IMG/VR virus record: IMGVR_UViG_3300032084_002128
Location: 1-35,254 of that record
Length of the DNA stretch: 35,254 nucleotides
From: a virus
Strand: one strand, 5' to 3'
Both the position numbers and the translations under genes were made by a program. Under the pieces are notes generated by a model. It was not told where the DNA came from and made no database searches. It was given only the letters and a program-made list of their open reading frames with translations. This document shows positions 1 to 35,254 of the stretch, in pieces (position 1 is the first letter of the stretch; each line of letters begins with the position of its first letter).

Positions 1-51
1 TGTTGCGTTCTGTTCTGTGTATTGGCTTATGCCATCGAAAATATGACTCAT
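1..51 (-). CDS. Probable major capsid protein, N-terminus only (partial)
   Basis: An ATG at 51 opens 17 codons (MSHIFDGISQYTEQNAT) that run off the left edge. It follows the protease and scaffold-like genes on the same strand, which is where the major capsid protein sits in HK97-type phages, and the start resembles capsid N-termini of the form 'IFD-I--YT-QN'. The leader is A-rich without a Shine-Dalgarno sequence. If the window were a closed circle, reading would continue into the right edge and stop after three more codons (YIY), so the two ends are not directly continuous as a full capsid gene. The identity is inferred from position and a short sequence only. Confidence 0.5.
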   Translation of the reverse strand, partial: MSHIFDGISQYTEQNAT

Positions 52-74
52 AGTGTTTTAGTTTTTTTGGTCAA

Positions 75-500
75 TTATGATTTGAATTTGTAGTCCACCA
101 TCAAGTCATCAATCCATGAATAGTCACTGGACTTGGATGCCTCTGGTTTTACATCTTCCAATTCCTTCTGCTTCTTGGTAGCTGGCTTCTTCTTTAAGGT
201 CTCGATCTCTTCTGCAAGAGCCTCAATTGCTTCTTTGGCTGCGTTGGCAACCTCTTCAATCTTAGCATTGGCAGAGTTCAATTGCTCCTCAATGGATGGT
301 CCTTCACTAGCAACAACCTCAGTCTCTTCTGATGTAGTTTCTTCTTGTTCTTCTGTTGCTTCAACAGCTTCAACAGTTTCTTCAACTGCCTCTACTTCTT
401 CCACAACTTCTTCTTGTGCAACCTCAACCTTCTCTACTTCCTCTGAACTGTTGTTCAGGAAAGAGAAGATCTGGTTCACTTTGTTCTTAAAATCACTCAT
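75..500 (-). CDS. Acidic coiled-coil protein, probable capsid scaffold
   Basis: 141 aa. The middle (about residues 18-70) is extremely Glu/Val-rich with almost no aromatic residues; residues 72-105 form a predicted heptad-like helix (NSANAKIEEVANAAKEAIEAL); the C-terminal tail is Lys-rich then ends with an aromatic patch (YSWIDDLMVDYKF). Low complexity, a helical core and a charged capsid-facing tail are typical of phage scaffolding proteins. It lies between the prohead protease and the probable capsid start, the canonical order protease-scaffold-capsid. A late-type promoter lies 23 nt upstream and a terminator insulates it from the protease gene. The role is inferred from composition and position. 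Confidence 0.6.
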   Translation of the reverse strand: MSDFKNKVNQIFSFLNNSSEEVEKVEVAQEEVVEEVEAVEETVEAVEATEEQEETTSEETEVVASEGPSIEEQLNSANAKIEEVANAAKEAIEALAEEIETLKKKPATKKQKELEDVKPEASKSSDYSWIDDLMVDYKFKS

Positions 501-522
501 TGTGTTTTGTGTTTTATTTCCC

Positions 523-556
523 TGTAAATACTGGGACGTTTTTTATATTTCTGAGA
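523..556 (-). promoter_or_regulatory. Late-type promoter P5 (scaffold/capsid unit)
   Basis: On the minus strand the core reads AGTATTTACA, with an upstream A/T box (GAAATATAAA) at the same spacing as the other late sites. The core ends 23 nt before the ATG at 500 and lies between an intrinsic terminator and the gene. It is a weaker match than the sites at 5848, 11121 and 16637. Confidence 0.5.
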
Positions 557-572
557 AGTGGGGTCTGGACAT

Positions 573-599
573 AAAAAAAGAGGGCCGAATGACCCTCTT
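573..599 (-). terminator. Intrinsic terminator after the prohead protease gene
   Basis: On the minus strand, GAAGAGGGTC and GGCCCTCTT flank a short ATTC loop, followed by a run of seven T. It lies 24 nt past the protease stop, so it closes that unit before the P5 promoter. Confidence 0.8.
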
Positions 600-622
600 C
601 TTGTCTGGTGTTTTGCTCTTCC

Positions 623-1372
623 TTAGAACTTGTCCTTGTATGAGTTCAAGACAAATCTCAATGCACCCATCCTGTCCTTCTCTTTCATGTGAGCAACTCT
701 CTCAAGGTCTTTGATGAATTCCAGCTCCTTGTCAGTTACTTTCCCTGATTGTGCAATTGTCTCAGGAGACTCCCATGTTCGGCATTCTATACTGACTCCT
801 TCATAAGTCCCGTCAAGGACTTTCTGCCATACAGCTTCACCCTCTGGGGACTCATCACAATAATAAGTTGTCACCCAAATTCCTTCTGGGATATTTTCAT
901 ATCCAAGTTTCTGGAATTTCGGTTCAAATCCAAGTTCCTTCAATTTTGAATCATTCTCTGCTGACAGGTAAGATTCAACAAGGTGTACACCATTCAACTT
1001 CTCTTCTGCATTGTGCTCTGAGTTGAGTGAATGGATCTTGAGTTCTTTCATATATCTATAAGCCATACCCATGACAACTTCTTTGGTCCACTTGTCTTGT
1101 CGAAGAGACCCATCAGGATTTCTTCCAACAATGACCTGATCTGGGATCAATAGTGGTGATGTGATCAACCTCTTCTTGGGGTCTGCATTCAACATCATTT
1201 GGGTTGGCTCATTTTCCTCTGCACTGTAAGCATGGAACCCAATTTTTATTGCTGGTGATTTTACAAAGCCAACAGCATCTGCCCCAACTTCATCATCATT
1301 TAAGAATTGTGTCAGTTGTTCTTGTATGTCTCCACCTAATGGTGAAAGTTGTGTTATGAATTTTGGTATCAT
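623..1372 (-). CDS. Prohead serine protease, XkdF-like
   Basis: 249 aa. The core resembles the XkdF family of phage prohead proteases: residues 78-90 PDQVIVGRNPDG, a His in SEHNAEE (H120) followed by HLVESYL (E134), and a Ser in the strand GTYEGVSIE (S194), preceded by GIWVTTYY. H120 and S194 are the expected catalytic residues. The family matures the capsid and scaffold inside the prohead. Its place before a scaffold-like gene and a probable capsid gene agrees. It has its own promoter at 1391 and a terminator at 573. The C-terminal 45 residues are charged and helical. Function is from motif recognition, not a search. Confidence 0.75.
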   Translation of the reverse strand: MIPKFITQLSPLGGDIQEQLTQFLNDDEVGADAVGFVKSPAIKIGFHAYSAEENEPTQMMLNADPKKRLITSPLLIPDQVIVGRNPDGSLRQDKWTKEVVMGMAYRYMKELKIHSLNSEHNAEEKLNGVHLVESYLSAENDSKLKELGFEPKFQKLGYENIPEGIWVTTYYCDESPEGEAVWQKVLDGTYEGVSIECRTWESPETIAQSGKVTDKELEFIKDLERVAHMKEKDRMGALRFVLNSYKDKF

Positions 1373-1390
1373 CTTTCTTGTTCTTTTATT

Positions 1391-1425
1391 GATAAATACG
1401 TGGAATCAACCCCCTATTTCTGAGA
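1391..1425 (-). promoter_or_regulatory. Late-type promoter P6 (protease unit)
   Basis: The minus-strand core is CGTATTTATC, 19 nt before the ATG at 1372. The upstream element is GAAATAGGGG, about one base further away than at the other sites. It shares TTCTCAGAAATA upstream with P5. It overlaps the 3' end of the tape measure gene. Confidence 0.5.
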
Positions 1426-4400
1426 AGCTTGACCTCCTGTTGTTGTTGGATTGTGCATCACTGATGTCCTTTTCAACGACATATGCCCTGACCATCTGTT
1501 GCTCATCTGGACCCCTTTCGTTGACCAGAGCTGTTCCTCTTACTACTCCACCAGTTGTGAACCTTTCCTGCAAATTCAGGTCTGTTGGCGTTCTGTTGCT
1601 TAGAGTGGATGCATTTATCAATTCAAGCAATGGAAGGAATGCTTCTGTTGCTCTCTTGTTGATCACGAACTCTCCACCTTCTGCTTCAATTGGAATACCT
1701 CCACCTGCATGTGAAGGACCGCTCAACAATCCTCCATTGGCCATGACAGGACTTACCAATCCTCCATGTTTGAACTGCTGTGCATTGATGGTAGCGATTT
1801 CAACTGCTGCCAATGCTGCTGCCAATCCTGCTGCAATAAATCCAGCAGGTGGTGGAAGCGTCAATGCACTTGTAACAGCCAATGCAGCGTTGATGATGGC
1901 TTGAGTTGTCTTGGCTTTCTTGTCCTTTTCAAATGCTGCCTTCCTTATCTTCTCTTCTGCTTCTGTTTGTTTTTTCAGGATCTCTTCCCTCCTGTTGCTG
2001 AACTCCAATTCTGTGATGGTCCCAGCTTCAAGTTCTGCTTTGAGCCTGTCAACTTCTGCTTGAAATACAAGGTCATTGGTCTTGATGGATTGCTCTAATT
2101 TCCTCTCTCTCTGTTGTTGTTCATTCTGGAATATGGCATCAGACACACTCTTGCTGAATGTCAGTATAGCATCTGTCAATTGAGCAGAGGTCTCTTCATC
2201 CAGCCCGAAATAGGAAGACATGAATGATTTCTTTTGCCCTGTATCTGGGTCAACACTGTTCTCCTCTATATAACCAAGGAGGTCATCAAAGAATGCCTTC
2301 TGTTCATCGCTTGCATTTTTCAATGCATTGGTTGACATGAAGAGCAGTCTTGCTTGCTCTTGGAAAGAGTCCAGTTTGAGGTCTCTTACTGCCTCTTCCT
2401 TTTCTTTTTCTGTTCCAAATGTTGCCTGTGCAAATTTGACTTGAAGATCAAGTTCACTTTGTAGGTTCTTGAGTTCTGCATCAAGGCTCTTCTTATATTC
2501 ATCCTGTGCTTTCTTCTCTCTTTTGGCAGCAAATTCATCCTCAAGGTCAAATTGGTCTTGAAGGAACTGTCTTCTCAATGCCGTTTGCAGATCGAAGTTC
2601 CCTTCTGCCAACTTCAACTCTTTCTCATAGATGGTCTCCAACTTGACAAGACGTTCCTCTTCCTCTGCATCCAATCCAGTGAGACCCACATCTTCAACTC
2701 TTTCCTCTATTCTTCTTCTTAGTTCCTCTTCTGCATTGAGTGAAGCAAGCTTTGCAGCCTGTTGTTCTGCAATTCTTTCCCTCTCTCTTTGTGCGTTTCT
2801 TTCTCTTTGATCTTCTAATTTTTCAAGTCTCTCAAGCTCTTCAAGGTCTATTTTGGCCTTCTCTTTTGCACGTTCAACCAATATGTCCTTTGCAAGTTTG
2901 TCTCCTTCACCTACAAGATTTCTGAGTTCTTCATCAGATTTCAATCTGAGCTTGTTTGCTCGGACCAACTCATTTGCTTTTATGATCTCTTCTCCCAGAA
3001 GCCTTGCTTGTTCCTTGCTTGCTTCTGCATTTTGACCATAGGAATCTTTCATTTGGTTGAATTCAGCAGAAAGCTCTTCAAATGTGGCATCTGCTCTTTT
3101 TCCAGAATCAATAAGTGCTTCTTGTGATTCCACATATTCATCCAATCTTTGTTTGGTCAATTGCACTTGATCCTGCTGATCGAAGGAATTCTCAATTGCT
3201 CCACCATAACTTTCAAATGTTCGCTGTGATACTCTTGCAGACTGCTCAAGCTCTTCTTGTTTGATCCTCAATTGGTCAACAGCATCATATTGTTCAGAGA
3301 AGGTCTTGGAGCTATCGTTGATCACATCGTTGACCTCACTTATCGTGTCCCTGTATTCCTCAAATTCTCTTGATGCCTGTGCTACACCTTTGTTCCTTAG
3401 GGTTATTTCTTTGCCTTGAATGTCTTCCAACAATTTGATCAGAAGACCAAGGGAACCTCCTACAAGGTCTGATATGACCCCTTCTCCATTATCAATGGAC
3501 AAGATCAGTCCATCCCAAGCGCTCTTGAGCAATTTGGTCTTCCCAGATAATGTATCCAATTGAGTGTCTGCCATTGCCTGAGCAGTTCCACCTGCACTTT
3601 CCAATGCTTCATCAAGCTCTGCTGTGACAGAGGATAGTTCTGCAAGGACCAACAATGCTCCTTTGGCTCTTTTCCCAACGAAATCCTCCGCTTGACCCAA
3701 GGTCAATCCAGAAGCAGAAAGCTTCACAAATGCCTCTTGAAGGTCTTCTCCATTTTTTATGGTACCACCCAATGAAGTAGACAACTTGGAACCTTCTGTT
3801 GCCAGTTCTGATATGATCCTCTTGAGTTGGTTTCCTGCTAGTGAACCACTGATACCAACATCAGCCAACGTTCCAAGAAGTGCTGTTGTGGTTTGAAGGT
3901 CAACGTTTGCTGTCTGTGCGATAGGTGCAACATTCTTCATTGCCTCTGCGAACTTCTCCACATCCAATGCAGATGAAGAGAATGACTTGGTCATGATGTC
4001 TACTACATCAGTCATTTCAGAAGCATCCAATTGGAATGCTCTCAATGTGTTTCCTGCAACCTCTGCTGATCTTGCCAAGTCTGTTCCTGTTGCAACACTA
4101 AGGTTGATCACAGCCTGAGTGGATGCAACGATCTCTTGCTCTGTGAACCCAAGCTTTGCTAGTTCCTTTTGAAGCTTCAATACTTGTTCAGCAGTGAATG
4201 CAGTGGTTGCTCCCAGTCTTTGCGCATTTTCTGAGAGTGCTTCCATCTCATCTTTGTTCTTTCCCATCACAGCAGCTAGGTCTGCAAGTGATTGATCAAA
4301 GTCCTTGATGGTAGTGAAGGCCCCAGATATTGCCTTGGTCAACAGGAGAACCCCTGATGTAATTCCAGCGAACCTCAAGACACCTGCACCCAATGTCTTG

Positions 4401-4681
4401 GACAGGTTGCTCCATGTCTTGCCCATACCAAGAGCCTTTCTCCTGAGTCTGGTCAACTCGGTTCCTTGCTTCTTGATGGTGTTGTTGAGTTTCAGAACAC
4501 CATCTGCATAAGCTTCCTGAGAGACCTTTCCTTCTCTGAATGCCTTGGTCAGTTTTCTTTTCTTCTCTCTTGCATCAACAACAGTTCTATTCAGTTTGAT
4601 GATGCTCTGGTCAAGTTTTCCAATGGTCTGCTTGGAGTTTCCACCATCAACTATGAGTCTTAGTATGCTCTGTCTTTCCAT
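1406..4681 (-). CDS. Phage tail tape measure protein, TP901-like core
   Basis: 1091 aa. Residues about 100-360 match the TP901-type tape measure core (LGATTAFTAEQVLKLQKELAK, TGTDLARSAEVAGNTLRAF, GTLADVGISGSLAGNQLKR). Residues about 420-910 are long charged coiled coils rich in Glu/Arg/Lys. A hydrophobic Ala-rich segment (about 935-970) precedes a Gly-rich stretch ending in GGIPIEAEGGEFVINKRA, a motif common at the C-termini of tape measures. It sets tail length and is ejected with DNA. It is unusually far from the tail assembly chaperone (10 kb away), which normally sits next door. It starts four bases after the fibre gene stops. A transmembrane-like hydrophobic segment around residues 100-115 fits a channel-forming role. 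Confidence 0.93.
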   Translation of the reverse strand: MERQSILRLIVDGGNSKQTIGKLDQSIIKLNRTVVDAREKKRKLTKAFREGKVSQEAYADGVLKLNNTIKKQGTELTRLRRKALGMGKTWSNLSKTLGAGVLRFAGITSGVLLLTKAISGAFTTIKDFDQSLADLAAVMGKNKDEMEALSENAQRLGATTAFTAEQVLKLQKELAKLGFTEQEIVASTQAVINLSVATGTDLARSAEVAGNTLRAFQLDASEMTDVVDIMTKSFSSSALDVEKFAEAMKNVAPIAQTANVDLQTTTALLGTLADVGISGSLAGNQLKRIISELATEGSKLSTSLGGTIKNGEDLQEAFVKLSASGLTLGQAEDFVGKRAKGALLVLAELSSVTAELDEALESAGGTAQAMADTQLDTLSGKTKLLKSAWDGLILSIDNGEGVISDLVGGSLGLLIKLLEDIQGKEITLRNKGVAQASREFEEYRDTISEVNDVINDSSKTFSEQYDAVDQLRIKQEELEQSARVSQRTFESYGGAIENSFDQQDQVQLTKQRLDEYVESQEALIDSGKRADATFEELSAEFNQMKDSYGQNAEASKEQARLLGEEIIKANELVRANKLRLKSDEELRNLVGEGDKLAKDILVERAKEKAKIDLEELERLEKLEDQRERNAQRERERIAEQQAAKLASLNAEEELRRRIEERVEDVGLTGLDAEEEERLVKLETIYEKELKLAEGNFDLQTALRRQFLQDQFDLEDEFAAKREKKAQDEYKKSLDAELKNLQSELDLQVKFAQATFGTEKEKEEAVRDLKLDSFQEQARLLFMSTNALKNASDEQKAFFDDLLGYIEENSVDPDTGQKKSFMSSYFGLDEETSAQLTDAILTFSKSVSDAIFQNEQQQRERKLEQSIKTNDLVFQAEVDRLKAELEAGTITELEFSNRREEILKKQTEAEEKIRKAAFEKDKKAKTTQAIINAALAVTSALTLPPPAGFIAAGLAAALAAVEIATINAQQFKHGGLVSPVMANGGLLSGPSHAGGGIPIEAEGGEFVINKRATEAFLPLLELINASTLSNRTPTDLNLQERFTTGGVVRGTALVNERGPDEQQMVRAYVVEKDISDAQSNNNRRSSFSEIGG

Positions 4682-4684
4682 GGC

Positions 4685-5833
4685 TTAGATGCTTAACCAC
4701 TGGTCAGAAGTGGAGTTGAAAATGAAAGTGGCGTGGTCGTAATTGGTTGACTTGACCACTGTTGAAGAGCCTTCTATGTTCTTTCCGTTCCCGTTGATGG
4801 TCAGGTTGACCGTCCCCCAATTTCCATCAGGATCTGTGACGGTTATTTTGGAACCGTCTGCACTTGCTCCATTTGCTGGTAGATAGAAGATGGGTGATGT
4901 CCTTCCCACAGTGGAGAAGTGATAGATCGTGTCAAAGTGTCCAACGGAAGATGTTATGGTGACAGCAGATTTGATGTCCAATCCACTTACATGGAAATTC
5001 TGTCTTTCTATCAAGTTGGAGAAGTTCAATCCTACTCCACCAAAGGCGATCTCTTCACGTACATCAATTGCCCTTGTGGACAAAGTGGTAGAAGAAGGAA
5101 TGAAGTACATGTCTGCACTTGTAGTCACTGTTCCACCAGTGTCTGCATATAGAATTGCATTTGATGATTGACCGCTCAAGACCACATCACCTTCAAATGT
5201 TCCACCTGATATTGGGACGTAATTCGAGCCACCACCACCTGTGATATCACTGGTCAGTGCAACAACTCCATCTTTGTCAGGGAAGGTCCATGTTCTGCCA
5301 GTCGAACTGATGGAGCCTACCAGAACATTGGTGTTGCCACTTGCATTGGTGAAGTAGATATTGTTGGATTGCATTTGCAGATACCCTTCCAACCATGTAT
5401 TACCAGATAGATTGATGGTAGGAGCTATGACCTGCAATTCATTCTGGCCATCATCATAGTCTAGGAATGCATCAGAATCCCATTTGATCCTTGATTCAGA
5501 AGAAGCGAGAGAGGAAAGATTGATATCTGTTCCTGCGCTGATGTTCAATGCTCCGAACATGGTCCCTCCACTTGTTGGAAGGAATGCTCCTGTGAATGGA
5601 GTATAGGTTACTGATCCCCCTGACACAGGTATATGGGAATAGGTCCAAGCTGATGTTGCTGCTGAATAGTGAGTGATAACAAGCCCAAGTGGATCTAGGC
5701 AGATACCAAGCTCATGTGGCCCTGCTGCTAACGTGTCACCACTGTACTTGTTCAGATTCCTGAAAGAATGAACAGTACTTGGAGATTGTGCAAATACTTT
5801 GGGGCTTACCCTTAATAGAAAGTTGTCTGACAT
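4685..5833 (-). CDS. Tail fibre or receptor-binding protein
   Basis: 382 aa. It contains beta-rich fibre modules: two SGG-T-F/M-G repeats (FLPTSGGTMFGALNIS near residue 87; VPISGGTFEGDVVLS near 206) and GRTWTFPDKDGVVALTSDI, wording typical of phage fibre shafts and heads. The Gly4 linker at about 199-202 separates two halves. The C-terminal domain (SSVGHFDTIYHFSTVGRTSPIFYL...) resembles the C-terminal part of the protein at 12195-14447 (VGHFQVFSSTTATTIGFY...), suggesting shared trimerisation or head domains. The first gene of the P3 unit, it precedes the tape measure. Receptor identity is unknown. Confidence 0.7.
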   Translation of the reverse strand: MSDNFLLRVSPKVFAQSPSTVHSFRNLNKYSGDTLAAGPHELGICLDPLGLVITHYSAATSAWTYSHIPVSGGSVTYTPFTGAFLPTSGGTMFGALNISAGTDINLSSLASSESRIKWDSDAFLDYDDGQNELQVIAPTINLSGNTWLEGYLQMQSNNIYFTNASGNTNVLVGSISSTGRTWTFPDKDGVVALTSDITGGGGSNYVPISGGTFEGDVVLSGQSSNAILYADTGGTVTTSADMYFIPSSTTLSTRAIDVREEIAFGGVGLNFSNLIERQNFHVSGLDIKSAVTITSSVGHFDTIYHFSTVGRTSPIFYLPANGASADGSKITVTDPDGNWGTVNLTINGNGKNIEGSSTVVKSTNYDHATFIFNSTSDQWLSI

Positions 5834-5847
5834 CTGGGGTGTTTATT

Positions 5848-5877
5848 GGATAAATACCCACCCCTTGTCAGAAATCC
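5848..5877 (-). promoter_or_regulatory. Late promoter P3 (fibre and tape measure unit)
   Basis: The minus strand has GGATTTCTGA, nine bases, then GGTATTTATCC. The spacing equals P1 and P2. The core ends 15 nt before the ATG at 5833, giving a very short leader. Confidence 0.65.
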
Positions 5878-5889
5878 AGTTGGATCAGA

Positions 5890-8800
5890 TCATGTGTCGT
5901 ATTCCTCTGGATACACAGTTCCTTTTCCTCCGATCAACCAATGGTATCTGACATCATCACAACATCCAGAATACCATTGTCTGACCTCGTTCTCATTGCC
6001 TCCTATGATCCATCCAGTCTTCTCGCATGCAGTAGAATCGATGTTCTCACTTTCTCCACCAACGGACCACTCTCCTGTTCTATGGATCTGTCCATCTTTT
6101 ATTTTGAGATTGTCTCCAAGGAACACCTCTCCACTCTCAGTGACAACTAGGTCTTTTGTAGATCCAATGACCGCACCTTTCTTGCCTTGTAGAACAGACC
6201 CATTTCCACCAACAACAGAACTCTTGTTGATGCCTCCTGATGACCTAAGGTTACCATCACTGTCTATAGGAATGTTCAAAGGCTCTATTCCCTCTTCTTC
6301 TTCCAATATGTTGTTGAACAGGCCTTGTCCGAATGGTTTCTCTTCTATCAATTCCACTGTTGTAGTCTTCTCATTGTCACCAAATACATGATCAATGATC
6401 CTGTTGATGAACCATGTTCTCTCTCTGAATATCACTTTGGTGTCCATGTTGTTCTTCAAATGCTCCATCTCCTTTTCATCCAAATAGAACTTTGCCTTGA
6501 GCATGGTATTTCCAAGAGATTGAATCTGTCTCCTATGGAAAGTGTTGACCAATCCTGTGTTGAATCCAAATCCAAATTTTTCAGCAGTGAATGTGTCTGT
6601 TGTAGAGTTGAAGTTCAAATTTGGATAAGAATGGTGTGTTATTGGAGCAGCAGCATGTTGATTCCAAGGATAGAACGGTATCTGCTCATATTTGAATTCC
6701 TCATTTGCGAAATCATACCATCTAACTGGCATTTTATTCCTCTTTGGGAATATGTTCGCATGATTACTGTTGATCAAGTAATTGTTCCAATTGGTGGCTG
6801 CTGAATAAGATGTGCTACCAATATCACTGGTCTTTACATTTACTCTTTTAGAGTACAACAACACATCATTCGAAGGCCTTTGTGCAACATCTATATCTGG
6901 AACATAATTGCCATGCATGTTTTCTCTAATGGGCACAATGCCTACATTTTTAGGGCCTATTGTTGTTGTTTTTTCTATAAAATCAACATCCAATTTCAGT
7001 TCTCTACTTCCGAATGGGATCCCTCTTTTTGCTTTATACAAGTTTGACGTTTCAGTTGAAATTTCTGGGTATGAGAAATTGTACTGATCTGCTCCCACCT
7101 TGTACATGTAGACCTCTTCAACGTCTGATGCATTGTCTACTTTATGTGTCCAATCAATGCCTTCATCATACTTGTTCAGGCTATTTCTAAGTTCTTCATA
7201 TGTATTTCCTGTATATATAGCTGGGTCCCTAAAGTTTTCAAATGGACTGTTCCTTCCAAATAGCTCATCGTTGTATTCTAGTATGACTTGTTTTGGGTTT
7301 TTAGGCCTTATGATAGGTATCATATTGAACATCTGACATACGTCCTCTATAAGGTCGGCCAATGAAGTATCCTTTGGAAGGAATTCCTTCATTTCTACTG
7401 TTGACCCTTCTCCAAATCCATCATTGACCTTGTTGACAGACCATTCTGAATTAGGTTGTCTTAAAAGATCGACGGTGGTCAATACCCCAGAACCAGGAGA
7501 ACCACTCCTAAAGTACTGTCTATTGAAATGGTATACATGCAATGTGATGTAATCATTCACCTCAAGCGTCTCAACAACATCTTCGATTTTCATGTTGATG
7601 AAGCCCTGTGTTCCACCTGATGGTCCAGTGCTCCATGAATAGTTCTGTTCATCCTGAATAAGGTCTTGTCCATTCTTCCTGATGATGATCTTGACAATTG
7701 ATGGTTCCCATGGATTTGTCTGTCCTTGCTCTTCTGGAAGTCCTCCAATTGCTCCACCTGCTGTTATGATCTCTAATGGAAGGTCAACATTGAATGTATA
7801 CTCTCCGCTTATGGGTACGGTCCATGAGAACGGGACAGGGTTCAAATTCCAGCCACCAGATGGGTCATAAGTTGCATCGCTCAACAATCCAAGTGGCCCT
7901 ATTTCTTGAATAGAATTGTTCGTTGCCAAACTTGGAAGACCGTTCTCTCTTACAAGACCCTCAAATGAATTCAGTCTTGCCTGTTCTTTTGATAGTACTT
8001 GCTCTTTGCCTATATATCTTTGCAAATTATCAAGAACTGATTGAGGTGTTGTAATGCCATATCCTAGCTCATTTGCCCCTCTATTTATCATGTACAAATA
8101 ACTGAACGCAGGATCAAAATGAGAGACCTTCATGTATTTGTTCAGATCAGATTCATCAGTGTTTTCTACGTGTTCTTCTTCTGAGACAAATGGTAATATA
8201 TACTTGTAAGCACCATCTGTGGTTCCCCAAGTGGTCCATATGTTGCTCCACTTCTTTTTATGGTTCAAATGGTCAACAGGAAGATCAGATATATGATAGT
8301 TCTGTGCTAATGACCAGAAATCCCTAGTTGAGTCATGAAGAACCAATTCTATTTCTGAATCTCTACCTTCTTGGTCATTCCTGTACTTGTTGGATCCATA
8401 CGCTTGAAGCCATGCCTCAAATACAAGAGTATCTTCCACATATACATCTGCTTTTAATTTCTTGGCAACATTGATCCTTCCATTTTCTTTGCTGAACTTC
8501 TCAGAAGAAGCTTCAATGATATGGTCCAGAAGCTTTGCATTTCTATTGGAATTGGGTACTTGGAATCTTTTCGAATATGACGTATTTCTTGTTCTAAGAT
8601 CTTGGAAAGCGTGCAATGCACCATTCAATGCTATTGGAGAATCTTCCTTGGTATCCAACCAACCTGCTGCTTGATATTCTGTTCTTGTAGGTACTTCATA
8701 AGTATCATCAACCACAAGAGCAACACGGTCGATGCATCCTTCAAAATATCCAGATGCACCTGAAATTGGCTGCAAGTACAAGGTGTCACTGAACCCTGCA

Positions 8801-9150
8801 TTCAGATCTGCATAGAAGTTCCATGTATGTGTTCCATTTCCAGAGAAGCTTTGAACGATAGACCCGAATTGAGCCTGAATAGCACCTTGAACGTAGTTGT
8901 CAATTGCAATTGTGAATTTGTAGGGTCTTTCAGCAGGCATGTCCAGAATGGTCTGATACATGGCTGCATGTGTTCCATCATCTACATAACATGCTTGCTC
9001 ATCTGAACTCCATGTCCAACCGTTTCCTTGTGTCCATTTAGCAAGACTTCCTGTGAAGTCTGGATTTCGGACAATAGGGTTGACCTGACTTATATCAAAT
9101 GCAGGTATTTCAACAGGCTTGCTGATCAGTATTTTGACATCTTTTCTCAT
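5890..9150 (-). CDS. Large tail hub or baseplate protein
   Basis: 1086 aa. It has an N-terminal beta-sandwich-like region (residues about 25-150, NPDFTGSLAKWTQGNGWTW, like carbohydrate-binding modules), then a segment typical of Bacteroidota phage tail proteins (RNTSYSKRFQVPNSNRNAKLLDHI, about 190-215), a central jelly-roll-like part, and a hub-like region (ADLIEDVCQMFNMIPIIRPKNPKQVILEY, about 590-620). The C-terminus is Gly-rich with a beta-helix-like run (GNGSVLQGKKGAVIGSTKDLVVTESGEVFLGDNLKIKDG is the type of sequence seen). Cysteines cluster in the last 60 residues. It begins directly after the stop of the upstream gene. The role as central tail tip is inferred from order and size. Confidence 0.6.
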   Translation of the reverse strand: MRKDVKILISKPVEIPAFDISQVNPIVRNPDFTGSLAKWTQGNGWTWSSDEQACYVDDGTHAAMYQTILDMPAERPYKFTIAIDNYVQGAIQAQFGSIVQSFSGNGTHTWNFYADLNAGFSDTLYLQPISGASGYFEGCIDRVALVVDDTYEVPTRTEYQAAGWLDTKEDSPIALNGALHAFQDLRTRNTSYSKRFQVPNSNRNAKLLDHIIEASSEKFSKENGRINVAKKLKADVYVEDTLVFEAWLQAYGSNKYRNDQEGRDSEIELVLHDSTRDFWSLAQNYHISDLPVDHLNHKKKWSNIWTTWGTTDGAYKYILPFVSEEEHVENTDESDLNKYMKVSHFDPAFSYLYMINRGANELGYGITTPQSVLDNLQRYIGKEQVLSKEQARLNSFEGLVRENGLPSLATNNSIQEIGPLGLLSDATYDPSGGWNLNPVPFSWTVPISGEYTFNVDLPLEIITAGGAIGGLPEEQGQTNPWEPSIVKIIIRKNGQDLIQDEQNYSWSTGPSGGTQGFINMKIEDVVETLEVNDYITLHVYHFNRQYFRSGSPGSGVLTTVDLLRQPNSEWSVNKVNDGFGEGSTVEMKEFLPKDTSLADLIEDVCQMFNMIPIIRPKNPKQVILEYNDELFGRNSPFENFRDPAIYTGNTYEELRNSLNKYDEGIDWTHKVDNASDVEEVYMYKVGADQYNFSYPEISTETSNLYKAKRGIPFGSRELKLDVDFIEKTTTIGPKNVGIVPIRENMHGNYVPDIDVAQRPSNDVLLYSKRVNVKTSDIGSTSYSAATNWNNYLINSNHANIFPKRNKMPVRWYDFANEEFKYEQIPFYPWNQHAAAPITHHSYPNLNFNSTTDTFTAEKFGFGFNTGLVNTFHRRQIQSLGNTMLKAKFYLDEKEMEHLKNNMDTKVIFRERTWFINRIIDHVFGDNEKTTTVELIEEKPFGQGLFNNILEEEEGIEPLNIPIDSDGNLRSSGGINKSSVVGGNGSVLQGKKGAVIGSTKDLVVTESGEVFLGDNLKIKDGQIHRTGEWSVGGESENIDSTACEKTGWIIGGNENEVRQWYSGCCDDVRYHWLIGGKGTVYPEEYDT

Positions 9151-10680
9151 TTAGATATTGATTTCTTCTTCAAGTGACCTCGTATATTTCAAGGAATAAG
9201 AGATCAGCCCATCATTTCTTGTCTTCTTCTCTTCGAATCTCCCATTTTGGATCACAACTGGATATATGGTAGTTCCTATCTTCTCATATACACAAGGGCT
9301 GCTGACCAACTCCATGAAATACTTTGCGTCTGCTGTTGTCAAGTATTTGGTGTTCACCAGTTGTTCTCTGTTGTCGCTTATTGCGAACTGTTGAGATCCT
9401 CTATTTTGTATCGTTGTTGACTTATATGGAGACTGCTTCTGGTTGTATCTACTTCTGTCTTTGAAGAAAGTCTTCCTGTTCACACTATGAGTGACCCTGC
9501 TTTTCATAGGGAACGCAAATGACCCCCAGCTTCCAAGTCTATCAAGGAACATCAATGTGATGTATTCATCATATTTGGCATAAGGACCACAATCTATCTT
9601 GAAGTTCTTTGTCTCAGAATAATTGAATGGTGATCCATTTAGATATACCTGAACATCATATTGTGTAACACTACTTGAAATAATATCAGAAGGACCAGAG
9701 TTGACCGTGAATGAAGAAAGGTCTTCAAGGTCTTGTGGTCCAACTCCTATCTTCAAGAACTTCTCTTCATAGCCTCCTGTCAATGCAGAATATGGATTTG
9801 AAATAGTGTAGACCCCCACTTGCGTTCCATTGGTATCTTTTGTGGTGATCTGCATGGTATCCCATCCATTATCACTGAATGCTCTTAGGTGGAAATTCTG
9901 ATATGGCAACATCTCAAATCCATTAGGTGCAGATGTCAGGAATTTCTTGGTGAATCCGTTGCACAGATCATAATCACTTTGAGTGTAGCTGTCAAGATCG
10001 ACTTGAGGGAATGCTGCTCCATAAGCAACATAGTTGTTCCAAGATGAAGCCCCAGTGATCTTGAAGTTCTCTCCACTATTTCTTCTTAATATACCACTAT
10101 GGCTATATACACTGGTAGAACTGAACGAAGTATCAACTGTCAGGTCAATAGTATAATCACTGGCCACTGTTCCATTGAACGTACCTGTTGTACCGCCACT
10201 GATAGAGTAGTCGAAAGAAGACATATAGAATTGATATGTTTCACCAACTGTCAATCCATGAGGTGTGTCATTTGCGCCTGAGACCAAGTTGGAATCATCT
10301 GTAAATCTCCATTGTGTAGGAGAAAGTGAAATGATCTGATGAGATACCCAAAATGGAGAGGTCTTACCTAATTCTACGTCATATTGGACCGCAAAATCTG
10401 GTGAACTCTTGACCCCGTTCAAAGACCCGTTGAAGTCCTTGTCAAAGTCAATATATGATTGCAGTACTCTTCTAGGGTTTCTGAATGGAATTCCATCTTT
10501 TGCTCTACTGATAGTGAATGGAATTGCTGTTGTTGATACCACATTGCCACTTACCACTAATTCTGTCAAGTAAGATTCATGACTATCCATTCCTGTCTTT
10601 GCTGAAAAGACAAAGTCCATGTCATTGAAGCATGGAGCGTACTGATCTGGTTGTTGTAGTTTGTTAATTAGTAGACTCAT
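9151..10680 (-). CDS. Distal tail protein, baseplate-like
   Basis: 509 aa from the ATG at 10680; a TTG three codons earlier (10689) is possible but ATG overlaps the upstream gene in the usual way. Mostly beta-rich with many Ser/Thr/Asn. The segment FLDRLGSWGSFAFPM around residue 385 matches the 'W/F-L-N/D-R-x-G-x-x-x-x-F-x-F' pattern often seen in Bacteroidota phage tail-tip proteins that precede the hub gene. The last 60 residues (KYLTTADAKYFMELVSSPCVYE) carry the compact region that often joins the tube. Placed between the neck protein and the hub. Function inferred. Confidence 0.5.
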   Translation of the reverse strand: MSLLINKLQQPDQYAPCFNDMDFVFSAKTGMDSHESYLTELVVSGNVVSTTAIPFTISRAKDGIPFRNPRRVLQSYIDFDKDFNGSLNGVKSSPDFAVQYDVELGKTSPFWVSHQIISLSPTQWRFTDDSNLVSGANDTPHGLTVGETYQFYMSSFDYSISGGTTGTFNGTVASDYTIDLTVDTSFSSTSVYSHSGILRRNSGENFKITGASSWNNYVAYGAAFPQVDLDSYTQSDYDLCNGFTKKFLTSAPNGFEMLPYQNFHLRAFSDNGWDTMQITTKDTNGTQVGVYTISNPYSALTGGYEEKFLKIGVGPQDLEDLSSFTVNSGPSDIISSSVTQYDVQVYLNGSPFNYSETKNFKIDCGPYAKYDEYITLMFLDRLGSWGSFAFPMKSRVTHSVNRKTFFKDRSRYNQKQSPYKSTTIQNRGSQQFAISDNREQLVNTKYLTTADAKYFMELVSSPCVYEKIGTTIYPVVIQNGRFEEKKTRNDGLISYSLKYTRSLEEEINI

Positions 10681-11152
10681 TTCTTTCAAATAATTGACCC
10701 CATTCCTTCACTGTCTCATCAAGACTGCTTCCCATGGCAATGACCATTGGTTGGAAGATCATGGTGTTGATATCCAATCCTTCAAATAGATCTCTTGGCT
10801 CAATGCCATCCTTCCCTATTTTCTTGGCTACTGCATATGCATATTCCTGATCCAGTCCTTTGTGTCTCATCCATTCTCTGATGGAGTCAACAGGTGGTGG
10901 AGTGAGGTTCTTTCCTCTTCCATCTACCACATTGAGGAATGACCTGTCTGCTGTAATATCCAAGACCAATGCATTGCCTTGATTGAACACACTCATCTGA
11001 TAGGACCCTTTCAAATTGCCAGAAGCAACTGGGGTCTTCTCATGAAGTGCTGACATCAATCTGATGCCTCCAATGATGAGTTGGTCTTTTAGTCTTGTGA
11101 ATTCCACTTGGGGTGTTTCTGGATAAATACCCAAGAGGGTATGGATATCCAT
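10664..11152 (-). CDS. Neck/head-tail connector protein, HK97 gp10-like
   Basis: 162 aa. The region LKGSYQMSVFNQ, followed by VDGRGKNLTPPPVDSIREWM and AYAVAKKIGKDGIEPRDLFE, is the pattern of HK97 gp10-like or tail-completion proteins that sit at the head-tail joint. The ATG at 11152 follows the upstream TGA with no gap, supporting coupled translation. However, a near-perfect late promoter lies within codons 2-15, and a GTG at 11107 is 14 nt downstream of its core. Two forms, 162 and 147 aa, may therefore be made. Confidence 0.65.
   Translation of the reverse strand: MDIHTLLGIYPETPQVEFTRLKDQLIIGGIRLMSALHEKTPVASGNLKGSYQMSVFNQGNALVLDITADRSFLNVVDGRGKNLTPPPVDSIREWMRHKGLDQEYAYAVAKKIGKDGIEPRDLFEGLDINTMIFQPMVIAMGSSLDETVKEWGQLFERNESTN
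11121..11150 (-). promoter_or_regulatory. Late promoter P2, inside the neck gene start
   Basis: The minus strand has GGATATCCAT, nine bases, GGTATTTATCC, then AGAAACACCC, which is shared with P1. The motif is translated as residues 2-15 of the neck protein if the ATG at 11152 is used. It gives a likely GTG start at 11107. Confidence 0.6.
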
Positions 11153-11401
11153 TCACCCGTTGGGATCGGTCTCTGGCTCATCTGGCTCAGTCCAATCATC
11201 AGCATCCATCTCTATGAATGCCAACATCTGTTCTCTTGAGTAATTGCTCTGACCACGCAAGACAACAGGTATGTTGTCTTCTTGGAATTTGCATATGAAC
11301 TGCGATCCATCCAAAGACTTTCGAACAGTCTGGATATCATTAGGTGAATCATCGAAATCGATGACAACCAATTCTGATATGGGTCTTATAAAATACCTCA
11401 T
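11153..11401 (-). CDS. Small late protein, unknown
   Basis: 82 aa, acidic (pI clearly low by composition), ending in a Glu/Asp/Pro tail (DDWTEPDEPETDPNG). The N-terminal half alternates hydrophobic strands (MRYFIRPISELVVIDF, SQFICKFQEDNIPVVLRG), suggesting a small beta fold. The start overlaps the LamG gene by four bases (ATGA) and the stop abuts the neck gene, so it is translated as part of the late tail operon. Small proteins at this place occur in many Bacteroidota prophages, but I recognise no function. Confidence 0.6.
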   Translation of the reverse strand: MRYFIRPISELVVIDFDDSPNDIQTVRKSLDGSQFICKFQEDNIPVVLRGQSNYSREQMLAFIEMDADDWTEPDEPETDPNG

Positions 11402-12198
11402 GGCACATCTGTTACTATGTCGCCCGATTCCATATTGGTCATGGTCAGGTCATCTCCTGTTCCTTTATTCTCTGTTAATGTTGGATAGGTGTCCCCATCT
11501 CCATATCTGTGATACTGGACAAGATTTCCTGAAAAAGAAAGAGAGTCTGGGTCCACTGGTGTCCCAGAATTGTACAAAGAATTCCATTCAGAAGTGGACA
11601 GCTCTTTGTCAAAATAGTAGGACTCGCTGAACATTCCATCATGGTACTGTGATCCAGCTTTGGTTGATCCAATGTGATAATTCACAGCGCCTGTGATCCA
11701 CCCGCAATCTCCCCACCAATCTCCACTGCTGCTGCTATTTCTTGAGTCTATGGTGCTATTTTGATACAATTTGATGCCAGAACCATTGGTGCTGATGCCG
11801 ACCAAGTACCAAGTATTTGCAGCAAATGTGAACGATGAATCTATGTTGGTGGCAGGAGAAAAAGTAGACCCGTTCTCCACTCTTCTCTGCATTCTCATTT
11901 TGACCGTTGGTCCGCTGGTCCCGTGCAACCTAACAGACCAGAACCCATTGTATGTGGAGGTGCTTTGATCTTGGACTTGAACGATCCTTTTTCTGTCAGA
12001 TGCTCCAATGGAACCTGTCTTCATCCAAAATGCAATAGTCCTGCCCCCAGATGAGGTATCACCTGAAAGTGAATAGGAATCTCTCACAGCATACTCATCA
12101 ACTCCATCAAGGTCGATGGAATACCCATTGGTCCATCCTGCTGGTGGAGTTGCTGGAATAGATCGTCTTTTGTTATGTCTAAGTGTTAAAGGGATCAT
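11398..12198 (-). CDS. LamG/concanavalin-like domain structural protein
   Basis: 266 aa. A LamG-type fold is suggested by YSIDLDGVDEYAVRDSYSLSG (residues 26-46), RTIAFWMKTG, FWSVRLHG, NTWYLVGISTNGSGIKLYQN, and MFSESYYFDKELSTSEWNSLYNSG; this series (edge strand with 'DGVDEY', 'F-W-K', 'W-L-V', 'S-Y-F-K-LS--E---LYN-G') is diagnostic of LamG-like laminin/concanavalin domains. In phages these decorate tails or capsids and bind glycans. It begins four bases inside the upstream fibre gene. There is no signal peptide. Probable virion-borne glycan binder, by inference. Confidence 0.75.
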   Translation of the reverse strand: MIPLTLRHNKRRSIPATPPAGWTNGYSIDLDGVDEYAVRDSYSLSGDTSSGGRTIAFWMKTGSIGASDRKRIVQVQDQSTSTYNGFWSVRLHGTSGPTVKMRMQRRVENGSTFSPATNIDSSFTFAANTWYLVGISTNGSGIKLYQNSTIDSRNSSSSGDWWGDCGWITGAVNYHIGSTKAGSQYHDGMFSESYYFDKELSTSEWNSLYNSGTPVDPDSLSFSGNLVQYHRYGDGDTYPTLTENKGTGDDLTMTNMESGDIVTDVP

Positions 12199-14447
12199 GT
12201 CAGAGCAGAAAATGAATCAGCAGATATCAAGAAGATATTGCTTCCTAAGTGGTTCTGTGCATTTCTGAATTCAACACTTACATTGCCAACGCTTGAGTTG
12301 CCAGAAATGATCACACCTGAGTCTTCTTGAAGTGCTGTGCTTCCTAGGTGGTTGGTTGCAGAAGACAAGGTCCAAGAGCTGTCTGCATGTGCTCCATACA
12401 AGAGGACAGAGTAACCCGCTGCTGATCCCAGTGGTGAAGAGTTGTAGAACCCTATTGTGGTAGCCGTTGTAGAGCTGAACACTTGAAAGTGGCCAACAGA
12501 AAGGTCCACTACAAGCTCTGTTGCATCTGTCAGGGTCATTTCTGCTTCACTCAGTTCTGCCCTGTCTGTATAAAGAGAAGATACGGTAAGAAGGTTGCTG
12601 GAAGCATCATAAGTGAAGCCTGCTTCACTTGCTATGTCTTTTGAATTGTCCAAATAGAGAACACGACCTGCTGTCTGGTCTACCATCCTGATGGTGGCTC
12701 CGTTCTGGATAGCAAGCCTCACATTGTTCATGCTCGTATTAGCGCTTATGCTTCCTCCATTGGTATTGGATACGAAGTCTGACAATATAGTGTTGACAGG
12801 TGTTGTTCCAGAATAGAAAGTAGATGCTGTTAACGTAGTGAAATTTGGGTCCACATTGATAGTCGGAGCATCTTCTGTTCCACCAGTAGTGATATTTGTT
12901 CCTTGTTGTACGTAGGTCTTGTTGTGACTAGAACCTCCTCCTCCAAGAAGATCGTTCAATGGAGTTGAACCAGAATAGAAGGTCCCTCCTGAAATGATCG
13001 TTCCATTGATGTTCCCAACATTCATGGTACTACTTGATTCAACAAAAGTGAACCCTGTTGAAGAGTTGATGTTGAGGTTCCCATTGGAATTGCCCATGAA
13101 CAAGATCCCTTGATAGTTCTCTTGACTCAATTCCACATTCTGTTGGAATTGGAAATTCTCCAATGCTGTTCCTTCATCATTGAAGGTCACATCTTCCACT
13201 TGGAGACCTCCTGTGAAGGTTCCTCCTGATTGTGGAACATATACACCTGAGCCAGTTATCAATGTAGCAATGTCAACATATCCATTCTCACTATTTCCTG
13301 AGAAATATGTGGTTGCAGACAAAGAGGTGAAATTCGGATCCACATTGATGGTCGGAGCATCTTCTGTTCCACCAGTAGTGATATTTGTTCCTTGTTGTAC
13401 GTAGGTCTTGTTGTGTGTTGAGGCTGGTGGATGCCAAATAGGAATATCATTGATAGAGTAGACCTCATTGGTACCACTCATTTCCATGTGGATCTGATCT
13501 GGATTGAAATAGAACAGATTGTTGGACCTTGATGTTCCTATATAGCGTTGCAATTCACCTGACCCCCATGTCTGTACAACTGTGATAGCACCTAGTTGTG
13601 ACAACCAGTATTCTCTTCCATCCAAAGTTGCTGTTGGATGATATGCAAGACCTTGCACCAATGCATTGGTAGATGACCCTGAATTCACATTCTCAAGAGC
13701 AAGTCTTAATTCTGTTGATGCAGAATAGTGTGATTGATTGTCTGCCTTGTACCAAAGGTTGTCATACGCAATGAACAACACATCTCCTAAATTCACATCT
13801 TCTCCTACTGTGATGGAATCAGTCAATCCAGTAGCTGCAAGTCCACCTCCACCTGTGTTGCCGCTTATAGAGGCAATGTCCGCTTGTATCTGTGTTATGA
13901 TGGAACATCCAGAAAGATCACTGCAAGAAAAAGAGGAAGAACTTGAAGTTGTGCCACTGTAACCACTTCCAATGGTAGGGAGTGGATCGGTAGGTAGTTG
14001 GCATTCTCCTATGATATATGGACCTCTGACCTCAATGGTCATCACAGAACCTGCCAGTCCATCATTTCCTTTCACATAGAATGGTTCTGCTGTTGGACTG
14101 CCTTGGATCTCAAATCCAAGATCATAGAATTCACCTGCATCATTGAGCCTTCCTGCCATATCGAACAAGATGGACTCGGTATCACTCTGCACATCCACAA
14201 TATCACTGTCATCTTCGAACTTGTGGGACAAGCAGAACAAGGCCAATCTATGGGTCATGGTGTGGATATCCCCGTTTGCACCTCTTTCCAATGTCGATCC
14301 GATCGAATTGATCAGGACAGTAGGTGTCACAAGGTCTTTCTCATCTTGTTCAAAGATGTTGCTTACTCTGTATTCATTAACCCTCAAGTCTGACTCTGCC
14401 AGTCTTTCAAAGACTTGATATAGTGCTTTTAGTGTTGCGTTCTTCAT
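12195..14447 (-). CDS. Tail-terminator-like domain fused to fibre modules
   Basis: 750 aa. Residues 1-150 resemble tail terminator/completion proteins of Bacteroidota phages (FERLAESDLRVNEYRVSNIFEQD, a conserved late strand GSVMTIEVRGPYI). After a Ser-rich linker (160-180) come fibre-like beta modules. A 29-residue unit beginning HNKTYVQQGTNITTGG occurs at 345-373 and again at 508-536, encoded by an 87-bp near-perfect DNA repeat. A SGGTFTGGL shaft motif is near 407. The C-terminal domain resembles that of the fibre at 4685-5833. Tail terminators are usually about 130-150 aa and not fused, so this fusion is unusual; an assembly join is a possible alternative. It overlaps the chaperone stop by ATGA. 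Confidence 0.6.
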   Translation of the reverse strand: MKNATLKALYQVFERLAESDLRVNEYRVSNIFEQDEKDLVTPTVLINSIGSTLERGANGDIHTMTHRLALFCLSHKFEDDSDIVDVQSDTESILFDMAGRLNDAGEFYDLGFEIQGSPTAEPFYVKGNDGLAGSVMTIEVRGPYIIGECQLPTDPLPTIGSGYSGTTSSSSSFSCSDLSGCSIITQIQADIASISGNTGGGGLAATGLTDSITVGEDVNLGDVLFIAYDNLWYKADNQSHYSASTELRLALENVNSGSSTNALVQGLAYHPTATLDGREYWLSQLGAITVVQTWGSGELQRYIGTSRSNNLFYFNPDQIHMEMSGTNEVYSINDIPIWHPPASTHNKTYVQQGTNITTGGTEDAPTINVDPNFTSLSATTYFSGNSENGYVDIATLITGSGVYVPQSGGTFTGGLQVEDVTFNDEGTALENFQFQQNVELSQENYQGILFMGNSNGNLNINSSTGFTFVESSSTMNVGNINGTIISGGTFYSGSTPLNDLLGGGGSSHNKTYVQQGTNITTGGTEDAPTINVDPNFTTLTASTFYSGTTPVNTILSDFVSNTNGGSISANTSMNNVRLAIQNGATIRMVDQTAGRVLYLDNSKDIASEAGFTYDASSNLLTVSSLYTDRAELSEAEMTLTDATELVVDLSVGHFQVFSSTTATTIGFYNSSPLGSAAGYSVLLYGAHADSSWTLSSATNHLGSTALQEDSGVIISGNSSVGNVSVEFRNAQNHLGSNIFLISADSFSALT
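12840..12926 (-). repeat. 87-bp intragenic repeat, copy 2
   Basis: Codes for the second HNKTYVQQGTNITTGG unit (residues 508-536) of the terminator/fibre fusion. It differs from the copy at 13329-13415 at only about three bases. Confidence 0.85.
13329..13415 (-). repeat. 87-bp intragenic repeat, copy 1
   Basis: Codes for residues 345-373 of the same protein. High DNA identity over synonymous sites means a recent duplication or ongoing recombination between copies 489 bp apart. Confidence 0.85.
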
Positions 14448-14716
14448 TTTTTACTTGTCTGATCAATCAGACCTTTCTTATATGATAAATAGTTCAGTGC
14501 CTCTATCACGTTTCCTTCTCTTGTTTGTTGGAGTGTTGATCCGAAGATCCCAGACTCCTGAATTGCAATGATGCTCCCATAATACCCCCAGTCTTTTTGG
14601 AAGTTGGCTCTTGCGATGTCATTAGAGGAATAACCTTCATCGCTTGAGTCAGTCCCATGGTCTGCACCAAATAGATTCTCATAAATGGATTGAATCTCTC
14701 CCCACCATTGGAACAA
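14444..14716 (-). CDS. Tail assembly chaperone, -1 frame extension
   Basis: This frame has no good start of its own. It continues from the upstream gene by a -1 shift on a run of nine T. Joined after residue 190, it adds 90 residues starting LFQWWGEIQSIYENLFG and ending in the pattern NFQKDWGYYGSIIAIQES...VIEALNYLSYKKG, which is typical of the C-terminal half of Bacteroidota tail assembly chaperones ('F-k-w-G-w-y ... v-e-L-y-L-y-k'). The fused product would be 280 aa. The stop overlaps the next start (ATGA), so this frame is the one coupled downstream. Sequencing error in the homopolymer is the alternative. Confidence 0.75.
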   Translation of the reverse strand: MFQWWGEIQSIYENLFGADHGTDSSDEGYSSNDIARANFQKDWGYYGSIIAIQESGIFGSTLQQTREGNVIEALNYLSYKKGLIDQTSKK

Positions 14717-15285
14717 AAAAAAAGCAGCCTGTCAATGTCCTTGTACTTGGCTTTCTCTTGGAATATCGGTGCCCTTCTCATCACTTCCTTTGGGTTGATA
14801 TATCCTGCATCACCTTCCTTCCTCAGAACCATTGCCAAGATGATGTGGAAGGCTTCATGGTAGTCTGCTCTTCCTATCAGGTCCCCAATGTCTGCCCATT
14901 GTCCTGCATTCAAATTGTCAAAGTCCTCACTGACCCTGTAAACCGTTCCATCAATGGTGATGGTCTGCTCCTCTTCTCTTGGTTCACCATGCTCCACCTG
15001 TGCAAATGCACTTGTGAATATTGGCATGGCATATGTCATCAGTTCTTCAAATTGCTCCACCCTCATCTTCTCAATGTCCTCTGGCTTGGTGTCACTGATG
15101 GCTGCCAGAATTATGATACCGTGTCTCTGATCTGTGATCTTGTCATCTGGGTTCTCTTCCTTCCATCTGTTGGTCAGGCTGATGTACCCTTGGAAGTGCT
15201 TCAACAGCACTTCCTCTGGGGTCTCTGGGACCTCAAATGTGAATTCTATCTCTTGCTCTTTGTCGATGTATTCTACTTCTTGCAT
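14506..15285 (-). CDS. Tail assembly chaperone, zero-frame product
   Basis: 259 aa as read without shifting. Residues 1-190 look like a genuine globular protein (KHFQGYISLTNRWKEENPDDKITDQ; EDFDNLNAGQWADIGDLIGRADYHEAFHIILAMVLR is the character of the region), in keeping with Bacteroidota phage chaperones. After FF at 189-190 the remaining 69 residues (CSNGGERFNPFMRIY...) look like out-of-frame shadow of the -1 frame. As with lambda G/GT, both a short and a shifted product may be needed for tail assembly on the tape measure. It lies 15 bp downstream of the terminase. Confidence 0.8.
   Translation of the reverse strand: MQEVEYIDKEQEIEFTFEVPETPEEVLLKHFQGYISLTNRWKEENPDDKITDQRHGIIILAAISDTKPEDIEKMRVEQFEELMTYAMPIFTSAFAQVEHGEPREEEQTITIDGTVYRVSEDFDNLNAGQWADIGDLIGRADYHEAFHIILAMVLRKEGDAGYINPKEVMRRAPIFQEKAKYKDIDRLLFFCSNGGERFNPFMRIYLVQTMGLTQAMKVIPLMTSQEPTSKKTGGIMGASLQFRSLGSSDQHSNKQEKET
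14715..14723 (-). other. Slippery T9 run for -1 frameshift
   Basis: Nine consecutive T on the coding strand (codons CTG CTT TTT TTT TGT). The frame of the downstream conserved extension is exactly -1 relative to the upstream gene, and the run contains the U UUU UUU heptamer. Ribosomal slippage and transcriptional slippage are both possible. Confidence 0.7.
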
Positions 15286-15300
15286 CTTTCTCTCTCTCTT

Positions 15301-16626
15301 TTATCTTTTTAGTACTTGGAAGAACATTCCTGATCCTTGCTTGAGAGCCAAGTATTCTCTCATGATCAATGAGTCCAGAATATCTGGGGACCTTCCATTG
15401 TTCCTGTTCATTTGGTCCTTCTTTGGGTTGATAGCCGTCTTGCCATCATTCAATTGGTTCCATGTTGTCACTGAATCGAATTCATCCACCATCCTCTTCT
15501 GCATGTCAGGGTCCAACCTTGGAAGGGACACCTCTCCCTTTCTTAGTCTTTCAGCGAACTTGTAGAAGGTCTGTGCTTTCACATTCTGATATGGGTCCTT
15601 GTCAATGGGTCTCTGATTGGCATGGAACCCAACGGATCCTCTCAGTGCCTGATGCACTGCTATTCCCAATCCAGTCTGATCCACCACTACATGATGAGCA
15701 GCAATGTTCTTCTGGCTGATGAATTGTCTTGCAAAGGCAATGGTCTCAGAGATCTCTTTGTCAAATACATGGATCTCTTTGCAGTTCCACCCTTCCCAAT
15801 AGGTGAACACAGTGTTGTCCAATCCAACTCCTGCTGCAATGTCAATGGTCAGGTATCTTGGGAAGGTAGGTTCCACTTGTCCTCTTCCAATGGCTCGGAA
15901 TACGTCCCTCTGATCAAATACACCAATGTTGTCTGTTGCATATTCCCAGTCCCCTTCTATCCAACAAGCATACTTTTCAGGCCCAAGGTTCTCCAATGAA
16001 AGAGCCTCCAAATAGGACTTGGGCAGCATCTCATTGTCCTTGGGAAGTACCTGAATGAACTTTCTTCCTTTTGGAAGAGTGTCATCTCTCCACCTGTCAT
16101 AGAACCTAGATTTCACCCAATTTTTTGTTGGATTTGTGCAGACCAAGACCTTTGGTGTCAATCCAAATTCATCCAAGCGATATCTGCACAGTGTGATCAG
16201 TGTTGAGTACACGTCAAATGAGATCTCTGCTGCCTCATCCACAATGCAAGCACATACCTCAAGGGACCCAAGCTTTGCTGCTGCTTCTCCTTCTGTATTG
16301 TCAAGGCTTACACATAGGATCTCAGAAGACCCAATTCTCAAGATGTGATTGGGCTGTTGTTGGTGATGGATCTCAATTCCCATCTCTCTTGCGATCTCCT
16401 TAATAGTGACAACTGTGGTTTGTAGTAGTCTATTAAGTTTGTGCCTTCCAAGCAACCATCTGCTGTTGGGATATTTCAGGCATTGAGTGATCAAATAGAT
16501 CCCAACCAATCTGGACTTCCCTCCACCTTTGGCACCCCCAAAGCATACCTCAAGGATATCAGGGTCCATCAAGTAGTTGTATGCTACTCCTTGCAGGTAG
16601 GTCAGATCATATGAGGCTGTTGACAT
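15301..16626 (-). CDS. terL: Terminase large subunit
   Basis: 441 aa, normal length. ATPase domain: Walker A GGAKGGGKS at 30-38, Walker B VCACIVDEAAE at 124-134 with the catalytic Glu, coupling motif CTNP at 163-166. Nuclease domain of RNase H fold: D262 in LTIDIAAG, D316 in VVVDQTGLG, and D415 or D418 in GRSPDILDSL. It pumps DNA into the prohead and cuts the concatemer. It is the first gene of the late operon, 11 nt downstream of promoter P1. The likely small subunit is not adjacent: it is at 19866-20444, with early genes on the other strand between. Confidence 0.95.
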   Translation of the reverse strand: MSTASYDLTYLQGVAYNYLMDPDILEVCFGGAKGGGKSRLVGIYLITQCLKYPNSRWLLGRHKLNRLLQTTVVTIKEIAREMGIEIHHQQQPNHILRIGSSEILCVSLDNTEGEAAAKLGSLEVCACIVDEAAEISFDVYSTLITLCRYRLDEFGLTPKVLVCTNPTKNWVKSRFYDRWRDDTLPKGRKFIQVLPKDNEMLPKSYLEALSLENLGPEKYACWIEGDWEYATDNIGVFDQRDVFRAIGRGQVEPTFPRYLTIDIAAGVGLDNTVFTYWEGWNCKEIHVFDKEISETIAFARQFISQKNIAAHHVVVDQTGLGIAVHQALRGSVGFHANQRPIDKDPYQNVKAQTFYKFAERLRKGEVSLPRLDPDMQKRMVDEFDSVTTWNQLNDGKTAINPKKDQMNRNNGRSPDILDSLIMREYLALKQGSGMFFQVLKR

Positions 16627-16636
16627 GGGTGTTTCT

Positions 16637-16669
16637 GGATAAATACCCAGACCCCATCAGATATCCATT
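16637..16669 (-). promoter_or_regulatory. Late promoter P1 (terminase and tail operon)
   Basis: Minus strand: GGATATCTGA, nine bases, GGTATTTATCC, then AGAAACACCC and ATG. It shares TGAATGGATATC and the whole core region with P2. The ATG lies 11 nt past the core, so the mRNA would be nearly leaderless. Confidence 0.7.
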
Positions 16670-16745
16670 CAGTCTTATCTTTGCCCCATCAACCATAAAT
16701 TGGTCAACTCATTTGAGGTGCCTGATTTGATGATTGATTTGACAC

Positions 16746-16782
16746 GAGGGTCTGTCTGAAATATGGCAGACCCTCACTTTTT
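16746..16782 (+). terminator. Intrinsic terminator, plus strand
   Basis: GAGGGTCTG and CAGACCCTC form a perfect 9-bp stem with a 12-nt loop, followed by ACTTTTT. No gene precedes it on this strand within the 120 bp back to the late promoter, so it either ends a short RNA or shields the late promoter region. Confidence 0.75.
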
Positions 16783-16814
16783 GTGGATTTCTTGTGATTT
16801 CACAATTTCACCAC

Positions 16815-16824
16815 TATATTTATA
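16815..16824 (+). promoter_or_regulatory. Early-type promoter core before a short RNA unit
   Basis: TATATTTATA, preceded by TTCACCAC. A strong terminator follows 60-90 nt downstream and no ATG lies between, so the product would be a short RNA. Confidence 0.4.
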
Positions 16825-16913
16825 AAGAGAAGAGAGAGAGATCCTAAGGTTTCAAGTCTTCGTTTTATCATACACAATTGAAGGCCCTGTCCCCCCAAGA
16901 CGGGGCTTTTTTT
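16825..16913 (+). ncRNA. Possible short RNA ending in intrinsic terminator
   Basis: Between the TATATTTATA core and a terminator (11-bp stem, 16881-16909: AAGGCCCTGTC paired with GACGGGGCTTT, then T7) lie about 60 nt of purine-rich sequence without a reading frame. The terminator is certain; that the unit is a stable RNA is an inference from layout, repeated at 17710 and 18743. Confidence 0.4.
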
Positions 16914-16935
16914 GTGCCTTCAAGTTGACCAATGT

Positions 16936-17004
16936 CTCCATCTGTCCACACTTTTCTGTGGATAAAAAGCGATAACAGCGGGTGAAAGGATGCCAGAACT
17001 TTGT
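16936..17004 (+). repeat. 69-bp direct repeat, copy A (partner at 29101)
   Basis: 67 of 69 bases match 29101-29169. It holds the inverted repeat TCCACA/TGTGGA (16945-16950 and 16957-16962), a perfect DnaA box TGTGGATAA (16957-16965), and at its end the first five codons of the HTH gene at 29155 (MPELC). Copy A then diverges. Confidence 0.9.
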
Positions 17005-17037
17005 GCAGGGAATGAAAGAAAAAAAGAGAGAAAGTGA
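16990..17037 (+). pseudogene. N-terminal remnant of the HTH gene
   Basis: The ATG in repeat copy A opens MPELCAGNERKKERK and stops after 15 residues. The first five residues equal those of the 149-aa HTH protein at 29155. It could be a dead fragment, a decoy regulatory region, or a tiny leader peptide for 17091. Confidence 0.5.
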
Positions 17038-17055
17038 GGATTTGATTTTTTCTCC

Positions 17056-17064
17056 CTATTTATA
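17056..17064 (+). promoter_or_regulatory. Early promoter for 17091-17700
   Basis: CTATTTATA after the pyrimidine tract TTTTTTCTCC. The ATG at 17091 is 27 nt further. It is the only early plus-strand site here without an intervening terminator. Confidence 0.55.
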
Positions 17065-17090
17065 ATCGAACCAATTAAAAACTAGAACAA

Positions 17091-17381
17091 ATGACACAAG
17101 CAACACAACAACTTAACCAATTGAAAAAAGAGAACTCCAAGGCATGGGAAGAGATGTACTATGATTCCAATTCAGATTTCAGATTTGAAAGAACATACAA
17201 GCCAACCATCCAGAAAATAGGACAGAGGTATATGGGTATGTGCTATATAGATATTCCCAAAGGTGGAGTTGTAGCAAGAACATCAGACTGGGAGCATGAC
17301 ATAAAGAAGGCAAAGATTCGATCTCTTGAACTTGCAATTGAGAGCCTGCAAAAAGAAATAGAACGACTCCAACCAGCATAG
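17091..17381 (+). CDS. Small early protein, unknown
   Basis: 96 aa. Both ends are helical and charged (MTQATQQLNQLKKENSKAWEEM; KIRSLELAIESLQKEIERLQ), with a beta-like centre (YMGMCYIDIPKGGVVARTSDW). The leucine-spaced C-terminal helix suggests a dimer. No motif recognised. It has its own early promoter, and the next gene begins four bases after its stop, so the two form an operon. Early phage genes of this kind often take over or protect the host, but nothing here shows which. Confidence 0.7.
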   Translation: MTQATQQLNQLKKENSKAWEEMYYDSNSDFRFERTYKPTIQKIGQRYMGMCYIDIPKGGVVARTSDWEHDIKKAKIRSLELAIESLQKEIERLQPA

Positions 17382-17385
17382 ACCA

Positions 17386-17700
17386 ATGAGAAAGTCAATC
17401 CAAAATATGAGGGTCTATGATCACACTTCAATATTGAAGCAAGAACACAAGATCCTGCCCAATACGGATATCATCACCCTGAAAAAGGTCAGGAAGTTCC
17501 AAGTGATCTTTGAGACCAAAGGTGCCATTGCAATGTTGCACTTGAGGAATGGTATTATGGAATTGACCAAGGAGAAAGGACTGATCGGCATTGAGAACGA
17601 TCAAGACCCAGTTGATCCTATCTCCAATGTGGTCCTGTTGGTGGAAAGAGACAAGACATCCCAGATCTTGATGGAAGCCAAGAAGTTGATGACAACTTAG
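17386..17700 (+). CDS. Small early protein, unknown
   Basis: 104 aa, mixed alpha/beta. Alternating strands (FQVIFETKGAIAMLHLRNGIMEL; NVVLLVERD) and a final helix (TSQILMEAKKLM). No membrane segment or known motif. It is co-transcribed with 17091 and ends 10 bp before the next early promoter. Function unknown. Confidence 0.7.
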   Translation: MRKSIQNMRVYDHTSILKQEHKILPNTDIITLKKVRKFQVIFETKGAIAMLHLRNGIMELTKEKGLIGIENDQDPVDPISNVVLLVERDKTSQILMEAKKLMTT

Positions 17701-17709
17701 AATTTCTAC

Positions 17710-17718
17710 CTATTTATA
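17710..17718 (+). promoter_or_regulatory. Early promoter upstream of attenuator-like terminator
   Basis: CTATTTATA after TTTCTAC. It is followed by an AGACT/AGTCT hairpin (17721-17743) and then a full terminator before the gene at 17804. Confidence 0.55.
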
Positions 17719-17765
17719 GACAGACTTTACAGCCATTTAGTCTAATTGTTATTTTTTTAGTTGGG

Positions 17766-17797
17766 AGAGCCTTCTGTTGATTCGGGAGGCTCTTTTT
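17766..17797 (+). terminator. Intrinsic terminator between promoter and gene
   Basis: AGAGCCT (17766-17772) pairs with AGGCTCT (17787-17793), followed by TTTTG. It lies six bases before the ATG at 17804 and 48 bp after the promoter core, so it can end a leader RNA of about 75 nt or attenuate the gene. Confidence 0.75.
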
Positions 17798-17803
17798 GTA
17801 CAC

Positions 17804-18232
17804 ATGACATTCATCAATGACATAATCAAAGAGAAGCACAAGGGGTACTACAAATACTCTCAAGGCAGGTTCTATCTCTTTGTCAGCTTCTGTGCCTTCT
17901 TCCTTCTCAATGTCTTCCTTGTATGGGCTGCATTCGCTGGACACAAGGTCTCAGAAGACCAATCTATCTTCATAGTTGCAGGCAACCTCAAATGGGCACT
18001 GAGTTCCTTTGCGTTGTACGTATTAGGAGGAAAGGGAATAGGCGCATTCAGGGACAGACAGACAGGGATCGGGAATGACTATATGCATGAGGCAAGAGGC
18101 AATCCATACGGCTATGGATACGGATATGGGCACCACCACCAATCTTTCTACAAAGAAAAAGAGACCCACAATGAGGTCTCAGAAGAAATAGAAGATGGGT
18201 ACTATGTCAAAGGTGATGAGGAAGTGGATTGA
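17804..18232 (+). CDS. Membrane protein with Gly/Tyr/His-rich tail
   Basis: 142 aa from the ATG at 17804; the longer frame to 17777 would run through the terminator and is rejected. Two membrane segments: FYLFVSFCAFFLLNVFLVWAAF (about 23-44) and a weaker one around KWALSSFALYVLGG. The C-terminal third holds GNPYGYGYGYGHHHQ and an acidic tail (NEVSEEIEDGYY). The size and two-helix plan could suit a holin or a superinfection-exclusion protein, but no motif decides. An intrinsic terminator lies just upstream. Confidence 0.65.
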   Translation: MTFINDIIKEKHKGYYKYSQGRFYLFVSFCAFFLLNVFLVWAAFAGHKVSEDQSIFIVAGNLKWALSSFALYVLGGKGIGAFRDRQTGIGNDYMHEARGNPYGYGYGYGHHHQSFYKEKETHNEVSEEIEDGYYVKGDEEVD

Positions 18233-18269
18233 ATTTCATTGGTTCTCTTCTTTTTTCTTTTGAATAGTC

Positions 18270-18533
18270 TCATTGTTGTTGATTTTTATCAATTTCAACT
18301 TCTCCTTCCAAGATCCCATAACTGGAATGTTCTCTTGCATATATCTTGCCTGTGATGGTATCTCTTGTGATCACCCATAAGTTGTTCCTCTTCCAAGTAA
18401 CATTGATGAATTCTTCGTTCTCTTTTAGTTCTATCTTCCATTTCCCTCCAAATTTTCTTGCTCTTATTCCTTCTGTGCAAGAGGTCAGGCCAAATACAAC
18501 CAATAGTGCTAGTGCTAGTATTGTCTTCTTCAT
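18270..18533 (-). CDS. Small outer-membrane-type lipoprotein
   Basis: 87 aa. The N-terminus is a type II signal (MKKTILALALLVVFGLTSC) with lipobox LTSC, so the mature protein starts at Cys19. The mature part, ARKFGGKWKIELKENEEF, then VTWKRNNLWVITR and SSYGILEGEVEI, matches from memory a family of small lipoproteins common in Bacteroidota phages and plasmids, of unknown function. It is the only minus-strand gene in the early cluster, with its own promoter 120 bp upstream. A spanin outer subunit or superinfection immunity are possible roles. Confidence 0.75.
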   Translation of the reverse strand: MKKTILALALLVVFGLTSCTEGIRARKFGGKWKIELKENEEFINVTWKRNNLWVITRDTITGKIYAREHSSYGILEGEVEIDKNQQQ

Positions 18534-18654
18534 TTCTCTCTCTTTTAATTCTGATTCAATCTAATCCCAGACTTGCTGAAATTCAAATCCATAAATGGTC
18601 CAACATTCGTTGTTCCTTTATGGAACTCAACACCACCTTCCAGTTGGTGTCAAT

Positions 18655-18663
18655 TATAAATAC
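18655..18663 (-). promoter_or_regulatory. Promoter for the lipoprotein, long structured leader
   Basis: Minus strand: GTATTTATA after the T-rich tract TTTTTTCTTG. The 120-nt leader to the ATG at 18533 has two hairpins: ACACCA/TGGTGT and GTTCC/GGAAC. A long leader is exceptional in this window. Confidence 0.45.
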
Positions 18664-18742
18664 CAAGAAAAAAGCAAAGTCCCCATGTGTGAGGATCTTT
18701 TTTTTTGATAGATGAATTGTTGGGACGTTTCCTTTGCTCAAC

Positions 18743-18751
18743 CTATTTATA
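18743..18751 (+). promoter_or_regulatory. Early promoter upstream of attenuator-like terminator
   Basis: CTATTTATA after TTTGCTCAAC. The leader has a GAAGG/CCTTC hairpin, a six-codon frame (MVVPRP) that ends inside the terminator stem, and the terminator itself. Confidence 0.55.
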
Positions 18752-18798
18752 CAACAGGAAGGGTCTGATATCCTTCTTAAAATTTCAATGGTTGTTCC

Positions 18799-18836
18799 AA
18801 GACCTTGACTCACGGATGAGTTGGGGTCTTTTTTTT
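18799..18836 (+). terminator. Intrinsic terminator between promoter and gene
   Basis: AAGACC (18799-18804) pairs with GGTCTT (18825-18830), and the stem extends inward to about 13 bp with G-U pairs, followed by T8. It lies 18 bp before the ATG at 18854. Confidence 0.8.
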
Positions 18837-18853
18837 GTCTCTAATTTCACCAC

Positions 18854-19537
18854 ATGTCAGAATACAAAGAGTCCTTGAAGGATCTGGACAAGGTGTTGAC
18901 TCTGATGTATGAAAGGAACAAGTCTGGAAGTATCCCTATTTACCATTCAGCATTCATCAAAGCATACAATGGGTCTGATGTTCAAGTCACTGATATTGGC
19001 TTGATGATCCATCATCTCTGTGATCTGGGATATGCCAAGAGAAGAGTGTTGATAGATGAAGAACAACAGAAGTCTGCAACTCCATCATTCATCATCACAG
19101 CCAAAGGGAAGATGTTCCATCAGAAAGGTGGATTCAAAAAAGAGAAGAGGGTCAACACTGGAAAGAACATCCTCAAAGGAATTGGGTATGTGGCATTGAT
19201 AGTTGGTATCATCTGGTCCTGCATCCAGATATACAAGTTCTACTTTCCAGAAGAAGACCCATGTGTGGTCCCAGAATGGATAAGAGAAGCAACTCTCCAC
19301 AAAGCCTCAATGGACCAATGGATGTCAGGTACTCAAGAGGACAAGACAGGTACTTGTGGAGCCTTTCTTATTCTTGCAAGGAGTCCCAACCTTTGTGATC
19401 CTGAATTGCTCAAAGTTGAAGCAACAGAACTCTCCTTATGCATTGACAGGACTTGGGAAAGAGACTCCACTCTTCATTCTTTTAAAAGTCCAGATGTTGG
19501 ATCAATTTGTCTTGTTACTTTTTTTGGATATGATTGA
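18854..19537 (+). CDS. Winged-helix-like protein with membrane anchor
   Basis: 227 aa. Residues 1-95 look like a winged-helix fold (KDLDKVLTLMYERN; VQVTDIGLMIHHLCDLGYAKR; FIITAKGKMFHQKGG), the pattern of small phage proteins of host and prophage that carry a wHTH before a membrane helix. One membrane segment follows (ILKGIGYVALIVGIIWSCIQIY, about 107-128). The C-terminal 95 residues, with several Cys, are less well ordered, and the last 30 could be affected by a frameshift. An anchored DNA-binding regulator or exclusion protein is possible. It is expressed through a terminator-bearing leader and followed by its own terminator. Confidence 0.6.
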   Translation: MSEYKESLKDLDKVLTLMYERNKSGSIPIYHSAFIKAYNGSDVQVTDIGLMIHHLCDLGYAKRRVLIDEEQQKSATPSFIITAKGKMFHQKGGFKKEKRVNTGKNILKGIGYVALIVGIIWSCIQIYKFYFPEEDPCVVPEWIREATLHKASMDQWMSGTQEDKTGTCGAFLILARSPNLCDPELLKVEATELSLCIDRTWERDSTLHSFKSPDVGSICLVTFFGYD

Positions 19538-19538
19538 T

Positions 19539-19562
19539 TCCCATGTGTTGGGATTTTATTTT
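19539..19562 (+). terminator. Terminator after 18854 gene
   Basis: TCCCA (19539-19543) and TGGGA (19549-19553) with a five-base loop, followed by TTTTATTTTT. It begins at the gene's stop. Confidence 0.65.
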
Positions 19563-19865
19563 TAGATAGTGGAATTGTTGGATCTTAGTTTTTGACAGGA
19601 TAGAGGCTCACACACGGAATGACTATGACAGCATCCCATTGGTTCAGAAACCCCAATCACTTGTTGTCCCTGTTAAAATCCAACAATAAGACCAAATCAA
19701 AGACCTCATTAGAGCCTCTCTAAGCCCTTAACTCAGTTCAAGGGTGTCATCATACCGAAAATGAAAGAAAGCCTCAGAGAGTCGATAGGATAAAGCCTCA
19801 GTGCTTTCTATTGTCCTTGGTTGGAGGTTTGGTTGAGGATTTCCAATTGAATAGCCCACATGGGA
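19563..19865. other. Non-coding 303-bp stretch, candidate packaging or RNA region
   Basis: No credible gene on either strand. It holds a CCCTT/AAGGG hairpin (near 19727-19746), a GGTT/AACC hairpin near 19651, and two copies of AAAGCCTCAG 24 bp apart near 19770 and 19793, plus a related AGAGCCTCTC near 19710. It lies next to the small-terminase-like gene, where pac or cos sites often lie. A structured RNA is the alternative. I see no promoter core of the two classes. Confidence 0.3.
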
Positions 19866-20444
19866 TCACAGATCTGTGCTCAAAGTCTCAGAAGATCCAG
19901 AAGATTGCATAGATAATTGCACAGCATAGTGGTTGGAATCAGGAGGGGTTTCAACAAGATCAGTGGCTTCTATTTGTCTGGGAGCTGTGGGTGCATTGAG
20001 CTGGACAAAAGTTGGAGGTACATGTATGTGTGTTGATTTTTCGTCTGGATTGATCATATCCTGTGCTTGATTGAGCAATATCAGCTTGTATGCCACTCCA
20101 TTGATCTTGGGATTTTTGATGCCTTGGGAAACCAAGCGATCCTTGATCAGGGCTTTAACGCGACTGTGACAGGCAAAAAAACTCGGACTCCTGTTGCATA
20201 GAAACTTCAACAGACCATCATACCAAGGCACATCATCCTGCCTTGCAAAGAACCCCTCAAAGGTGTATGCATGCTCATTCTCTTTGAAATATTCCCACAT
20301 CCTTTCAGATAGGTCCTCAAGTCTTTCCTCAGTCCACTTCTCATACTTCTTCTTGATCCCATCTTTGTGATCACTCTTGGTTGGTGAAGGCTTCTCATTC
20401 CTTGGTCTCCCACCTTTGTTCTTTGGTTTCTCTTCTTCGCTCAT
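19866..20444 (-). CDS. Terminase small subunit-like DNA packaging protein
   Basis: 192 aa. A basic N-terminus with an AT-hook-like GGRPRNEK (11-18) leads to a helical domain, KWTEERLEDLSERMWEYFKENEHAYTFEGF, then DVPWYDGLLKFLCNRSPSFFACHSRVKALIKDRLVSQG. Helical small terminases (P22 gp3-like) from Bacteroidota prophages show this layout: 'L-E-A--E-Y-------FAR----Y-TL--W----P-F--A----K-----L---G'. It should bind pac DNA and guide TerL. It is the last gene of the cassette from 25253 and overlaps the GIY-YIG gene by ATGA; TerL is 3.2 kb away. The tail (150-192) is low-complexity. Confidence 0.65.
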   Translation of the reverse strand: MSEEEKPKNKGGRPRNEKPSPTKSDHKDGIKKKYEKWTEERLEDLSERMWEYFKENEHAYTFEGFFARQDDVPWYDGLLKFLCNRSPSFFACHSRVKALIKDRLVSQGIKNPKINGVAYKLILLNQAQDMINPDEKSTHIHVPPTFVQLNAPTAPRQIEATDLVETPPDSNHYAVQLSMQSSGSSETLSTDL

Positions 20445-21166
20445 TGTATTATGTATTCTGGTTCAACACCAATGACCCTCCATCCTTTGACAGACTTTTG
20501 CAATCCATTAACAACAAGTGATATGTTCCCTTTATGGTTGTGCAGATCATATTTTACTTTTAATTCATGTTGAGTCATCTTCTGAACTCCCTCAACAGGG
20601 TGATGAAAGTGATATACAACACTGGTATATGCAGGGTTATTCTCACCAGATTGTGCAAATTTCTGCTCTGTCATCCTCCATCCATTTGCAGACTTTCTCT
20701 TCCCACTTATTAATTGAGATAAGTTTCCCAGTCTAACATCATACTTTGATCCAAGACTATATTGTGTACATTCTTCTATCCCATGGTCATCATGATAGAA
20801 AATATGAACCTCATCCTTCCTGTGCTTCTCTCTTGTCTCTTCACTTACCACTCTCCCAAGTCCACCTCTTCCTTGTGTCATATTATACCCTTTGTCAGGT
20901 TCTAGAAGATCATATTGAACTATCAACTGTCTCTCTATATCCCACAAATTGTCATCAGGCAACTCATTCATATCAACCAACACCTCCCAATCAAATGACC
21001 ACTCACCCCACGTCCTGATGGCTTTGAAGAATTCGTTGTATGCTCCATAGTTCATAGCTGAACTAATATGTTGTCTCTTTCTTTTGTCAAGAGAATACTT
21101 GGTCCCACCAACATACTTCTTCCCTGTCATCTGACAGGTTGCCATATATATGATTCCTTCACTCAT
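20441..21166 (-). CDS. GIY-YIG homing endonuclease
   Basis: 241 aa. Catalytic domain at 1-95: GIIYMAT (4-10) and YVGGT (18-22) are the GIY and YIG strands, with Arg29 and His33 in SLDKRKRQH and the metal-binding Glu78 in WDIERQL. Two DNA-recognition repeats follow, at about 136-165 (YSLGSKYD, NLSQLISGKRKSANGWRM) and 203-233 (ELKVKYD, NISLVVNGLQKSVKGWRV), like the intron-encoded nuclease repeat motif. It is a free-standing homing enzyme, inserted cleanly into the operon with ATGA overlaps on both sides. No intron is visible. Confidence 0.9.
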   Translation of the reverse strand: MSEGIIYMATCQMTGKKYVGGTKYSLDKRKRQHISSAMNYGAYNEFFKAIRTWGEWSFDWEVLVDMNELPDDNLWDIERQLIVQYDLLEPDKGYNMTQGRGGLGRVVSEETREKHRKDEVHIFYHDDHGIEECTQYSLGSKYDVRLGNLSQLISGKRKSANGWRMTEQKFAQSGENNPAYTSVVYHFHHPVEGVQKMTQHELKVKYDLHNHKGNISLVVNGLQKSVKGWRVIGVEPEYIIQ

Positions 21167-21605
21167 CTTCTTTCTTCATTGCTCTTTTCAGTGCTCGTGT
21201 ATAGAGCCTCTGGGTTGATACCTTCTTTGCTAGATCAACAGCCTTGTGGAACTTCTGTGATATTGTGATCAAATCCTGCACCTGATCAGGAGAATATGGT
21301 CTGTCCTTTGTGGTCCAGAAGTCACTAAGGAAGACATGCTCATTGTCCTCTTTCATGTACTCCATCAGATCCTCTGCCATCTGCTCAACTTTGTCCATAT
21401 CATAATTGTCCAATATCCAGTTCAGTCTGTCCTCATCTTCCATCTTCAATGAGTAGTGTCTGCTCAACAGGAATAGAGTTAGTCCAATGAACCAGATTGC
21501 AGCTTGTGAATGGTTCATCAACCCCAGTGGACTAACTAGTGCAATCAATCCTGCAACTGCCCCAATTGATATTGCTATCATCTTCAATTTTCTACTCGTC
21601 TTCAT
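21159..21605 (-). CDS. Membrane-anchored protein with small-terminase-like helical module
   Basis: 148 aa. Residues 8-48 hold two short membrane segments (MIAISIGAVAGLIALVSPLG and AAIWFIGLTLFLLS). Residues 60-148 mirror the helical domain of the small-terminase-like protein at 19866: AEDLMEYMKEDNEHVFLSDFW, then RPYSPDQVQDLITISQKFHKAVDLAKKVSTQRLY, matching 'EYFKENEHAYTFEGFF', then 'PWYDGLLKFLCNRSPSFFACHSRVKALIKDRL'. Both lie in one operon. Function unknown; an anchored version of the packaging module is an unusual inference from alignment by eye. Confidence 0.55.
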   Translation of the reverse strand: MKTSRKLKMIAISIGAVAGLIALVSPLGLMNHSQAAIWFIGLTLFLLSRHYSLKMEDEDRLNWILDNYDMDKVEQMAEDLMEYMKEDNEHVFLSDFWTTKDRPYSPDQVQDLITISQKFHKAVDLAKKVSTQRLYTRALKRAMKKEDE

Positions 21606-21735
21606 CTTTATTTGGTGATTCTATATACTCCCTCCCACACTGTGTACACTTGATCAGAAGTGTATTGTGAGGTCTTGTCCAGACTCTTCCTTGACAGTCT
21701 TCACAACTGAATTCTATTGAGGAGGGGGCTTTCAT
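21592..21735 (-). CDS. Cys4 zinc-ribbon miniprotein
   Basis: 47 aa. Two CxxC pairs, CEDC (11-14) and CTQC (30-33), 15 residues apart, make a zinc ribbon. The start overlaps the 21732 stop by ATGA and the stop overlaps the start of the membrane protein. Such tiny zinc ribbons commonly bind nucleic acid or partner proteins; no further function can be read. Confidence 0.75.
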   Translation of the reverse strand: MKAPSSIEFSCEDCQGRVWTRPHNTLLIKCTQCGREYIESPNKDEDE

Positions 21736-21857
21736 TTCTTCTTCTTTATTTCTTTCAATACCCTTCCCAGATATTCTTCCAATTCTGATATGCTCTCTGC
21801 CTTTATGGTCAAGACCTGCATCTTCTCCTTGGGGTCGTATCTCAGATGGTGGTTCAT
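21732..21857 (-). CDS. Small basic protein, unknown
   Basis: 41 aa, MNHHLRYDPKEKMQVLTIKA then a helix ISELEEYLGRVLKEIKKKK. Two bases separate it from the upstream stop; it overlaps the next gene by ATGA. Supported by the overlap pattern and coding-like composition only. Confidence 0.6.
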   Translation of the reverse strand: MNHHLRYDPKEKMQVLTIKAESISELEEYLGRVLKEIKKKK

Positions 21858-21858
21858 T

Positions 21859-22467
21859 TTATTTCTCCATGATCATTGGTGGATATCCCTCTTCTGTATG
21901 CATGATGACCCTGTTGTTCTTGTGATCATACTCTGAATACATCCCATATTGCCAACCAAGCTTCCAGTAATTGCCTTCCTCATCCAATCCGATCATGGAC
22001 AGATAGGATTCATCCAGCTTGTCCAACAATGACCTGTTGGTTGATTTGTCCTTGCATTGGAGTTCCACTCTGGTCTCATAGGCAACAGACCCATTGTTGT
22101 CACAAAAGTTCTGGTCCACCTCATATTTCATTTTCAATTCTGGGTCTTTCAGAATGAACATAGATGATGGTGTCTCTGCTGATTCTGCATGTCGATGATC
22201 GAAGACCTCAACCTCCTTGAGTTGGATGGTCGGACTGATCCAGTTGTCATGGTCGTATTCTGTCTCCTGCTGATGTTCTTGGGAGATCTGGTGGATGTAT
22301 GGTTCTGGTCGTACTGTTGCACTTCTGCTGTTGAACAGAACGATCCATGCAGGTATGGTTGCAAATATCATCCCTGCCATCCATATCCACATTTCCAGTT
22401 GATAGAATAGTGCTGCCAGTGACAACAGCATCCCAATTCCTATCATTGCTTGTGCTTTTATATTCAT
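21859..22467 (-). CDS. Membrane protein with soluble C-terminal domain
   Basis: 202 aa. Two N-terminal membrane helices (AMIGIGMLLSLAALFYQLEMWIWMAGMIFATIPAWIVLF region, residues 7-45), then a variable linker with an HRHAE stretch and a globular C-terminal part with alternating strands (SVAYETRVELQC; EEGNYWKLGWQYGMYSEYDHKNNRVIMHTEEGY region). The topology resembles the terminase-like anchored protein at 21159. Starts within the 22464 gene by ATGA. Function unknown. Confidence 0.65.
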   Translation of the reverse strand: MNIKAQAMIGIGMLLSLAALFYQLEMWIWMAGMIFATIPAWIVLFNSRSATVRPEPYIHQISQEHQQETEYDHDNWISPTIQLKEVEVFDHRHAESAETPSSMFILKDPELKMKYEVDQNFCDNNGSVAYETRVELQCKDKSTNRSLLDKLDESYLSMIGLDEEGNYWKLGWQYGMYSEYDHKNNRVIMHTEEGYPPMIMEK

Positions 22468-23054
22468 GATTGCTCCTTCTTTTTGTTCTTCAACTTGTTC
22501 GACATCTTCAAGAACTCCTCACTGATCACTTTGAAGAAGTCACTCCATGCTTCCAGTTCATATTCCTTGTCATGTGCATCTTGGCACAATGGCTTGAACT
22601 CTGCTATTTTCTGATGCAGGAACTGCTCTATTCTTTTGCTCATCCTTCTCTTTCTTTCTCTTTTTAGGATCTTGTCCTTGTTGTTGTGATAGTATGCTTG
22701 TTGAGGGGTCATCCCATTCTCTTCTTTGTATTTCTCACAGGACTTCTTTTGTATGGCCCTGACCTTCTTTCTATTTGCTTCTCTGTACTTCCTTTGGTAT
22801 TCCCTCTGATAGTCCCTATAGGCTTCTCTGTTGTCCTCTATCCATTGTGTATGCTTCTCATCTTTATTCTTCTTGTATTCTGGGTCTGTGGCATATCGCT
22901 CTCTTTCTTTCGCTTTTCCTCTATCGTACCACTCCCTGAACTTCTCTGGATCGTTCTCCTTGGTCCATCTATAATATCCCTTGGCTTCGCTTCCATATTC
23001 CTTGACCCATTGTGCTTTCTGTTCTTTGCTGAATTTATTTATGTGTTGTCCCAT
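22464..23054 (-). CDS. Lysine-rich repeat protein A
   Basis: 196 aa, about one third Lys/Glu/Arg. It contains repeating units of the type 'K-W-KEN-PEK---Y' (YYRWTKENDPEKFREWYD; AYRDYQREYQRKYREANRKKVRAIQ), which occur N-terminally in some phage HNH and endonuclease VII-like proteins. No nuclease zinc motif (no CxxC pair with His-Asp) is visible. The C-terminal 60 residues form a different helical domain (FLHQKIAEFKPLCQDAHDKEY). Tandem with two similar genes; probably DNA- or RNA-binding by charge, otherwise unknown. Confidence 0.65.
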   Translation of the reverse strand: MGQHINKFSKEQKAQWVKEYGSEAKGYYRWTKENDPEKFREWYDRGKAKERERYATDPEYKKNKDEKHTQWIEDNREAYRDYQREYQRKYREANRKKVRAIQKKSCEKYKEENGMTPQQAYYHNNKDKILKRERKRRMSKRIEQFLHQKIAEFKPLCQDAHDKEYELEAWSDFFKVISEEFLKMSNKLKNKKKEQS

Positions 23055-23056
23055 TG

Positions 23057-23608
23057 TTATTTCTTCTTTTTTTTATATCGATCCTGACTGGCTTTTACTT
23101 TATCAGGATTCTCCTTTCTCCATTGCTTCTGGTACTCTTTATTTTTTTTTGTATCTCTTAATTTCTTCTGACTGGCTTTCGCCTTTTCAGGGTTCTCCTT
23201 TTTCCACTTTTTTGATCTCTCCTTGACCTTCTCCTTGTTCCTTTCGTAGTACTTCTTTTTGTAGGCTTTTACTTTATCTGCATTTTCCTTTGCCCACTTC
23301 TTGCTCTTTTTGATCACTGTCTTTCTGTTCTTCTGATACCACCTTCTTCTGACCTCTTTTTCCCAACCTTCTGGGTCCTCTTTCTGCATGATCACGTCCT
23401 TTGCCCATTGATCGCCTCCACCGCTTCTCTTGTTCCTGTGCTTCTTGGCTGACTCATATCCTCTATGAGGCTTGTTGGTGATGAATGCCAGTTCACAGAG
23501 TTCTTCATACCATCCTCTATCTTTGAAGGTCTGGGTTGCACCTGTCCAGATCTGGAACTTCTTGTCAGAGAGGTGTTCTTCTTTGGTGTATCCTTTCTCC
23601 TTCTTCAC
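23057..23608 (-). CDS. Lysine-rich repeat protein B
   Basis: 183 aa from the GTG at 23608; a TTG at 23671 would overlap the zinc-ribbon gene by 52 bp. The N-terminal 70 residues (KEEHLSDKKFQIWTG; WYEELCELAFITNKPHRGYES) are unique; residues 75-183 are strongly repetitive, with units KKWAKENADKVKAYKK, KYYERNKEKVKERSK, KKWKKENPEKAKASQK and WRKENPDKVKASQD. The start codon is uncertain. It has the same repeat type as the genes at 22464 and 23947. Confidence 0.6.
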   Translation of the reverse strand: MKKEKGYTKEEHLSDKKFQIWTGATQTFKDRGWYEELCELAFITNKPHRGYESAKKHRNKRSGGGDQWAKDVIMQKEDPEGWEKEVRRRWYQKNRKTVIKKSKKWAKENADKVKAYKKKYYERNKEKVKERSKKWKKENPEKAKASQKKLRDTKKNKEYQKQWRKENPDKVKASQDRYKKKKK

Positions 23609-23619
23609 GATCGACTTCT

Positions 23620-23784
23620 CTATTTGTCTTGCATGTAGATTACTTTCTGGACGTGACCACAGCCTTTGCAACTGTAGACATCCACCACCTCATACCTGCT
23701 TCCTTCCTCTGATCTCAGAGGTGTTGAGGAAGAGGTCTTCTCTGCCTTCTTGCTGCACATTCTGCATGTTGAGTCTGATTTCAT
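23620..23784 (-). CDS. Cys4 zinc-ribbon miniprotein
   Basis: 54 aa. CRMC (7-10) and CKGC (39-42) give a Cys4 zinc ribbon, with a long Ser/Glu-rich insert. It overlaps the upstream stop by ATGA. It is too short for long-ORF tracks but is the only frame that explains the region between its neighbours. Confidence 0.75.
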   Translation of the reverse strand: MKSDSTCRMCSKKAEKTSSSTPLRSEEGSRYEVVDVYSCKGCGHVQKVIYMQDK

Positions 23785-23969
23785 TTGATGTTCTCCTTGT
23801 AGTTGTTCAACTTCTTCTCCATGTATGCTCTTTTCAACTGATGCGATCTGAGCAGTTCATAGTTCTCTTGTTTGATCAGTTCTGCTTCTTTCTTCTCCAT
23901 CATGGATAGGAACATTCCCAGATCCTTGATCTGATTCTTGCAGTACTCATTCCTCTCTTTCGTTGTCAT
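23781..23969 (-). CDS. Small helical protein, unknown
   Basis: 62 aa, fully helical and charged (NQIKDLGMFLSMMEKKEAELIKQE; RAYMEKKLNNYKENIK). It overlaps repeat protein C by 23 bp at its start and the zinc ribbon by ATGA at its stop. Function unknown. Confidence 0.6.
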   Translation of the reverse strand: MTTKERNEYCKNQIKDLGMFLSMMEKKEAELIKQENYELLRSHQLKRAYMEKKLNNYKENIK

Positions 23970-24222
23970 TGTTCTCTTTCTTTTTTCTATGGTATCTCTC
24001 CAAGTTCTTCCTTCTTATTTCTTCTTTGTTCTTTTCATAATAGATCTTGAACCTCTCTCTGTCCTTCTTCTTCTTTTCTTCTGCATATTCAGGGTCCTCC
24101 ATCCTCTTCTCAAGGGCTTCCTTGACCTTATCCTTGTTGTTCTTGTTCCATTTGGCAGAGGCTTTGATATAGGCTTCTCTGTGCTTCTGATAGAACTCCT
24201 TGCTGTAAGTACTTCCACTCAT
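23947..24222 (-). CDS. Lysine-rich repeat protein C
   Basis: 91 aa with repeats EFYQKHREAYIKASAKW, NKNNKDKVKEALEKRMEDPEY and IYYEKNKEEIRRKNLERYHRKK. The same repeat style as proteins A and B. It lacks any nuclease motif. The low complexity invites slippage and recombination between the three genes. Confidence 0.6.
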   Translation of the reverse strand: MSGSTYSKEFYQKHREAYIKASAKWNKNNKDKVKEALEKRMEDPEYAEEKKKKDRERFKIYYEKNKEEIRRKNLERYHRKKKENNDNEREE

Positions 24223-24266
24223 CTTTCTCTCTATTTGCTCTCATCCCCATTTGAGTTTGTTTGATC

Positions 24267-24389
24267 TTAATTTTCTTCTCTCTCTTTTTCTTCTTCTTTG
24301 AACAGGCTGTTGAGCAGTTCTTGTTGCTCTTCTTTGCTGATCCAGTCCATGCAGCAAATTATCTGCTCGTATCTCTGTCTTGTTGTCAT
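24267..24389 (-). CDS. Small protein, unknown
   Basis: 40 aa: MTTRQRYEQIICCMDWISKE then an acidic/basic helix. ATGA overlap with the upstream gene supports it. Confidence 0.6.
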   Translation of the reverse strand: MTTRQRYEQIICCMDWISKEEQQELLNSLFKEEEKEREEN

Positions 24390-24706
24390 TTCTTCTTCTT
24401 CATTGGTCCGTTGACATATCGCTGGACAAGTCTCTTGGTCAAGTCAACAGGTGATGGTTTCTCTTTCTTCTGTTCTTGGAACTCTTCCAAGATCCTCTTC
24501 TCTTCACTCTCTTTGCTTTGAAGAAGGAACTTGAGCCTGTCCTGCACTGTCTTTAGTTCTTTGCATGAGGAGCAGTTCTCATTGATGAATGCATTCTGCT
24601 TCATATATCTTCTTGCAGCGTTCTGAATGGCAACCCTGCATTCATTGGTGCCCCACTGACAATTGATGGCAGATCTGAGTTCTTTTATTTCGTCTTGCAG
24701 TGTCAT
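24386..24706 (-). CDS. Helical protein with CxxC
   Basis: 106 aa from the ATG at 24706, which overlaps the upstream stop by ATGA; an earlier start at 24775 would overlap by 73 bp and is less likely. It has four cysteines (INCQWGTNEC; NENCSSCKEL) and a Lys-rich C-terminus (PMKKKK). Possible zinc-binding helical hairpin. Unknown function. Confidence 0.6.
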   Translation of the reverse strand: MTLQDEIKELRSAINCQWGTNECRVAIQNAARRYMKQNAFINENCSSCKELKTVQDRLKFLLQSKESEEKRILEEFQEQKKEKPSPVDLTKRLVQRYVNGPMKKKK

Positions 24707-24963
24707 TCCTCTTCTTCTTTTTTCAATTCTTCTCTCCAACTGTGCATCTTGGCTGTCACTGTCCAACGAAGACATTGCTTATAAGCTTCAAGTCCTTGAC
24801 AACTGTTGCAGTACTGTCCTGTGAACTGTGGGTCCATGATCTGCTGATAGAACATGACCAACTCTGCCTTGTCTTCTTCGCTTGTCTTTCTTCTCATCAA
24901 GGACAGGAGTTGGTCCAACTGTTCTGTGCTTTCTGGCTTTCCATATGGGTCTGGGCACTTCAT
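24703..24963 (-). CDS. Small Cys-containing protein, unknown
   Basis: 86 aa. A helical stretch (ESTEQLDQLLSLMRRKTSEEDKAE) precedes YCNSCQGLEAYKQCLRW. The Cys spacing (C-x2-C-x8-C) may bind metal. Both ends overlap neighbours by ATGA. Confidence 0.65.
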   Translation of the reverse strand: MKCPDPYGKPESTEQLDQLLSLMRRKTSEEDKAELVMFYQQIMDPQFTGQYCNSCQGLEAYKQCLRWTVTAKMHSWREELKKEEEE

Positions 24964-25253
24964 ATCTTATTCCCTGCATTTGTTGCTGACCCTATCACCC
25001 AAGCAACAAAGGCTACTTGGGCTGCCAGTAGGAAGTCCATTGTCAGGATCCATGTTATATGGAATGAGGAACACTTGAAGCAGTTGGTGATCATATCCCA
25101 TGCAAGTCTTGATGCACTGATGAAGCTTCCACCCTTGTAGTTCTGATGGATGAGTCTTGCGGCAAATGCAAAATCTTGAATGGACCATATCATGAAGGCA
25201 ATTGCTAATGCCTCTAGGATGCTCGTTGACTCTATGATAGGTTGTATTGTCAT
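24960..25253 (-). CDS. Small membrane protein, possible holin
   Basis: 97 aa, with two or three membrane helices: ILEALAIAFMIWSIQDFAFAARL (about 12-34), and ITWILTMDFLLAAQVAFVAWVIGSAT (about 66-91). The loop between has FKCSSFHITW, resembling the C-x-x-C...W motif of the DUF1360 family. First gene of the cassette, 13 nt past its promoter. A holin is one plausible reading given the spanin-like gene nearby, but no endolysin is seen here. Confidence 0.6.
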   Translation of the reverse strand: MTIQPIIESTSILEALAIAFMIWSIQDFAFAARLIHQNYKGGSFISASRLAWDMITNCFKCSSFHITWILTMDFLLAAQVAFVAWVIGSATNAGNKI

Positions 25254-25266
25254 TTTATACTTTAAT

Positions 25267-25275
25267 CATAAATAG
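25267..25275 (-). promoter_or_regulatory. Early promoter for the 25253-19866 cassette
   Basis: Minus strand CTATTTATG after CATTTTCCTC, and ATG follows in 13 nt. The bases after the core (ATTAAAGTATA) match those at the site 25826, suggesting duplication. Confidence 0.55.
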
Positions 25276-25297
25276 GAGGAAAATGAAGAGTTGGAGA

Positions 25298-25338
25298 AAA
25301 AAGTCAAAAGAAAAGCCCCATCCACTTGGAATGAGGCT
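25298..25338 (-). terminator. Intrinsic terminator after 25387 gene
   Basis: Minus strand: AGCCTCATTCC pairs with GGATGGGGCT (one bulge, one G-U), then TTTTCTTTTGACTTTTTT. It insulates the next cassette promoter. Confidence 0.65.
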
Positions 25339-25386
25339 CTCTCGATAGTTGGAAGACCTGAAAGAAGACCAACTGTCAATATCTCG

Positions 25387-25695
25387 TTACTGGGTACACC
25401 AAGCCTTCCTCTCTCTGGGTATATCTATAGGAGTAGGATATACTTGAGGTATGCAGAATGGCTTGTATCTGCTGAGTAGAATGTGTTTCACACATCCTCC
25501 ATGCACCTTTTTTGGCCCCTCTGGGTTGTTGATGATATCCAAGTTCCTATTCTCTTCTTCATCCAACCTGCATCTTTTATCGAATGCAGCTAGGCAAGAC
25601 CTTATAATTTCAATCCCAACGGATCGCCAGTTTCTTGTGCGACAAGGACGCTTGGTCGGTCCCTCTCTGCCGCTTTCAGGTCTTTTTGGGTTCAT
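25387..25695 (-). CDS. Hypothetical protein with charged, Cys-containing sequence
   Basis: 102 aa: NWRSVGIEIIRSCLAAFDKRCRLDEEENRN, then PKKVHGGCVKHILLSRYKPFCIP. Four cysteines with His nearby may bind metal. No family recognised. The frame stays open 130 bp upstream to the promoter but lacks a start codon there; a short upstream frame ends with an ATGA overlap on this ATG. Followed by a good terminator. Confidence 0.5.
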   Translation of the reverse strand: MNPKRPESGREGPTKRPCRTRNWRSVGIEIIRSCLAAFDKRCRLDEEENRNLDIINNPEGPKKVHGGCVKHILLSRYKPFCIPQVYPTPIDIPRERKAWCTQ

Positions 25696-25748
25696 GTTCC
25701 TCCTTTCCTTTGATTTTTTCCAGCAGTGGAAAGTCCAACTTCTGCCAT
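25692..25748 (-). CDS. Possible 18-aa upstream peptide
   Basis: MAEVGLSTAGKNQRKGGT, with ATGA overlap to the next gene. A purine-rich GAGAG lies just upstream. Its small size makes coding status uncertain; it could regulate translation of 25387. Confidence 0.3.
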   Translation of the reverse strand: MAEVGLSTAGKNQRKGGT

Positions 25749-25825
25749 CTCTCTTTTTGTCTTCCAGTTGAGAGCCAAGAACTGCAATTCCTAATCCTAT
25801 TTCACTAAATCCTGTACACTTTAAT

Positions 25826-25834
25826 TCTAAATAG
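25826..25834 (-). promoter_or_regulatory. Early-type promoter core, 25692-25387 unit
   Basis: CTATTTAGA after GATTTTCTGA, followed by ATTAAAGTGTA as at 25267. The leader to the first ATG is about 80 nt. Confidence 0.45.
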
Positions 25835-25898
25835 TCAGAAAATCAAATCTCAGAGCAAATTGTCAAAAGAAAAAGGAGAGAGAAGCTTCCCATTCTGT

Positions 25899-25907
25899 CT
25901 ATTTATA
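25899..25907 (+). promoter_or_regulatory. Early promoter, nearly leaderless
   Basis: CTATTTATA after CATTCTGT. The ATG at 25911 lies four bases past the core, so the mRNA would be leaderless or nearly so. Confidence 0.5.
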
Positions 25908-25910
25908 GGC

Positions 25911-26354
25911 ATGAGAGTCTTCTTGACCACCTTATTTGTCACATTTTGCGTTGCACTATTTGCGCAATACGACCTGCCCAAGCTTATGGTCCTTGATGGG
26001 GACTCTGTTGCAGTTATGTCAAAGCATAGATTTAAGCAACTCACAGCAGACTTTGCATACTTCCAGACATCAGACAGCATCCTTGTAGAGATAGAGGCTC
26101 AGATGGCCTTATATGAGGAGGAAATAGCACAAATGGACTCCATTGACACCAAGCAAAGCAAGCAGATCCAATTGTTGAAGAAGACCATCAAATCCATGGA
26201 GGAGATCAGGACCAATGATCAGGAAGCTATGGCGTTGAAGGATGACTATATATCTGAGTTGAAGAAGGAGTTGAGGCGTATCCGTTGGAAGGTTGTTGTG
26301 TTAACCACTGTTGTTGTGATAGAAGGGGTTGTGATCTTGGCTTTGGCCTTATAA
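25911..26354 (+). CDS. Spanin-like protein: signal peptide, coiled coil, C-terminal membrane helix
   Basis: 147 aa. N-terminal signal peptide MRVFLTTLFVTFCVALFAQ, a coiled coil with Leu/Ile heptads at about 57-118, and a C-terminal hydrophobic helix WKVVVLTTVVVIEGVVILALAL. The layout suits an envelope-spanning lysis protein; the C-terminal anchor is not the usual inner spanin N-terminal anchor, so another envelope role is possible. The TTG start at 25860 is rejected because it would translate through the promoter. It converges with 26349-26519, overlapping it by six bases. Confidence 0.6.
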   Translation: MRVFLTTLFVTFCVALFAQYDLPKLMVLDGDSVAVMSKHRFKQLTADFAYFQTSDSILVEIEAQMALYEEEIAQMDSIDTKQSKQIQLLKKTIKSMEEIRTNDQEAMALKDDYISELKKELRRIRWKVVVLTTVVVIEGVVILALAL

Positions 26355-26519
26355 TAGGTCCTTGAGGAACCTGTCCATGTCCCCAGCTTCATCCACCAAC
26401 TTATCTTGACGATCCTCTATCCTTGCTTTTTTTCTATTGCGGATCCTCTCTCTTTTTTCTTTGAGTTTCCTTTCTTCTTCTTTTTTCTTGTATTGTTTGA
26501 GGATGTGTTCGTTCTTCAT
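26349..26519 (-). CDS. Small basic coiled-coil protein
   Basis: 56 aa, not in long-ORF tracks: MKNEHILKQYKKKEEERK, about 60 % charged, then an acidic end (DEAGDMDRFLKDLL). It lies head-on to the spanin-like gene with a six-base overlap. Its upstream neighbour is the terminator at 26577, so it probably has its own promoter or relies on read-through. Function unknown. Confidence 0.5.
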   Translation of the reverse strand: MKNEHILKQYKKKEEERKLKEKRERIRNRKKARIEDRQDKLVDEAGDMDRFLKDLL

Positions 26520-26576
26520 AATTCAAAGTTCTGGCATTTGGCCTGTTGTTGTTGTTGCTTTTTATCAACATAAAAA

Positions 26577-26613
26577 ATCCAGTGTGCCTCTCTCATGGAC
26601 AGACACACTGGAT
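26577..26613 (-). terminator. Intrinsic terminator downstream of TnpB
   Basis: A perfect 10-bp stem: ATCCAGTGTG (minus strand from 26613) with CACACTGGAT, 17-nt loop, then six T. Confidence 0.85.
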
Positions 26614-26615
26614 CA

Positions 26616-26726
26616 TCATACTTTTGTGGCCTTGATCTTCTCGATCATCAAGAGTTCACTGCCTTCTTCACTCTGTTGGTTGGAACGGCTCCCTCTCTTT
26701 CTATTTTGGATCAGGCTGCAACCCAC
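26616..26726 (-). CDS. Possible 36-aa protein or RNA downstream of TnpB
   Basis: A GTG at 26726, 22 nt past an early-type core, opens 36 codons (start VGCSLIQNRKRGSRSNQQ, end MIEKIKATKV), with the stop touching the terminator stem. Composition looks like protein. The alternative is that this 170-nt stretch, right after the TnpB stop, is the scaffold of a TnpB guide RNA. An earlier ATG at 26737 gives only eight codons. Confidence 0.35.
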   Translation of the reverse strand: MGCSLIQNRKRGSRSNQQSEEGSELLMIEKIKATKV

Positions 26727-26747
26727 AACCAGATCATATTCTTCTTA

Positions 26748-26756
26748 AATAAATAG
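26748..26756 (-). promoter_or_regulatory. Early-type promoter between TnpB stop and terminator
   Basis: Minus strand CTATTTATT after TTTTTCTGT, 30 bp past the TnpB stop. It would give an RNA of about 170 nt ending at 26577. Confidence 0.5.
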
Positions 26757-26785
26757 ACAGAAAAAGAAAAAAAGAGAGAGAAATT

Positions 26786-27814
26786 TCAGATCAGATCCTC
26801 TAGGTTCTTTGAGGCATTGAGATCTCTGTGGAGCACTGTATTGCATGAGGGACATTCCCATTGCCTTTGGGACAACTTGAGGTCCTTGTTGACCTCTCCA
26901 CAACTGTTGCACTTCTTCGATGATGGGAACCATCTATCTGCTTTGACAAGTCTCCTTCCATGGAATGCTGCCTTCTCTGCCAGTTGCTTGAAGAACTTCC
27001 CAAGACCTGCACTTCTGAGTGACAATTTCATTCCACCTGCACTGATCATCTGCTTCAAGTCCAAGTCCTCTACTGCGATGGCATCGAACTCCTGCACCAT
27101 ATAGGTAGAGATCTTGTGCAATCGGTCATGTCTTCTATTGTGGATCCTGATGGCAAGCCTACTCATCTTGTCCAATATCTTCTTGGCCTTTGCTGTATTC
27201 TGATCCAGCTTGTGCAGTTGTCCATAATAGAAGGACATCTTCTTTTGGATCTTCTCCAACTGCCTGTCATTGGAGATCTTCTTCCCAGTGGAGAGGGTTG
27301 CAAAGTCCTTGAGTCCCACATCAATTCCAACCTTCTTTCCAGTGCGCTCCAATTGATCCCCAGATGTGGAGCAGTAGATGCATATGAAGTACTTGTTGTT
27401 CTGCTTTGTGATCTTGGCAAATCTGACATTGCCTTTGATGGGCCTGTGCATGTTCATCTTGATGGGCTTCTTGAGTCCATAGAAGAACACCCTCTGATCT
27501 TCGATGGTGATCTTTGGGACGTTCATGGTCTGCTTGTTCTTGTTTGCCATGAATGCCATATCCTTCCTTCGTAGGTTGGACTTGAGGATCTTGAGTGATC
27601 CCTCAAGTATGGTTGTTGGGATCTTCCTTAACCACTTGTATTTGTCGGTTAGTTGTGGAAGGTCTTTGCTTGCTTTGTTGATATCGAAGAATTGGCCCTT
27701 CTTGACCTTTGCCATATGATGATTGAAGACCTTCCTGTTGCCATGGAAGCACAGGTCCAATGTCCTCTTTTGTTCTTTAGATGGAAGGAGTTGATATTTG
27801 AATGTGATCCACAT
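26786..27814 (-). CDS. tnpB: TnpB (IS200/IS605 OrfB) RNA-guided nuclease, RuvC intact
   Basis: 342 aa from the ATG at 27814 (MWITFKYQLLP). RuvC residues are all present: D165 in GIDVGLKDFA, E249 in AIAVEDLD, D331 in HRDLNASKN. A Cys4 zinc knuckle (C302, C305, C321, C324) lies between the last two. The N-terminal part resembles the usual helical/WED region. No TnpA and no element end is visible: the start codon shares one base with the stop of the upstream sigma-like gene (TGATG), so the gene sits in a phage operon. TnpB cleaves DNA guided by an RNA from its 3' end; here the phage may have adopted it. A recent insertion is unlikely from the exact overlap. Confidence 0.93.
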   Translation of the reverse strand: MWITFKYQLLPSKEQKRTLDLCFHGNRKVFNHHMAKVKKGQFFDINKASKDLPQLTDKYKWLRKIPTTILEGSLKILKSNLRRKDMAFMANKNKQTMNVPKITIEDQRVFFYGLKKPIKMNMHRPIKGNVRFAKITKQNNKYFICIYCSTSGDQLERTGKKVGIDVGLKDFATLSTGKKISNDRQLEKIQKKMSFYYGQLHKLDQNTAKAKKILDKMSRLAIRIHNRRHDRLHKISTYMVQEFDAIAVEDLDLKQMISAGGMKLSLRSAGLGKFFKQLAEKAAFHGRRLVKADRWFPSSKKCNSCGEVNKDLKLSQRQWECPSCNTVLHRDLNASKNLEDLI

Positions 27815-28518
27815 CAGTAATCCCAGATATTTGGTGGTTCCTGTCCGAACATCAGAGGGTAGTTCTTCACAATGATCTCCTCTACTCTTTTGACAGTGGC
27901 ACATATGGTGGACCTTGGAATGGTGGTCTTCTCGTGGATCTGATCATATGTGGGGAACTTCCCATTAGTGCCCCATGGTTGCTTCTTGAACCAATTGAAT
28001 CTGTATATGGCATACAGTTGAGCCTCCCACCAATGACAATGGGTCAACAATAGCTGATCCAAGTTCTCTCTGAATTTGACCACCTCTTCCTTTCTGGTTG
28101 GCTCATCAGGTTCTGTTATTGAATAGAAGGGTGTCTTGAATTCGGTCTGTGCAGTGGTCTTCTCAAGATATCGTTCAAAGAGCCTGTACCACTTGCTGTC
28201 ACCAAATTTGAATTGTCTTTCACACATGGTCCAGATGAATGCTCTGAACTCATGGTTCCTCTTGTTGAATAGATTGAGGATGGTCTTTGTCTTTCTTCCA
28301 GATTCCAAGACCTCTCCTACAAGGAAGGCCAATGCATCATCTTTAAGTGTTCTGTATTTGAGAGAATTGTCGATCATGTCTGAGAAGATGTTCCACTTGT
28401 CCTCATATATGATCATGGCAATCTCATCAATGGTTGCTGCTGTTGCTGCTGCTAGTTGTTGATTCCTCCAACTATCATCAAATGAAGTGGTCCCTGTTAT
28501 TTGCATGAAAGCCTCCAT
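27814..28518 (-). CDS. Phage sigma-70-like factor
   Basis: 234 aa. The middle has a region-2-like helix set (DEIAMIIYEDKWNIFSDM; LFNKRNHEFRAFIWTMCERQFKF) and the end has a region-4-like helix-turn-helix (HWWEAQLYAIYRFNWFKK; TYDQIHEKTTIPRSTICATVKRVEEIIVKNY, with the 'IP-S-I---V' recognition helix). This layout matches sigma-like proteins found in many Bacteroidota phages by memory. It likely directs host RNA polymerase to phage promoters. The gene overlaps its neighbours on both sides by 22 and 1 bases. The call is by pattern, not by search. Confidence 0.6.
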   Translation of the reverse strand: MEAFMQITGTTSFDDSWRNQQLAAATAATIDEIAMIIYEDKWNIFSDMIDNSLKYRTLKDDALAFLVGEVLESGRKTKTILNLFNKRNHEFRAFIWTMCERQFKFGDSKWYRLFERYLEKTTAQTEFKTPFYSITEPDEPTRKEEVVKFRENLDQLLLTHCHWWEAQLYAIYRFNWFKKQPWGTNGKFPTYDQIHEKTTIPRSTICATVKRVEEIIVKNYPLMFGQEPPNIWDY

Positions 28519-28997
28519 TGTCCTTCTCTGATGTATTTGTTGTATTTCAGGAAAAGGGGCACAATGGATTCATAGAAGAATTGTCCACCGTCAAAGCCTC
28601 TGTGATAGGACTCTGCAACATTCCAAGTGAAGTTGATCATGGCTTTCAAGATCTTGTCTGCCAGTTCATATTGCTCTTTGGATACGAACACTGCCAAGGC
28701 ATAGAAGCCTTGGTCATATAGTCCTATCATCTTCTTGAAGAGTTTGACCATTATTGGCTCTTTGTCTTTCAGGTAGTTGTCAAATCCAACCACGTCTGTG
28801 ATCTGGATATCCTCTATCTCTGCCTGATCTTTGAATGAGTCTGATACTCTTGTTGCTGTGATCAATGTGAGAGGGAAGAATTCAGCCTCCTGTCTGAGCC
28901 TTTGCTTGGGATCTGTTCTGTTCAACAGATCTTGAATGCTCAGTTCTATCAGTGCTTTTTTAGTTTCTATGTCCACTATATCTTTCAAATTCCACAT
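28497..28997 (-). CDS. Unknown protein upstream of sigma-like factor
   Basis: 166 aa, largely helical, soluble. Noticeable parts are DLLNRTDPKQRLRQEAEFFPL, TDVVGFDNYLKDKEPIMVKLFKKMIGLYDQGFYALAVFVSKEQ and FTWNVAESYHRGFDGG. No motif recognised. First full gene after the promoter at 29076; a 29-codon frame precedes it. It overlaps the sigma-like gene by 22 bp. Candidate partner or anti-sigma by position only. Confidence 0.65.
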   Translation of the reverse strand: MWNLKDIVDIETKKALIELSIQDLLNRTDPKQRLRQEAEFFPLTLITATRVSDSFKDQAEIEDIQITDVVGFDNYLKDKEPIMVKLFKKMIGLYDQGFYALAVFVSKEQYELADKILKAMINFTWNVAESYHRGFDGGQFFYESIVPLFLKYNKYIREGQWRLSCK

Positions 28998-29074
28998 GTC
29001 CCTTTGTTCCTATTCAGGTCCCTATTCCTAAATATTGAAGACTTCCAGTGGTGTTGTTGGTTTGGAAGCCTCAT
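28985..29074 (-). CDS. Possible leaderless 29-aa peptide
   Basis: An ATG one base past the promoter core opens MRLPNQQHHWKSSIFRNR and ends 13 bases inside the next gene. The same leaderless spacing occurs at 25911. Coding status is uncertain. Confidence 0.3.
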   Translation of the reverse strand: MRLPNQQHHWKSSIFRNRDLNRNKGTCGI

Positions 29075-29075
29075 G

Positions 29076-29084
29076 AATAAATAG
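29076..29084 (-). promoter_or_regulatory. Early promoter for sigma/TnpB operon
   Basis: Minus strand CTATTTATT after TTTTTTCCAC. It is back to back with the 69-bp repeat that precedes the HTH gene. Confidence 0.55.
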
Positions 29085-29100
29085 GTGGAAAAAAGAAAGC

Positions 29101-29169
29101 CTCCATCTGTCCACACTTTTCTGTGGATAAAAAGCGATAACAGCGGACGAAAGGATGCCAGAACTTTGT
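29101..29169 (+). repeat. 69-bp direct repeat, copy B
   Basis: Matches 16936-17004 at 67 of 69 bases (differences GT/AC at 29147-29148). It contains the DnaA box TGTGGATAA at 29122-29130, the TCCACA/TGTGGA dyad and the start of the HTH gene. It is the probable regulatory region of that gene. Confidence 0.9.
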
Positions 29170-29604
29170 CCTATGGACGATCTAAGGACCACGCTGCAAG
29201 GCATATATGATGAGTTGGGAAGTCTTTCCCATGAAGATGATATGAAGGCAGGTCTTGTGAAGGCACATAGCTTCTGGCAAGACCTCAAGACCATCAATAG
29301 ACTAAGGCAGTTGGAAGACTTGACACAACCCCAAGATCAAGTTGTCGTGATCGAAGAATTGGAAGACCACCTTGATTTCAATCAGGTCCTTTCCATTGTG
29401 TCATTTGGAAAGAGTACTCTGAGGAACTATATCAAGGATGGTCTTTTGGTTTACAAGGAAAAGAGAGGGGGAAGAAGCAAGCATCTATACTCCAAGGAAG
29501 AAGTCTTGGTCCTTGACGATCAATACAAGGCACAGCAGAGAAAGAGGTACAAAAAGAAAGGGACCCCCTCTCAGAAGTCCCTTGCTCTTGTTGATCACCT
29601 CTGA
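29155..29604 (+). CDS. Helix-turn-helix protein, excisionase- or repressor-like
   Basis: 149 aa. Residues 76-125 (FNQVLSIVSFGKSTLRNYIKDGLL, then GRSKHLYSKEEVLVL) form a MerR/excisionase-type winged helix ('S-TLR-YI-DGLL---K--G--++Y---E') as in Bacteroidota HTH_17-like regulators next to integrases. The N-terminal half is helical, and the C-terminus basic (KAQQRKRYKKKGTP). It is convergent with the integrase, separated by four bases, and its start lies in a repeat with an operator-like dyad. Excision control or lysogeny regulation are likely roles. Confidence 0.65.
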   Translation: MPELCPMDDLRTTLQGIYDELGSLSHEDDMKAGLVKAHSFWQDLKTINRLRQLEDLTQPQDQVVVIEELEDHLDFNQVLSIVSFGKSTLRNYIKDGLLVYKEKRGGRSKHLYSKEEVLVLDDQYKAQQRKRYKKKGTPSQKSLALVDHL

Positions 29605-29608
29605 TCTA

Positions 29609-31225
29609 TCAATACATCACATCATCAGTTCCCGTACTTGGAAGGATCCGTTGTACCTTCTCGAACTTGGACCACTTCTTTTCAAAGGTCCCAAGGCTCT
29701 CCTGTGCATTCAATGAGATCAGGAAGGCTGCTGCTGTCCGTTCCAACTCTGCCTGACTATATGCTTGAGAAGAGTTCCTTGTCTGCTCTGCATGTCCCTG
29801 AATGATGTTGATCACACTCTTGGAGATATCCAATTCACTGAACAAGGTGAAGAACGTTGCTCTGAACTTGTGAGAGGACATCTTCTTCCACAATGGATAT
29901 TGCTTGCCTTCTCCAACCACTACTCCATTGGCTTTCTCAACAGGTGCTGACACCATTCTGTCCAATCCTGCATCCTTGCAATACTTGCGAAGCCTCTTGT
30001 TGAAGAGTTCTCTTGTCTCGTATTTGCCCTTGGCTGCTGCCCTTGCTTGCTCCAATCCCTCCAATTCTGGAATGCATACCCATGGATGAGGCTTCTTGGA
30101 TAGTCTGAATTTCAGTGCTCTGAACTTGATGTTCTTCTTCTCCATGGTCTCAAATGGGTAGTCCAATACCTTCTCTACATCACCGATCCTGACACCCGTC
30201 TTCATCATGCAGAATGCAATTGCTCTTGTGCTTCTTTGATCAGGGTCTTCTGGCACATACTGCTCCATCTTGATGATGTCATTTATTTCCAATGCCAGTT
30301 CCTTCTTGGTATTTGGTCTTGGAACAGCCTTCATCTTGTTGATGGATTTCTCATTGTATCCACATTTGTATACTGGGATCAAGGACTCTTCTGTGATGGT
30401 AGCTTCCATGATCTCCTTTGCTTCGTTCCTCAATTGAGAAGTGATCTTGTTGGCTGTATTGGCAGAGAAGAAAGAGGGAATTTGGATCTTCCTGTTGCCT
30501 TCTTGTCTTGTCTCGTTCTTCTGCAATACTTTGACCTTCACTTTGTATCCATCGAAGTTGTCAAGAGGGCTTCTGTCCACATACTTGATGTAGTCCCTGA
30601 ATGCGTTGAAGGTCTCCAAGGTGAAGCAGGAAGACATCATCTTGCCATCCTTCAATCCATTGCACTTGATCAGGCCCTGTCTTGCTGCTGCCTCAAAAGA
30701 GAGGATGTAGTTGCCATAGGACTTGAGCCTTCTGTATGTGTCAGGATCAAGATCCCTGATCTCTCCATTTGCCAATGACTGGAACCAATCATAGAACCAT
30801 ATGTCCTGCTCTTGATGGGCCTGCTCTATGGACTCCACTTGGACAGCACCCTCAACAATTCCTTGGTATCTGTTCTTGATGGAATTTGGGGTGATATCCA
30901 CTCCTTCTCTGATCATATCGTTGAAGTCCTGTGCAAGCTTTTCCTTGCATTTGTTCAGTGCATCTTCTACTGATCTGACCGTTGGTCTTTTCAATTTCTT
31001 GTCCCAGTCCTTCTGTTGAATGGTCAGTCCAGTTGCAATTCTTGCTGGCTTGTTGACCATCTTTGGAAGTTGCAGATAGGGTTGTTGGTTCCCATCAAGG
31101 TCCTTGAATGAACTGATCGTTCTTGATGCTTCCTTGTACCCGAATGAAAGGATCATAATGATGGAACAGGACTTGCTGTTCTTGGTCAATGTGACTTTGA
31201 TCTTGTCTGCTGTAATGCTCTTCAT
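29609..31225 (-). CDS. int: Tyrosine integrase, Bacteroidota phage type
   Basis: 538 aa from the ATG at 31225 (MKSITADKIKV); the frame runs 41 codons further upstream, but through the attP repeats. The N-terminal arm-binding part (about 1-130) is followed by a core-binding SAM-like domain (about 140-235) and the catalytic domain. Catalytic residues: R346 in TGVRIGD, H452 and R455 in SSHKFRATF, H478 in IQGHAE and the nucleophile Y489 in SSQAYSQ. It integrates phage DNA at attB. The attP-like region starts 75 bp upstream of its start codon. The tail-to-tail neighbour is the excisionase-like gene. Confidence 0.93.
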   Translation of the reverse strand: MKSITADKIKVTLTKNSKSCSIIMILSFGYKEASRTISSFKDLDGNQQPYLQLPKMVNKPARIATGLTIQQKDWDKKLKRPTVRSVEDALNKCKEKLAQDFNDMIREGVDITPNSIKNRYQGIVEGAVQVESIEQAHQEQDIWFYDWFQSLANGEIRDLDPDTYRRLKSYGNYILSFEAAARQGLIKCNGLKDGKMMSSCFTLETFNAFRDYIKYVDRSPLDNFDGYKVKVKVLQKNETRQEGNRKIQIPSFFSANTANKITSQLRNEAKEIMEATITEESLIPVYKCGYNEKSINKMKAVPRPNTKKELALEINDIIKMEQYVPEDPDQRSTRAIAFCMMKTGVRIGDVEKVLDYPFETMEKKNIKFRALKFRLSKKPHPWVCIPELEGLEQARAAAKGKYETRELFNKRLRKYCKDAGLDRMVSAPVEKANGVVVGEGKQYPLWKKMSSHKFRATFFTLFSELDISKSVINIIQGHAEQTRNSSQAYSQAELERTAAAFLISLNAQESLGTFEKKWSKFEKVQRILPSTGTDDVMY

Positions 31226-31299
31226 TGTATTGATGTTTGATTTGACTTTGATTTGACAATACCAATGTATGAAGAGAGAGGGGTTGCTCCTATTATATA

Positions 31300-31319
31300 G
31301 ATTGCATAAGATTGCATAA
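31300..31319 (+). repeat. attP arm repeats, left pair of GATTGCATAA
   Basis: Two perfect copies, 31300-31309 and 31310-31319, period 10. They probably bind the integrase arm domain. Confidence 0.7.
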
Positions 31320-31413
31320 AATTGGACACATAGCACTGAGCACGTCAATGGACAGGTTCATGGCTATATTGTCTGAAAGGCCTATCTGACAAGGGGTTGA
31401 TGAACAATAAAGG

Positions 31414-31469
31414 TGTCCAAGTGGACAGCAGAATTATTCCCAGTCGGGTCACTGATGTCCATGTGGACA
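31414..31469. promoter_or_regulatory. Pair of operator-like palindromes TGTCCANGTGGACA
   Basis: TGTCCAAGTGGACA (31414-31427) and TGTCCATGTGGACA (31456-31469), centres 42 bp apart, four helical turns. Two half-sites TGGACA lie at 31323-31328 and 31349-31354. They could be repressor operators or accessory sites for recombination. Confidence 0.55.
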
Positions 31470-31477
31470 AATGCTCT

Positions 31478-31502
31478 GAAAGCCCCTGTTGATGGGGCTT
31501 TC
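31478..31502. terminator. Strong hairpin, possible bidirectional terminator
   Basis: GAAAGCCCC and GGGGCTTTC form a perfect 9-bp stem, seven-base loop. The flanking T-run is poor, so termination is not certain; it may have a structural role in attP. Confidence 0.4.
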
Positions 31503-31542
31503 GTTGTATAAGGAGGATTTGTAAATGACAGGAGTTGTGAGA

Positions 31543-31564
31543 GATTGCATAAAAGATTGCATAA
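31543..31564 (+). repeat. attP arm repeats, right pair of GATTGCATAA
   Basis: Copies at 31543-31552 and 31555-31564, period 12, same orientation as the left pair 230 bp away. Confidence 0.7.
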
Positions 31565-31580
31565 TTGGAGGCTCAGATTG

Positions 31581-32168
31581 TTAATCAAGCACAAATTCAG
31601 GGTCATCATATTTGACCCTGTACATCAATATGTCTCTCTTCTTGCAATATTGATCCTTCATTCCATCTAGTTCTTGTTGCCTTTTTAGACCCTCTTCTCC
31701 ACCCCATATGGATCTGGATTCTGAGTGTCCGATCCCATCCCATTCAATGGCTGATCCATTCTCTCCTATCTCTGGAAGGAAGAAATCAAATCTCATTGCA
31801 TGTGGCATGTCAGGTCTTGACCTGTTGTATTCATATTTGATGTTGGAAATATCCAAGGCCTTCTTGATCGATCGTTCACCACTTGACATAGAAGGATCAT
31901 ATCCAAGAAAATCAGACCAACCATTCCAACCCTTGTTCTTGTATGTTCTCCATGCTGCAAATGGAATGTTGCTCGGTTTATTGTTGGTGTGCCACTGATA
32001 GAATTCTTCTCTTGATGAAAAGTTCAAGGACCTTACAAAGTCCCTTGAATCACTAAATGTGAAGTATCCATTGACCTTTGTTTCTTCTTTGGGTTCATCA
32101 TTCGTATTGAACAGTGAATCCAACATTTGATCCCATTCTGTTGTTGTTGGTAACCAATTGCTCTTCAT
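31581..32168 (-). CDS. VSR-like homing endonuclease with integrase-repeat module
   Basis: 195 aa. The N-terminal half (36-89, FSDSRDFVRSLNFSSREEFY, then NIPFAAWRTYKNKGWNGWSDFLG) matches the 'phage-integrase repeat unit', a short DNA-recognition repeat. The C-terminal half is a VSR/DUF559-like nuclease: E98 in GERSIKKAL, D128 in MRFDFFLP, E142 and D144 in IEWDGIGH148, and DQYCKKRDILMYRVKY. This combination occurs in free-standing phage homing enzymes. It stands between the head genes and attP; its stop lies 17 bases from the right arm repeat. Confidence 0.75.
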   Translation of the reverse strand: MKSNWLPTTTEWDQMLDSLFNTNDEPKEETKVNGYFTFSDSRDFVRSLNFSSREEFYQWHTNNKPSNIPFAAWRTYKNKGWNGWSDFLGYDPSMSSGERSIKKALDISNIKYEYNRSRPDMPHAMRFDFFLPEIGENGSAIEWDGIGHSESRSIWGGEEGLKRQQELDGMKDQYCKKRDILMYRVKYDDPEFVLD

Positions 32169-32198
32169 AATAGAATATAAGTCTTGATTGAGTCAATA

Positions 32199-32330
32199 TC
32201 AACTCTTCTCTTTTCTGTCTTTTTCAGCTTCTTTCTGCAACAGCTTCACTAGTGACAGATGTTTGTCACCAAGCTTCTTCTTGAGCAATTCCAACTGCTC
32301 TTGGGTAGGCCTCAAATTATAATCACTCAT
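32199..32330 (-). CDS. Small helical protein after the connector
   Basis: 43 aa: MSDYNLRPTQEQLELLKKKL, then a charged helix. The start overlaps the connector stop by one base (TGATG). Strong coupling supports it. Confidence 0.65.
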   Translation of the reverse strand: MSDYNLRPTQEQLELLKKKLGDKHLSLVKLLQKEAEKDRKEKS

Positions 32331-32836
32331 CAGGTTATTCCCATGTAGAATCCTCCACCCTCTGATGGGTCCAAGAAGTCATCTGTTGAATCTTTGTATG
32401 CAGGATAGTCATTGGCATTGTCGCACAAGAAGTCAATGGTCTTGGCTCTGAGGATCTCTGCTGTCTCCTTGATGCCTTCCATCACCCACTTCACTTCATC
32501 CAGATCTGCTGAATCATAATGCTCGTTCCTTGGTTTCATGATACCTTCATTGGCAGACTTGTATGCAGAGTGCTTGTGCCACTCATAGGAGGCATACTCC
32601 ACTGTCAGTGGTACCACATGGTCATTCATCAATGTTAAGTCCACAGAAGAGGTCAGAGTGCCTCCACTGATCTTGTTGTACAGGTCCTGATACAGGGAAG
32701 ATCCCAGTATTTTCTGGACATGAACTGTCTGTGCTTTATAGATCGCTACTTTCAAAGACTCATCTTGTACGTCCTTCTCAATGATGGAGTACTCCCTCAA
32801 TTTATCGGTTGATATGAATTTCACTTTTGTTGCCAT
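32330..32836 (-). CDS. Head-tail connector/adaptor-like protein
   Basis: 168 aa, mostly helical. KVAIYKAQTVHVQKILGSSLYQDLYNKI resembles the start of adaptor-type proteins of Bacteroidota phages (DUF6712-like, 'a-q--hI--iLG--Ly--l'). It follows the portal directly, as connectors do. Tentative family by eye. Confidence 0.6.
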   Translation of the reverse strand: MATKVKFISTDKLREYSIIEKDVQDESLKVAIYKAQTVHVQKILGSSLYQDLYNKISGGTLTSSVDLTLMNDHVVPLTVEYASYEWHKHSAYKSANEGIMKPRNEHYDSADLDEVKWVMEGIKETAEILRAKTIDFLCDNANDYPAYKDSTDDFLDPSEGGGFYMGIT

Positions 32837-32854
32837 GGTTCTTCTTTTTGTGTG

Positions 32855-34132
32855 TTAATCCTTCCTTACTTGTAGAGGATCTTCAATGACCTCTTCCTGT
32901 TCTTCCAATTCTGCTGGCCTTTCTGCTGTCAATGCTGCCTGCAATTCTTCATCGAACAACTTGAATGACTTGATCTCCAATTTCTCTTTGATCCCATTAG
33001 CTTCTACCAATTTGTTCAGCCCGTCTTCCAACACTTTCTGGAAGGGTCTGATGATCGTTCTGTCAAAGACTGCGAATGCAATAAGAAGCTGATCACGGCT
33101 CTCAAATTTGAATGTGGTATCTCCTAGATCCTCCAATCCAAAGAGTGCTCCATTGGTCACTTTGTGGGCTGCTCTGATCTTCCTTGATATGGTGTTGTTC
33201 TGATGAACAAATAGATCATCTGTGGAGATCGGCTCAATTCGCTTGATCTCTGCTACTCCACCACCCATCAGGAATACTTGAGAAGCATTCTCTGCTCCTT
33301 TGTGTGTTCCATCCAGTTGCTCTCTTATCTGTTCCATCTGCTCCTCATTTGGTTGATGTGAGAAGATGATGGCAAGGCTTGGTGCATAGCCGTTGTCAAT
33401 AGATGCGTTGTAGAATGTGGCAACCTTGTCATCCAAGGTGATCCAAGGATGGCATGGATAGTAGTCAGGCTTTGTGTACAGTTGCCTTCTGCTTTGTGCC
33501 AGTCTGATGTACAGAATGGACTCTACTTCTTCACTCTCAGAAGAGAACTCAGAATATGTCTTGACGTTCTTTGGAAGCTTGTTGGGTCCATCCCAGTTCT
33601 TCGAGATCATGAACCTCATGGATCCAGAATCTTTCTGAACTCTCATGTCCCTGTATGGAATGTGGTCAAGTCTTGCAATGGTCTTCCCATCCATTGCTCT
33701 CTCCACTTTCACCAAGCATCCTCCATGGACCTTCAAGTCCCAACTCCAAAGAGGAAGGAGTTCATTGAGGTTCTCTTCATTTTCGTTCTCTCCATCATTG
33801 TTCCTGATGAATTCTTCAAGACTTCCTTCTCCTTGCAATCCATCACCAACTATGTAGTCCACTATTCCTTGCAGGATGGAGTTGTGTTCAACTGATTTGT
33901 TCAACAGGTCTTCAACCACATTGGGAATGTTGTTGTACTTGCCGTTGTTGATGAATTTCTTTGTCTTGTCAAGGAATGCGAATGATCCCCCAATTGGAAG
34001 TGAATCCCACCCAGTGTTGTTGGGTGATTTCATATCAAGTCCGTTGTTGACAATTGCAACATATGGCTTGGCTGCCAGTTCCTTCATGGAAATAGAAGGA
34101 AGGTCCTCTCTCTTTTTTTTCTTTTCACTCAT
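32855..34132 (-). CDS. Portal protein
   Basis: 425 aa. The N-terminal part has the portal pattern: SVEHNSILQGIVDYIVGDGL (about 74-93), ELLPLWSWDLKVHGGCLVKVERAMDG (about 124-149), then LDHIPYRDMRVQKD. The stem/crown region contains TTFKFESRDQLLIAFAVFDRTIIRPFQ, and an acidic C-terminus (AELEEQEEVIEDPLQ). The portal is the dodecameric DNA gate joined to TerL during packaging. It is unusual in being separated from TerL by half the window, though this may be due to circular permutation. It is co-transcribed with 34135-34545 from P4. Confidence 0.8.
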   Translation of the reverse strand: MSEKKKKREDLPSISMKELAAKPYVAIVNNGLDMKSPNNTGWDSLPIGGSFAFLDKTKKFINNGKYNNIPNVVEDLLNKSVEHNSILQGIVDYIVGDGLQGEGSLEEFIRNNDGENENEENLNELLPLWSWDLKVHGGCLVKVERAMDGKTIARLDHIPYRDMRVQKDSGSMRFMISKNWDGPNKLPKNVKTYSEFSSESEEVESILYIRLAQSRRQLYTKPDYYPCHPWITLDDKVATFYNASIDNGYAPSLAIIFSHQPNEEQMEQIREQLDGTHKGAENASQVFLMGGGVAEIKRIEPISTDDLFVHQNNTISRKIRAAHKVTNGALFGLEDLGDTTFKFESRDQLLIAFAVFDRTIIRPFQKVLEDGLNKLVEANGIKEKLEIKSFKLFDEELQAALTAERPAELEEQEEVIEDPLQVRKD

Positions 34133-34134
34133 GG

Positions 34135-34545
34135 TCAGTTGTTCCAGACAATGACATCATCAACTCCACTATCATGGGTCACTCCACTCAATGAATGGGT
34201 TGCTCCTGACACATATGCATGGGATATCCCAAGTCTTTGTGCCCTGTCTATGGATGCCAGTGTGGATCCGCTTACAGGATAGAAGGTGAACTTGAACTGT
34301 CCATACTCAAGGTTGGCAGTAGATGCACTGAGATTTTCCCCTGATCCACTGAGAGTCAATTCAAATCTCTGATAGGATGCAGGGTAGGTACTAACATCAG
34401 CAACCATAGCCGTCTTTGTGCTATTGGTCTGCACATGGTACATGTCAATGGCATAGTTGCTTGTGACTGCTGTGAAGTACACATTGTCCCTGATCAAGGT
34501 GGGTGTCAATGTGTTCAGTACGTTCTTGTTCAAGATGAAGTTCAT
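34135..34545 (-). CDS. Small structural protein upstream of portal
   Basis: 136 aa, beta-rich. IRDNVYFTAVTSNYAIDMYHVQTNST and YQRFELTLSG...YGQFKFTFYPVSGS resemble the small beta-sandwich proteins often found near portal or tail-tube genes in Bacteroidota prophages. It ends next to the portal start and is 12 nt from promoter P4. Specific role unknown. Confidence 0.5.
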   Translation of the reverse strand: MNFILNKNVLNTLTPTLIRDNVYFTAVTSNYAIDMYHVQTNSTKTAMVADVSTYPASYQRFELTLSGSGENLSASTANLEYGQFKFTFYPVSGSTLASIDRAQRLGISHAYVSGATHSLSGVTHDSGVDDVIVWNN

Positions 34546-34556
34546 CTGTTCTTTAT

Positions 34557-34590
34557 TGGTAAATACCCAACAGGGTCTGGATATTCAGGT
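34557..34590 (-). promoter_or_regulatory. Late promoter P4 (portal unit)
   Basis: Minus strand: GAATATCCAG, nine bases, GGTATTTACC. The core lies 12 nt before the ATG at 34545 and follows a terminator. Confidence 0.6.
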
Positions 34591-34593
34591 ATT

Positions 34594-34623
34594 AAAAAAG
34601 CCCCATCCATTTGGACAGGGCCT
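34594..34623 (-). terminator. Intrinsic terminator after tail-tube-like gene
   Basis: Minus strand: GGCCCTGTCC pairs with GGATGGGGCT (G-U pairs included), loop AAAT, then six T. Closes the gene at 34655. Confidence 0.75.
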
Positions 34624-34654
34624 CTCTTATTTAGGGACTTGAGTTTGTTAGTTC

Positions 34655-35212
34655 TTAGCTCAATACAGAGTCTGCATCAAGTAGAGCTATTGCAACAGCA
34701 GAACTGATCTCCTTTGGAGGAGCGCTGCTTTGTTCGCTTACAGTGAATACTGTCTGGTTCGAATCGGTCAAATTTTGACCCCAATTCATTGCGCCAGCAG
34801 TCGCATCCAATCCTGCGAATGTACCAGTTAGCCAATAGCGCTGGTCAGCAGTTTTAACTATTGCAGTAGTTGTTCCTTCAAGTATGCCAAGTACTGATCT
34901 TCTTAGTAGATAATCATTCTTGAACAGGGTCAAAGAAAGGTCTGCTCTATATGCGATCGATCCGTTGTTGTCTCCATATTCTTGTTCAACATTGAAACTT
35001 CCAACACCTGATCGTTGTTGTACAGTTTTGAATGGTGTAGAAGAACCAGATACAATGGTTGCACCAGTTATTTGTCCATATGCATCTTCTGAAAATGTAA
35101 CAGCAGAAGCGATATGATCAAATTCCGCAAAGGAGAAAGTTGAAATACCACCTACGGCTTTGTCACATCCTCTTTTTATAGAATACAGTGGATTTACACA
35201 ATTAGTTGCCAT
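34655..35212 (-). CDS. Major tail tube-like protein
   Basis: 185 aa. The pattern of Bacteroidota phage tail-tube proteins is seen: CVNPLYSIKRGCDKAVGGIS (4-23), SFNVEQEYGDNNGSIAYRADL, IVKTADQRYWLTGTFAGLDATAGAMNWGQNLTDSNQT and SSAPPKEIS. The C-terminus (AVAIALLDADSVLS) is short. Its codons contain clearly more CpG-bearing triplets (GCG, CGC, TCG) than the other genes, and upstream there is no TATTTAT-type core. It may be acquired, expressed differently, or joined from another source. Confidence 0.65.
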   Translation of the reverse strand: MATNCVNPLYSIKRGCDKAVGGISTFSFAEFDHIASAVTFSEDAYGQITGATIVSGSSTPFKTVQQRSGVGSFNVEQEYGDNNGSIAYRADLSLTLFKNDYLLRRSVLGILEGTTTAIVKTADQRYWLTGTFAGLDATAGAMNWGQNLTDSNQTVFTVSEQSSAPPKEISSAVAIALLDADSVLS

Positions 35213-35254
35213 GATTTTTTATTTTTTAAGGTTAGTATTCAATTAGTATATGTA

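What the first reader, a model, noticed from the sequence alone, without database searches (positions are those of the whole stretch)
26786..28518. TnpB with intact RuvC, start-stop coupled to a phage sigma-like factor
Seen: the tnpB ATG shares one base with the stop of the upstream gene (TGATG); D165, E249, D331 and the Cys4 knuckle are present; no TnpA or element ends are visible. Known: TnpB (IS200/IS605) is an RNA-guided nuclease, and Cas12f relatives paired with sigma factors have been described for RNA-guided transcription. Inference: the phage keeps TnpB as an operon gene, perhaps for competition against rival phages or as part of gene control with the sigma-like factor.
Basis: partly seen in the sequence, partly recalled or inferred. 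Interest (0 to 1): 0.85.

Follow-up and report, generated by a model that had tools for sequence, protein, structure and literature searches.

The report
Phage TnpB behind a sigma-factor gene
A divergent phage, probably of Bacteroidota bacteria, carries an intact gene for the small RNA-guided DNA cutter TnpB directly behind a real but very divergent sigma-factor gene; the sigma gene belongs to this group of phages, but the TnpB next to it was found in no other phage we could examine, so the pair is probably a lineage-specific gene arrangement and not a conserved machine.

Summary
tnpB (26786-27814, minus) starts at the ATG of TGATG at the upstream gene's stop; D165/E249/D331 and Cys 302/305/321/324 are intact; no TnpA was found. 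The upstream 234-aa protein hits no Pfam, PHROG, NCBIfam or PDB entry alone. It matches a sigma-like family that I found in related phage contigs (46.4 bits; best of 5000 shuffles 9.2), and that family matches Bacteroidota ECF sigma factors over regions 2 and 4 (hhalign 99.4%; reversed control 0.15%). So "sigma-like" holds. The claimed pairing does not generalise: the six sigma-bearing relatives searched whole lack TnpB, no related terminase locus carries it, and none of 85 nearest viral TnpB loci has this sigma gene; overlapping the next gene is normal for the family. Intact RuvC is the norm (85/85), so a dCas12f- or TldR-like regulator is disfavoured. This TnpB is very divergent (branch 2.06 against median 0.09) yet keeps its catalytic site. 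Best explanation: a lineage-specific, nuclease-competent TnpB without detectable transposon ends, co-transcribed with a probable late-gene sigma factor and kept as an RNA-guided, homing-type or rival-excluding nuclease. Its guide RNA could not be identified.

The parts
26786..27814 (-). tnpB, 342 aa, RuvC triad D165/E249/D331 and Cys4 zinc knuckle intact
27814..28518 (-). sigma-like protein (234 aa), divergent member of a phage sigma family; regions 2 and 4 align
27812..27816 (-). TGATG start-stop overlap of the sigma-like gene and tnpB
28497..28997 (-). first gene of the operon, 166 aa, no homologue found; overlaps the sigma-like gene by 22 bases
29077..29083 (-). TATTTAT promoter-like motif 80 bases upstream of the three-gene operon
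26577..26755 (-). short transcription unit right after tnpB: TATTTAT at 26755-26749, structured region, intrinsic terminator hairpin 26613-26577 followed by T6; candidate guide RNA of TnpB, or operon 3' region / 36-codon GTG ORF
   Evidence: (fold z -2.8); function inferred

Best explanation
The locus is the regulatory operon of a temperate tailed phage, probably of Bacteroidota. Its second gene is an ECF-like sigma factor that, in related phages, sits a few kilobases ahead of the terminase genes; it probably redirects host RNA polymerase to phage promoters for late genes. The third gene is a full-length, nuclease-competent TnpB that occupies the slot behind the sigma gene in this lineage only. 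It is co-transcribed and translationally coupled with the sigma gene. It most likely works as other TnpBs do: it binds an RNA made from its own 3' region and cuts matching DNA next to a short motif. The likely benefit is copying or keeping its own locus (homing-type behaviour) or excluding related phages. Shown: gene identities, overlap, intact catalytic residues, sigma homology, absence of TnpA, absence of the pair elsewhere in the collections. Inferred: co-transcription, late-gene role of the sigma factor, cleavage activity, guide source and biological benefit.
For: TnpB identity and intact site. Very long branch (2.06 against a median of 0.092) with the catalytic and zinc residues still conserved, which implies purifying selection on nuclease function over a long time. 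No TnpA in the window, while several TnpB-bearing relatives carry it. Sigma homology: family HMM 46.4 bits against best shuffle 9.2; family against ECF profile hhalign 99.4%, E 5.8e-22, reversed control 0.15%; two family members pass Pfam's Sigma70_r4_2 cut-off. In relatives the sigma gene lies upstream of terminase and usually overlaps its next gene by 3-55 bases, with small genes there instead of tnpB. The phage also carries a GIY-YIG homing endonuclease, an EDxHD/HNH-type nuclease and an HNH-like protein, so homing-type nuclease genes are common in it. The operon and late genes share a TATTTAT promoter-like motif.
Against: No guide RNA, target or adjacent motif could be identified; no self-match of the 3' region longer than 12 bases was found beyond polypyrimidine runs and the promoter motif itself. 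The nearest relatives are distant (TerL 36%, TnpB 37%), so a clade of close phages with the same pair could exist unseen. The long branch could also reflect relaxed selection outside the active site.
Confidence: 0.55

Rival explanations
1. tnpB is an ordinary stranded IS200/IS605-type passenger: a TnpB-only element that inserted at the end of the sigma gene, mobilised in trans by a TnpA elsewhere, with no phage function.
For: TnpB genes are common in phages (381 GenBank phage records) and several TnpB-bearing relatives hold a TnpA. The pair is not seen elsewhere.
Against: tnpB begins exactly at the sigma stop codon, about 15 codons after the HTH and near where relatives' proteins end, leaving no room for a left end outside the sigma gene. 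Catalytic residues survive on a very long branch. No closely similar TnpB exists in the collections searched, unlike what a recent insertion would suggest.
Confidence: 0.28
2. TnpB and the sigma-like factor form one functional unit, for example RNA-guided recruitment of RNA polymerase or TnpB control of the sigma operon.
For: One-base gene overlap; the sigma homology is real; a terminator-bounded structured region follows tnpB.
Against: RuvC is intact, whereas known TnpB-derived transcription factors (TldR) lost nuclease activity (PMC13418256). Sigma relatives have no TnpB and TnpB relatives have no such sigma gene. Overlap with whatever gene follows is normal for this sigma family.
Confidence: 0.1
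3. tnpB is expressed but no longer functional as a nuclease (relaxed selection), kept only by position.
For: Extreme divergence; shortened N-terminal regions and no C-terminal tail relative to homologues.
Against: Open frame with all seven catalytic and zinc residues conserved.
Confidence: 0.07

Closest known systems
IS200/IS605 TnpB (ISDra2 TnpB, PDB 8bf8)
   Same: Same domain order, RuvC D/E/D, Cys4 zinc knuckle, length class; phmmer E 1.9e-32
   Different: No TnpA, no recognisable ends, gene packed into a phage operon, about 37% identity to the nearest TnpB found
TldR (TnpB-derived nuclease-dead repressors in phages)
   Same: TnpB homologue in a temperate phage next to a non-transposon gene
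   Different: TldR has an inactivated RuvC (PMC13418256); here RuvC is intact
Sigma-linked dead Cas12f systems of Bacteroidota (own knowledge; no paper on them found in the library)
   Same: A small TnpB/Cas12f-superfamily protein next to an ECF-like sigma gene in a Bacteroidota-type genome
   Different: Nuclease is not dead; it is TnpB-class; the pair is not conserved
ECF sigma-70 factors / phage sigma-like late activators
   Same: Regions 2 and 4 align with ECF sigma factors; genome position ahead of terminase in relatives
   Different: Too divergent for any Pfam, PHROG or NCBIfam model

Membership tests
TnpB RNA-guided nuclease | Sequence match over a curated family cut-off | tested here: met
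   PF07282 71 bits (cut-off 26.3), PF01385 69.7 (30.5), NF040570 188 (100)
TnpB RNA-guided nuclease | RuvC D/E/D triad and Cys4 zinc knuckle | tested here: met
   D165, E249, D331; C302, C305, C321, C324
TnpB RNA-guided nuclease | Guide (omega/re) RNA from the 3' end of the gene | tested here: inconclusive
   Structured region downstream, z -2.8, no Rfam match, no homologue to align
TnpB RNA-guided nuclease | RNA-guided DNA cleavage next to a TAM | not testable with these tools
   Needs biochemistry
IS200/IS605 element | TnpA (Y1 HUH transposase) present | tested here: not met
   PF01797 absent from the window
IS200/IS605 element | Left and right ends flanking tnpB | tested here: inconclusive
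   No close relative with an empty site; repeats near tnpB are promoter-like, not element ends
TldR | RuvC active site lost | tested here: not met
   Triad intact
Sigma-linked dead Cas12f system | Nuclease-dead effector | tested here: not met
   Triad intact
Sigma-linked dead Cas12f system | Conserved adjacency to a sigma factor | tested here: not met
   No pair in related contigs or at 85 TnpB loci
Sigma-70/ECF factor | Regions 2 and 4 by sequence profile | tested here: met
   Through a 26-member phage family: 46.4 bits, then family against ECF profile 99.4%; direct searches negative
Sigma-70/ECF factor | Sigma fold | tested here: inconclusive
   Single-sequence model pLDDT 44; top Foldseek matches are sigma factors but best E 0.21

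The most novel reading that the evidence does not exclude
A nuclease-active TnpB has been recruited by a temperate phage into its sigma-factor operon, with its own promoter-terminator guide-RNA unit (26755-26577), as an RNA-guided weapon or switch tied to late gene expression.
Probability: 0.12. Interest if true: 0.75.

Novelty: new variant of a known kind. Interest (0 to 1): 0.42.

Why it matters
If the TnpB is active it would be a case of a transposon nuclease kept in a phage regulatory operon with its cutting activity intact, unlike the nuclease-dead TldR route. The sigma-like family in related phages is invisible to Pfam, PHROG and NCBIfam for its divergent members and gives a testable candidate for how these phages switch on late genes, together with a clear promoter motif.

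Tried and rejected
Single-protein scans of viral contigs with the sigma-like protein, TnpB and TerL found nothing. Direct sigma evidence by HMM or hhalign from the single sequence was weak, within the range of shuffles (the first of these used only four sigma sequences and was superseded); it became strong only through the phage family. The AlphaFold models of both upstream proteins are poor. L128 looked like a sigma-TnpB pair but its upstream gene is an HTH-HNH endonuclease. The inverted repeat 26517-26575 / 29117-29175 around the operon was considered as element ends and rejected: the same sequence recurs at 16931-17004 as a direct repeat, with DnaA-box-like TTATCCACA, next to promoters. A guide matching elsewhere in the phage was sought and not found. 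DNA-pattern scans for close relatives by the repeat or the late promoter found none; the one match, L274, is unrelated. TnpB is nearly absent from 296 genomes related to the Maribacter genome that holds the best terminase match.

Full report
The window is one 35,254-base IMG/VR viral record. It has a terminase, portal, tape measure and prohead protease, and an integrase-like protein, so it is a tailed phage and probably temperate. Its terminase is closest, among GenBank phages, to Flavobacterium phage 11b and Cellulophaga phage phi10:1 at 34%, and further relatives are almost all from Bacteroidota genomes. No close relative was found in any collection.

TnpB is certain by several curated families and by similarity to ISDra2 TnpB. 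The ATG shares one base with the upstream TGA. The operon actually has three genes: 28497-28997 (166 aa, no homologue found), 27814-28518 (sigma-like) and tnpB.

The sigma claim needed work. The 234-aa protein matches nothing directly, even at E 10, and a direct test against 30 Bacteroidota ECF sigma factors gave only a weak region-4 alignment, with one of 100 shuffles scoring higher. A search of terminase-related viral contigs gave one weak match (E 7.8e-5), whose gene proved to belong to a family found in about 20 further contigs. Two members pass Pfam's Sigma70_r4_2 cut-off. A family HMM built without the window protein scores it at 46.4 bits over residues 39-219, against 9.2 for the best of 5000 shuffles. 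The family aligns with the ECF profile over 154 columns at 99.4% probability; the reversed alignment gives 0.15%. So the protein is a divergent sigma-like factor. In L174 the sigma gene follows an HNH protein, which by my own reading resembles NinG, and precedes the terminase by about 3 kb; this suggests a late-gene activator role, by analogy with other phages (inference).

Thirty-six related viral or phage records searched whole with TnpB had no match; six of them carry the sigma family. None of the 149 terminase-related loci has TnpB; the 85 loci that match are exactly the TnpB-selected ones. Near the 85 closest viral TnpBs no gene matches the phage sigma family convincingly, and the one gene that matched the ECF profile directly upstream of tnpB is an HTH-HNH endonuclease. 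Members of the sigma family usually overlap their next gene, so TGATG coupling is the family's ordinary packing and not evidence of partnership.

What the TnpB does. It has the longest branch by far in a tree of 85 TnpBs (2.06 against a median end branch of 0.092; nearest 37% identity) while keeping every catalytic residue. I read this as long residence with nuclease activity retained. All 85 viral relatives also keep the triad, so intact RuvC is not itself remarkable. Nuclease-dead models (TldR, sigma-linked dead Cas12f) do not fit. The phage carries several homing-type endonucleases, and an RNA-guided homing or exclusion nuclease fits that setting. The guide RNA is unknown. The best candidate is the 180 bases after tnpB, which have their own promoter-like motif, a structured middle (z -2.8) and a strong terminator, but they could also hold a 36-codon ORF with a GTG start.

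A promoter motif emerged. TATTTAT occurs 16 times, 13 of them in the 11% of intergenic sequence; it is the most intergenic-enriched 7-mer in the window. One copy precedes the operon and one follows tnpB. It also ranks second in one sigma-bearing relative (L170) and fifth in another (L174), but not in several others, so its link to this sigma factor is only a lead.

Limits: the collections hold no close relative; the guide, target and element ends are untested; the structural model is poor; the phage record may be incomplete; the sigma family was collected from a capped scan, and many of the related contigs are fragments, so absence of TnpB in them is weaker evidence than absence from complete genomes.

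Noticed in passing
window, 14 sites, e.g. 5850-5856, 16639-16645, 17057-17063, 25900-25906, 29077-29083: TATTTAT promoter-like motif strongly enriched between genes; before late genes it is extended to TGGATATC...GGGTATTTATCCAGAAACACCC.
   Followed up: partly
16931-17004 (+), 29096-29169 (+), 26517-26575 (-): 74-base repeat (95% identical between two copies) with DnaA-box-like TGTGGATAA; possible replication origin or control region.
   Followed up: partly
20441-21166, 31581-32168, 23057-23671 (all minus): GIY-YIG homing endonuclease, EDxHD/HNH-type homing nuclease and an HNH-like protein: the phage is rich in homing-type genes.
   Followed up: no
L170 7524-8270 and 8431-8973: A related phage contig carries two adjacent sigma-like genes, one of them (248 aa) resembling a full sigma-70 factor.
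   Followed up: no
L128 219-1010 and 943-2169: Another viral contig has a TnpB overlapping an upstream HTH-HNH homing-type endonuclease, with a partial TnpA beside it.
   Followed up: partly
12806-12926 and 13295-13415: 121-base duplication (86% identical) inside the 750-aa structural protein gene.
   Followed up: no
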